This document shows, piece by piece, positions 1-39,758 of a stretch of DNA of 39,758 bases. Position numbers and translations under genes: made by a program. Below the pieces are notes generated by a model. It searched no databases, had not been told where the DNA came from, and saw only the letters and a program-made list of their open reading frames with translations. The number at the start of each line of letters is the position of its first letter. Position 1 is the first letter of the stretch. Source of the stretch: a virus; IMG/VR virus record IMGVR_UViG_3300037488_000372, positions 1 through 39,758 of that record; one strand, given 5' to 3'.

Positions 1-421
1 GGTTAAGATTATCCGTCCAGAATAATAGACCATCAATTAAGTCAATACCATTAACCAGATACTTGGTATCAAAGTTTAGTACAGTGGTAGATATTACGTG
101 ATAGATAAGTGTGTCTGTTCTTTCGTTGTAAGATAGAACCATATCTACGTTCCCTGGATCTGTTACGAACCAGTATATTGTCTCGTACTGGCTATCCTCA
201 TACGCACCAATACATCTTGCATTAGTAGATAAAGGATCTCCATCATAAAGAATAGTCGTTATCTTAGTATTACCTAACGAGTTCTCAATAGCACCAACGC
301 TATTGTTTTCAGTGGAACCTATCCTTATATTTAACGCATCAATATATTCTCCATCTGGAAGAACTCTCTCGTCAAGCGACTTATTCATTCTACCCTTAAG
401 GAACGTAGTATTTAAATCCAT
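1..421 (-). CDS. Tail stabilization/hub-like protein, N-terminal part (cut by window edge)
   Basis: Open reading frame starting ATG at 421 and running off the left edge (140 residues visible). The N-terminus reads MDLNTTFLKGRMNKSLDERV followed by a PDGEYIDALNIRIGSTE-type stretch and AIENSLGNTK. This opening pattern (asparagine-rich, 'LDERVxPxGxYxDALNxRxxSxE') is what I know from proteins annotated as tail stabilization or tail tube proteins in short-tailed phages. It is the last gene of a tightly packed connector block (2-nt gap to the previous gene), which fits a role at the head-tail junction. Function is inferred from the N-terminal pattern and position only; the rest of the protein is outside the window. 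Confidence 0.6.
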   Translation of the reverse strand, partial: MDLNTTFLKGRMNKSLDERVLPDGEYIDALNIRIGSTENNSVGAIENSLGNTKITTILYDGDPLSTNARCIGAYEDSQYETIYWFVTDPGNVDMVLSYNERTDTLIYHVISTTVLNFDTKYLVNGIDLIDGLLFWTDNLN

Positions 422-423
422 AC

Positions 424-1341
424 TTATTTAATCCACTTATCTTTGCCCCTCATATTCATCAATAATCTTCCAGGGTGTATGTTACTCAATCTTATCTTTG
501 CGTTTCTTAGAAGGGCTGTCTTCTCCTTCTTAGCTCTATTCACAACATACTCCTGAACTCCGTACTTATTTGTAAGCACGTTGTACTTAATGTATGCGTA
601 CAAGAACTCCTCAGCCATCTTGTTTACCGTAACCTCAGAGTCGTCTCCTCCCTCCATACCGTCAGTAACGTACTCAAGTATGCAAAGCTGACCAGCCATT
701 CCTGATCCAAAGTTTATAACGCCTGACTTCTTGTCTATTTTATACGTAGGGTTTACGTTTGCGGTCTCTGTGTTAAGACCGAATCTTGCCCCAATAGTGT
801 GGTTGAAGTACCACTTACCATCAAGGTTATAACCTTCCATACCGTTAAAATCACCGTCACCTAGGTAGATGCTCTTGTTTAACTTATGTATCCTGTCGTA
901 GTCTAATATAGATGTTCCTTCTAACACGTTACCGTCCTGATCGAACAATACTCTACAGCTGTTATCCTGTAGGTACGAGTTACTATAGTTTGTCTGAATG
1001 TTCTCAGTCAGTGGTCTTAACACGCCATCCTTGTACAATGATATTCTAACGTAGTTCACGTAGTCTGGTGGTAGGACCAACTTAAGGTCGTCACATATAC
1101 TAAGCTCCACGATCTTAATCTCTTTCAAGGCATCGTAGTTCAACTCCTGAATACCTCTCTTTGCGTGAAATAGGATCTCGTACTTGTCAACGTTATTAAC
1201 AAGCTTATGATTACCTACATACATCAACATAAAGTTGTTAACTATATCCTTTAGTGATACATACTGGTACGTTCCCCAGTTTTCATTCTCTGGAGAGTTT
1301 CCAGCGTTCTCATAGTATTGATAGCCAGTTAAGTATGCCAT
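424..1341 (-). CDS. Head-tail connector/ring-type structural protein
   Basis: A 305-aa protein starting MAYLTGYQYYENAGNSPENE. It is mixed alpha/beta, acidic, with no membrane segment or enzyme motif. A helical N-terminal half (around residues 25-75, FMLMYVGNHKL... and FHAKRGIQEL) is followed by beta-rich sequence and a C-terminal helix that is rich in Lys/Arg. It lies 2 nt from both neighbours in the block that follows the major capsid gene, where short-tailed phages encode the adaptor and ring proteins of the neck. I do not recognise a specific family; the connector role is inferred from position, size and composition. Confidence 0.5.
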   Translation of the reverse strand: MAYLTGYQYYENAGNSPENENWGTYQYVSLKDIVNNFMLMYVGNHKLVNNVDKYEILFHAKRGIQELNYDALKEIKIVELSICDDLKLVLPPDYVNYVRISLYKDGVLRPLTENIQTNYSNSYLQDNSCRVLFDQDGNVLEGTSILDYDRIHKLNKSIYLGDGDFNGMEGYNLDGKWYFNHTIGARFGLNTETANVNPTYKIDKKSGVINFGSGMAGQLCILEYVTDGMEGGDDSEVTVNKMAEEFLYAYIKYNVLTNKYGVQEYVVNRAKKEKTALLRNAKIRLSNIHPGRLLMNMRGKDKWIK

Positions 1342-1343
1342 AA

Positions 1344-2108
1344 TTATTGTTGTAAACTAAATGTTGGTTGTTCGTGTTGTTCTTGACCTATTGCGTAAGC
1401 AGTAACCTCTTGCTCTCTTATTGATATTCCAGCGTACTGTAGTATCTTCATAACCAGCTTATACTCGTCCTCTGCAGGAAGCTGGAAGTCTTGGTAATCT
1501 AGTTGAGACTGATCGAACATCGGCTCACCATTTGAAAGTGTAATGTACGTCCACTTAGGATCCTTAGGATAGCTAAAGTAGGTGCATCTTATATCATAAC
1601 CGTTTGTATCATTTATAGTATCAGGGAGCAACCTTAAAAATGAAGCATTCAAATTGTCGCTCTCGTACGTGTAGCAAGGGTATAGAAGTGACGGTCCTGT
1701 AAGGTTTGAGTCTGAAAGCATCATTACTTTATCGCTAGACACCTTGTCAGCTGTGGCTATTCTATTTCCTGAACTATTAAGGCAGTCAACCCTAAGTATC
1801 ATATACGCCTCAGTCCCTGTTGTACCAATAGTTGGTACACTCCACTCGTTATCCTGTATGTTTGTAAGATTTGCTGTAACTAAGAATGACTCAAGAGTCT
1901 CGGCTATTGGCTGCTCAATATCAGCATAACCTGTCCCTGACATACGAGCATTCTCCATATTGATGGTCTTGTTATAGGAAGAATAGTACTCCTCGTATAT
2001 CTCCATCTGCGCTTGCTTGGCAAATAAGTTGAAATCAGCAGGTGTAATATAGCCGTAGTTATTCTTATTTATAACAGATAGAACTGTATTTCTAACTGAG
2101 TTTATCAT
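1344..2108 (-). CDS. Head-tail connector/adaptor-type structural protein
   Basis: A 254-aa protein. The N-terminal region (MINSVRNTVLSVINKNNYGY, then ITPADFNLFAKQAQMEIYEE) forms amphipathic helices. The centre is beta-rich (residues about 70-190) and the C-terminus ends in a short Gln/Glu-rich tail. This N-terminal pattern recurs in Bacteroidota phages next to neck genes, in my recollection. The gene has its own TATCTTTG promoter immediately upstream and follows a hairpin terminator, so it begins a new transcription unit with the next two genes. A neck adaptor role is inferred; no catalytic motif is visible. Confidence 0.5.
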   Translation of the reverse strand: MINSVRNTVLSVINKNNYGYITPADFNLFAKQAQMEIYEEYYSSYNKTINMENARMSGTGYADIEQPIAETLESFLVTANLTNIQDNEWSVPTIGTTGTEAYMILRVDCLNSSGNRIATADKVSSDKVMMLSDSNLTGPSLLYPCYTYESDNLNASFLRLLPDTINDTNGYDIRCTYFSYPKDPKWTYITLSNGEPMFDQSQLDYQDFQLPAEDEYKLVMKILQYAGISIREQEVTAYAIGQEQHEQPTFSLQQ

Positions 2109-2123
2109 ATTAAAAACTTTTTA

Positions 2124-2131
2124 CAAAGATA
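2124..2131 (-). promoter_or_regulatory. Bacteroidota-type promoter -7 element (TATCTTTG)
   Basis: TATCTTTG on the minus strand, 16 nt upstream of the ATG at 2108 and directly downstream of a terminator hairpin. It matches the known Bacteroidota -7 consensus TAnnTTTG. It should drive the connector block towards the left edge. Confidence 0.65.
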
Positions 2132-2132
2132 A

Positions 2133-2160
2133 TAAAAAAAAGCACTCTGATTAGAGTGCC
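2133..2160 (-). terminator. Rho-independent terminator after the 93-aa gene
   Basis: On the minus strand a GCACTCT... stem (arms 2142-2148 and 2153-2159, 7 bp, 4-nt loop) is followed by a run of T. It lies 28 nt beyond the stop codon of the 93-aa gene and just before the next promoter, so it separates two transcription units. Confidence 0.8.
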
Positions 2161-2187
2161 TTTAGCTTTACTTAAGAACAAAAACAA

Positions 2188-2469
2188 TTACGCAATAGCT
2201 ATTCCAGAAACAGCGAATGGTAATAATGTAACATCGTAAGTTACTTTTGTCCATCCCTCGCCTAATGCTGCAACAACAGCCGCTTCAATAGCGTCTCTCT
2301 CTGTTTCAACACCAGCACCAGCAGTAGCGTGAGTGATAGTAACAACTTTACCTCCACCGTAAGTGATGGTAACAGTAGTAGTCGATGCTTGCTCGATAAG
2401 TTTAATGTCTGTAGCAGATACAATTTGAAATTGCTCTCCAGTTACAGGGATACTTAAAAATTTTTCCAT
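2188..2469 (-). CDS. Small virion protein (head decoration-like)
   Basis: A 93-aa protein beginning MEKFLSIPVTGEQFQIVSAT and made of alternating beta strands: a Thr/Val-rich TTTVTITYGGGKVVTITHAT stretch, then a helix (RDAIEAAVVAAL) and a final hydrophobic strand. Small proteins of this type occur beside capsid genes in Bacteroidota phages. It is a single-gene unit with its own promoter (2502-2509) and terminator (2133-2160), suggesting it is needed in high copy, as a decoration or spike subunit would be. The exact role is not certain. Confidence 0.5.
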   Translation of the reverse strand: MEKFLSIPVTGEQFQIVSATDIKLIEQASTTTVTITYGGGKVVTITHATAGAGVETERDAIEAAVVAALGEGWTKVTYDVTLLPFAVSGIAIA

Positions 2470-2501
2470 TTTTATCTTTTGTTTATGATTAATAATCTTT
2501 G

Positions 2502-2509
2502 CAAAGATA
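2502..2509 (-). promoter_or_regulatory. Promoter -7 element within ATCTTTGCAAAGAT palindrome
   Basis: TATCTTTG on the minus strand, 33 nt upstream of the 93-aa gene. The element is embedded in the palindrome ATCTTTGCAAAGAT (2495-2508), the same palindrome seen at 23349-23362. The plus-strand half lacks the leading T, so transcription is probably leftward only. Confidence 0.65.
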
Positions 2510-2521
2510 CTAAAAAAAATA

Positions 2522-3262
2522 CTAATCTAAATGGCTCTCAAGCAGTCTAAGTGTCTCAATTCCATCATCTGACTTCAGGTGTGATGCCAAGATGAATAAG
2601 TGATTCTCACCGTAAGGAACTGTTAACAATTTCTTCTTGTTTGTCTCAAGGTTGAAGTATACATCTCTACCTTTATTTTTAAGCCTCAACACGTCCTGAT
2701 CAAATAACTTAGCACAGGTGTTCTGCAGCTGTAGCATTGGATCGTTCAGCAACTCCATAAACTTATAAGGGTATGATCTTGCGTAAACAAGCACGTCTCT
2801 CTTAAGCTCAGCAGTTGACATCTTGTCAATCTTACCTCCCAATACAACCCTAGCAACAGCCTCAAGCATATCAACCGTAAGGTCTCTTGCTGCCAACTGT
2901 GCATCCAACTCTGTAGTTAACTTGTCAAACTGTGCAGACGCATCCTTCTCTGTATTTACTTCCTCAAATATCATTCCGTTACCTGGGTGATACTCTAAGA
3001 ATTTTTGTAGTACTGGATTTGTTTTAGATACAGTTAATGATCCGTCAACAAATACAATAGGCTCTAAAATAGCAGAACCATCCTGCTCATCCTCGAAAGG
3101 TGTCTTCTGGTTTCTTGCATATCTAAGTGGTCTGTTTGATTTTCCGTCAAAGTAGTATAACGGACTTCTTGAAGTATTCTTCGATGTCAACATATATGAC
3201 AACGGAGTGTTTCTTTTTTTTAATACGTAGATTCTATCTACTAATGCAGTTTCTTTACTCAT
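2522..3262 (-). CDS. Hypothetical virion-cluster protein, 246 aa
   Basis: Starts MSKETALVDRIYVLKKRNTP. The N-terminal third is basic (KKRNTPLSYMLTSKNTSRSP, YYFDGKSNRPLRYARNQKTP); the rest is helical and charged, including the stretch KFMELLNDPMLQLQNTCAKL. No transmembrane segment or catalytic signature. It sits between the capsid gene (separated by a strong terminator) and the small virion protein, so it is probably a head-completion or internal protein. I do not recognise a family. Confidence 0.45.
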   Translation of the reverse strand: MSKETALVDRIYVLKKRNTPLSYMLTSKNTSRSPLYYFDGKSNRPLRYARNQKTPFEDEQDGSAILEPIVFVDGSLTVSKTNPVLQKFLEYHPGNGMIFEEVNTEKDASAQFDKLTTELDAQLAARDLTVDMLEAVARVVLGGKIDKMSTAELKRDVLVYARSYPYKFMELLNDPMLQLQNTCAKLFDQDVLRLKNKGRDVYFNLETNKKKLLTVPYGENHLFILASHLKSDDGIETLRLLESHLD

Positions 3263-3280
3263 TTGATATAATTTAATTTG

Positions 3281-3317
3281 TTAAAAAATAACAGGGAGAG
3301 TATTTCATCTCCCTGTT
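3281..3317 (-). terminator. Strong terminator after the major capsid gene
   Basis: A perfect 10-bp inverted repeat (AACAGGGAGA at 3290-3299 and TCTCCCTGTT at 3308-3317, 8-nt loop). Read on the minus strand it is followed by TATTTTTTAA. It starts 17 nt after the capsid stop codon and should limit read-through from the highly expressed capsid gene. Confidence 0.85.
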
Positions 3318-3333
3318 GGGTATTCATTTATTA

Positions 3334-4743
3334 TTAGCTATTAGCTTCGAATAAGAAGAAGTTGTTAGCACCTAAAGTACATAAAGCTCTTTCTGATAAG
3401 AAGTGTACCTCCATAGCATCTAAGCTAGAGTTAGAAGCACCACCAGCAGAACCAGTAATCCAAGTTTTGTAACGACGATCTTCAGTTTCAGAAGCTCTGT
3501 AACGTACGTGTAAGAATGGTCTCTTAGCGTTTTTACCTAATACTTGGTCATAAACAGTTGTAGATCCAGCAGGAACTAATACACCATTGATAGCACCACC
3601 AACTACTCCACCACGTGTAGCAGCATCGTTTAAGTATTTCCAGTCAGTTTTGTAGAAGTCGTAACCTCTTCTGAATCCTGTAAACCCTAAGTTCAAAGCC
3701 ATATCCTTATCGTTATCGAATAAACCGTAAGATGTACCACCAGCTCCGTAAGAGTTTTGAGCAGCTAACATATCATCGATATCGAAAGAGAACTGACGGT
3801 TAACGAATAACACATTCTCTTGGATAGCACCTTGCTTGTCAAGACGTTGGATAATAGTATCGAAGTCAGACAATGTAGTTGGGTTACCACCACCCCATAC
3901 GTTTCCTCTTTGAGAAACTGAGTAGAATAAACCTTCAGAACCTTTGTTACCAACAGCAGATTGGTTAGCAGCTCCTGAACCAGACTCAGCAGGTACAGCT
4001 TCAATCATAGCCAACTCTAAGTAATCCTCAAATCTCAAACGAGTTTCGTGCTCTGATTTGATATACCATAAGTAACCTGTAGCTCCGTTCTCAGAAGTAA
4101 CCTCAACCCATCCGATTTGAGCCATATCTGAACCAGATACTGCGTACTTATCTTTGATGATGATTGGGCTGTTCTCTAAGATCAAGTCATCAGCCTCTAA
4201 AGACTCAACCATTCCTTCAGTTCCTTTTCTGAACTCTGAACCGTAAACAAATGCAGTTATAACATCTGTAGTTGCAAATGTTTGACCACCAGCCTCGTAG
4301 TAAGCTACGTCAAAAGTTCCAGCAGCGTAGTCAACATCAGTGATGATAGCTTTGTTAGATTTTGCAGCTTCATTGTTATCAGACAAGAAAACAGTCTGAC
4401 CAATTCTAAATGCAATTCCACCGTTACCTGGTACTAAAGTATCACTCACTGTAATAGTAGCTGTATCAGAAGCTGCAGCAGCGTCAGAAGCACAGTTTAC
4501 ATATTTAGTGTGTAAACGACCTTGTTCTGCCCATTTGATAAGGTCAGAAATAGATGGCATCTCAGCTCCAACTGATCTTAAGAAAGATGCAACTGAACGG
4601 TTACCATATCTTTCAAACTCTTTCTCGTAAGTATCTGGAAGATACTGATTCAAGAAGTCAAAGTTTGTAATGTAATTTGATGCAAGAGTTTTTCTCTCTG
4701 CTGAAGGCTGCAAATCAAAGCCTGGTGTAGATAATACTGACAT
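3334..4743 (-). CDS. Major capsid protein
   Basis: A 469-aa protein starting MSVLSTPGFDLQPSAERKTL. It has an N-terminal helical arm (NFDFLNQYLPDTYEKEFERY, residues about 27-47), then a beta-rich domain with many Ala/Thr/Ser turns, and a long central helix around residue 240. This is the pattern and length of HK97-fold capsid proteins of crAss-like and related Bacteroidota phages. It lies directly downstream of the acidic assembly protein and is followed by a strong terminator, as expected for the main virion product. Codons are the most regular in the window (many GTA/GCT/TCA), consistent with high expression. The HK97 assignment is by context and pattern. Confidence 0.75.
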   Translation of the reverse strand: MSVLSTPGFDLQPSAERKTLASNYITNFDFLNQYLPDTYEKEFERYGNRSVASFLRSVGAEMPSISDLIKWAEQGRLHTKYVNCASDAAAASDTATITVSDTLVPGNGGIAFRIGQTVFLSDNNEAAKSNKAIITDVDYAAGTFDVAYYEAGGQTFATTDVITAFVYGSEFRKGTEGMVESLEADDLILENSPIIIKDKYAVSGSDMAQIGWVEVTSENGATGYLWYIKSEHETRLRFEDYLELAMIEAVPAESGSGAANQSAVGNKGSEGLFYSVSQRGNVWGGGNPTTLSDFDTIIQRLDKQGAIQENVLFVNRQFSFDIDDMLAAQNSYGAGGTSYGLFDNDKDMALNLGFTGFRRGYDFYKTDWKYLNDAATRGGVVGGAINGVLVPAGSTTVYDQVLGKNAKRPFLHVRYRASETEDRRYKTWITGSAGGASNSSLDAMEVHFLSERALCTLGANNFFLFEANS

Positions 4744-4762
4744 TTTTTAAATTTTTTAAATG

Positions 4763-5860
4763 TTATTTTATACTTTTAAACTTAAGTCCACGACCACCAC
4801 CATCGTCTATATTTTTCACTTTAACTCCTGATGAGCTGATAGATTGAGGAGATGTTCTAACCTCCATATCTATATTCTTAGTTTGTTTGGCGGTATCTAA
4901 TAACGCCTCAGCTTTACCTTGCTCATAAAAGAACCTAGCAAATTTTTCAGGATTCATAGCTACAGATAAGGATCTGTGATAACCAACAGCGTCTGAAATT
5001 AACCCATCACTATCTAAATACTTAGATATATAATTTGTCAAATCAGATTGAGACTTCTTTAGGTCTGCTGGATCACCAGGTAAAAACTTTAAATCCTTGT
5101 CACCAATATTGAAATCAAAACCTTTGAAATCTTGGTTAAAAAGTTCTTCAGTCTTCTTCTGAAAATACTCAGACTTTTTGTAACTCTCTTGCTGCACGGT
5201 CTGTGCGTCTTGAACGTATTTCTTGTAAGCGTTGTAGCCTTCCTTATCCTCATCTGGAACTGAGCTACCCCTTGACTCAAGTGGCGACTTGTACTGCTCC
5301 TTCTGATCTTCAAAAAACTTCTTAGCTTTGGCAAGCTCTTTCTTCTTGGCAATCTCTTTCTTCTTAATATCCTTCTCCTCATCAAAGTCTGGATCGTATC
5401 CAAATCTATCTTCGATCATATAGTTGATATCCTCGTCATCCAAGTCTGACTCGGTAGCTGAATAATACTCAGCTAAAAGCTTCTCTGGAGATAGTGTATT
5501 GAAGTCCTTACTTAACTTCATAAAGTCATCAATACCTCTGCCAGTCTCTTTCTTATACTTTAAGAATGCTGAGACATCTGAAGGTAAATCCTCGTTAGCC
5601 TCTCTCTCCTTAAATAGTTCATCAACAGAGTTGATGTCCTTGTTGTACCTTCCCTTAATATAGGATAATACGTCTTCGTCTTTTAACTCTGGAGCAGTTG
5701 TCTGTTCATTAGTTTTGACCTGTTCATTTGCAGTGAACGCTTCGTCCTTTTGAACATCCTGATTAAACTTCTCCTCGTGCTTGTCTAATAACTCCTGTTC
5801 AATTTCTTGCATTGAACGTTCTTCCCCTGCGCCAATATCGCGCACTGTAAAATTTTCCAT
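4763..5860 (-). CDS. Putative capsid assembly/scaffolding protein
   Basis: A 365-aa, highly charged protein beginning MENFTVRDIGAGEERSMQEI, with long Glu/Lys/Gln-rich helices (residues about 15-60 and 150-240, including KDIKKKEIAKKKELAKAKKF) predicted to be coiled coil. The C-terminus turns basic and Gly-rich (DDGGGRGLKFKSIK). An acidic coiled-coil protein immediately upstream of the major capsid gene is the classical position of a scaffold, and a basic C-terminal tail is typical of the scaffold-capsid contact. Could also be an internal virion protein. Confidence 0.6.
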   Translation of the reverse strand: MENFTVRDIGAGEERSMQEIEQELLDKHEEKFNQDVQKDEAFTANEQVKTNEQTTAPELKDEDVLSYIKGRYNKDINSVDELFKEREANEDLPSDVSAFLKYKKETGRGIDDFMKLSKDFNTLSPEKLLAEYYSATESDLDDEDINYMIEDRFGYDPDFDEEKDIKKKEIAKKKELAKAKKFFEDQKEQYKSPLESRGSSVPDEDKEGYNAYKKYVQDAQTVQQESYKKSEYFQKKTEELFNQDFKGFDFNIGDKDLKFLPGDPADLKKSQSDLTNYISKYLDSDGLISDAVGYHRSLSVAMNPEKFARFFYEQGKAEALLDTAKQTKNIDMEVRTSPQSISSSGVKVKNIDDGGGRGLKFKSIK

Positions 5861-5888
5861 TTGATTTGATTTATTAAATTTATTTTAT

Positions 5889-6251
5889 TTATGACAGAGT
5901 CAATAAATATTTAAGCTTTGCCGCCTCACCCGAAAGTGATTGAGCCATATTACAGATGTCTGGGTACTTATTAATATCACCATAAACCTCAAGCTCGTTG
6001 GCAAACATTAACACCTGGTCTGTAAGCTCTATAGCATCCTGACCAGACTTCATAGGCTCGATTCGCATACCCTTGATTCTCTTTCCGCTGTACCCCATTA
6101 ACTTCTCAACTACCTCATCCTTAAAGTCCTGTAAGAACTCATAGAACCCTCCTGTTGCCTTGTGCTCTGCGAAACTTCTTGTCTCCCAGTGAATCATATG
6201 GAACTGCTCGTGAAACGTAGCTAACCTCCCTGCGATATCTTCTGTTGTCAT
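5889..6251 (-). CDS. Dps/ferritin-like small phage protein (DUF5856-type)
   Basis: A 120-aa all-helical protein. The motif FHEQFHMIHWETRSFAEHKA (residues about 13-32) followed by FYEFLQDFKDEVVEKLMGYS is the Dps/ferritin-like first-helix pattern known from DUF5856 proteins of phages. The His and Glu residues (H14, H18, H21, E23) resemble the metal-site helix of Dps, which oxidises iron and shields DNA. It lies between portal and assembly protein with its own TAACTTTG promoter, so it may be packaged or made late. The family call is from memory of the pattern; ferroxidase activity is not established. Confidence 0.6.
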   Translation of the reverse strand: MTTEDIAGRLATFHEQFHMIHWETRSFAEHKATGGFYEFLQDFKDEVVEKLMGYSGKRIKGMRIEPMKSGQDAIELTDQVLMFANELEVYGDINKYPDICNMAQSLSGEAAKLKYLLTLS

Positions 6252-6267
6252 ATTATTATAATTTTTG

Positions 6268-6275
6268 CAAAGTTA
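6268..6275 (-). promoter_or_regulatory. Promoter -7 element (TAACTTTG)
   Basis: TAACTTTG on the minus strand, 17 nt upstream of the Dps-like gene start, matching TAnnTTTG. It would also drive the assembly protein and capsid genes downstream. Confidence 0.55.
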
Positions 6276-6292
6276 GTAATTATTTTATTATA

Positions 6293-8728
6293 TTATCTTG
6301 GCTCAAACTCAGCCAAGTCAAATCCGTCAAGAGAATCCTCTGTTGATTCGAAATCTACAGGCGGTAGGTTGTTCTTACGCTGCTCAATCAGCTTCGACTG
6401 TGTTGTTGCCTGCTTCAATATTCTATTGTCCTTAGCCTTCTCCTTCATCTCGTCCTTCATAGTTATAGCCTGAGCCTCAACACCCTTAAGCTGCATATTC
6501 ATCTGGTACTCAACATTCATAAGCTCCATCTTAAGCTGAGCCTCAGACTTCATCTTCTCTATCTCGTATCCAATCTCTGCCTGCTTGATCATCATCTTAG
6601 ACTGCGTCTCTGCCTGAATCTGTTGCATAGCGTTCTGAGCAGCCATCTGCTGAGACTGAGCATTAATCTGAGCCTGCATCTGCTGAGACTGCATAGCGTT
6701 CTGCTGATCCTGCTCCTGCTTCTTACGTCTCTTAAGCTTAAGCAACTGATTGGCAAGCTTAATGTTATTTATCTCTCTAATATCTATAGCATCCTCAAGT
6801 GTTATTGCGTCTCTTGAAAGCGCAACCTGAATGTTCTGCTCTAGCTTAGTCTTCTCCTCCTCGTCTGGAGACATCTCTATAAATATACCGAAGTCGTATA
6901 TGTATATCTCCTTAATCTCTTCAAGAAGACTTACATTATACTTACCAATCTGCATAGCGAATGTCTCTGCAAAGTCAGAGTACTCTAATATATCAGCAAC
7001 CCTATAAGATATAGCCTCAGCCAATCCCTTAGTTATGCTTAGACTTCCGTCTAGTATGTGTCTTGTGGCTGTGTTTGAGTTTGCCGCTGCAAGCTTCTGT
7101 AGACCAACCAATGAGTTAGGATCTGGCATACTACCATCTCTAGCCTCGTTCAGTCCTGTCACGTCTCTAATCATACTTAGGTAGTGATTATAACTTCCGA
7201 TTAACGAAGCTATCTTACCTTGACCGCTGTTAGAGTTAAGCTCCTGGATAGGAACCCTTGCGTTATTAAACTCACCATCCTGAGTGTAGCTTCTACCGAT
7301 AACACTACCAGTCTGGAAGTATAGTCTCAGAGCATCCTCTGGATTGTATGCCGCCCCATTACCCAAGTCAACCTCGTTAAGTCCATCGGCATCGATGAAC
7401 ACACCATCAGGTACAACCTTAGATATAACCTGCTGTAGCTTTAAGTGAGTAACCTGAATCAAGTCAGCAAATGGTATCATACGTCTAACCAATGACTCTA
7501 TGTTACCCTTATACATTCTTGGAGCTACTGCTATATAGTTTGGAAGTGCGTGCTGAGATGATGACTTAGGTCTAACCATATTCTTGGAAAGCTCCCACTT
7601 CAACATAATGTTAGTACCCATAACCATAATACCATCGTACCACACGTCGATAGTCTTCTCTACCTTCTCGAACTTACCATCCTCCATCATCTCGTTAGGA
7701 GGATTAAACGTGTCGTCCTTCTGGATCATTCTAACACCGCCTGTATCTAGTACCTTTTTCTTGTAGACAAACTTCTTTGTTGTCTTGTAGTTAACATAAA
7801 GAAGCGTTGCAGAGTCTCTACTAAACAAGCTGTTCTGATAGAACTGTGCGTTGTTATAGTAGTTGTACCAAGACTGGCTGTACTTTGAAATCTCTTCAAG
7901 CTGATCGTTTGTAAGTGTAGGATCAATCTTAAGTAGTTCAGTGATAGCTACGGTCTTTATCTCTCCCCAGTAGAAGCAATCTCTAAAGTGCGGATCCTCT
8001 GTGTAGCTGTGAACTATATTTGCAGGATCTACGTAGTCAATCTGAACGCCACTTCCTGGTAGGAACTGGTGCTTAACTATACCCTTACCAAGTACGGCTA
8101 GGTCGTAGTCAACTCTGCTTCTTATGTCTGAGTACTTATTGTCCTCTAGTATCGTGTTAATTGCAGTCTCCTCAGCGATCTCTATCGCTGGCTTGTAGTT
8201 GATCTGCATAAATAGGTTAAGCTCCTCTGAATCCTGAGGCAGCTGATCAGCATTTGTATCAAACGCATCAACACCAAAGCTATCCTTTATCTGATTCAGA
8301 ATATCCTTAGACACCATATCGGTCTCTATCATATCCTGATACTTGCTACGTCTCTCTGCAGATACTGCGTCCTGAGCGTAAGCCTTAACTCTAAAAAGTC
8401 TGTCAGACATACCGTTAACAACGATATCGACAAACTTTGGTATAATTGGAATCGGTGTCCAATCTAAATTTAAATGAGAAAGGTCACCATCTACTGATAA
8501 CTCGTTCTTATACTTAGCAACTGATTGTTCTCCTCTTGCGTATAACCTAAGACGATGAAACTCACCCCACTGATTATAGAATTTACAAGTTCCGCTGTCT
8601 TTTTTCATCCACTCATATTGCACAGACTGGCAAATTTGAAGTCCGTACTCGTATGATGCTTTTTCTTTATCTGAAACAAATTGACTTGGGAAACCTGCAG
8701 GATTAATGTTAATGGTTACATCCTTCAT
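6293..8728 (-). CDS. Portal protein
   Basis: An 811-aa protein placed exactly after the large terminase gene (start and stop adjacent at 8728/8729). The core is mixed alpha/beta with the conserved-looking stretch RDVTGLNEARDGSMPDPNSL followed by VGLQKLAAANSNTATRHI, which corresponds to the tunnel-lining region of large Bacteroidota podovirus portals. The C-terminal about 120 residues are a Gln/Met-rich coiled coil (QDQQNAMQSQQMQAQINAQ and repeats), matching the barrel extension of such portals. The portal forms the dodecameric ring through which DNA enters and leaves the head. Length agrees with crAss-like portals (about 750-850 aa). Confidence 0.8.
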   Translation of the reverse strand: MKDVTININPAGFPSQFVSDKEKASYEYGLQICQSVQYEWMKKDSGTCKFYNQWGEFHRLRLYARGEQSVAKYKNELSVDGDLSHLNLDWTPIPIIPKFVDIVVNGMSDRLFRVKAYAQDAVSAERRSKYQDMIETDMVSKDILNQIKDSFGVDAFDTNADQLPQDSEELNLFMQINYKPAIEIAEETAINTILEDNKYSDIRSRVDYDLAVLGKGIVKHQFLPGSGVQIDYVDPANIVHSYTEDPHFRDCFYWGEIKTVAITELLKIDPTLTNDQLEEISKYSQSWYNYYNNAQFYQNSLFSRDSATLLYVNYKTTKKFVYKKKVLDTGGVRMIQKDDTFNPPNEMMEDGKFEKVEKTIDVWYDGIMVMGTNIMLKWELSKNMVRPKSSSQHALPNYIAVAPRMYKGNIESLVRRMIPFADLIQVTHLKLQQVISKVVPDGVFIDADGLNEVDLGNGAAYNPEDALRLYFQTGSVIGRSYTQDGEFNNARVPIQELNSNSGQGKIASLIGSYNHYLSMIRDVTGLNEARDGSMPDPNSLVGLQKLAAANSNTATRHILDGSLSITKGLAEAISYRVADILEYSDFAETFAMQIGKYNVSLLEEIKEIYIYDFGIFIEMSPDEEEKTKLEQNIQVALSRDAITLEDAIDIREINNIKLANQLLKLKRRKKQEQDQQNAMQSQQMQAQINAQSQQMAAQNAMQQIQAETQSKMMIKQAEIGYEIEKMKSEAQLKMELMNVEYQMNMQLKGVEAQAITMKDEMKEKAKDNRILKQATTQSKLIEQRKNNLPPVDFESTEDSLDGFDLAEFEPR

Positions 8729-11005
8729 TTACTTTATTATTTCGCTATATCTTCCGTTGTTATTATATCTTGCAAATTTAATACTTATTTTCGAATCTTT
8801 TTTAACTGCTTGAAATGTGGATCTTTGCGTTGCCATTATGGCTAATCCTGAGCTAATTGCGGCATCAAACTTTGTCCTGTCGTTTATATCAAACTTAGCC
8901 CAGTCCTCCAGAGTCTTTGTAAAGTACATAGATCCCATCTCGTCTGGATCCCTGTACGTGCCCTCTAGATCTAATCCTACGTACTTCTCTATATACGACT
9001 CAATTCCAGACGCGTGAGCGTGCTTAACATCCTCAGACGAGTTAGGAATACCCCCAAGCTCTTTCTCTGTCTTAGAGAGCTTATGAGAGGGTTTGTCAGG
9101 TCTATTTAAAGAGAACGCCCTGTAGCCTCTTGTCTTGAAGTGATATAATAACCTCTGCTTGTTATTCTCTATAAGCACTGGCATACCGTAGAACACACAC
9201 GCCATAAGCACGTCCTCAAAGAATATCTCTGCAGTCTGTGGTCTGGCTATATACTCCAAGAAGAACTCGTTGCTTGGTGCGTTGTCCATATTGAACTTGG
9301 TAAGTCCGTGAAGTGCACCCTTAGATCCTCCACCACCTACCGTTCCAGATATGTCATACGGATCACATCCAAACGCCCCGATGTGCTCGTTGCCAGGCTG
9401 CTTAACTCCGTTCCTTGTGATCACGTTATTCATAAGCTGATTCGATGGGATCCAGGAGACTAAGAACCTACCCCTCACGTCTGGAGTCCAGACAACTGTA
9501 CTATCCTCCTTACCATCCTTCCAGTGGAACGAACCCCTTGTAAGAACTCTATCTTTTATAAGTGAGTCGTTGTAATCAATCTGCTGGTATATCTTTGTAA
9601 GGTTAAATATAGATGCCTTGCTCTCGTCTCTAAACGCGTGACTCTCTGTCCTTGGGAACTGACGATAGAACTCGTTCAGCGCGTCAGGATCATTCTTTAA
9701 AGAATCAACCTCATTCTCCCAGAAGTCGATAGCCCCTATCCTTATAGGTCTTCCATCTACACCCTCTACTGGTGAATTAGGCTGTCTAAAAACAGGCATA
9801 CCATACCTATCAATATAACCCTCGAAGTTCCACTCCATAGGAATAAAGAGAGCGTACAGTCCAGTCTTTGTCTGCCCATTAGCGTTCCTTGTTGTTATCT
9901 TAGAGTCCTCGTAAAGCTTCTTGAAGTTTCCACCACCCTTCTCAAGGGCATTTACCGTAGATCCCATCAGGCACTTTCCAATGATCTTGCTACCCAGACG
10001 AAGACAGGTCTTACGAACCCTCCACCCGTTTAGTATATTATTTGGTTTCTCTAACTTCCCAGACTCGTCCTCAATCAGTAGCTTCAGCTTCTCACCGTCA
10101 TACGAGTTATCAGAGGTATTACTCCAGTCGATAGACGTGTCCAAACCCTCAAGGTTTGAGTTGTCGCTCTCGTACATATTCTTCTTGGTAATCTTAGACG
10201 CTGGCACTCTATATGCTAGCTCTGTCTTAGGCTTGTCCATACCGTCCATAATAGGCTTGAAGAAGAACGGGTAGTTGCTAGATATAGGCACGACCTTATC
10301 GGTAAACATCGCCTTGGCATCCCCTCCAGTCTTTGAGCATATCCCAATCCTTGCATTCTTTGCAAGTGTAGCCACGTTCACAGACTCTGACGATGCCATA
10401 AACGAGAAACCAGAACGTCTGATCTTTAGGTACGTCATTCCGAAGCACCTGTCGTCAGCCTTACAAGCCTCCCAGAAGATAAAGAATATTCTGTTAGCCT
10501 CACGGAAGTCAGGGTGACCTACGTCAATCTTTGTCCACTGTAGGTACATATAGTGACTCCCTGTTATGTATGTAGGCACACCGTTGTTCATAAAGAACAT
10601 ACCGTCCTCTCTCCTAACAAACTCATTCTCTATATAGTCAACCCACTTAGCCTTGAAGTCCTTCTGCATCGTGTGCCACTGGAATATAGACTTTATATTG
10701 TGCAGCTCCTTTGGATATTCTGCTGCCTCCCAGTACTGCTTCTCCTTCTTCTCGTCCCTTTTATGTACTATATTTGGGACAAGAGGTAGCGCTATGTTCA
10801 GACCGTTTATGTTGTATATCTCGCCAATGGTACCGTCCTTAGAGATTACAACTATGTCGTACTTCTCATTGTAACCATACTCCCAAGACCTCTTGTTATT
10901 CCCGCCAGTAAGAATACCAGCAGGGATGAGGTTGTGAACTACGTTACTTAGACCTTCCCTCTGCGAATCCTTTGATTGTAGGCTCCTTTGTTTTTGACTC
11001 TCCAT
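8729..11005 (-). CDS. terL: Terminase large subunit
   Basis: A 758-aa packaging motor protein. The ATPase domain has a basic nucleotide-binding loop at residues 193-202 (LKIRRSGFSF; a divergent Walker A with no GKT/GKS) and a clear Walker B with catalytic Glu (LKLLIEDES, 307-315). The C-terminal nuclease domain begins at GAFGCDPYD (543-551), whose Asp is the expected first metal ligand, with a further ENN and a closing DPDEMG. The start at 11005 overlaps the upstream small gene by 62 nt, and no nearby internal ATG is available. The translocating ATPase and headful nuclease act on concatemeric DNA with the portal encoded next to it. Confidence 0.85.
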   Translation of the reverse strand: MESQKQRSLQSKDSQREGLSNVVHNLIPAGILTGGNNKRSWEYGYNEKYDIVVISKDGTIGEIYNINGLNIALPLVPNIVHKRDEKKEKQYWEAAEYPKELHNIKSIFQWHTMQKDFKAKWVDYIENEFVRREDGMFFMNNGVPTYITGSHYMYLQWTKIDVGHPDFREANRIFFIFWEACKADDRCFGMTYLKIRRSGFSFMASSESVNVATLAKNARIGICSKTGGDAKAMFTDKVVPISSNYPFFFKPIMDGMDKPKTELAYRVPASKITKKNMYESDNSNLEGLDTSIDWSNTSDNSYDGEKLKLLIEDESGKLEKPNNILNGWRVRKTCLRLGSKIIGKCLMGSTVNALEKGGGNFKKLYEDSKITTRNANGQTKTGLYALFIPMEWNFEGYIDRYGMPVFRQPNSPVEGVDGRPIRIGAIDFWENEVDSLKNDPDALNEFYRQFPRTESHAFRDESKASIFNLTKIYQQIDYNDSLIKDRVLTRGSFHWKDGKEDSTVVWTPDVRGRFLVSWIPSNQLMNNVITRNGVKQPGNEHIGAFGCDPYDISGTVGGGGSKGALHGLTKFNMDNAPSNEFFLEYIARPQTAEIFFEDVLMACVFYGMPVLIENNKQRLLYHFKTRGYRAFSLNRPDKPSHKLSKTEKELGGIPNSSEDVKHAHASGIESYIEKYVGLDLEGTYRDPDEMGSMYFTKTLEDWAKFDINDRTKFDAAISSGLAIMATQRSTFQAVKKDSKISIKFARYNNNGRYSEIIK

Positions 11006-11216
11006 TGATTAACTCCTTCTCTAATTCGATTCGATTAAGTATAGCAAAAGCATCTTCCACCGCTAATTTTTTTGTAGCGGCAGCGTTCTTAAGTTTATCT
11101 GCCGTTAGGTCTGTCTCGTCACCAGTGATAATCTTATCCTCAGCGACCTTTATAAGCTCATCAACAGCCTTGTATCCAGCCTCGATAATTCTCTTCTTTA
11201 TATCCGTTAATTCCAT
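10944..11216 (-). CDS. Candidate small terminase subunit
   Basis: A 90-aa all-helical protein (MELTDIKKRIIEAGYKAVDE; later AVEDAFAILNRIELEKELIN) with an acidic core and a basic tail (EGRSK). It lies directly upstream of the large terminase and overlaps it by 62 nt, indicating translational coupling. Position, size and helical content fit a small terminase that recognises DNA and loads the motor, but no helix-turn-helix is evident and the call rests on context. Confidence 0.5.
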   Translation of the reverse strand: MELTDIKKRIIEAGYKAVDELIKVAEDKIITGDETDLTADKLKNAAATKKLAVEDAFAILNRIELEKELINGESKTKEPTIKGFAEGRSK

Positions 11217-11773
11217 TTGATTGTAATATTTTTAGTGAACATCCTGTACATCTTCTCTCCGTCAATGTTAAACTCGTACTCGCTGTCTGGCTCGAACGAA
11301 ACCTCGTCACCCTCTACAACACCTAAATCTCTAAGCTCGTCATTTGAGTACTTGACAACTCCAATAAGCGGTTCAAATACGCCACCCTTGCTTATGTATG
11401 ACTCACGAGTCTTAACTGGCTTTATAAAGCAGTACTTGGAGTGTGTCCTCCACTCACCGTTGTGGTTGTACATAAAGTACTGATCCTCATCGACAAAGAA
11501 TAAGTCGTCCTTCAAGAAGCTTGTTCCGCTCCTCTCCTTACCCTTCATATCGTAGTAAATCTTAAACGTGTTGTGGTGAACTAGGAGTGTGTCACCGACA
11601 GATATGTCGCCAACATAGTTATTTGGGACTGACACAACCTCGGCAAATCTGTTTGTTGCCGTGTGGTCCTCCTGGGATACACTGGTTATAAAGTCGATAT
11701 CGCCTATCTTCTTTATATTGTCGTACCTCCTACCGTTTGTAGGTCTAACGACAAAGTAAAATGGCGATTTCAT
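11207..11773 (-). CDS. Unknown protein with two GroES-like beta segments
   Basis: A 188-aa beta-rich protein upstream of the terminase genes (10-nt overlap with the next gene). Two segments look like the chaperonin-10 barrel: residues 44-67 (AEVVSVPNNYVGDISVGDTL) and 137-186 (IGVVKYSN, then GVVEGDEVSFEPDSEYEFNI, then a final KNITI strand), resembling the 'GxVxxVG...VxxGDxVxF...DxxxYxxxxxxDIxxI' layout of GroES. No mobile loop is obvious. It may be a co-chaperonin-like or simply SH3-like barrel protein. I do not know an established function for it; a real groES is encoded at 23964-24221. Confidence 0.4.
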   Translation of the reverse strand: MKSPFYFVVRPTNGRRYDNIKKIGDIDFITSVSQEDHTATNRFAEVVSVPNNYVGDISVGDTLLVHHNTFKIYYDMKGKERSGTSFLKDDLFFVDEDQYFMYNHNGEWRTHSKYCFIKPVKTRESYISKGGVFEPLIGVVKYSNDELRDLGVVEGDEVSFEPDSEYEFNIDGEKMYRMFTKNITIKWN

Positions 11774-12000
11774 TAAAAGTCAATATTATTCTCTGTAGAT
11801 ATAGGCATATTAGCATTAAACTTCTTCCACTTCTTAATCTCGTCATCCTTCTCGATCCAGATCTCAAAATCTCCAGTGCTTTCATTTATTCCGATATGAT
11901 TTATCCTATGGCTACCACTAAGAACATCCTGACCTACTATGTAGTGCATAGCGCCATTCTTATAGTCAGCGCCAACTGATATCTTTCTTATTATATCCAT
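11773..12000 (-). CDS. Hypothetical protein, 75 aa
   Basis: Starts MDIIRKISVGADYKNGAMHY; a compact beta-rich protein (IVGQDVLSGSHRINHIGINE, then DFEIWIEKDDEIKKWKKF). Its stop overlaps the start of the next gene by one base, and an A-rich ATCAAATG leader precedes its start. Common upstream companion of terminase genes in this phage type, in my judgement, but no function can be assigned. Confidence 0.5.
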   Translation of the reverse strand: MDIIRKISVGADYKNGAMHYIVGQDVLSGSHRINHIGINESTGDFEIWIEKDDEIKKWKKFNANMPISTENNIDF

Positions 12001-12023
12001 TTGATTTAATTTTTAATTTTATT

Positions 12024-13535
12024 TTATAGTGTTACCTCTATATAAGTTACATAAACATCCATATCCCCAGTTCCACTTGTAGGGTTTGAAGTGTAGCATC
12101 CTAATCTATAAGTTTCAGCATCTATTGCAGTTGCGATTTGCGTGTTAGCATTTGCACTAAAGTTAACATAAGATACAGGTGTGCTTGATGTTAAAATATT
12201 GTTGTTTAAACTTAAAGTATAAGTAGCGCCAGAGCTTGAGTATAAAGCAAACTGATTCAACCCTATTGTATAATTTGTTCCAGCCCCACTCCTTTTACAT
12301 AAAATATTTAAAGGCATCTTTGCTTTGCCTGCCTCTAAACTCTCAAGTATGATTATAGGTGTTGTAAACATTTGAAGTATTTGCGCTTGTGTTATAGTAG
12401 TTTTTACAACTTTAGTAACAATGTCACTTGTTAACGCGAGCATCCCACTTTCTGAGGGTAAAGTAACAGTATTATTTGAACCAACTCCTGCTTCAAGTGT
12501 TGTATTATAATCGCCACTACCGTCAAACTCAATTGTACTTGAACCTAGTTTTGTGAAATGACCATTGGAGCCAACTCCAAGATTTTCAACTTTAATAAAT
12601 GGCTCAAAAAAATCACCTACATTAAATTGAATTGTACTATCGCTAATGCTTGTATTTTTTAAATTTATAGTATTACCATAAGAATTCGCCCCTTCGTTTG
12701 TTACTTGCTGTAGTGTTGGAGCAGCTCCTAAAGGTTTTATAACTTCCACCATAAATACTTTATCAGAACCACTATTAGTATCAGCCAAAGTAAATCTTGC
12801 ATAAGTATTTGCTTTAACTGTAAAATTAATTTGAGAAGCAAATCCATTTGGCTGTAAAAATCTAGCGTTATCAATAGGCACAACAACTAAGTCTAGTGTT
12901 GTAGATTTATTTTGAACAACATAAAAATCACCTCTAACCTTACCTACATCAGATAACCCTAAAAAATTATCTAATGAGCTTGTTACATAAGCTCTAGTAA
13001 AATTTTTTGTAATTTTTGAAAATAAAATTGCAGGATTTTGAGCGTCAGAAAGTGAAGAAGTATTTCTTGATTCTTCAGTATATGAAATTCCTCCTGCAGG
13101 TCCTTGAGCTCCTGTCGCTCCTGTCGCTCCTTGCACACCCTGTATTCCTTGAGCTCCCTGAGATGCTAACAATGCCCAATGCGTTGTATCAACAGTTGGG
13201 TTATCATTTAATATACTCCCAGGCACATCTAATATGCAAAAATAAGACGATCCGCTATAACCAACAGCATCGTCCGCTACATAAGACGTGTTCTTATTCC
13301 AAGAACCTTGCCACTCTAATCCCGCAGGACCAACAGCTCCAGGAGTCCCTGGTATACCTTGAACACCTGGATTTCCTTGAGGTCCAGTTGGCCCCTGATT
13401 TATATCGCCTATAAGATCGATAATACTCCCGATACTAAAATTCTTAGTAACGTCAGAGCTGTTTACATCTGTACCGATTAATATATCATCCTCTGTAGGA
13501 TTTGTAATTATAGGATATTCGCTAATTTTTGTCAT
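12024..13535 (-). CDS. Collagen-like tail fibre protein
   Basis: A 503-aa fibre protein. Residues 1-45 (MTKISEYPIITNPTEDDILI...TKNFSIG) are an anchor shared with the 652-aa fibre gene. Residues about 48-72 are a Gly-X-Y collagen-like run (GPTGPQGNPGVQGIPGTPGA), followed by a Trp-rich carbohydrate-binding-like segment (EWQGSWNKNTSYVADDAVGY) and a second Gly-X-Y run. The C-terminal half is beta-rich and Ser/Thr/Asn-rich and includes APTLQQVTNEGANSYG, a repeat unit also present in the 652-aa fibre. It probably trimerises and contacts the cell surface. It overlaps the downstream end of the coiled-coil gene by 14 nt. Confidence 0.75.
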   Translation of the reverse strand: MTKISEYPIITNPTEDDILIGTDVNSSDVTKNFSIGSIIDLIGDINQGPTGPQGNPGVQGIPGTPGAVGPAGLEWQGSWNKNTSYVADDAVGYSGSSYFCILDVPGSILNDNPTVDTTHWALLASQGAQGIQGVQGATGATGAQGPAGGISYTEESRNTSSLSDAQNPAILFSKITKNFTRAYVTSSLDNFLGLSDVGKVRGDFYVVQNKSTTLDLVVVPIDNARFLQPNGFASQINFTVKANTYARFTLADTNSGSDKVFMVEVIKPLGAAPTLQQVTNEGANSYGNTINLKNTSISDSTIQFNVGDFFEPFIKVENLGVGSNGHFTKLGSSTIEFDGSGDYNTTLEAGVGSNNTVTLPSESGMLALTSDIVTKVVKTTITQAQILQMFTTPIIILESLEAGKAKMPLNILCKRSGAGTNYTIGLNQFALYSSSGATYTLSLNNNILTSSTPVSYVNFSANANTQIATAIDAETYRLGCYTSNPTSGTGDMDVYVTYIEVTL

Positions 13536-13770
13536 CTGTTATTTCTCCTGTTTCTAAGTTTATCTTTACGTTACCGTACTTCTCTAATAAGTCAGCCTCT
13601 ATTGATTTAAATTCAGATGATAACTTATCTAAGTCATTAAATACTAAGTTCTTCTGAGATTGTATATTGCGATTTGCAATCTCTAAATCTGCCAACTTTG
13701 CTCTAAGATCTACGAAGCTCTTGTTTAAATCTCTTAATGTTTCTAACTCTTGTTTTTCTATTGCTTTCAT
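13522..13770 (-). CDS. Coiled-coil protein, 82 aa
   Basis: An almost entirely helical protein (MKAIEKQELETLRDLNKSFV, then DLRAKLADLEIANRNIQSQK) with heptad-like Leu/Ile spacing and an acidic C-terminus with GNVKINLETGEI. It has its own TATCTTTG promoter. Placed between the membrane protein and the collagen-like fibre; could be a fibre chaperone or a structural linker. No catalytic motif. Confidence 0.55.
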   Translation of the reverse strand: MKAIEKQELETLRDLNKSFVDLRAKLADLEIANRNIQSQKNLVFNDLDKLSSEFKSIEADLLEKYGNVKINLETGEITDDKN

Positions 13771-13786
13771 TTTATTAAATTTTTTA

Positions 13787-13794
13787 CAAAGATA
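13787..13794 (-). promoter_or_regulatory. Promoter -7 element (TATCTTTG)
   Basis: TATCTTTG on the minus strand, 17 nt upstream of the coiled-coil gene start. It also gives a local promoter for the collagen-like fibre gene. Confidence 0.6.
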
Positions 13795-13804
13795 TAAAAT
13801 TATA

Positions 13805-14152
13805 TTATCTTTTCTTTAGAAAGTATTTCATATCGTTCAGCACTAAAAGCGTCGATATAACACAGGTGCTAATCATTAGCCACTTTATATCTGGTAGCCA
13901 AAGGCTGAACAATCCTCCCGCAAATGTACCAACACCTGTCCTTACTATATCCATAACGTCAAAGTAAGACTTTATAATTACCGCCTGAGCCCACTCCCAA
14001 AAGAATCCTATCATCGCGCCTATAAATGCGGATGCTATAGGAACCCCTATAATTTTTCCGTCAAGTGTAAATTCCGCGAAATCTGTAACGCTGCCAATTA
14101 AATACATAATTGCAAACCCGATAAAAATGTGAAAGCTATCTCTTAATTTCAT
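13805..14152 (-). CDS. Small integral membrane protein, possible holin
   Basis: A 115-aa protein with three hydrophobic segments (around residues 8-25 FHIFIGFAIMYLIGSVT, 36-60 GVPIASAFIGAMIGFFWEWA, and 85-105 LWLPDIKWLMISTCVISTLL) and a basic C-terminus (KYFLKKR). Small three-segment membrane proteins in late regions are often holins, but it is 6 kb from the endolysin, and a second membrane gene (20887-21099) lies closer. Start overlaps the previous gene by 4 nt (ATGA). Confidence 0.5.
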   Translation of the reverse strand: MKLRDSFHIFIGFAIMYLIGSVTDFAEFTLDGKIIGVPIASAFIGAMIGFFWEWAQAVIIKSYFDVMDIVRTGVGTFAGGLFSLWLPDIKWLMISTCVISTLLVLNDMKYFLKKR

Positions 14153-14586
14153 ATTACTATTGCTTCAGCTTGTTGGAATATTTCGTCAACTTGGTCATCA
14201 GTCATTTGTGTAACTGATTGAATAAATAAAACAGTCTGCGAATATCTCTCTACTGTTGTGCCATAGTTCCAAACATTTTTAGCAGCAGTTTGTGTTGGTT
14301 CTTCTAATTGGTCTAAAGCACTCTCTATTGTCAATATTAAATTCATTAACTTTAAAATAGTTCTTAATCTCCAAAGTTGAGTTTCTGCTGGTGTTTTGTC
14401 TTTAAATGCTTGTTCAATTTCTTCTGGTGTTGCACCCTCGTAAAATGTTCTTGTATCAAAATTAAAATAAGGTTTAACCATTTCAACTTGTAAAATTTCA
14501 TCGATTAAAGTTTCAGTTATTAAACATTCATTTGAGTAAGTAACTCCTACAACTTGATTTGTTGCTATTTCAATTATTGTTTTCAT
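14149..14586 (-). CDS. Putative tail fibre assembly/chaperone-like protein
   Basis: A 145-aa protein with a beta N-terminus (MKTIIEIATNQVVGVTYSNE) and a helical C-terminal two thirds (EEIEQAFKDKTPAETQLWRL, MNLILTIESALDQLEEPTQT). It directly follows the 268-aa fibre gene with a one-base overlap, the position usually taken by fibre assembly chaperones. The N-terminus looks like the 'what was just built' domain of such proteins. The role is inferred from position. Confidence 0.4.
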   Translation of the reverse strand: MKTIIEIATNQVVGVTYSNECLITETLIDEILQVEMVKPYFNFDTRTFYEGATPEEIEQAFKDKTPAETQLWRLRTILKLMNLILTIESALDQLEEPTQTAAKNVWNYGTTVERYSQTVLFIQSVTQMTDDQVDEIFQQAEAIVI

Positions 14587-15392
14587 TATTGTTTGTAAAG
14601 ATTAATACCTCTATATGTTACTGTATCTAATATATTACCTAATTGACAAGTAACAAAGAAATACAAGTCATTTGATAAATTATATGTTGCTGTATTTACA
14701 ACTTGAGGTGTAGATTGTACATTTTGGTCATTTGTAGTACTTGCAAGAGCAGTTGTAAAACCATATATATTACCACCATTTACAACAAATTCACGTTTAA
14801 ACTTCATAAAAAAGTTTACAGTATTAAAACCAACGATTGCTAAAGTAGAAGCTCCAACTAAAGTATTAGTAGTGTTTATTTTAATATTGTGCGCTGTGTT
14901 TCCTATGTTTGCAAGTTTAGAAACTAATGCACTAAACATTATAAAATCACCATTTGTAAATGTATTTGCGGGAATTAAAATAGTTTGTAAAATAGTTTCA
15001 GCAGTTGTGCCAGTGTGAACTATCTCTGTTGTTTTAGTAAAACGATAAGGTGTATAACCTAAAGCATTTTGTTTTAAAGCTAAAGCATCAAAAACAGCGT
15101 TTTGACTTGGTGCAATAGTTGTAACTCCATTTGTAATACTATCTGCTACCTTTGAATCAGCATATTCTTTAGTTAGTCTATTAGTTGGATATTTAGTCGT
15201 TGATGTATCTAAAGTTGTATTCTCTTTATTAGCTACATTTTCAGCAGTAAAACCTAAAGCATTTTGTTTATTACTAAGACCATTATCGATATATGACTTT
15301 ACAGCCTTCTGTGAAGGTACTAAAAGATCACTATCTGCAGCTAACAGTGGATCTATATCTATGGGTACTCCCCTTGTCGTTCCTTGTGCCAA
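14586..15392 (-). CDS. Tail fibre protein with fibre repeats, TTG start
   Basis: A 268-aa fibre. Residues 1-110 contain two copies of a phage fibre repeat (VPSQKAVKSYIDNGLSNKQN and APSQNAVFDALALKQNALGY), each followed by GFT/GYTP turns, typical of trimeric fibre shafts. The remaining 150 residues form a beta-rich tip that is probably the receptor-binding part. The first codon is TTG, immediately followed by GCACAAGGAAC, giving MAQGTT. The same opening starts the adjacent HNH gene, which suggests the HNH insertion took over the original ATG. Confidence 0.7.
   Translation of the reverse strand: MAQGTTRGVPIDIDPLLAADSDLLVPSQKAVKSYIDNGLSNKQNALGFTAENVANKENTTLDTSTTKYPTNRLTKEYADSKVADSITNGVTTIAPSQNAVFDALALKQNALGYTPYRFTKTTEIVHTGTTAETILQTILIPANTFTNGDFIMFSALVSKLANIGNTAHNIKINTTNTLVGASTLAIVGFNTVNFFMKFKREFVVNGGNIYGFTTALASTTNDQNVQSTPQVVNTATYNLSNDLYFFVTCQLGNILDTVTYRGINLYKQ
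15375..15391 (-). repeat. Copy 1 of 17-bp direct repeat at fibre 5' end
   Basis: TGGCACAAGGAACGACA on the minus strand at the fibre start. It matches 16 of 17 bases with positions 16008-16024 at the HNH start. The two copies are 633 bp apart, which is the size of the presumed insertion. Confidence 0.75.
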
Positions 15393-15398
15393 AATATT

Positions 15399-16025
15399 TT
15401 AATTTAAGTTATTAATGATTTGCTGAAATGTTGATATTAAATTTATTTCTTCATTTCTTTTTTTTGGATGATGTTTTTTACACAAACATATCCCATTGTT
15501 TATATCATATCTTAATTCAGGATAATCTTTCCAAGATAGTATATGATGAGATTCTAATCTTCCTTCACAATCTAAATTATCAATCTTACATTTCCAATTA
15601 TCTCTTTTCTTTACTGAAACACTCCATTCTCTATGCAACTGACCTCCACGTTCTTTACTATCATCTTTTAATTTTGTTCTGTCTTTTATCCATTGATGTG
15701 CTTTTTCTTTTGTGTACTTACCTGTTAATGTTTTAGATATTTTTTCTTTAACATTGTTAGGAACAGAAAATCCTTTTCTAACTTTTCTTGATTTTGCAGT
15801 ACAACTTCTAGAACAATATTTAGGGTCTTTATTTGATGAAGTGTAATTATTTCCACAGCAAATACAAACATATTCTTTAGTAAAATAAGCTCCTTTATTT
15901 TTTACATTTTTGCTAGAATTACTTATTTTTTGTTTATGCTCTTCAGTTAATTTATGTCCTTTGGTATGAGTATTTCCATTTAACCAATAATATTTTTTAT
16001 TAACTTCTGTTGTTCCTTGTGCCAT
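15399..16025 (-). CDS. HNH homing endonuclease with NUMOD3-like motifs
   Basis: A 208-aa free-standing homing endonuclease. NUMOD3-like DNA-binding motifs occur at residues 23-40 (GHKLTEEHKQKISNSSKN) and 91-106 (NVKEKISKTLTGKYTK). A zinc ribbon spans C54, C57, C71 and C75. The HNH nuclease follows with CKIDNLDCEGRLESHHILSW (H160/H161), N177 and a closing CLCKKHH. It has lower GC and more A/T-ending codons than the terminase genes. It starts MAQGTTE, copied from the fibre gene it precedes, and is likely a selfish element cutting phages that lack it at the fibre locus. Confidence 0.85.
   Translation of the reverse strand: MAQGTTEVNKKYYWLNGNTHTKGHKLTEEHKQKISNSSKNVKNKGAYFTKEYVCICCGNNYTSSNKDPKYCSRSCTAKSRKVRKGFSVPNNVKEKISKTLTGKYTKEKAHQWIKDRTKLKDDSKERGGQLHREWSVSVKKRDNWKCKIDNLDCEGRLESHHILSWKDYPELRYDINNGICLCKKHHPKKRNEEINLISTFQQIINNLN
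16008..16024 (-). repeat. Copy 2 of 17-bp direct repeat at HNH 5' end
   Basis: TGGCACAAGGAACAACA on the minus strand, beginning one base inside the ATG of the HNH gene; one mismatch to the copy at 15375-15391. Together they bracket the HNH gene like a target duplication. Confidence 0.75.
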
Positions 16026-16035
16026 GTTTTATTTT

Positions 16036-17277
16036 TTATCTACTTATTTCCTCCCAATCTAATGATGCAACAACTGTATCACTTGCGCTATTAGAAGCAA
16101 TTATAAGTGTAAGTTCAAAAGGTGTTGCTGTTAATCCATTTCTTTCTAACTGAAACTTAAATAACGCTTCTTTTAAAAGGTCAATCTGACTTGAACCTTG
16201 GTTTGTTGCATTAAAAAATCCACTTGCAAGTATTCTACCTCCCGCAAAAGTAGTTCCTGTTATATTGTATTCTACAGAAGAGTTTGTTCCTGCACTAACC
16301 CAAGTTCCACCTGTTGTGGTTCCTGTTGCTATAAGTTGCCAATTATAATTACCTGTAGTAATTGGCATTGCAGAAAGAGCTGAAAGTATTGCAATACCAT
16401 CTAATCTTGTTGTTTTTAATCGTAAGCTTATTACAGGATAGAATGTTCCTGCAGTTCCTAATGTTCTTGGAGTATTGATAGGAATACCAACAGCTTGTTG
16501 CAATCCTGTAAGCTCATACCCTCCTTCAGATAGAACAGTGGAGCATATTTGTTTTAATGTACTTGCTCCGCTTGTAGCACCTGTATTTGTTATCTCATAT
16601 CTTAATGGTAATGAAGCTGTTGTAATGTATGTAGAGGCAATTATATTAGCGTGTTGAAATTTATGACAAACATAAAAGTTACCATCTATTACAAATCCTA
16701 TTCTAACTGTACCGACACCTAACCACTCTAGATCCATAAATAAGATTTGAGCTTTTGTTAAATCAAGTGTTATTCCACTTGGACCTGTGCCATTCAGAGG
16801 ATCAACATTCCAACTTGCTTGAGTGACAGGAGTATTTACTAACGCACCACTAACAGAACTTCTTTCAACAAAACTTACTGTGCTGTCATTTTGTTCTAAG
16901 TAATATCCATTAGCAGCTCCATAATATCCAACCCTCTGTCTTAATCCTGTCTTAGCAGCACTCATTACAAATGTGTTAAGCACAAGAAGACTTTTACCAG
17001 GTTGATATGAAAAAACTTTTGTAGTCTCTCTAATAACCTCAGAGCCTGATGCTGCTGTTACGTTTAAATCTACAAGACCTTGATCAGCATTAAATACAGA
17101 AGTACCGCTAGTAGCTGTAGATGTTGACCATAAACCATTATCTGTAAATCTATGACTAGAGTCAAACAATGTAAATGGATTACTAACTCTCAGTCTACCA
17201 AACGCATCTATATTTACAGAGTTTGCATATGATATTGCTGGACTTATTATACTGTAACCTGAATAGTTCTGTGCCAT
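16036..17277 (-). CDS. Virion/tail structural protein, 413 aa
   Basis: Starts MAQNYSGYSIISPAISYANS, then VNIDAFGRLRVSNPFTLFDS. Beta-rich, with few charged residues, many Gly/Ser/Thr/Asn and several VTAASGSEVIRETTKVFSYQ-like strands. Proteins with this 'DAFGRLRVSxPxTLFDS' opening are common virion components of marine and freshwater phages, to my knowledge, usually in the tail-fibre/baseplate area. It is AT-rich, like the rest of the fibre block. 2-nt gap to the 109-aa gene; the two are probably co-translated. Confidence 0.6.
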   Translation of the reverse strand: MAQNYSGYSIISPAISYANSVNIDAFGRLRVSNPFTLFDSSHRFTDNGLWSTSTATSGTSVFNADQGLVDLNVTAASGSEVIRETTKVFSYQPGKSLLVLNTFVMSAAKTGLRQRVGYYGAANGYYLEQNDSTVSFVERSSVSGALVNTPVTQASWNVDPLNGTGPSGITLDLTKAQILFMDLEWLGVGTVRIGFVIDGNFYVCHKFQHANIIASTYITTASLPLRYEITNTGATSGASTLKQICSTVLSEGGYELTGLQQAVGIPINTPRTLGTAGTFYPVISLRLKTTRLDGIAILSALSAMPITTGNYNWQLIATGTTTGGTWVSAGTNSSVEYNITGTTFAGGRILASGFFNATNQGSSQIDLLKEALFKFQLERNGLTATPFELTLIIASNSASDTVVASLDWEEISR

Positions 17278-17279
17278 AG

Positions 17280-17609
17280 TTATGATATTTCAGTACCCCA
17301 TACCTGAAAGGCTAGGCTACTATTTCCTGAATAAACTCTTATTTTATCTGTTGCTGCTAATGTAACACCTATTGTCGCAATAAATGTATCATTACCTGCA
17401 AGAAGTATATCGTAGTAAAGATAGTCTTTATTTGTTGTTGCAGCACCTCCTTGAGATATACTAACTCTAAATGAAGTTTGTGTTGCTGCTAAGTTGCAGA
17501 TTGATATAGAACTACACACAGTAGACGTTTCCGCTGGTACAGTATATAAATCTGTAGGTGTTGTTGCTGAAGGACTTACCTGCCCTAATATTTTGTATAC
17601 GTTTGCCAT
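17280..17609 (-). CDS. Small virion protein, 109 aa
   Basis: Starts MANVYKILGQVSPSATTPTD, then LYTVPAETSTVCSSISICNL. Beta-sandwich-like with Ala/Thr/Ser richness and no charged clusters; this TVP...SSISICN pattern is recurrent in small phage structural proteins near fibres. It sits between two fibre-type genes with 2-nt gaps, indicating a single operon. Specific role (collar, fibre adaptor) unknown. Confidence 0.55.
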   Translation of the reverse strand: MANVYKILGQVSPSATTPTDLYTVPAETSTVCSSISICNLAATQTSFRVSISQGGAATTNKDYLYYDILLAGNDTFIATIGVTLAATDKIRVYSGNSSLAFQVWGTEIS

Positions 17610-17611
17610 AA

Positions 17612-19570
17612 TTATGCTCCCATTAATAAAAAATTTTGTTCAAATCCAACTGATTGAATTGCTGGATAATCGATTTGTTTAACATTACCTGACGTGTCTC
17701 TTACCAATAATTTATCAGATGTAGTTCCTGTATCAGGTGTTTGTGTAAACTTTAACTTTCCTGTAGATAAAACTCTTAATCCTTCATTTGCATAAGTAGC
17801 TCCTGTTTTAATTGCAAACTCTCCTTTTGAGTGTATTTCAAATCCATCAGTTTGATTATCAGAAATTATAATTGATGGTTGCGAGAAACCAGGATTACCT
17901 AAAACAAAATCAATTTGTGATTGTCCTCTTTGAATAGATAAAAATGTGTTACCATTTAATAGAGATCTTCCTTGATAGTTTATATATACAGATCCTCCAG
18001 CGTGGTCTTGAGAAACTTTACTATTACCAATAGTTGTTGGTGATGTAAATTTTGGTAAATAGTTAGTTGTGCCTACTCCTGTAATACCTGTATTAGGTGG
18101 AGATGATAACACATAAGCTGATCCGCTCCAAGAGTAAAACAACCCTGTGTCAAGCGCTATATAAATAGTTCCTATAACCCCTGTTGCAGGGAAAGACGCT
18201 AAGTTAGGATACTCAACTACGTTATCCTGTGTTAAAAATGGAACATCATTTGTAAGTTGAGATGTAAGAGTTGGGATATCATCTAAAGTAGCTAAATCAT
18301 AATACCCATCAGGTCTATTACCTAAAGAATAATACGCTCTGTTTCCTAAACCTGAATCTCTTGTTAATCCAACAAAATCACTTCCGTCTTGATTTATACC
18401 AATACCTATAAGACCTGCGTTGCTGTCACTTGTGCTAATTTCTAATCCACTATAAGTTCCTAAATTAACAATATACTCTTCGTCATTTCTTGATAAATTT
18501 AAATTTCCTGCTGTATCAAATTCGGTAAATCCATAAGATCCTGTATATCTATTTCCTGTTTCAACTACCTCTTGAAGCGTTGGAGTAGTTCCTGTATTAA
18601 CTAACTCCCAAACAGCAGCTCCTGTACTTGCATCCGTACATTTATAAGTATCCCCATTATCTAAAGTCCATAGCGAATCAACCTTAAAACGTAGTGTATT
18701 ATCAAAGCTAGCATCAGGGACTATATTAAATCCGTTAGTTGAATTTCTTATAAGTCCGTTGCTGTCAAATACGTGTCTTATTCCACTTTGCCACATATCC
18801 TCAAAGCCAACTCCACAGATACGTGAAATACCGCCATCAGCTCCAAAGTCGTAAGTACCCTCTTTAAGTAAAGAACCATTTTCAAATAGAATAGAATCAC
18901 CATCATTTATAAATATATCTTCACCATTGGTTTCATTCCCTTCTACTAATACTTGTTGAAGCGTTGGCGTAGTTATCTGAGATGATATATAGTCTATCAG
19001 GTCTGTCTGGTCCTCTATATCACCAGTTATACTTCCCCAAACTGTATTACCAGATCCTGATACCTTATCTACCAAGCTAACCAGGTAGTCAAGGTCCTCG
19101 TATATGAACCCGTTACCAGCCAAGAAATCAACCTCAACCACAAAGAAGTTTGTGTTAGGAATCCAAGGCTCTATGCTTGTTATGTTATAGTATCCAAATA
19201 TGTTTATGTTGCTAGCCTTAGACAGCAAGACCTTTGAGTCTACCAAGAAGTCCAGGTACTGACTCACCGTGTTCCCCTTCAGCGTGTTCTTAGCTATCAG
19301 GAATGTTGTGATTGCAGAGAAGTTAACCTGCGGTCCTATCTCTGTCTCGAATGATATAGTTCCCTGCTCCCTAGCCTCTCCAGGCAGTAGCGTCTGGTAC
19401 CTGTAGCGTATAGACGTTCCAATATCTATAACGTTGTTTTCGTTAAAGAAGCTGGCAAGGTTGTTAGGCGTGAAGTTCTTTGTTATCAGAAAGTTCTGAG
19501 CATCAGATCCTATCCACTTGTCGTTGCCAGTTATATTAACATCCGTACTATATTGACTTATCTTTGTCAT
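17612..19570 (-). CDS. Large modular tail fibre protein
   Basis: A 652-aa fibre. Residues 1-40 (MTKISQYSTDVNITGNDKWI...TKNFTPN) are the same anchor as in the 503-aa collagen-like fibre. Residues about 190-345 contain two TPTLQ[QE]V repeats followed by beta-helical-like Asn/Gly/Asp turns. The C-terminal part ends with a strand-rich tip (TGKLKFTQTPDTGTTSDKLL). The DNA for roughly the N-terminal 200 residues is GC-richer than the following 450 (switch near 18965), consistent with exchange of the receptor-binding part. Starts 1 nt after the spanin-like gene. Confidence 0.7.
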   Translation of the reverse strand: MTKISQYSTDVNITGNDKWIGSDAQNFLITKNFTPNNLASFFNENNVIDIGTSIRYRYQTLLPGEAREQGTISFETEIGPQVNFSAITTFLIAKNTLKGNTVSQYLDFLVDSKVLLSKASNINIFGYYNITSIEPWIPNTNFFVVEVDFLAGNGFIYEDLDYLVSLVDKVSGSGNTVWGSITGDIEDQTDLIDYISSQITTPTLQQVLVEGNETNGEDIFINDGDSILFENGSLLKEGTYDFGADGGISRICGVGFEDMWQSGIRHVFDSNGLIRNSTNGFNIVPDASFDNTLRFKVDSLWTLDNGDTYKCTDASTGAAVWELVNTGTTPTLQEVVETGNRYTGSYGFTEFDTAGNLNLSRNDEEYIVNLGTYSGLEISTSDSNAGLIGIGINQDGSDFVGLTRDSGLGNRAYYSLGNRPDGYYDLATLDDIPTLTSQLTNDVPFLTQDNVVEYPNLASFPATGVIGTIYIALDTGLFYSWSGSAYVLSSPPNTGITGVGTTNYLPKFTSPTTIGNSKVSQDHAGGSVYINYQGRSLLNGNTFLSIQRGQSQIDFVLGNPGFSQPSIIISDNQTDGFEIHSKGEFAIKTGATYANEGLRVLSTGKLKFTQTPDTGTTSDKLLVRDTSGNVKQIDYPAIQSVGFEQNFLLMGA

Positions 19571-20143
19571 TTATTTTTTTAAATTTATTTTCCAGTAGGT
19601 ACCTATTCCAAATGTAAACACACCTTCGAAATCAACTCCAACATTAGCCTGATAAACCCTATCCTTCCTGTCCTTATACATAACTCCAGGGGTTATCATC
19701 TGTAGGGATCTCTTGTCACCAAACAAGTTACCTCCTATGTAAAGCTGTCTGTTTGGTTGTTGTGCTTTAATAATTGTAACTGTCTTGGTAACAAGAGGTA
19801 TTTTGTAGTCCTTGAATATAGTTCTCTTTCCTAACTTATTCTGAAATACTGTGTCCACCACAGTCAAACTTCCTATGGTGTCTATACTTATTGTGTCCCT
19901 GTACACAGTCTGCCTGTTGTACTCCTTGTTACACGTGTCCACGCTTGTAAATATAGTATCCTTTACTGGAATATACTTAACGCTTACAACCCTTACGTTC
20001 CTTGTTACCGTGTCCTTAAAAACTTTATAAATAGTATCAGTTTTATTATAAACAGTCTCCTTGCTATCAACATTACCGCAGCTACGCATTAATATTATAA
20101 TAACCACTAACACGATTATAACTATGTACGGTACCTTATTCAT
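19571..20143 (-). CDS. Spanin-like membrane-anchored protein
   Basis: A 190-aa protein with one N-terminal transmembrane segment (VPYIVIIVLVVIIILMRS, residues 4-21), a periplasmic stretch full of DTI/DTV/TVT beta repeats (residues 28-125) and a C-terminal segment of alternating strands (LYIGGNLFGDKRSLQ...VYQANVGVDFEGVF) that looks like outer-membrane barrel strands. It directly follows the endolysin with a 1-nt overlap. In lysis cassettes this is where spanins, which join inner and outer membranes, are found. Topology and order support a unimolecular spanin-like role; there is no typical lipobox. Confidence 0.5.
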   Translation of the reverse strand: MNKVPYIVIIVLVVIIILMRSCGNVDSKETVYNKTDTIYKVFKDTVTRNVRVVSVKYIPVKDTIFTSVDTCNKEYNRQTVYRDTISIDTIGSLTVVDTVFQNKLGKRTIFKDYKIPLVTKTVTIIKAQQPNRQLYIGGNLFGDKRSLQMITPGVMYKDRKDRVYQANVGVDFEGVFTFGIGTYWKINLKK

Positions 20144-20607
20144 TACTCTGATTTTTCAAAGTGCATATAATCAAAATTTTTTTCTCTTCCAAGTGATGCA
20201 AATCCGTGCTTGTAAAATATATCTATCATATCATTGTACTCTGGACGAGCAAACCTTGCGGTCTTGCTTGTCTCCCTTAGCTGATTCCTTTCAGGATCCA
20301 AGTCTATGGCTATCCCCCAGCTGTGTCTTGAGTAGTCGCTACCTCCCCTCATAGCTCTAAAGCTAAAGCATCCTCCAAACAAATCAATCCCTAGCTCGAC
20401 TATTTTCTCGTATCCGTAATGATTTAATAAATCGTTAAAGACACCTAAGAAATCTTCAGCAACCAGCTTATGACACCTCATCTTTGTCACTGTAGTTTTT
20501 TTGTCCCAGGACAGGCGCATCGGGTACGGTAGTTTTATAGTTGTCAAGTACCCTCCCTGCTGTGTAGGCTTTCCGTACTTTGATATTATTTGATGCGTCT
20601 TTAACAT
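20143..20607 (-). CDS. M15-family peptidoglycan peptidase (endolysin)
   Basis: A 154-aa D-Ala-D-Ala/L-Ala-D-Glu type peptidase. The zinc motif SRHSWGIAIDLDP (residues 93-105) carries the His and Asp ligands (H95, D102), and the closing DYMHFE gives the third ligand (H149). This is the M15 (VanY/Peptidase_M15_4) signature and the length is typical for single-domain endolysins. No signal peptide, so export would need a holin. It lies with membrane/coiled-coil genes upstream and a spanin-like gene downstream, forming a lysis cassette. Confidence 0.85.
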   Translation of the reverse strand: MLKTHQIISKYGKPTQQGGYLTTIKLPYPMRLSWDKKTTVTKMRCHKLVAEDFLGVFNDLLNHYGYEKIVELGIDLFGGCFSFRAMRGGSDYSRHSWGIAIDLDPERNQLRETSKTARFARPEYNDMIDIFYKHGFASLGREKNFDYMHFEKSE

Positions 20608-20609
20608 AA

Positions 20610-20906
20610 TTACTTTAAAGAGAATAACTTAAGTATAAGGGTGACTAACGCACCGAATATAATGACAAACGCCACCTTGAACTGGTTCACGTACACAGAT
20701 ATCTCTCCCTTAAATGTTTCAAGATCCTCAACCCTCTCGTCTATATCGTTGATCTGCTTGACTATGCCCTTGTTTCCATTAAGCGCACTTCCAGTCAGAG
20801 CATTCTGTATATTCATAAGAAGAGTCGTCTTGTCTATGTCGCTATCCTTTAGTAGCCTAAGGTGCTGCTCTATCCTGTCGAGTCTCTCAGATGTCTCCTT
20901 GTCCAT
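20610..20906 (-). CDS. Coiled-coil protein with C-terminal membrane anchor
   Basis: From the ATG at 20906 (MDKETSERLDRIEQHLRLLK) this is a 98-aa protein: a helical coiled coil up to about residue 70 (VKQINDIDERVEDLETFKGE), then a hydrophobic segment (FKVAFVIIFGALVTLILKLF) near the C-terminus. The start at 20906 is preferred over the upstream start at 20936 because it overlaps the previous gene by 20 nt only and has an A-rich leader. The architecture resembles phage haemolysin-XhlA/holin-accessory proteins. Located directly before the endolysin; likely lysis. Confidence 0.6.
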   Translation of the reverse strand: MDKETSERLDRIEQHLRLLKDSDIDKTTLLMNIQNALTGSALNGNKGIVKQINDIDERVEDLETFKGEISVYVNQFKVAFVIIFGALVTLILKLFSLK

Positions 20907-21099
20907 TGTTATTCTTTGATTTATTATATGCAACAACTGAATCTAGTACGGTCTGACTTCCAAGGTAAACCACAGCTATCATCGTCCAGTCTGATGACTC
21001 AAGGTCAGCAAGCCAGAGAAGTAGCGTTGCAGTAAGGAATACAAAAAGCTTCCTGCTTATCCACTTGTTGATCAGCGTGTCTAGATTCTTTCTACTCAT
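20887..21099 (-). CDS. Small membrane protein, holin candidate
   Basis: A 70-aa protein with hydrophobic segments at about residues 16-30 (KLFVFLTATLLLWLADL) and 38-55 (WTMIAVVYLGSQTVLDSVVA), short polar ends and a basic N-terminus (MSRKNLDTLINKWISRK). The size and two segments fit a small phage holin. It immediately precedes the coiled-coil membrane gene and endolysin, so it is the best holin candidate in the window. Confidence 0.55.
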   Translation of the reverse strand: MSRKNLDTLINKWISRKLFVFLTATLLLWLADLESSDWTMIAVVYLGSQTVLDSVVAYNKSKNNNGQGDI

Positions 21100-21100
21100 C

Positions 21101-21580
21101 CTACCAGAGTGCTACTAAGTTTGATAAATCAGTATCAGTATCAAATACTCTCAATACATTTACAGGTAATATAATTGATGCGTTTAAATCTCCGCAATCA
21201 GCAAATGTAATAATATCTCCACCAACTGTTAAAACAGTTAATTGTTTTGGCACTTGCGCTGGAATATATAACGCGCACCCCTGGTTGTTGTCTGAGTTGT
21301 AGATGGCGTATTCGTCTCCTGAAACGAATATATCAGCGTCTAAAACTAATACTCCACTATTTATAAATCCTATAACATTTGCTATGGTATTATCTGTTGT
21401 ATTAACAACAATAGAACCTAACAGGTTAGTTGTAAAGTTAGCTGTTGAATCAACTAATTTATCTACTGTTGTATTATCTGTAACTCCTGTTGTTCCAAGC
21501 CCCGCTGGGTTAGGGATATTTACCGTGTCGCTTGGGATTACGTTTATCGCTCTCCCGTAGTGTGTCTTTAAAAACTTCAT
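21101..21580 (-). CDS. Hypothetical beta-rich virion protein, 159 aa
   Basis: Starts MKFLKTHYGRAINVIPSDTV, then Thr/Val/Asn-rich strands (TNLLGSIVVNTTDNTIANVI) and an end LRVFDTDTDLSNLVALW. Non-membrane, slightly acidic. The ATG overlaps the upstream 50-aa gene stop by 4 nt (ATGA), so translation is coupled. Typical of small virion proteins; no specific family recognised. Confidence 0.5.
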   Translation of the reverse strand: MKFLKTHYGRAINVIPSDTVNIPNPAGLGTTGVTDNTTVDKLVDSTANFTTNLLGSIVVNTTDNTIANVIGFINSGVLVLDADIFVSGDEYAIYNSDNNQGCALYIPAQVPKQLTVLTVGGDIITFADCGDLNASIILPVNVLRVFDTDTDLSNLVALW

Positions 21581-21729
21581 TTTTTATATAGTATTTTGTT
21601 AATTTTTAGTGCTGGGTTGTTCAGCTTTTCTTTTCTAGCACCGCATCCGCAGCCGCCCTTTGTTGCCTTTTCTACTAGCGACTTAATGCCTGTAAGCTTT
21701 GTGATTTTTTCGATGTCGTCTCCTAACAT
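21577..21729 (-). CDS. Small Cys-Gly motif protein, 50 aa
   Basis: MLGDDIEKITKLTGIKSLVE, then KATKGGCGCGARKEKLNNPA and a basic tail ending ILYKK. The GGCGCG turn with two cysteines in a basic context resembles a metal-binding or DNA-binding knuckle. Start overlaps the previous stop (ATGTTAG) and the stop overlaps the next start (ATGA), so it is a coupled middle gene. Function unknown. Confidence 0.6.
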   Translation of the reverse strand: MLGDDIEKITKLTGIKSLVEKATKGGCGCGARKEKLNNPALKINKILYKK

Positions 21730-21839
21730 ATCTTCTTATTTTTAGTTACCTTACCAACGTTACCCTTTAGGTACTTCATCTTACCATCAAGTGAAGCCTT
21801 TGACTCGTACTGCCTTGCCTTAGCTATTATTTTCTTCAT
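21723..21839 (-). CDS. Small basic protein, 38 aa
   Basis: Reads MKKIIAKARQYESKASLDGK and MKYLKGNVGKVTKNKKIC. Strongly basic (12 Lys/Arg of 38) and helical at the start. It overlaps both neighbours by a few bases in a chain of coupled small genes. Likely a nucleic-acid-binding or head-internal peptide; function unknown. Confidence 0.5.
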   Translation of the reverse strand: MKKIIAKARQYESKASLDGKMKYLKGNVGKVTKNKKIC

Positions 21840-22171
21840 ACCTTAGATACTCTTTTACCCATCCCTACCTTAGACTTCTCAGCCTTCTTTTGCTTTAGCT
21901 GACTCGAACTCATCTCAGACCTTGTCTTTGGTGTCTCGCTAGAAACCCTCTTGGTCGGTCTGCAGTACTCGTTCTTTCCTCCTGCACCGCACGCCTTGTT
22001 TGTTCTTGTGTCAACCCACCTCTCGCTCTCCCACCTCTTCAGGTCCTTACCAGCCTCTGTCTTCTTCACGTTTCCAGATGCCTTCCTGCACTTGGCTATA
22101 GCCTGAGATGCCCTTGCAGACGGGAACACATCGTAGCTAGACTTGACCTTCTTGTAGCACGCGTCCTTCAT
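21836..22171 (-). CDS. DUF5872-like small basic protein
   Basis: A 111-aa very basic protein. The N-terminus MKDACYKKVKSSYDVFPSAR with ASQAIAKCRKA, the centre AGKDLKRWESERWVDTRTNK and the ACGAGGKNEYCRPTKRVSSE stretch with TPKTRSEMS follow the DUF5872 pattern of phage proteins. Cysteines at C5, C28, C61 and C69 could bind metal. Coupled to both neighbours (4-nt and 1-nt overlaps). Probably a virion or DNA-associated protein; biochemical role unknown. Confidence 0.6.
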   Translation of the reverse strand: MKDACYKKVKSSYDVFPSARASQAIAKCRKASGNVKKTEAGKDLKRWESERWVDTRTNKACGAGGKNEYCRPTKRVSSETPKTRSEMSSSQLKQKKAEKSKVGMGKRVSKV

Positions 22172-22527
22172 TAGAAATTTTTTTTATATTCTCCCTCAGA
22201 CCATTTTGCAGCGTTTTCTTCACTTTTAAATTTATAAACTTCTCCTCTTGCCTTTGCAGTATCAATAGCTTCTTTCCCTTTTAATTCAATCCAATCATTA
22301 GGATTATGAGATTCAGTTCCTTGTCTATCTCTTGGAAAAATAGTAGGATATGCTATAGCTCCATTGTCTGTGGTAGAATAAGCCATTTTATGACTTGATC
22401 TTGTTCCATCTTCGTTTTGACGGTACTGAGTTTTAACGTCTTCCCATCTTTTTGCTTTTTGGCGAAGTTCGTCTTGCTCTTGATTTTTTAACTGCTCTCT
22501 AGTTGGTCTAATTTTTAATTCTCTCAT
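22171..22527 (-). CDS. Hypothetical phage protein, 118 aa
   Basis: Starts MRELKIRPTREQLKNQEQDE; the middle carries AYSTTDNGAIAYPTIFPRDR and TESHNPNDWIELKGKEAIDT, then a helical end (ARGEVYKFKSEENAAKWSEG). I recognise this 'YPTIF...W' pattern as recurrent in uncharacterised phage proteins. The gene is visibly AT-richer than both neighbours and uses A/T third positions, suggesting separate origin. One-base overlap with the DUF5872-like gene. Confidence 0.55.
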   Translation of the reverse strand: MRELKIRPTREQLKNQEQDELRQKAKRWEDVKTQYRQNEDGTRSSHKMAYSTTDNGAIAYPTIFPRDRQGTESHNPNDWIELKGKEAIDTAKARGEVYKFKSEENAAKWSEGEYKKNF

Positions 22528-22530
22528 AAC

Positions 22531-22815
22531 TTAATATTTTCCTTGTCTGTTCTTAGGGTTAGATGTCTTTCTTCCTCCCTTAGACCACAGCTCCGTGCAC
22601 GCTAAGTGTTTAGCAGTGCCTGGCTGTGCGGTGTCGCACTTGTGTCTAGCCTTAAAGCTCTTACGAGCCTCGTCCGAGTAATTATTTCCGTAGCCCTTGG
22701 CTCCTGCGTGAACAAGCTTCTCCTTACCGTCTACACAGTAGAGCTTCATTATCTTCTTCTCTGGGCGCGTGGATGGTCTAACCTCTCCACATCTCATCTT
22801 ACTTTTTACTCCCAT
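22531..22815 (-). CDS. Small basic cysteine-containing protein, 94 aa
   Basis: Starts MGVKSKMRCGEVRPSTRPEK, then LYCVDGKEKLVHAGAKGYGN and KSFKARHKCDTAQPGTAKHL with a C-terminal WSKGGRKTSNPKNRQGKY. Four cysteines (CGE, YCV, HKCD, ACTE) and many Lys/Arg. Resembles phage proteins in the same family group as DUF5872, which have a FRARHxC core. 17-nt overlap with the upstream gene. Role unknown, likely virion-associated. Confidence 0.55.
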   Translation of the reverse strand: MGVKSKMRCGEVRPSTRPEKKIMKLYCVDGKEKLVHAGAKGYGNNYSDEARKSFKARHKCDTAQPGTAKHLACTELWSKGGRKTSNPKNRQGKY

Positions 22816-23077
22816 TTCCTCTTGCTCTTTTGTCTCCAGGCATCGCAGTTCGCGAACCGCGATTCACTGAAGCCTTCTGTAATTTTGTCCCTGACTTGGT
22901 ATGACTGACATCAAGACCATCAAAGTTTCCGTACGTGCCACGCTTGCGATTCTCAGCATTGAGCTCAACACGCTTCTTAACCTCACGGTCCTGCTTGTTG
23001 TACTCCTTCTGATACTCAAGACGCTTCTTGCGTGCCTCTGGATTCGATGCGTAGTATTTTGCTGTCCTACCTGGCAT
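22799..23077 (-). CDS. Small basic protein with SRTAMPGDKRARG tail
   Basis: A 92-aa, Arg/Lys-rich protein: MPGRTAKYYASNPEARKKRL, EYQKEYNKQDREVKKRVELN and the C-terminal SRTAMPGDKRARGNGSKK. The opening and tail are a pattern I know from uncharacterised proteins of aquatic phages. No cysteine or catalytic residues; it probably binds nucleic acid. First gene of the short 2-nt-spaced chain after the Met-rich peptide. Confidence 0.6.
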   Translation of the reverse strand: MPGRTAKYYASNPEARKKRLEYQKEYNKQDREVKKRVELNAENRKRGTYGNFDGLDVSHTKSGTKLQKASVNRGSRTAMPGDKRARGNGSKK

Positions 23078-23079
23078 TG

Positions 23080-23190
23080 TTATTTTTTCTTTTTAGCCAT
23101 CATCATCTTCTCCTTCATCATCATCATCTTGTCATTCTTCATTCCTTTAGATTTCTCTACTACTACCTTTTTTGTAACTTTTGCTTTCAT
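23080..23190 (-). CDS. Met/Lys-rich micro-protein, 36 aa
   Basis: Reads MKAKVTKKVVVEKSKGMKND then KMMMMKEKMMMAKKKK. Nine methionines and fifteen lysines in 36 residues. It is 2 nt both from the upstream 46-aa gene and from the downstream 92-aa gene, with an ATG in an A-rich leader, so it looks like a real member of the operon. Function unknown. Confidence 0.5.
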   Translation of the reverse strand: MKAKVTKKVVVEKSKGMKNDKMMMMKEKMMMAKKKK

Positions 23191-23192
23191 AA

Positions 23193-23333
23193 TTATTTAT
23201 TTTTTTTGTTTTTACATTTACTAGCCTTGGACAGCGCGATTGCTACCGCCTGCTTCTGTGGTCTTCCAGATTTAATCTCTGCTCTTATGTTTGAGCTTAT
23301 CGTTTTTGATGAGCACCCTGATTTTAATGGCAT
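23193..23333 (-). CDS. Small basic protein, 46 aa (first gene of late leftward operon)
   Basis: Reads [20 protein letters not shown] then [20 protein letters not shown] and a KNKKNK tail. The pattern '[37 protein letters not shown]' is a widespread small phage protein family that I recognise by sequence. It starts 23 nt downstream of the minus-strand half of the palindromic promoter, making it the first gene of the operon that continues to the lysis genes. Confidence 0.7.
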
Positions 23334-23346
23334 AATATTAAATGTT

Positions 23347-23364
23347 TTATCTTTGCAAAGATAA
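23347..23364. promoter_or_regulatory. Palindromic divergent promoter pair
   Basis: TTATCTTTGCAAAGATAA, an 18-bp perfect palindrome containing a TATCTTTG -7 element on each strand (plus 23348-23355, minus 23356-23363). The plus copy precedes the winged-helix-like gene by 22 nt, the minus copy precedes the 46-aa gene. The two -7 boxes abut, so polymerases on opposite strands must exclude each other. Confidence 0.7.
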
Positions 23365-23377
23365 TAATTAAATCAAA

Positions 23378-23854
23378 ATGAAATTAAGAAAGAAAATAAT
23401 CACAAAGACACACTACAAGGTCGAGCCTAAGCACGACTGGTTGAAGTACTGGAGGGTTGTAAGGTATTGGGTGTCAGAGGCTTATGGGCTATCCTACCCA
23501 GATCTTGAGATGCTACTGTTTCTATACTCCGAGGACCTCTTTTCTGAGCACGACTTTGAGAGGTTTGAGAGAATTATGTCGTGGGACACCAACAGGTTTA
23601 AGAGGCTGGTTAGCGGAGACTGGATCGTGCCCTGGCGTGAGAAGAGCGGAAACGAGAAGGCGCTCTACACGCTGTCCTTCAAGGGGAAGAGGCTGATAAA
23701 CGCTGTCTACAAGAAGCTTAGCGGTGAGGAGGGTATCACAACCCACCCAAGCAAGAACCCTATCTTTAGGAAGGACGCTGGTTACATCGCGCGCGGTTAT
23801 CGCAAGATGATCATTGAGATGAACGAGGCGATACAGAGAGCCAAGCAGTACTAG
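23378..23854 (+). CDS. Putative winged-helix DNA-binding protein
   Basis: A 158-aa basic protein on the plus strand. Residues about 35-105 (SYPDLEMLLFLYSEDLFSEH, then FKRLVSGDWIVPWREKSGNE and ALYTLSFKGKRLINAVYKKL) have the layout of a MarR-type winged helix: helices, recognition helix, a Trp/Arg wing, then a long helix. The gene is much GC-richer than the region to its left and lies alone against leftward genes on both sides. Being expressed from the palindromic divergent promoter, it could regulate the late operon. The fold is inferred from the pattern only. Confidence 0.5.
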   Translation: MKLRKKIITKTHYKVEPKHDWLKYWRVVRYWVSEAYGLSYPDLEMLLFLYSEDLFSEHDFERFERIMSWDTNRFKRLVSGDWIVPWREKSGNEKALYTLSFKGKRLINAVYKKLSGEEGITTHPSKNPIFRKDAGYIARGYRKMIIEMNEAIQRAKQY

Positions 23855-23907
23855 CTAATATGTTGTCTAGTGTGTCATATTATACGCAATAATAGCTAAT
23901 ATGTTGT
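23852..23907 (+). repeat. Pair of 15-bp direct repeats (TAGCTAATATGTTGT)
   Basis: TAGCTAATATGTTGT occurs at 23852-23866 and 23893-23907, period 41 bp. The first copy begins with the TAG stop codon of the winged-helix-like gene. They lie in the 109-bp gap before the groES terminator and could be protein-binding sites. Confidence 0.75.
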
Positions 23908-23925
23908 ATATAACGGACATTATCA

Positions 23926-23956
23926 AATAAAAAACCACCGATATTAGTCGGTGGTT
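23926..23956 (-). terminator. Terminator after groES
   Basis: Stem AACCACCGA/TCGGTGGTT (23933-23941 and 23948-23956, 9 bp, 6-nt loop). On the minus strand it is followed by TTTTTTATTT and starts 7 nt beyond the groES stop. It separates the chaperonin unit from the convergent winged-helix-like gene and, by its symmetry, may also act rightward. Confidence 0.85.
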
Positions 23957-23963
23957 ATTAGTA

Positions 23964-24221
23964 TTAAATCACTACGATCACGTCCCGCTCCATTATGACG
24001 GTGTAGGTCTTGTCGCCTATCATCATACTGTAGCCAGCGTTCTTGTCGTAGTAGACGATGTCTCCGTCGTTAATTGACTGCACATCCGTACCCTTCTTCA
24101 CTATCTCTGCCTTCTTGTAACGCATCTTAGATGTGTCACTGCCAGACATTATCAGACCGATGTCAGACTTGACCTGCTCATCGATCTGGTTGATTATCAC
24201 ATATTTCCCTAGTGGCTTCAT
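23964..24221 (-). CDS. groES: Co-chaperonin GroES
   Basis: An 85-aa chaperonin-10 homologue. It opens MKPLGKYVIINQIDEQVKSD. The mobile loop that docks on GroEL lies at about residues 18-30 (KSDIGLIMSGSDTS, with the hydrophobic Leu-Ile tripeptide equivalent at GLI). It closes with GDIVYYDKNAGYSMM and the typical final strand ERDVIVVI. Slightly shorter than bacterial GroES (about 95 aa). It follows groEL with a 2-nt gap, the reverse of the usual bacterial groES-groEL order, and ends at a terminator. It caps the GroEL chamber, probably to fold phage virion proteins. Confidence 0.8.
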   Translation of the reverse strand: MKPLGKYVIINQIDEQVKSDIGLIMSGSDTSKMRYKKAEIVKKGTDVQSINDGDIVYYDKNAGYSMMIGDKTYTVIMERDVIVVI

Positions 24222-24223
24222 AT

Positions 24224-25813
24224 CTATTGCTGTCTTGTTAAGGTTATAATTGCGTTCGTGCTCAGTATCGTGGTGGCTACACTGACCGCGTTCTTCAGTG
24301 CGTTCTTCGTAACCTTCAGCGGATCTATGATCCCCATACCGAACATATCACCGTAGCACTCGTTCTTCACGTCGTAACCGTGCCCATACTCATTCACGTC
24401 TGACATCATCTCGTAGCCGTCCTTCCCCGCGTTGTCCATTATCTGAAGCAGCGGTGACTGTATCGCCCATCCAACGATCTGCATCGCGGTGTACTGGTCG
24501 TGGCTTATGTGGTCCATACTGTCGTCAGCGTATGCTATGATGTCGGACGCTATATTAAACAGAGCCACACCACCACCTGGCAGTATGCCCTCCTCTAAGG
24601 CTGACCTTACCGCACAGACCGCGTCATCAACCCTGTCGTACCTCTCCTTCTGCTCAACGTCCGAGCCTCCTCCGACATATATAACACCAACGCCACCTGT
24701 AAGAGACGCTATACGCTCCTTTAGGGCATCCCTGTCGCCCTTTCTCGTCGAGTTGTTGTGCTGTATCCACAGCTGCTCAACACGCTCTCTAATCGCCTCA
24801 TTTGAGGTCTCGCTTCGAACCAGCACCGTGCTGTCCCTTCCGACGATCACACGATCAGCCTTACCGAGGTGGTCTATAGAGATTAGACTCAGGTCATCAC
24901 CCGTCTGCTCGCTGAAGTACTTAGCACCAACCGCAAGCGCGATGTCCTGCATCAGCTCCTGCTGCTTGTACCCAAACTGTGGTGGCTGGATGTTACAGAA
25001 CTTCAAATTATTATGAGCCACGTTCGCAGCCAGCGTGTTGATCACGTTGCTGGTACACGGTCCTATAATCAGCAGCTTCTTCTGCCCGTTTATGATCGGC
25101 TTCAGAACGTTCTCAATAGAGAGTATGTTGCTTATCTCCTGGTCGGTCACCATAACGTACACGTCGTCCATTATGCACTCCTCCTTCTTCATATCGTTCA
25201 CAAACAGTCTGCTGGTGTACCCTCTGTCTATCTTGATCCCGTTCGTAACCTCGCTGTATGTCCTGTCCGTCTGTGAGTTCTCAACCGTAACGATCCCTTC
25301 TCTGCCGACCTTGTTATACGCGTCAGCGATTATAGCGCCCAGCTCCCTGTCGTTGTTAGCAGATATAGACGCAACGTCCTTCAGCGTCTTACCGCTCACC
25401 TTCTTGCTCATCTTCTCCAGGCTCTTCACAACACCATCCACAACAGTGTTCACGTTACGAAGCACCTCCGTCGGGTTGTTCCTCTCCGTGATGAACTCGT
25501 TGCCCCTTGTGACCATAGCCTCCGTCAGCACGATCGCTGTTGTCGTCCCGTCACCTGCACTGGTCGCAGTCCTGTCGGCTGCTTCTTTCAAGATTTTAAC
25601 AGCTAAATTTTCTACTGGATCAGCTAAGCTAATTGATTTAGCTACAGTAACACCATCTTTAGTAATTGTTATTCCGTGGGTATGTAATTGAGACTCTATA
25701 AGAACAGTCTTTCCACGAGGACCTAATGTAGATTTTACAGCCCTACTTAACTTAGTAATGCCTTCTACTAATTTTTTTCTTCCTTCTTCTTCGAATGATA
25801 ATTCAGTACTCAT
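24224..25813 (-). CDS. groEL: Chaperonin GroEL
   Basis: From the ATG at 25813 (MSTELSFEEEGRKKLVEGIT) the protein is 529 aa. The ATG 10 codons upstream would overlap the preceding small gene, so the internal start is preferred. Chaperonin-60 signatures are complete: STLGPRGKTVLIE near residue 30, TKDGVTVAKSI, the ATPase DGTTTAIVL motif, ISANNDRELG, and RVDDAVCAVRSALEEGILPG with a GGG turn near residue 400. The C-terminus ends TILSTNAIITLTRQQ without the GGM repeats of bacterial GroEL. The DNA of the first about 75 codons is AT-rich while the rest is GC-rich. It should form the folding chamber with the adjacent GroES. Confidence 0.9.
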   Translation of the reverse strand: MSTELSFEEEGRKKLVEGITKLSRAVKSTLGPRGKTVLIESQLHTHGITITKDGVTVAKSISLADPVENLAVKILKEAADRTATSAGDGTTTAIVLTEAMVTRGNEFITERNNPTEVLRNVNTVVDGVVKSLEKMSKKVSGKTLKDVASISANNDRELGAIIADAYNKVGREGIVTVENSQTDRTYSEVTNGIKIDRGYTSRLFVNDMKKEECIMDDVYVMVTDQEISNILSIENVLKPIINGQKKLLIIGPCTSNVINTLAANVAHNNLKFCNIQPPQFGYKQQELMQDIALAVGAKYFSEQTGDDLSLISIDHLGKADRVIVGRDSTVLVRSETSNEAIRERVEQLWIQHNNSTRKGDRDALKERIASLTGGVGVIYVGGGSDVEQKERYDRVDDAVCAVRSALEEGILPGGGVALFNIASDIIAYADDSMDHISHDQYTAMQIVGWAIQSPLLQIMDNAGKDGYEMMSDVNEYGHGYDVKNECYGDMFGMGIIDPLKVTKNALKNAVSVATTILSTNAIITLTRQQ

Positions 25814-25815
25814 AA

Positions 25816-25941
25816 TTAAAATGTAAATTGAATGTGTAAACAAAGGATGTAGATGTTGATCTCTGAGTAGTCAAAGTCTTCGTCTGGTGAGAACCAGGAT
25901 AAACCAAACAGTAGATAGTTTGGTGCAATTGTAATTTCCAT
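25816..25941 (-). CDS. Small ORF upstream of groEL, 41 aa
   Basis: MEITIAPNYLLFGLSWFSPD then EDFDYSEINIYILCLHIQFTF. Hydrophobic/aromatic with an acidic centre. It ends 2 nt before the groEL ATG, and a good TATATTTG promoter lies 28 nt upstream, so it is probably translated as the first gene of the groEL-groES unit. The sequence looks like a small conserved phage protein; function unknown. Confidence 0.55.
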   Translation of the reverse strand: MEITIAPNYLLFGLSWFSPDEDFDYSEINIYILCLHIQFTF

Positions 25942-25968
25942 ATAAAATAAAATTAGATTATTATTCTG

Positions 25969-25976
25969 CAAATATA
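25969..25976 (-). promoter_or_regulatory. Promoter -7 element (TATATTTG) of the groEL unit
   Basis: TATATTTG on the minus strand, matching TAnnTTTG, 27 nt before the 41-aa ORF. A TTTAC stretch lies upstream. The likely promoter for the small ORF, groEL and groES. Confidence 0.6.
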
Positions 25977-26514
25977 GTGTAAATTTATATACGCAATTTA
26001 ATCCTATTTAAAAATAGGCTTATGTCGATTTGTCGATTTACTTCTCTCTATTCTCTTATATATATTTTTTATATATATTTTATTTTTTTTTCTGTAGAAA
26101 GTAAGAGTAAAAACGACATTTCTGGAATATTAAATATAAAGTACTGATAATCAATAAGTTATCCAATGACAACTTTAAAAAAAATCGACATAAAATCGAC
26201 ATAGCCTTAAATAATCGACACAGCCCCCGTGGTTACTGGGATGAGGTAAAAAAATATGTCAGAAATGTGGGGTATTTGGGTTATATATAGGTTTGGCGTG
26301 ACGAATTGCTGTAGGAAAACGCCTTCATTTTCGACACGGGGGTTCCGATTTCAGAAATTTCCTTCAAAGTTTTTGGCTTTTCCTACATAGGCTACCTATA
26401 TGGTAGACTATCCCGTTTTACGTCCATATAGTTGTATCTTATGCATGGTACTATGCTATGCACACTAATAATAATTGTAGGGTGAACCTTACATTTATTT
26501 TGTAGGAAAGAAAC
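25977..26514. other. AT-rich noncoding control region with repeated motifs
   Basis: 538 bp without a convincing gene. It contains TCGACA/TGTCGA six times (26023, 26031, 26185, 26196, 26215, 26331), TGTAGGAAA three times (plus 26310 and 26501, reversed at 26379), a 35-bp pure A/T tract around 26056-26090, and a small palindrome CTACCTATATGGTAG near 26392. It is one edge of the divergent region separating leftward late from rightward early genes, so it may hold operators or a replication origin. Confidence 0.6.
26031..26119 (+). repeat. Inverted repeat arm A (about 89 bp)
   Basis: Reading plus-strand: TGTCGATTT, then a CTATTCTC...TATATATATTTTT core, an A/T run, TAGAAAGTAA and AAAA before CGACA. 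The reverse complement of 29801-29884 matches it with 22 identical bases in the core and further blocks at both ends. Confidence 0.75.
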
Positions 26515-26976
26515 TTATTCAATACGTTTCAATATATTGTTACAAAACATTTTTAACTCTTCAATACTTAAATTACTTTTTGTCCTATTGGCTTTCCAAC
26601 TAATTACCCAAACGTTTCCTTTTACATAGCCTAAAGAAGGATTGATTTTATCAAGTGAAGGAGTATTATTTTTAACTCTTCCTTCCGTTTTGTATATAGG
26701 TATATTTAATAGTGGGCAATTTGTAGGAATTATTATATCTTCTAAGTCTAAGTTAAAAGGAATATTAAATTTTTTAGCTCTATACTTTACCCCGTTATAC
26801 ATTTTCAATTCTATATTATCAAAAACTTTTTCTTTGTTGTTTTTATACCATAGTTTATTCCTTTCATTATTTTCAAATTTATTCAATTCGTTATTAAAAT
26901 TATTCCTACATTTATCTGAACAAAATTTTTTATCAGACCTTCCTTCAAATTCTTTTTTACATTTTAAACACTCCAT
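26515..26976 (-). CDS. HNH-type endonuclease with zinc ribbon
   Basis: A 153-aa AT-rich gene. An N-terminal zinc ribbon (CLKCKKEFEGRSDKKFCSDK, cysteines 3, 6, 18, 22) is followed by a basic helical linker and a C-terminal endonuclease domain: CPLLNIPIYKTEG then SLDKINPSLGYVKGNVWVIS and KANRTKSNLSIEEL. That 'SxDxIxPxxGYVxGNVxVxSxxxNxxK' pattern is a known HNH-like homing endonuclease family of phages. It has its own TATCTTTG promoter at 27001-27008 and sits inside the noncoding control region, as mobile endonucleases often do. Confidence 0.75.
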   Translation of the reverse strand: MECLKCKKEFEGRSDKKFCSDKCRNNFNNELNKFENNERNKLWYKNNKEKVFDNIELKMYNGVKYRAKKFNIPFNLDLEDIIIPTNCPLLNIPIYKTEGRVKNNTPSLDKINPSLGYVKGNVWVISWKANRTKSNLSIEELKMFCNNILKRIE

Positions 26977-27000
26977 ATTTTTATATTATTTATTCGACAA

Positions 27001-27008
27001 CAAAGATA
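27001..27008 (-). promoter_or_regulatory. Promoter -7 element (TATCTTTG) of the HNH gene
   Basis: TATCTTTG on the minus strand, 24 nt upstream of the ATG at 26976. Matches TAnnTTTG exactly. Confidence 0.65.
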
Positions 27009-27446
27009 CAAAAAATTATTGTCATTTGTAAACGTCTTACTAATCGACGCAACATAAACCCTAAGCCCTAAGGTTTTTCTTACGGCGAAAGGTAATGATG
27101 TTGGATTATAAAATGTAAGTAAATTCTCAGTTCTGATTATAGATTTAAATTGAATAGGTTTAAAAAATTGCAAAAGACAACTAGAGGCTGACAATTATCA
27201 TCATCGCTATGCACACGCGTGTATATAATATACAATAAACAAAACTTACAAAATCATAACTACTTGATTATCAATGCTAAATATTTTTAAATAATAATCA
27301 TTTTATATGCTATTTGTAAGATTATACTTTAAAAACAAAGTGTAAGAATTAAAAATTGTTGTAAGAATATACTGAATTTAAGTTGCATTTAATCGATAAA
27401 ATATGCAGTTCATCGGAAATACTGTTAAAAAAATGTTAAAAATTTG
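27009..27446. other. AT-rich noncoding region with repeats and palindromes
   Basis: 438 bp with no credible gene; a 76-codon frame in it has no start context or homology-like pattern. It holds TGTAAGA at 27315, 27341 and 27360, and two touching palindromes, ACACGCGTGT (27213-27222) and GTATATAATATAC (27221-27233). It lies immediately upstream of the rightward promoter and may bind regulators of early transcription or replication proteins. Confidence 0.55.
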
Positions 27447-27475
27447 TTTTGCATTATCTAATCGTTGTATGTTTG
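27447..27475 (+). promoter_or_regulatory. Rightward early promoter
   Basis: TTTG/TTTTG boxes at 27444-27451 and the -7 element TATGTTTG at 27468-27475 (TAnnTTTG), with 16-21 bp between them depending on which TTG is used. This fits the Bacteroidota TTG-N(17-23)-TAnnTTTG promoter. The transcript would start near 27482 and carry about 200 nt of leader, including the first hammerhead, before the first ORF. Confidence 0.6.
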
Positions 27476-27568
27476 TCCTGTTCAAAACAACGAACGGCAG
27501 TAAAATAATCAGGTGGACGTGTTTAAAAACATTAGTTCACGGCGTTGAGGTCGAAAGGCATCCGTCAG

Positions 27569-27610
27569 GTTAATAAGACAGTTGTAGTGTGCCTACAATT
27601 CTTTTATTAA
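27569..27610 (+). other. Long imperfect stem-loop just upstream of the type III hammerhead
   Basis: GTTAATAA (27569-27576) pairs with TTATTAAC near 27604-27611, and inside it TTGTAG/CTACAA pair around TGTGC. The hairpin ends where the hammerhead begins and may isolate or tune the ribozyme; it could alternatively attenuate transcription because TTCTTTT follows the inner stem. Confidence 0.5.
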
Positions 27611-27615
27611 CGATA

Positions 27616-27664
27616 TCGTCGCAAAGTGTGTGCTTTGCCTGATGAGTCCTAAAGGACGAAACGG
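27616..27664 (+). ncRNA. Hammerhead ribozyme, type III
   Basis: All core elements are present. Cleavage triplet GTC at 27618-27620; stem I GCAAAG/CTTTGC (27621-27626, 27633-27638) with loop TGTGTG; CTGATGA core at 27639-27645; stem II GTCC/GGAC (27646-27649, 27654-27657) with loop TAAA; GAAA at 27658-27661; stem III formed by TCGT (27616-27619) and ACGG (27661-27664), open-ended. Stem III is short (4 bp, one G-U). Predicted cleavage is after C27620. It lies in the leader 20 nt before the 76-aa ORF. The fold is read from the sequence; activity is not shown. Confidence 0.85.
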
Positions 27665-27684
27665 AAACTTTAAAACTAAACAAA

Positions 27685-27915
27685 ATGAAAACATTATCAG
27701 AATTATTCGAACTAGTAGCAAAAACAGTTGAGAAAAGCCAAAAAAAATATGGTTCGCATTGGTTTATAGACTACAGTGGACACGTTAACAAGTTGGCTAT
27801 CAGATACTACTTCGCAGGATGGAGTGAGGAAGCACACTTTGAAAACGTTGACTTCTACCTAACTGAAGAGGGTATTCAAGGCGCGTATTGGTTTATCAAG
27901 ACTAGACTAGGTTAA
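27685..27915 (+). CDS. Small protein encoded between two hammerhead ribozymes
   Basis: A 76-aa protein: MKTLSELFELVAKTVEKSQK, then KYGSHWFIDYSGHVNKLAIR and YYFAGWSEEAHFENVDFYLT with the C-terminal GIQGAYWFIKTRLG. A helix is followed by a compact aromatic-rich beta region; no membrane segment or known catalytic motif. I have a weak memory of similar sequences in Bacteroidota phages but no function. Its leader contains a type III hammerhead, and its stop codon TAA is part of stem I of a type I hammerhead. The start is preceded by ACTAAACAAAATG, a leader repeated before several genes here. Confidence 0.75.
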   Translation: MKTLSELFELVAKTVEKSQKKYGSHWFIDYSGHVNKLAIRYYFAGWSEEAHFENVDFYLTEEGIQGAYWFIKTRLG

Positions 27916-27961
27916 CTGACGAGGCTTAAGTAGCCGAAACATCCTTCGGGATGTCTTAACC
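27910..27961 (+). ncRNA. Hammerhead ribozyme, type I
   Basis: Stem I GGTTAA/TTAACC (27910-27915, 27956-27961) is open-ended. Core CTGACGA 27916-27922; stem II GGCT/AGCC (27923-27926, 27932-27935) with loop TAAGT; GAAA 27936-27939; stem III ACATCC/GGATGT (27939-27944, 27949-27954) capped by the stable TTCG loop; cleavage triplet GTC 27953-27955. All conserved core positions and all three helices are perfect. Predicted cleavage is after C27955, just before the leader of the next gene. Confidence 0.92.
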
Positions 27962-27978
27962 ATTAAAACTAAAACAAA

Positions 27979-28092
27979 ATGAAACAATTTATTAAAAGAA
28001 ACGAGGGTGAAATTTACTTCACCATTACAGTATTAGGCTTCGCCGTATTATTAATAGTATTAGATTTAAATAACATTATAAAACTTAACTAA
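27979..28092 (+). CDS. Single-span membrane micro-protein, 37 aa
   Basis: MKQFIKRNEGEIYFTITVLG followed by FAVLLIVLDLNNIIKLN. One hydrophobic segment (residues 12-29) after a basic N-terminus. It is the first ORF after the predicted type I hammerhead cleavage site (24 nt) and is 1 nt from the next gene. Its leader AAAACTAAAACAAAATG matches the common early-gene leader. Could be an early membrane-active protein; unknown. Confidence 0.6.
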   Translation: MKQFIKRNEGEIYFTITVLGFAVLLIVLDLNNIIKLN

Positions 28093-28093
28093 G

Positions 28094-28672
28094 ATGAGAA
28101 AATTAACTAAATATCAGTTACAAAAAATATCTAAAAACTTAGATAAATATTTCAATATGGCAACCGACGAAGACATACAATTGGGCTTAGTTTGGTATCA
28201 GCAGGCAAACGACATTTGCAAAGATATAGCGCAAAAGTACGACACGACGACGTTTATTGCTTCAGGAGTTATAAGCGCCTTAAGTCCTCGAAACAAATGG
28301 TATAAAAATATTCAGGACGCGTATACTGTTTTCGAGGCTGTAAAAAATAATATAAGCGCCGTCGATACTAAAGTCAGTACGTTTCACACAAACAAGTTCA
28401 AAGCCTTTGCCATAGCGCAAGGCAAAGTAACAATAACTAGTGAAAGTAAGAAGACGTTTGCATTTTGTGAGAATATTGCGAACTTAAACGAGAACTACAT
28501 TACAGTAGACGTGTGGCATTTAAGAGCCTGTTTCGATAAAACAATGGGCTCAATCGGGGACTTGGCTTATGAGCAATTACAAAAAATTACCTTAAGCAAG
28601 GCTAAGAAATTAGGGCTTAAAGGCTTCGAGTATCAGGCTATAATATGGGGCTCAATTCAAAACAACTTCTAA
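28094..28672 (+). CDS. Uncharacterised HhH/glycosylase-like phage protein, 192 aa
   Basis: A helical protein. The core reads TFIASGVISALSPRNKWYKN, IQDAYTVFEAVK, then STFHTNKFKAFAIAQGK and FCENIANLNENYITVDVWHL. The 'SALSPRxxWxxNxxxA ... NxxKAxxIxxGK ... KxxxFxxNI ... VTVDxW' layout belongs to a phage family that I associate with helix-hairpin-helix DNA glycosylase-like folds. The conserved VDVWH stands where a catalytic Asp would be, but a catalytic Lys is not evident. It lies among small early genes, so a role in DNA modification or host DNA takeover is possible. Confidence 0.5.
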   Translation: MRKLTKYQLQKISKNLDKYFNMATDEDIQLGLVWYQQANDICKDIAQKYDTTTFIASGVISALSPRNKWYKNIQDAYTVFEAVKNNISAVDTKVSTFHTNKFKAFAIAQGKVTITSESKKTFAFCENIANLNENYITVDVWHLRACFDKTMGSIGDLAYEQLQKITLSKAKKLGLKGFEYQAIIWGSIQNNF

Positions 28673-28673
28673 T

Positions 28674-28808
28674 ATGGGACGTAACACAATGCGCAGTAGT
28701 GTAAACAACGCAATGCGCCAAAGACTATTCACCGAATATTTAAACGAACAAAAACTAATTACAAACGATAAACTATCGTTTAAAAAAAAGAAACACAATG
28801 GAAAGTAA
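28674..28808 (+). CDS. Small basic early protein, 44 aa
   Basis: MGRNTMRSSVNNAMRQRLFT then EYLNEQKLITNDKLSFKKKK and HNGK. Very basic; starts 1 nt after the previous stop and overlaps the next gene by 11 nt. Helical N-terminal half. Probably a real early peptide given the tight packing; function unknown. Confidence 0.5.
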   Translation: MGRNTMRSSVNNAMRQRLFTEYLNEQKLITNDKLSFKKKKHNGK

Positions 28809-29061
28809 AATAAAATTACCAAAATTAGGCGACGAAATTTACGCAAGGTGGAATAATAGTATGCAATGGACTACTAGTATATTTATTGGAGAAACTGAAA
28901 ATGGTTTTGAGGTTTATAATTTTTGTATTGAAGATTCTAAACATATTGAATTTTATGAACAAATAACATTTGAACCTCATTATGAAAACAATATAATATT
29001 TTATTCTAAAAAATTCAAGGGTAGAAACTATAGTAATTATAACTTTATAAAAAACAACTAA
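28798..29061 (+). CDS. Hypothetical early protein, 87 aa
   Basis: MESKIKLPKLGDEIYARWNN then SMQWTTSIFIGETENGFEVY. The first 40 residues resemble a small Tudor/SH3-like barrel (aromatic strands with GDEIYARW and FIGETENGF). AT-rich with A/T-ending codons, unlike the preceding gene. 11-nt overlap upstream. No function assigned. Confidence 0.5.
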   Translation: MESKIKLPKLGDEIYARWNNSMQWTTSIFIGETENGFEVYNFCIEDSKHIEFYEQITFEPHYENNIIFYSKKFKGRNYSNYNFIKNN

Positions 29062-29066
29062 GCAAG

Positions 29067-29213
29067 ATGGAATATAATCCCGAACAATACTTTAGATTAA
29101 ATATAGCCAAGGGACGTGAGTTTATGATAAATTCTGAGTACTATGGATACAGTGTAAAAATGAACGGCAAGACCTATAAATATAATCATAACTTTAAAAC
29201 TATAACAAAATGA
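29067..29213 (+). CDS. Small early protein, 48 aa
   Basis: MEYNPEQYFRLNIAKGREFM then INSEYYGYSVKMNGKTYKYN and a basic HNFKTITK end. Tyr-rich and basic; overlaps the next gene by 4 nt (ATGA), which supports real coupled translation. Function unknown. Confidence 0.55.
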   Translation: MEYNPEQYFRLNIAKGREFMINSEYYGYSVKMNGKTYKYNHNFKTITK

Positions 29214-29551
29214 AGACACTACAAATTAACATCGGACTAAACAACAACACAATGACTGCAGAAGAAGTAATAGACTATATCGCAAGCAACAAGGAGTATA
29301 GGCTTATGGCGTATCAGATAGTTGATGCAGAGTTTAACGGACAAGTCGAGCCTACATTCGTGGGACTTCTAGAGTACAACTACTCGAGGCAGTCAAAGAT
29401 ACTAAGTGACTTCGAAAACATTGCCTCAGTAATGACTCAGGAAAGCATAGCCTTAGTGACCGACAGGATGAGTGTGATAGCCTTTAATCCTGCATACGAT
29501 GGCGAAGGCTACCAATTCGATAGTCAGTACTTTAAATACATTAAGATATGA
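29210..29551 (+). CDS. Hypothetical early protein, 113 aa
   Basis: MKTLQINIGLNNNTMTAEEV then IDYIASNKEYRLMAYQIVDA and TQESIALVTDRMSVIAFNPA. Alpha/beta; shares the MKTL opening and the CTATAACAAAATG leader with the ribozyme-flanked ORF. Overlaps the next ORF by 4 nt. No motif recognised. Confidence 0.55.
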   Translation: MKTLQINIGLNNNTMTAEEVIDYIASNKEYRLMAYQIVDAEFNGQVEPTFVGLLEYNYSRQSKILSDFENIASVMTQESIALVTDRMSVIAFNPAYDGEGYQFDSQYFKYIKI

Positions 29552-29706
29552 GCAAGTACATCATCAAATATTGGACGGAAATAAATGACGAGCCGACCGA
29601 TATCGAGGTCGTTATCGATGCCGACGACTTAGTCGAGGCAATGAGAAAGTTCCTAGATAGTAACCCAATTTATAGAAAAATAGAGAGTATCGACCTTCTA
29701 TGCTAG
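29548..29706 (+). CDS. Small acidic early protein, 52 aa
   Basis: MSKYIIKYWTEINDEPTDIE then VVIDADDLVEAMRKFLDSNP. Acidic beta-alpha pattern, ATG overlapping the preceding TGA. It is the last gene of this small cluster; a terminator hairpin starts 4 nt after its stop. Function unknown. Confidence 0.6.
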   Translation: MSKYIIKYWTEINDEPTDIEVVIDADDLVEAMRKFLDSNPIYRKIESIDLLC

Positions 29707-29709
29707 ATT

Positions 29710-29735
29710 ATCGACACAGCGATGTCGATTTTTTT
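29710..29735 (+). terminator. Terminator with TCGACA stem
   Basis: ATCGACA (29710-29716), loop CAGCGA, TGTCGAT (29723-29729), then TTTTTTT. It starts 4 nt after a stop codon. The stem uses the same TCGACA motif that is repeated in the 26-kb control region, so it could be both terminator and binding site. Confidence 0.75.
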
Positions 29736-29747
29736 CAGAGACGTCAT

Positions 29748-29774
29748 AGCCTTGAGGTCAATAGAATCAAGGCT
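29748..29774. other. AGCCTTGA/TCAAGGCT hairpin
   Basis: An 8-bp perfect inverted repeat with an 11-nt loop, between the TCGACA terminator and inverted repeat arm B. No T run follows at once, so it is more likely a regulatory structure or a second weak stop than a main terminator. Confidence 0.6.
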
Positions 29775-29800
29775 TAACGTTTTCTATGCTAGAATTCTGA

Positions 29801-29884
29801 TTTTTTCTTTACTTTCTAGGTAAAAAAAATAAATAAATAAATAAAAATATATATAAGAGAATAGGGCGAATAAAATCGACATTC
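29801..29884 (-). repeat. Inverted repeat arm B (about 84 bp)
   Basis: Read on the minus strand it begins TGTCGATTT and continues with the CTATTCTC...TATATATATTTTT core and TAGAAAGTAA block of arm A at 26031-26119. The arms are about 3.7 kb apart, in opposite orientation, both in noncoding DNA. Confidence 0.75.
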
Positions 29885-29912
29885 TGACATAAACAAATAA
29901 AACCTAAATAAT

Positions 29913-30107
29913 ATGCAAACTACACTATTTGAAATAACATTTTATGACGGCAGAAGATTTAATATTTTTTGTGCCAATGGTAAACAAATTGATAGATTTT
30001 TAAAATTTATATATAAAAATAAAAACGATATTAAGTATTGGAAGGAATTATCAAACGGCATCCATACAATAACACAATTTGAACAAATTAATACAGTAAC
30101 AATTTAA
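29913..30107 (+). CDS. Hypothetical early protein, 64 aa
   Basis: MQTTLFEITFYDGRRFNIFC then ANGKQIDRFLKFIYKNKNDI. Small alpha/beta, basic, AT-rich. It is the first gene after inverted repeat arm B, starting 28 nt past it. No recognised family. Confidence 0.5.
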   Translation: MQTTLFEITFYDGRRFNIFCANGKQIDRFLKFIYKNKNDIKYWKELSNGIHTITQFEQINTVTI

Positions 30108-30119
30108 AACTAAAAAAAG

Positions 30120-30383
30120 ATGAAAGTACATATAACAAGAGGGAGCTACGGCTTCGGGCACGAGTGGACATTAGAGGTATACGGCAAGCAATATTATCTA
30201 GGGCAGGACGTAAAGTTTTGTTCAAGGGTGCTCGGTCTTGCACCGAGTACTGTAGTAACCCAAATAGGCTCTCCCGAAATAGAGGTGCCTGCAGTAAACA
30301 AAAGACTTGCAAGGTTCATATGCGATGAACTAGGCATAACAAGAAAAACAAGTATTAATGCGTGGGACTTATGCGCCCAATAA
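30120..30383 (+). CDS. Hypothetical early protein, 87 aa
   Basis: MKVHITRGSYGFGHEWTLEV then YGKQYYLGQDVKFCSRVLGL and NKRLARFICDELGITRKTSI. The first half is beta-rich and the second is helical and basic. 12-nt gap from the previous gene with an AAAACTAAAAAAAGATG leader. No function assigned. Confidence 0.55.
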   Translation: MKVHITRGSYGFGHEWTLEVYGKQYYLGQDVKFCSRVLGLAPSTVVTQIGSPEIEVPAVNKRLARFICDELGITRKTSINAWDLCAQ

Positions 30384-30395
30384 AAAATTAAAATT

Positions 30396-30743
30396 ATGAA
30401 GACATTAACAATATTACTAGCGTGTATAACTTTGTTTAGTTGCACGACTGACGATGAAGATATGCAGATTAAAAATACTGCAATGGCTACCATCACCAAC
30501 ACAGGTGGTAGCCCTGAGGTTTTTGTGACATCAAATTGCGTCACAAAAAGATACACTACACCGTGTTTGAATATAGAGGTTAAGAAGGGTGATGTAATCA
30601 CTGCGTTAGGGTTTAGTTACTCTACAGACAACTCAAACAACTATGGTGGCACCAACGTAAATGTAACTGCAAACATATCGATAGAGATAGACAATAAGAT
30701 AGTAAAAACAGGGGTAGGACATTGTTCATATCAATACAACTAA
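30396..30743 (+). CDS. Small lipoprotein, 115 aa
   Basis: A lipoprotein signal is clear: MKTLTILLACITLFSCTTDD, with lipobox LFSC at residues 13-16 and acidic residues right after the cysteine, as in Bacteroidota lipoprotein export signals. The mature part is beta-rich (TITNTGGSPEVFVTSNCVTK; NNYGGTNVNVTANISIEIDN) with three further cysteines that could form a disulphide. Early-region phage lipoproteins are often superinfection-exclusion factors; that role is inferred. Confidence 0.65.
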   Translation: MKTLTILLACITLFSCTTDDEDMQIKNTAMATITNTGGSPEVFVTSNCVTKRYTTPCLNIEVKKGDVITALGFSYSTDNSNNYGGTNVNVTANISIEIDNKIVKTGVGHCSYQYN

Positions 30744-30755
30744 AAACTAAACAAA

Positions 30756-30935
30756 ATGAAACAACGAGTTTGGGAACTATGGTTCCTAGTATCAGTAATA
30801 GTATTCGGTGCCTTCTTCTTTGTGGGCACCATAGAGGGGAGTCAGGAAGCCTTCCCTAATTTCTTTTGGGGATTCATCCCCGCATTGTTTAACCTAGCCG
30901 TGTGTTCATACTACGGCACAATACCAAGTAAGTAA
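30756..30935 (+). CDS. Two-span membrane protein, 59 aa
   Basis: MKQRVWELWFLVSVIVFGAF with FFVGTIEGSQEAFPNFFWGF and IPALFNLAVCSYYGTIPSK. Two hydrophobic segments (residues 8-25 and 36-53) joined by a short polar loop. Leader ACTAAACAAAATG matches other early genes. TAATG overlap with the next gene. It may act with the lipoprotein at the envelope. Confidence 0.6.
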   Translation: MKQRVWELWFLVSVIVFGAFFFVGTIEGSQEAFPNFFWGFIPALFNLAVCSYYGTIPSK

Positions 30936-31084
30936 TGGAATCAGTAGAGAGACAGGTCAGGGACATCTTCGAGAAGAGGAACATAACCGATAGGGACGTG
31001 AGGCGAGCCAACGAACTTATAAGGGTGTGGAAGTATTGGAATAATTGGAAGGAAGACACGAGCAACCCTATTAAAGCGTACTAG
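30935..31084 (+). CDS. Small helical protein, 49 aa
   Basis: MESVERQVRDIFEKRNITDR then DVRRANELIRVWKYWNNWKE. Helical and charged with a Trp-rich end. Its ATG overlaps the previous stop (TAATG), indicating re-initiation. Function unknown. Confidence 0.55.
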   Translation: MESVERQVRDIFEKRNITDRDVRRANELIRVWKYWNNWKEDTSNPIKAY

Positions 31085-31085
31085 T

Positions 31086-31310
31086 ATGAGTGTGATATTA
31101 AGAAGGCACAATGCCAATACAAACGACAATTACATAGCGCTTAAAAACGGGGGAAATGTTTTTATTATACCGAAGTTCAGCCACCTGATGATGGACAACA
31201 GGCTCGTAAAGATAGACATCCCTGAGCGCTACTACAGGGAAAACAGGGAGGCAATAGACTCTATGATAAAAAACACGCAGGCATTTATAAAAAATCTAAA
31301 AGAGATATGA
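31086..31310 (+). CDS. Hypothetical early protein, 74 aa
   Basis: MSVILRRHNANTNDNYIALK then NGGNVFIIPKFSHLMMDNRL and ERYYRENREAIDSMIKNTQA. Beta N-terminal and helical C-terminal parts; 1 nt from the previous gene, 4-nt overlap with the next. GC-ending codons typical of the early cluster. No function recognised. Confidence 0.55.
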   Translation: MSVILRRHNANTNDNYIALKNGGNVFIIPKFSHLMMDNRLVKIDIPERYYRENREAIDSMIKNTQAFIKNLKEI

Positions 31311-31465
31311 AGAACAAGAAAGCAGAGAAGGAGATGAATCGCTTCGATAAGTGGATGCGAACAAAGATAAAATCAATACACTACGCAGACAACAAGCGAA
31401 TGTCTGAGGCATTCGAGAGGGTGTACAATAATATAAACGGCAACACCATAAAGGAGTCCTTGTAA
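31307..31465 (+). CDS. Small basic helical protein, 52 aa
   Basis: MKNKKAEKEMNRFDKWMRTK then IKSIHYADNKRMSEAFERVY. Basic N-terminus and helical body; ATGA overlap with the previous gene. Function unknown. Confidence 0.55.
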   Translation: MKNKKAEKEMNRFDKWMRTKIKSIHYADNKRMSEAFERVYNNINGNTIKESL

Positions 31466-31602
31466 ACGCTACAATGTAGGTCGAGGTGATGGTCGTGTCG
31501 CTGTGTGTGGGTGGTGCCAATGTTTTCATGACACACACAAATCATCTTATGCGTGACGGCTCGGAGAGACGAGCATTATTTTCTAACTTAAAACAAATAA
31601 CA
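31466..31602 (+). other. Leader with two hairpins upstream of the 126-aa gene
   Basis: 137 nt between genes. TGTGTGTG/CACACACA (31502-31509, 31532-31539; 22-nt loop) and GCTCG/CGAGC (31559-31563, 31570-31574; loop GAGAGA) can form two adjacent hairpins before the ATG at 31603. An open frame through it exists but lacks protein-like features, so I read it as structured leader RNA, possibly controlling the next gene. Confidence 0.5.
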
Positions 31603-31983
31603 ATGGAACAAATATTTAATCAGGCAGTAGGTGACCTGCTGTCGACAAGGCTATCGACTCCAACGTCGGAGTCATACATCTACAAGGGTGTGAAGATTAT
31701 CAAGGACGATAATAGTATTAAAATACTGAACACGAAGTTCAACGGGGACTACTACCAAGAGGTGACCAAGGAGGAGTACGCAATATTCGAGAAGAGCGGA
31801 TGGCGTGTTGGGTGCTACCTAGTAGCCACGAGGAATAACCGCAAGGCTCTGAACATAATATCGGAGAAGATACAGGAGGAGATTAAGACAATGAAGAACC
31901 TGAAGAGGTACAATATGCTCGTTAGGTACAGGGACGTTGTCATCCACAGGTTCGTAACAACCTTAGAACTATTGAGACAATGA
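31603..31983 (+). CDS. Hypothetical early protein, 126 aa
   Basis: From the ATG at 31603 (MEQIFNQAVGDLLSTRLSTP), chosen because the preceding AAAACAAATAACAATG matches the early leader while the frame upstream covers hairpin DNA. Mixed alpha/beta (SYIYKGVKIIKDDNSIKILN; NIISEKIQEEIKTMKNLKRY). 4-nt overlap with the next gene. Family not recognised. Confidence 0.6.
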   Translation: MEQIFNQAVGDLLSTRLSTPTSESYIYKGVKIIKDDNSIKILNTKFNGDYYQEVTKEEYAIFEKSGWRVGCYLVATRNNRKALNIISEKIQEEIKTMKNLKRYNMLVRYRDVVIHRFVTTLELLRQ

Positions 31984-32219
31984 GAGCAGTAGAGTGGTTA
32001 GAAGATTGCTTAACAGAGCAACATCCAAATGGTTCATTTGTATGGAACACAAGAGCAGATTTAGAAGCGTTATTTAAACAAGCCAAAGAAATTGAAAACC
32101 AACAACAAGGTTATAGTGAGGAAGAAGTTATCAAAATACTTTATCAATTTCATTATGATTTAGTAAATTCTAATTTTGATACAAAAGAAGAATGGTTTGA
32201 ACAATTTAAAAAAAAATAA
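31980..32219 (+). CDS. Small acidic helical protein, 79 aa
   Basis: MRAVEWLEDCLTEQHPNGSF then VWNTRADLEALFKQAKEIEN and a basic FKKK end. AT-rich third positions, unlike its GC-richer neighbours on both sides. The 'MxAVEWLxxxL...LFxQAKEIE' pattern recurs in uncharacterised proteins of Bacteroidota phages and resembles the acidic genes at 35388 and 35624. No function. Confidence 0.6.
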   Translation: MRAVEWLEDCLTEQHPNGSFVWNTRADLEALFKQAKEIENQQQGYSEEEVIKILYQFHYDLVNSNFDTKEEWFEQFKKK

Positions 32220-32250
32220 CAAAAAATTAGTAAAATTAAATAATAATTAA

Positions 32251-32258
32251 TATATTCG
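32251..32258 (+). promoter_or_regulatory. Candidate promoter -7 element (TATATTCG)
   Basis: TATATTCGCAG, one mismatch to TAnnTTTG and almost identical to the TATATTTGCAG box upstream of the groEL unit, 5 nt before the ATG of the annealing-protein gene. The short distance to the ATG would give a nearly leaderless transcript; weak call. Confidence 0.35.
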
Positions 32259-32262
32259 CAGA

Positions 32263-32844
32263 ATGGAAAACGTATTTAAAAAGTTGTCTGAGATAAATGT
32301 ATCAGACAAGGTAGAGAAAAAAGGTAACCAAGATTATTTGTCTTGGAGTCACGCGTGGGGGTTGGCTAAACAGCTGTACCCTTTAATGCAACGCGTTGTG
32401 TATGAGGACAGTATGACTGGACTTAACTACTTTAACGATGGCAAGACTGCCTACGTTAAGGTTGGGGTTATTATAGATGGGTTGGAGCATATCGATTATC
32501 TTCCAATAATGGACTTCAGGAATCAATCGATCCTTATCGAGAAGGTTACGTCGATGGACGTGAACAAGACAATTCAACGTAGCACGGTGAAGGCTCTTGC
32601 GCTACACGGACTAGGTCTTAAGTTATGGAGTGGTGAGGACTTGGTAGACTCTGCAAAGACATCCAAGGCTATGCCTACGTCAAAGATAGATTTGGCTGTG
32701 GACGATGCAAACTGGGCAGGTGTTGTTAAGTATGTTGAAGCCAACAAAACAAAATTGGACTTGGCGACAATCGTTAAGAACCTGAGCGTGAAGTATAACC
32801 TATCAACAAGCGTTAAGAAGACCTTGGGAGATTTATTGAAGTAA
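32263..32844 (+). CDS. Single-strand annealing protein (DUF1071/Sak-like)
   Basis: A 193-aa protein with the DUF1071 layout: KGNQDYLSWSHAWGLAKQLY (residues 20-39), a beta core with LPIMDFRNQSI, then NKTIQRSTVKALALHGLGLK and LWSGEDLV. This family is grouped with phage single-strand annealing recombinases (Sak/Erf/Rad52-like) that anneal complementary ssDNA. It is followed 1 nt later by a PD-(D/E)XK exonuclease, the usual recombinase-exonuclease pair used for recombination-dependent replication and end repair. Confidence 0.75.
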   Translation: MENVFKKLSEINVSDKVEKKGNQDYLSWSHAWGLAKQLYPLMQRVVYEDSMTGLNYFNDGKTAYVKVGVIIDGLEHIDYLPIMDFRNQSILIEKVTSMDVNKTIQRSTVKALALHGLGLKLWSGEDLVDSAKTSKAMPTSKIDLAVDDANWAGVVKYVEANKTKLDLATIVKNLSVKYNLSTSVKKTLGDLLK

Positions 32845-32845
32845 G

Positions 32846-33577
32846 ATGAGTAAGATAATAGATAAACTAAGAAATGATGCTGACTACTACGGAGAGTTTG
32901 GTAGTCAGTACATCAGCAACAGCGACATCGGGACGCTGTTAAAGAACCCTCGTATGTTCAAGGTACGTGAGGAGCCAACGGTTCCTATGCTCCAGGGTTC
33001 GTACCTGCACACGGCTATGCTTGAGCCTGAGAAACTTGTGAACTTTGAGGTTGTAGAAGCCTCAACGCGCAACACGAATATTTATAAGGATGCCGTGTCA
33101 CACTCATCATCGGCAATTTTGCTGTTGAAAAACGAGCAGGACGAACTTGACTCGCTTGTAGGCACGATGAAGGGTAACTTCTTCTTCTACGAGAACATCT
33201 ACCGTGAGGGTAACGTGTTCGAACAGCCAGCCGTTGGTGAGATATTCGGTATGCCGTTCAAGGGTAAGGCGGACATCGTGAGCGAGGACATTTTGATCGA
33301 CATCAAGACCACCTCTGACATCGACGACTTCAGGTGGTCTGCTAAGAAGTACAACTACGACAGCCAGGCTTATATCTATAGTCAGCTGTTCGGTAAGCCT
33401 CTGGTGTTTTATGTGGTGTGTAAGAAGAGCCACAGGCTTGGCGTGTTCGAGCCTTCAGAAGAATTCGTGCTTGGTGGTCGTGACAAGGTGATGAGAGCCA
33501 TCGAGGTGTACAAGAAGTTCTTCAGCAAGGACGCGACTGAGGACATTAACAACTACTTCATACAGGATACGTTATGA
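32846..33577 (+). CDS. PD-(D/E)XK exonuclease (RecE/lambda-exo-like)
   Basis: A 243-aa nuclease. Motif order: GSYLHTAML (51-59, H55), the core GKADIVSEDILIDIKTT (140-156) with D143 and D152-I-K154, and YDSQAYIYSQ (171-180, Q174), the typical pattern of phage-type exonucleases that chew 5' ends of double-stranded DNA. It lies 1 nt after the annealing protein and overlaps the next gene by 4 nt, so the two recombination proteins are co-expressed. Confidence 0.8.
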   Translation: MSKIIDKLRNDADYYGEFGSQYISNSDIGTLLKNPRMFKVREEPTVPMLQGSYLHTAMLEPEKLVNFEVVEASTRNTNIYKDAVSHSSSAILLLKNEQDELDSLVGTMKGNFFFYENIYREGNVFEQPAVGEIFGMPFKGKADIVSEDILIDIKTTSDIDDFRWSAKKYNYDSQAYIYSQLFGKPLVFYVVCKKSHRLGVFEPSEEFVLGGRDKVMRAIEVYKKFFSKDATEDINNYFIQDTL

Positions 33578-33837
33578 GTTCAGAGCAGATAGTTAAGACC
33601 TTGGTTGAAAAATTTAACGAGGACTCGTCAAATAATAAGAAATTTTATTTTACTTTTGTGCAGAAGGAGGAGTATATGCTGATAGAGTTCGGTATCTCTG
33701 AGGAGAACTGCTTCGTGTTCAAGGAGTACATAAAGAAGAACAGCAACGCTGACGACCTTAGAGAGAAGCTATTCAATAGGTTCATCAGGGATATATTCAG
33801 TAGGATGTTTGATCTGATTAAGAGGAATAAGTTCTAA
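33574..33837 (+). CDS. Hypothetical protein after the recombination pair, 87 aa
   Basis: MSSEQIVKTLVEKFNEDSSN then NKKFYFTFVQKEEYMLIEFG and FNRFIRDIFSRMFDLIKRNK. Alpha-beta-alpha, acidic middle and basic end. ATGA overlap with the exonuclease. Possibly an accessory to recombination; not recognised. Confidence 0.5.
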   Translation: MSSEQIVKTLVEKFNEDSSNNKKFYFTFVQKEEYMLIEFGISEENCFVFKEYIKKNSNADDLREKLFNRFIRDIFSRMFDLIKRNKF

Positions 33838-33844
33838 AATAAAA

Positions 33845-33968
33845 GTGTAGTGTGGCGGAATTGGTAGACGCTAAATAGGTAAGATAGTTTAAACCCGTTA
33901 AATGCTTGGGGTAACAGTGCGCATAATTCTTTATTACTATCGTGTAGGTTCAAATCCTACCACTACAC
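33845..33968 (+). tRNA. tRNA-Leu-like gene with enlarged anticodon/variable region
   Basis: Acceptor stem GTGTAGTG/CACTACAC (33845-33852, 33961-33968), Leu-type D arm GGCGGAATTGGTAGACGC, T arm GTAGG-TTCAAAT-CCTAC. Between D and T arms are about 72 nt instead of about 32. A TTTAAAC loop there would give a UAA (Leu) anticodon, but its flanking stem pairs poorly; GATAGT/ACTATC (6 bp) encloses most of the extra sequence. No CCA is encoded. It may carry an insertion, be an atypical class II tRNA, or be decaying. Confidence 0.55.
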
Positions 33969-34092
33969 CTAATGCAGTTCGATTCTGCTCGGTTACTGAG
34001 AATTGGTATCTAAATGAGGCTCGAAACCTCCTCGTATGTCGAGAGTAGTAGCGCCAGGTGGCGTCAGTATGACAGCTTGGAAAGACAGGTAA
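33969..34092 (+). other. Structured spacer with T-arm-like hairpins
   Basis: Between the two tRNA-like genes: GCAG-TTCGATT-CTGC (near 33974), which looks like a T arm, GAGG-CTCGAAA-CCTC (near 34014), CGCC-AGGT-GGCG and GTCA-GTA-TGAC. No complete cloverleaf with matching acceptor strands is visible. It could be remnants of further tRNAs or a structured processing spacer. Confidence 0.4.
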
Positions 34093-34191
34093 TAGTCAGG
34101 TGGCGGAATGGTAGACGCAAAGCAGCGGTAGGTTAAACCGTAATCCTCGAGGGCTTAGCTAAAGTTACAGGTTCGAATCCTGTCCTGACTA
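34093..34191 (+). tRNA. tRNA-Leu-like gene (anticodon uncertain)
   Basis: Acceptor TAGTCAGG/CCTGACTA (34093-34100, 34184-34191), Leu-type D arm GGCGGAATGGTAGACGC, and a perfect T arm ACAGG-TTCGAAT-CCTGT. The anticodon region contains GGTTAAACC, compatible with UAA, but the best 5-bp stem (GCGGT/ACCGT) would put AGGTTAA in the loop without the usual U33. Total length is about 10 nt above a normal tRNA-Leu. No CCA encoded. It shares the same unusual GGTA...TTAAACC...GGG layout with the preceding tRNA-like gene. Confidence 0.65.
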
Positions 34192-34225
34192 CTATTAATA
34201 TTTAAATTTAATGAAAATTTTTTTG

Positions 34226-34233
34226 TATCTTTG
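34226..34233 (+). promoter_or_regulatory. Promoter -7 element (TATCTTTG) of the HNH gene
   Basis: TATCTTTG on the plus strand after a T-rich stretch. The transcript would begin near 34239, exactly where the structured leader starts, and lead into the HNH gene. Confidence 0.65.
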
Positions 34234-34238
34234 TGTTT

Positions 34239-34326
34239 CCTCTGACATCAATAATTTATTGATATAAATATTAAACAATCCGTTTAGAGGAGTTAGAGGT
34301 CAGAGGCTAACGAATTTAGGCGGATT
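34239..34326 (+). ncRNA. Structured leader RNA with predicted pseudoknot
   Basis: The 5' strand CCTCTGAC (34239-34246) is perfectly complementary to GTCAGAGG (34299-34306), which lies in the loop of hairpin GTTAG/CTAAC (34292-34296, 34307-34311). A separate hairpin ATCAATA/TATTGAT (34247-34253, 34257-34263) and an outer helix AATCCG/CGGATT (34277-34282, 34321-34326) complete the fold, followed by TTGTTTTG. The nesting implies a pseudoknot or two alternative states. It directly precedes the HNH start, so it could regulate that gene or be a self-processing RNA. Confidence 0.55.
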
Positions 34327-34341
34327 TTGTTTTGTATGCAT

Positions 34342-35055
34342 ATGAAAGTTTGTAGTAAATGTAAAGTAGAAAAAGAATTAACTGAGTTTTCTAAAAATTC
34401 AAGTTCAAAAGATGGGTTACGTTGCAATTGTAAAGAATGTAATGCTGTATATAAAAAATTATATCATCAAAAAAATAGATATAAATTAGTTGAATATAGT
34501 AAAGAGTATCGTAAAAACAACAAAGATAAATCAAAAGAATATTCTAAAAATTACAGAAAAAATAACAAAAATAAAATATCTAACTACCAAAAAGAGTACA
34601 GAGAAAAATACAAAGAAGAATTTAAAGAAAAAAGATTTAATTATGTACTAAAAAACAAAGAAAAAATATCTGATTACAGATTAAAAAATAAGAAAAAATA
34701 TATTGGATATTCTGTTAAATGGAAAAATAAAAAAATAAAAGAAGATTCTTTGTTTAGATTTAAGTTAAAAACAAGAAGTTTAATTTACAAATCTTTTAAA
34801 AGAGGACAAAACAATTTTATTAAATCCAGCAGGACAGAAGAAATACTTGGATGTACTATGCAAGAATTTGTTGATTTTATACTTTTAAAACTTACTGAAG
34901 GAATGACTTTAGAAAATTATGGTGAATGGCACCTAGATCATATAATACCAATGTCATCAGCTAAAACAGAAGAAGAAGTAATTAAATTAAACCACTACAC
35001 AAACTTTCAGCCTTTATGGGCTATAGATAATTTTAAAAAAGGAAATAAATATTAA
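34342..35055 (+). CDS. HNH homing endonuclease with Lys-rich linker
   Basis: From ATG 34342 (MKVCSKCKVEKELTEFSKNS) the protein has 237 aa; an in-frame TTG five codons upstream overlaps the leader structure and is less likely. An N-terminal zinc ribbon (CSKC ... CNCKEC) is followed by a long Lys/Asn/Tyr-rich repeated linker (EYSKEYRKNNKDKSKEYSKN) and a C-terminal HNH domain (YGEWHLDHIIPMSSAKTEEE, then LNHYTNFQPLWAIDNFKKGN). Very AT-rich compared with its neighbours, as expected of a mobile endonuclease between tRNA-like and SSB-like genes. Confidence 0.8.
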   Translation: MKVCSKCKVEKELTEFSKNSSSKDGLRCNCKECNAVYKKLYHQKNRYKLVEYSKEYRKNNKDKSKEYSKNYRKNNKNKISNYQKEYREKYKEEFKEKRFNYVLKNKEKISDYRLKNKKKYIGYSVKWKNKKIKEDSLFRFKLKTRSLIYKSFKRGQNNFIKSSRTEEILGCTMQEFVDFILLKLTEGMTLENYGEWHLDHIIPMSSAKTEEEVIKLNHYTNFQPLWAIDNFKKGNKY

Positions 35056-35073
35056 CAACTAAATTAAATTAAA

Positions 35074-35340
35074 ATGGAAAAACAAAAAGTGTTCGCGGAT
35101 GGGTTTGTATTCAAGAGGAATGAAAACGCCCCAGATTTTGTAATTGGCTCGCTTAGCGTAAAGGTTGAGGAGGCTGTAGCCTTCTTGAAGCAACACACCA
35201 AGAACGGATGGGTGAATTTACAGGTAAAAAATTCGCAAGGTGGTAAGTACTATATGGAACTCGACACGTTCGAGCCTAAGGTACAGCAGGCTCCTGCTCA
35301 ACAGCCAGAGACAGTGAATGATGGTTCGCTACCATTCTAA
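35074..35340 (+). CDS. Small ssDNA-binding-like protein
   Basis: An 88-aa protein: MEKQKVFADGFVFKRNENAP, then DFVIGSLSVKVEEAVAFLKQ and a strand-rich NGWVNLQVKNSQGGKYYMEL. The C-terminus is a Gln/Pro/Ala linker ending NDGSLPF, like the acidic DxxxPF tip through which SSB proteins recruit replication partners. Size and single OB-like domain fit a minimal phage SSB. It is followed by a strong terminator and lies 2 kb from the primase-helicase, its probable partner. Confidence 0.65.
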   Translation: MEKQKVFADGFVFKRNENAPDFVIGSLSVKVEEAVAFLKQHTKNGWVNLQVKNSQGGKYYMELDTFEPKVQQAPAQQPETVNDGSLPF

Positions 35341-35348
35341 ATTAACCA

Positions 35349-35372
35349 AGCCCCTTTAACGAGGGGCTTTTT
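35349..35372 (+). terminator. Terminator after the SSB-like gene
   Basis: AGCCCCT/AGGGGCT (35349-35355, 35362-35368; loop TTAACG) followed by TTTTT, starting 9 nt after the stop codon. A classical strong rho-independent terminator on the plus strand. Confidence 0.9.
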
Positions 35373-35387
35373 AAACCTTTATTAGTT

Positions 35388-35627
35388 ATGACACTAAAAG
35401 AAAAATTTGAAGAAATATTAATTGCATTTTGGACAAGTGAATGGGAAAGTGAATGCGAAAAAGTAGCAGATGAGTTTGCTATTGGATTTGCAGAGTGGTG
35501 TATTAAAAAAAGAGTAGACTTCTTTGATAGCACAGAAATTGGAGAAACGTATACCATTGATGGATTTGTCAGCAGATATAAAATGAAAGAACTATTAGAA
35601 ATCTATAAAAAAGAAAAAGGATTATGA
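35388..35627 (+). CDS. Small acidic protein, 79 aa
   Basis: MTLKEKFEEILIAFWTSEWE then SECEKVADEFAIGFAEWCIK and KMKELLEIYKKEKGL. Helical, Trp/Glu-rich, AT-rich codons. The pattern 'ExCxxVADExAIxFAEWCxxK' is common in small proteins of Bacteroidota phages. ATGA overlap with the next gene, which is of the same style. No function known to me. Confidence 0.65.
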   Translation: MTLKEKFEEILIAFWTSEWESECEKVADEFAIGFAEWCIKKRVDFFDSTEIGETYTIDGFVSRYKMKELLEIYKKEKGL

Positions 35628-35818
35628 CACCAAAAGACAAAGCACAACAATTAATTTATGCATTTGAAGCATTTGTTGACCGATATGATGAATATGAATT
35701 AGCTAAACAATGTGCTGCAATAACAGTTGATGAGTTAATATATGAAACACAATTTGAAGTTCCAAATATTAGACAAAGATATTGGCAAGAAGTAAAACAA
35801 GAAATAGAGAACCTATGA
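35624..35818 (+). CDS. Small acidic protein, 64 aa
   Basis: MTPKDKAQQLIYAFEAFVDR then YDEYELAKQCAAITVDELIY and RQRYWQEVKQEIENL. The 'ELAKQCAxxxVDELI...RxxYWxEVKxEIExL' pattern recurs in small phage and Bacteroidota proteins of unknown function. Related in layout to the preceding gene and coupled to both neighbours by ATGA overlaps. Confidence 0.7.
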   Translation: MTPKDKAQQLIYAFEAFVDRYDEYELAKQCAAITVDELIYETQFEVPNIRQRYWQEVKQEIENL

Positions 35819-36153
35819 ACAAAAAGAAAATGAAGCAAATATCAGAGGCTTACGAGAGGATCCAGGCTATAGAGAACGACATACGGATCATACAGGCTAC
35901 AGCAGAGAAGGTGCTTGACAAGAACACGGTCTCCTGGCTGTCACTAGACTTTGAGGACGACCTCCTTAATAGTATGCAGACGCAGACCTGGACTACTCAG
36001 ACTACAACAGGATCGTTCTTTATGTCTAGTGAGGTTAAGCCTGATGAGGACAACGGGTTTAGTATGGACATACCCGACACGGTCACCCTTGAGATACTAG
36101 GGGTTATATTAAGATACAAACAACAACTTATTCAAAATGAATTAAAATCATAA
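35815..36153 (+). CDS. Hypothetical helical protein, 112 aa
   Basis: From ATG 35815 (MNKKKMKQISEAYERIQAIE), chosen because it overlaps the previous TGA in the ATGA arrangement seen elsewhere here. Helical N-terminal half (NDIRIIQATAEKVLDKNTVS), then a Trp/Thr-rich centre and a helical end (LEILGVILRYKQQLIQNELK). GC-ending codons again, contrasting with both neighbours. Function unknown. Confidence 0.6.
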   Translation: MNKKKMKQISEAYERIQAIENDIRIIQATAEKVLDKNTVSWLSLDFEDDLLNSMQTQTWTTQTTTGSFFMSSEVKPDEDNGFSMDIPDTVTLEILGVILRYKQQLIQNELKS

Positions 36154-36156
36154 TAT

Positions 36157-37038
36157 ATGATACAAGAAAGATTTAAAGATTACAGCAAAGATCATTGCTG
36201 GCAATATGATATTAGATTAAAAAATATTCAAGTCGATTTAATCGAAGCTAATATAACTACAGAACAAGCACAAGTTCTTAAAATATCTGATTTTATTTTT
36301 AGTATTGCAGAAACAAAAAAAGAACAATTGCTTGTAAGAAATTTTATTGAGCGACACGAATGGCTTGGAAAGGCTTGTGGGTTTTCTCAATATTATTTTA
36401 CAGCATATTATAAAAACATATTGTCTGGCGTTATTGTTATGGGAACTCCAAATGCTTTTAATTTATTATTAGGAGAAGAAAATAGAGATTTAGAAATTCT
36501 AATAAATAGGGGAGCTTGTATTTCGTGGTCTCCAAAAAATTTAGCAAGTAGCCTTATGTCTTTTGCATTAAATTGGATGTCTAAAAATACAAAACATAAA
36601 TTGTTTACGGCATATTCAGATCCAACAGCAAAAGAACTTGGAACTATTTATCAAGCCTGTAATTTTTATTATCTCGGTAATACATTTGGCGCATCAAAAA
36701 AATATATACAGCCTTATAATAAACAACTAGTTTCAGACAGGTGGTTTAGAACAAGATGTGCTTATAAAAATTATGCTAAAGACTTAAATATAACTTGGGA
36801 TGATAATTGGTTAGGCAAAGGAAGAAAGGTTATATGGGATAGAGTTCCAAATGATATTGAAAAACAACTAAGAGATTATTCAAAGAAAAAACAATCAGAA
36901 GCATCATTTATAGAAATACCACCTAAACACAAGTATGCTTACGTTTTAGGAAAAGACAAAAAAGAAACTAAAATGTTAAGAAAATTATTTGAACAAAGAA
37001 ACAAAGTTTATACATACCCAAAAGAAAGAGGAAAATGA
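36157..37038 (+). CDS. Mom/GNAT-like DNA modification protein candidate
   Basis: A 293-aa AT-rich gene. Residues about 62-100 (NFIERHEWLGKACGFSQYYF, then TAYYKNILSGVIVMGTPNAF) and 112-170 (RGACISWSPKNLASSLMSFA, then YSDPTAKELGTIYQACNFYY) match the Mom-like branch of GNAT acetyltransferases: HxxLG start, a strand ending in V-x-G, R-G-A..PKN..S, a YxDP turn and IYQACNFYYLG. Mom converts adenines in phage DNA to an acetamido form that blocks restriction. The next gene overlaps by 4 nt. The call is by pattern; it could be another GNAT. Confidence 0.6.
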   Translation: MIQERFKDYSKDHCWQYDIRLKNIQVDLIEANITTEQAQVLKISDFIFSIAETKKEQLLVRNFIERHEWLGKACGFSQYYFTAYYKNILSGVIVMGTPNAFNLLLGEENRDLEILINRGACISWSPKNLASSLMSFALNWMSKNTKHKLFTAYSDPTAKELGTIYQACNFYYLGNTFGASKKYIQPYNKQLVSDRWFRTRCAYKNYAKDLNITWDDNWLGKGRKVIWDRVPNDIEKQLRDYSKKKQSEASFIEIPPKHKYAYVLGKDKKETKMLRKLFEQRNKVYTYPKERGK

Positions 37039-39437
37039 AAATAACAATATTTAAGGACATCCGAAGCACATCAACACCATTCTACCGTCACATAGACGTG
37101 GTGCTTGAGAGGATAAGAACAGGCTCAAGCAGGGAGCTGATCGAGGGCATACAGCAGGAGCAGGACAAGTCAACCCGTAACGAGTTGAAGAAGTCACTCC
37201 CAGCGATATGCTTCTCAGGTATATTTACCAAGCGTGCCGATAACTCAATAACTGAGCATAGCGGACTGATCTGCCTTGACTTTGATGGATATGCCAGTAA
37301 GAAGGAGATGATGTCTGAGAAGCGCTCTATTGCGTCAGACGAGTACGTTATGTCTGTCTTTGTATCTCCGTCTGGGGATGGACTGAAGGTTCTGGTAAAG
37401 ATACCGCAGGACATTGAGAACCACGTTAGGTACTTCAACGCGCTTGAGAGGCACTTCAACTCACAGTACTTCGACACAACGTCAAAGAACATATCAAGGG
37501 TGTGCTACGAGTCGTACGACAGCGAGATCTACGTCAACAAGGAGTCTATGGTCTGGGATCAGATGCACGAGGACGAGTTCGTGGAGATACAGAAGACATC
37601 TAGCGCCCCTACTATTCCGATTACCAACGAGAACAAGATCGTCGACATCCTCATAAAGTGGTGGACATCCAAGTACGGTATGGTTGACGGTGAGCGCAAC
37701 CACAACGTGTACATCCTGGCTGCAGCCTTCAACGACTACGGGATAAACAAGTCACTTGCGGAGTACATCATAGGTCAGTTCGAGCAGACCGACTTCCCAA
37801 TGTCTGAGATAAAGATGACCATCAACTCAGCCTACAGCCACACCAATAAGTTTGGCACGAAGTACTACGAGGACACGGCACGCGTGTCTCAGCTTAAGAA
37901 GAAGGTGAAGGACGGGGCGACAGCCAAGCAGATTAAGTCTGAGATGACCGACATTGAGGAGGGTGTCATCGACGCGGTCTTGGATAAGATTGATAGCGAC
38001 ACAAAGCGGTTCTGGACCAAGAATGACAAGGGTGCTGTGAGCATTGTTCACTTCCTATTCAAGGAGTTCTTGGAGGATAACGGGTTCTATAAGTTCTACC
38101 CTGAGAACACCAAGACGTTTGTCTTTGTCAAGGTTACAAACAACCTGATAGACAACACGTCGGAGGATGAGATCAAGGACTTCGTGCTTGCGTACCTTGA
38201 GAATATGGACGACCTGTCGGTGTACAACTACTTCGCGGACAAGACGAGGTTCTTCAAGGAGGACTTCCTGTCTTTGTTAGGTTCGGTTGACGTATACTTT
38301 GTTGAGGACACGGCAGACACGGCTCACCTGTACTACAACAACTGCGCGGTCAAGGTGACCAAGGACAAGGTGGACATAATAGACTACATCGACCTTGAGG
38401 GTTACATATGGATGGATCAGGTGATAGACAGGGACTTCGCGATATGTGAGGTGACCGAGTGCGACTTCAAGACGTTCGTCTCTAACATAGCGGGTGACGA
38501 CTCCCAGAGGGTTAGCTCGATGGAGAGCACGATAGGGTTCCTGATGCACGGGTACAAGAACCCGTCATACTGCCCAGCGATCATCTTGAATGACGAGGTC
38601 ATATCTGACAACCCAGAGGGTGGTACGGGTAAGGGGCTGTTTGTCAACGCGCTGTCTAAGATCAAGAAGACGGTCACCATAGACGGTAAGTCGTTTAACT
38701 TTGACAAGTCGTTCGCGTATCAGACAGTCAACGTAGGCACACAGGTGCTGTGCTTTGATGACGTTAAGAAGCACTTCGACTTCGAGCGTCTGTTCAGCGT
38801 TGTTACCGAGGGGCTTACGGTTGAGAAGAAGAACAAGGACGCGATAAAGTTGCCGTTCAATCGCTCGCCTAAGATTATGATAACGACCAACTACGCCATC
38901 AAGGGCAAGGGAAACTCGTTCGAGAGGCGTAAGTGGGAGCTAGAGTTCAGGCAGTTCTACAGCAAGGAGTTCACACCATTTGTGGAGTTTGGACGTATGC
39001 TGTTCAACGACTGGGACGAGGAGGAGTGGTGCAAGTTCGACAACTATATGATAAACAATTTGAAGTCATACTTGTGCACTGGATTGATAAAGAGTACCTT
39101 TGTGAACCTTAAGGTTCGTAAGCTGTCTGCAGAGACCTGCCACGAGTTCATCGACTGGTGTGGTATGATAGACGGTAACTCTCACAACGACAAGATGCGA
39201 CTGGACGAGTTGTTGTATAAGCAGGACCTTTACTTGGACTTTATTATGGACAACCCAGACTTTGCACCAAAGGCTAAGATGACCATAAGTAGGACGCTGT
39301 TTTACAAGTGGTTAGTATCTTACGGACTGTACGTTACTGGTGTCACTCCGCTTGAGGGAAGGGACGCTAACGGCAGGTGGATCAAGTTCATCACTAAGGA
39401 TGGAGACACGCACAACACTGAAGAGTTTAAGTTTTGA
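37035..39437 (+). CDS. Primase-helicase (BT4734-like N-terminus, SF3/D5-type ATPase)
   Basis: An 800-aa replication protein. Residues 1-170 form the BT4734-like domain seen fused to Bacteroidota primases: SITEHSGLICLDFDG (71-85, acidic LDFDG motif) and SPSGDGLKVLVKIP (111-124). The C-terminal half is a D5-type SF3 helicase: Walker A NPEGGTGKGLF near 525-535, Walker B VLCFDDVKK near 571-579, sensor IMITTNYAIKG near 614, and ERRKWELEF arginine region. The codons are the GC-richest of the right half. It should open and prime phage DNA with the SSB-like protein; both overlaps (ATGA, TTGA) tie it to neighbours. Confidence 0.85.
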   Translation: MKITIFKDIRSTSTPFYRHIDVVLERIRTGSSRELIEGIQQEQDKSTRNELKKSLPAICFSGIFTKRADNSITEHSGLICLDFDGYASKKEMMSEKRSIASDEYVMSVFVSPSGDGLKVLVKIPQDIENHVRYFNALERHFNSQYFDTTSKNISRVCYESYDSEIYVNKESMVWDQMHEDEFVEIQKTSSAPTIPITNENKIVDILIKWWTSKYGMVDGERNHNVYILAAAFNDYGINKSLAEYIIGQFEQTDFPMSEIKMTINSAYSHTNKFGTKYYEDTARVSQLKKKVKDGATAKQIKSEMTDIEEGVIDAVLDKIDSDTKRFWTKNDKGAVSIVHFLFKEFLEDNGFYKFYPENTKTFVFVKVTNNLIDNTSEDEIKDFVLAYLENMDDLSVYNYFADKTRFFKEDFLSLLGSVDVYFVEDTADTAHLYYNNCAVKVTKDKVDIIDYIDLEGYIWMDQVIDRDFAICEVTECDFKTFVSNIAGDDSQRVSSMESTIGFLMHGYKNPSYCPAIILNDEVISDNPEGGTGKGLFVNALSKIKKTVTIDGKSFNFDKSFAYQTVNVGTQVLCFDDVKKHFDFERLFSVVTEGLTVEKKNKDAIKLPFNRSPKIMITTNYAIKGKGNSFERRKWELEFRQFYSKEFTPFVEFGRMLFNDWDEEEWCKFDNYMINNLKSYLCTGLIKSTFVNLKVRKLSAETCHEFIDWCGMIDGNSHNDKMRLDELLYKQDLYLDFIMDNPDFAPKAKMTISRTLFYKWLVSYGLYVTGVTPLEGRDANGRWIKFITKDGDTHNTEEFKF

Positions 39438-39700
39438 TAGATCCAGACGACTTCAGATGGGCGATACAGAATGACTGGCAGGTGTACATCAAGCCCTACG
39501 GAGGTGGGGCGTACATAGCCGTCAGGAAGGGAGGCATAACCGCGTGTGGTAAGGACTACCACTACGATAGGGAGACAGGACTTGAGTACTACTCCAAGGA
39601 GAATGTAGGCAAGGTGTATTATAAAAAAATTGAGATGGCGATGGAGGTATTGCCAAAGGTTTATAAATATTTAAGATATGGAACAGATAATAATAGATAA
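39434..39700 (+). CDS. Hypothetical protein after primase-helicase, 88 aa
   Basis: Starts with TTG overlapping the helicase stop (TTGA): MIDPDDFRWAIQNDWQVYIK, then GGITACGKDYHYDRETGLEY and VLPKVYKYLRYGTDNNR. Small alpha/beta, Tyr/Trp-rich. No ATG is close, so TTG with 4-nt coupling is the likely start. A conserved-looking companion of the helicase; function unknown. Confidence 0.55.
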   Translation: MIDPDDFRWAIQNDWQVYIKPYGGGAYIAVRKGGITACGKDYHYDRETGLEYYSKENVGKVYYKKIEMAMEVLPKVYKYLRYGTDNNR

Positions 39701-39758
39701 CAAGCACGAGTACGATTACAATTTAGATAAAAACCACCACGAGTTGTACTACTCGGAC
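39678..39758 (+). CDS. N-terminal fragment of a gene cut by the window edge
   Basis: ATG at 39678 opens a frame to the right edge: MEQIIIDNKHEYDYNLDKNH then HELYYSD. It overlaps the previous gene by 23 nt. Too little is visible to assign a product; position suggests another replication gene. Confidence 0.45.
   Translation, partial: MEQIIIDNKHEYDYNLDKNHHELYYSD

Follow-up and report, generated by a model that had tools for sequence, protein, structure and literature searches.

Why would a phage set two hammerhead ribozymes of opposite type around one small gene? This question is raised by a 39,758-base IMG/VR virus record that is kin to Flavobacterium phage elemoA (Elemovirus); we refer to this whole stretch of DNA as the window. 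On its plus strand, a type III hammerhead ribozyme (27616-27664; predicted cut 27620/27621) precedes a 76-aa ORF (27685-27915), and a type I hammerhead ribozyme (27910-27961; predicted cut 27955/27956) overlaps the end of that ORF. Both motifs were called with a descriptor and with covariance models. To explain their presence, we consider in turn the integrity of the two motifs, their setting, their distribution among phages and the rules that govern their placement.

The letters of the type III motif are 5'-TCGT-C up to the cut after C27620 and GCAAAG..CTTTGC-CTGATGA-GTCC/GGAC-GAA-ACGG beyond it. Its core has the form CUGANGA ... GAAA, with an A15.1-U16.1 pair and C27620 as H17, and is surrounded by three helices of 7, 4 and 4 bp; stem III is open, and one of its 4 bp is a U.G wobble. 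The type I motif reads GGTTAA-CTGACGA-GGCT/AGCC-GAA-ACATCC(TTCG)GGATGT-C up to the cut after C27955 and TTAACC beyond it. It likewise has the core letters and the A15.1-U16.1 pair, with C27955 as H17 and helices of 6, 4 and 6 bp, of which stem I (6 bp) is open. A strict three-stem descriptor matches these two sites alone in the 39.8-kb window, 245 nt apart. In the control of 400 dinucleotide-shuffled windows, six matches reached a score of at least 15, the cutoff for the chance estimate (0.015 per window, against two in the real one).

The covariance search with Rfam that the original prediction had suggested gave hits below threshold only. At gathering score, which is a curated search threshold and holds no structural criterion, Rfam 15 called no hammerhead in the window, nor in 12 related loci. 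Below that score, Hammerhead_1 (RF00163) gave 23.4 bits on the type III site (gathering 34), where RF00008 called nothing, and the RAGATH-1 hammerhead (RF03152) gave 22.0 bits on the type I site. Because Rfam at gathering score missed these hammerheads, we relied on our own descriptor and covariance models. Models trained on 43 type I and 41 type III relatives, with the window left out, and used to search the 39.8-kb record, scored 63.6 bits (E 4.1e-15) at 27615-27665 for type III and 73.2 bits (E 3.3e-18) at 27910-27961 for type I. In plain ViennaRNA folds, the type I hammerhead is the minimum-energy fold, and the type III hammerhead has -11.6 kcal/mol versus -16.4 kcal/mol for a rival fold that pairs the core. 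The analysis of the letters and their relatives thus confirms what was originally proposed, namely two real and complete hammerheads of opposite type, predicted to cleave themselves. The coordinates also bear out the proposed product: cutting at both sites would release an RNA of 335 nt (27621-27955) with the complete 76-aa ORF inside.

The operon around the pair runs in the order promoter, structured leader, type III hammerhead, 76-aa ORF, type I hammerhead, 37-aa ORF and DUF7178 protein, all on the plus strand. The promoter, read directly from the letters, is of the Bacteroidota type (27443-27475): TTTG (27443-27446), a 21-nt spacer and TATGTTTG (27468-27475), a box that is kept at the same place in the related loci L007, L008 and L009. 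Transcription would start near 27480. The leader (27478-27620), which the type III cut is predicted to release as its 5' product, folds into a structured RNA with a minimum free energy of -37.3 kcal/mol (z = -3.19 versus dinucleotide shuffles), and a long predicted hairpin of 10 + 8 bp (27569-27611) ends 9 nt before the cut. The 76-aa ORF matched no Pfam family and no PHROGs family; its relatives in L001 and L002 are 61% and 60% identical to it, respectively. Its TAA stop (27913-27915) falls inside the type I motif, where it forms the last half of the 5' strand of stem I. The first gene 3' of the type I cut is the 37-aa ORF (27979-28092), with the predicted 5'-OH leader UUAACCAUUAAAACUAAAACAAAAUG and a start that is conserved in L007-L010; a 192-aa protein with a DUF7178 domain match (PF23802) is encoded next (28094-28672). 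Between these parts, no intrinsic terminators were found on the plus strand from 27200 to 29300. The window also holds a GroEL gene (24224-25843), and its plus-strand arm has recombination genes for a Sak single-strand annealing protein and a PDDEXK exonuclease. Further along, Rfam calls a tRNA (34094-34191, 45.2 bits) that is absent from the ARAGORN calls and has 34 nt in the anticodon/variable region, and a Mom family protein (36157-37038; PF25680) suggests phage DNA modification.

Hammerheads of this group are widespread among viral contigs. A type I pattern in which stem I, the core and the core-adjacent stem pairs were fixed and the remaining pairs left free matched at least 120 viral stretches; among genome contigs that represent 84,980 species it matched twice, both times in metagenome-assembled contigs. 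For type III, one pattern gave 51 matches and a second one 46. Among the matches listed, removal of duplicates left 323 hammerheads (210 type I, 113 type III) in 181 loci, and where whole records were searched, the motifs of a given phage were mostly confined to a single region a few kilobases long. Cultured phages are among the carriers. In elemoA, which like the other elemo phages is a phage of Flavobacterium sp. BAL314, a predicted type III motif (MT497074, 29242-29294, minus strand) stands ahead of the first early gene, and some 1.7 kb further down the same operon there is one of type I (27447-27504, minus strand). In Cellulophaga phage phi19:3, a type I motif stands between gp051 and gp050. 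One annotated ORF, elemo15B_phanotate43 (MT497074, 27432-27539, plus strand), overlies a minus-strand type I hammerhead and is probably no gene. The type III motif of L142 scores 45.1 bits (E 6.7e-9) with RF00008. On the minus strand of L043, two near-identical type III motifs (10761 and 10980) lie 164 nt apart with a short ORF between them, and on that of L076 a repeated stretch of 25-30 nt (AAAAGTCAGGTGCAGACTATAACAGGC) stands between each type I motif and the next ATG; a similar stretch is also found where there is no ribozyme. A descriptor match in L073, inside a coding sequence and with non-canonical loops, was dropped from the first statistics as a chance match.

Covariation in the stems of these relatives supports the view that the motifs are real ribozymes. 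Among the 143 distinct type I matches listed, standard pairing reaches 95-96% at the free positions of stem II and 95-100% at the inner free positions of stem III, with all four Watson-Crick types present at each position; shuffling the 3' letters as a control reduces standard pairs to 40-64%. In 49 type III matches, the free pairs of stem I are 98-100% standard with broad covariation. The outer stem III pairs 16.3 and 16.4, which the window forms as well, are 100% standard with covariation and pair 16.5 is 69% standard, so that four pairs in stem III, as in the window, are normal for the group. For the pairs quoted, these pattern-based counts are free of selection bias; further pair counts, taken from sequences chosen by a descriptor that demands pairing, are illustrative only. 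The loops are conserved while the stems vary, as would be expected if stem I and loop II made a tertiary contact: judged from the sequences, loop II of type I is mostly a U-N-A-N-U pentaloop, and loop I of type III is UGAGUG-like in most cases.

Close relatives of the locus give a finer view of how the motifs change. Comparison of the type III motifs of the window and L008 reveals compensatory changes of C-G to U-A and of U.G to C-G in stem III and of C-G to G-C in stem II. The remaining differences are an allowed change of H17 from C to A, an allowed one at N7, and changes in the loops. The leaders of the window and L008 are nearly identical over about 106 nt, and L008 and L009 have a nearly identical type III motif beneath unrelated leaders. 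A search for the same layout in other phages, as originally proposed, found it in L002, where one more gene and another type I motif come after the III-ORF-I arrangement. In L001, which has no type III motif, the ORF is kept together with type I, whose stem III is long. In L008 and L009, type III is kept ahead of other genes; in L007, both hammerheads are absent at the corresponding site; and in L010 (4615-4640) only the 3' portion of a type III motif survives (GAAA and the 3' strands of stems II and III), a remnant that may be a scar of decay or recombination. The empty site of L007 and the half motif of L010 indicate that the ribozymes are dispensable between close relatives. Across the window, L007, L008, L009 and L010, the downstream genes are common to all and the gene in the hammerhead slot differs.

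The placement of the motifs shows quantitative regularities. Type III comes first in 30 of the 35 clusters that hold both types among the listed loci, a count that none of 20,000 label shuffles reached; in the other five, type I is first. Steps from type I to a following type III number 6 of 138, rarer than in any label shuffle. Type I motifs are fitted closely to gene borders. In 161 of 187 (22% at random), an upstream ORF has its stop between -60 and +12 nt, usually inside or adjoining stem I, and an ATG follows within 35 nt in 142 of 187 (12% at random); the median distance from the motif to the next ATG is 17 nt. Location inside a same-strand ORF is found for 3 of 187 type I motifs and for 42% at random. 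For type III, an ORF stop is present within 60 nt upstream in 68 of 103 cases. The intervals between successive motifs in the first set have a median length of 372 nt and a median coding fraction of 0.94, and 42 of the 76 hold one ORF. The 114 enclosed ORFs are small and fall into 78 unrelated clusters, and a Pfam scan of 69 of them returned one family with two members, almost all being without a known family. As judged by their sequences, the enclosed genes are the variable part of the arrangement, not the constant one.

The RNA upstream of type III motifs has a further regularity. The 50 nt that precede them have a mean folding z of -2.61 versus -0.35 for random stretches (p about 3e-18), and z falls below -1.5 at 64% of these sites as against 6-16% in four controls; by this measure, a strong hairpin is absent at the other 36%. 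Within 75 nt before the cut, 67 of 106 type III motifs (27% at random) have a perfectly paired hairpin of 7 bp or more, which most commonly ends 5-6 nt before the cut and is followed by a run of U in 3 of the 67. One recurrent hairpin, GTGTC-TTCAAA-GACAC, is found at many places in L082, L106, L172 and others, with 37 copies within 40 nt before a type III motif. A structured leader with GAGACCACAG...GTGGCGG..., unrelated to that of the window, lies 109-164 nt upstream of type III in 8 of the 8 loci in which its motif was found (L002:4822, L057:5963, L120, L129, L142:254, L167, L169:10705 and L251), and L009 has a variant of it. At relaxed E-value, Rfam found nothing credible in the leaders of the window and L142 besides the hammerhead itself. 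By itself, a type III cut would provide the upstream RNA with no more than a single strand of stem III. A type I cut would keep stems II and III on that RNA, and the type III motif has its extra hairpin; thus, both would tend toward an upstream RNA that ends in a hairpin. In bacterial RNA decay, a terminal hairpin or a 2',3'-cyclic phosphate would impede 3' exonucleases.

The motifs, their covariation, their order, their placement relative to starts and stops and their upstream hairpins are features of the sequences themselves, and they lead us to a model that we consider likely: the hammerhead pair is a cis-acting, self-cleaving punctuation of the early operon that yields single-gene mRNAs with protected 3' ends. 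Polymerase would start near the position given above and carry the leader, the 76-aa ORF and the following genes on one RNA. The cut after C27620 would part the leader RNA from the first message, and that after C27955 would part the first message from the next genes. Since type III stands at the 5' border and type I at the 3' border, both ribozyme bodies would remain on the 335-nt message, which would thus begin with a 5'-OH, finish with a 2',3'-cyclic phosphate and have a hairpin at either end. The RNA upstream of each cut would end in a hairpin, supplied in the case of type I by its own stems II and III and in that of type III by the extra hairpin before the cut. The likely purpose would be to give single-gene messages whose 3' ends are defined and resist exonucleases, with no need of transcription terminators; as a consequence, adjacent small genes could decay and be translated independently. 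Cleavage in the cell, the chemistry of the ends, the effect on stability and the purpose are what we infer from this arrangement. Speaking against the model are the lower-energy rival fold of the window's type III motif, the dispensability of the ribozymes between close relatives, the five mixed clusters that type I opens and the type III sites that have no strong hairpin upstream. The original prediction had offered an RNA-processing cassette as one alternative. The comparative evidence favors its stabilizing or insulating form, though as a multi-gene punctuation system and not as a one-gene cassette.

Other explanations deserve consideration. The hammerheads might mainly release a noncoding leader RNA that has an independent function (antitermination or action against the host, for instance), any effect on the message being secondary. 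The structure of the window's leader and its near-identity in L008 fit this idea, as does the conserved, unrelated leader that accompanies type III at all eight of its loci. However, what precedes many type III motifs is a gene rather than a leader, as the upstream ORF stops attest, and type I, the larger class, sits between genes; we therefore consider this explanation unlikely. Another possibility is that the motifs are recombination landmarks at gene borders that serve the exchange of small genes, RNA cleavage being irrelevant or minor. The exchange of slot genes above common downstream genes, the shared type III motif beneath the unrelated leaders of L008 and L009, and the half motif of L010 would all be understandable on these terms. 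Yet neither the order rule nor the upstream hairpins would be expected of landmarks, and the covariation of the stems around a conserved core and conserved loops implies selection on RNA structure and not on DNA identity. This explanation seems to us quite improbable.

The original prediction also raised the prospect that the excised RNA is joined into a circular message, by an RtcB-type ligase or by reversal of the ribozyme reaction. The predicted ends have the right chemistry and the layout is suitable, but the comparative results lend it no support. In a search confined to the phages, RtcB (PF01139) was found in 0 of 36 cluster-bearing records, several of them fragments; the control search found it in 9 of 14 genomes. 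Pairing between the ends (the 3' strand of type III with the 3' end of type I) averages 2.78 bp over 32 III-I units and 2.75 bp in shuffled pairs. Many type I motifs come after another type I and therefore lack a type III partner for a circle, and Perreault et al. (2011; PMC3088659) report that no circular product was found from similar units. A circular message is thus highly improbable. To the further suggestion of a mobile, retrozyme-like RNA we give almost no credence. Like the window, where two hammerheads surround a few hundred nucleotides, retrozymes (PMC4918200) have two around a short unit; they are, however, plant retrotransposons with circular noncoding RNAs. Their hallmarks of same-type hammerheads, direct repeats and dispersed copies are missing from the window, in which the two motifs differ in type and sequence, the unit is present in a single copy without repeats elsewhere, and no direct repeats flank it beyond ordinary start-codon context. 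The enclosed ORF, moreover, varies from phage to phage.

The punctuation model has precedents. The original prediction knew of no paired hammerheads that excise an mRNA, but Perreault et al. (PMC3088659) describe clustered hammerheads that flank single genes or short blocks in prophages, suggest processing of a long transcript or circles, and report that three sets cleaved in vitro and one in E. coli. Different-type hammerheads around small, non-conserved phage ORFs were thus reported in 2011 and reviewed in 2017 (PMC6155905); the review lists the role of hammerheads in bacteria and phages as an open question of the field. The systems share at least two same-strand hammerheads around single, non-constant phage genes, as in the window, L002 and the 35 mixed clusters. 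The sets of 2011 include types I, II and III, in Clostridium, Azorhizobium, Agrobacterium and other hosts. In contrast, those described here come mostly from viral contigs and cultured marine Bacteroidota phages and are almost absent from the bacterial genome collection searched, the two metagenome-assembled contigs aside. Differences from the sets of 2011 are the order of III first and I after (which its figure 3 may show), the stop in stem I and the hairpin before type III. Compared with Rfam RF00163, RF00008 and RF03152, the core and the three stems are the same; the window's motifs lie far below gathering score and have short stems and other loops. Theta ribozymes (PMC10879173) are likewise small and self-cleaving, occur in tailed phages that infect Bacteroidota and Bacillota, and have a proposed role in phage RNA processing, but their fold is HDV-like and they stand beside tRNAs rather than between protein-coding genes. 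In the running text of the papers compared, we met neither the order rule nor the cultured-phage cases, nor a stop in stem I or a hairpin ahead of type III. Paired phage hammerheads were therefore known before, and the order and end structures appear to be new, with a priority that this scope leaves uncertain.

The wider implication concerns a large set of tailed phages, including several grown in culture on marine Bacteroidota, in which hammerheads may be a routine punctuation, with a fixed grammar that forms the 3' ends of messages, of those operons in which they occur; we hold the odds of this broader claim to be about even. In that grammar, type III would open, type I would separate genes and carry the stop, and each upstream RNA would end in a hairpin and a cyclic phosphate. 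The order rule, the stop in stem I and the hairpins before type III all point to 3'-end formation and the separation of messages. The presence of the motifs in the cultured phages elemoA and phi19:3 makes this role testable at the bench. If it is true, ribozymes form message 3' ends in these phages in place of terminators and nucleases, and their ribozyme-made message ends would constitute a naturally tuned part list for insulated operons.
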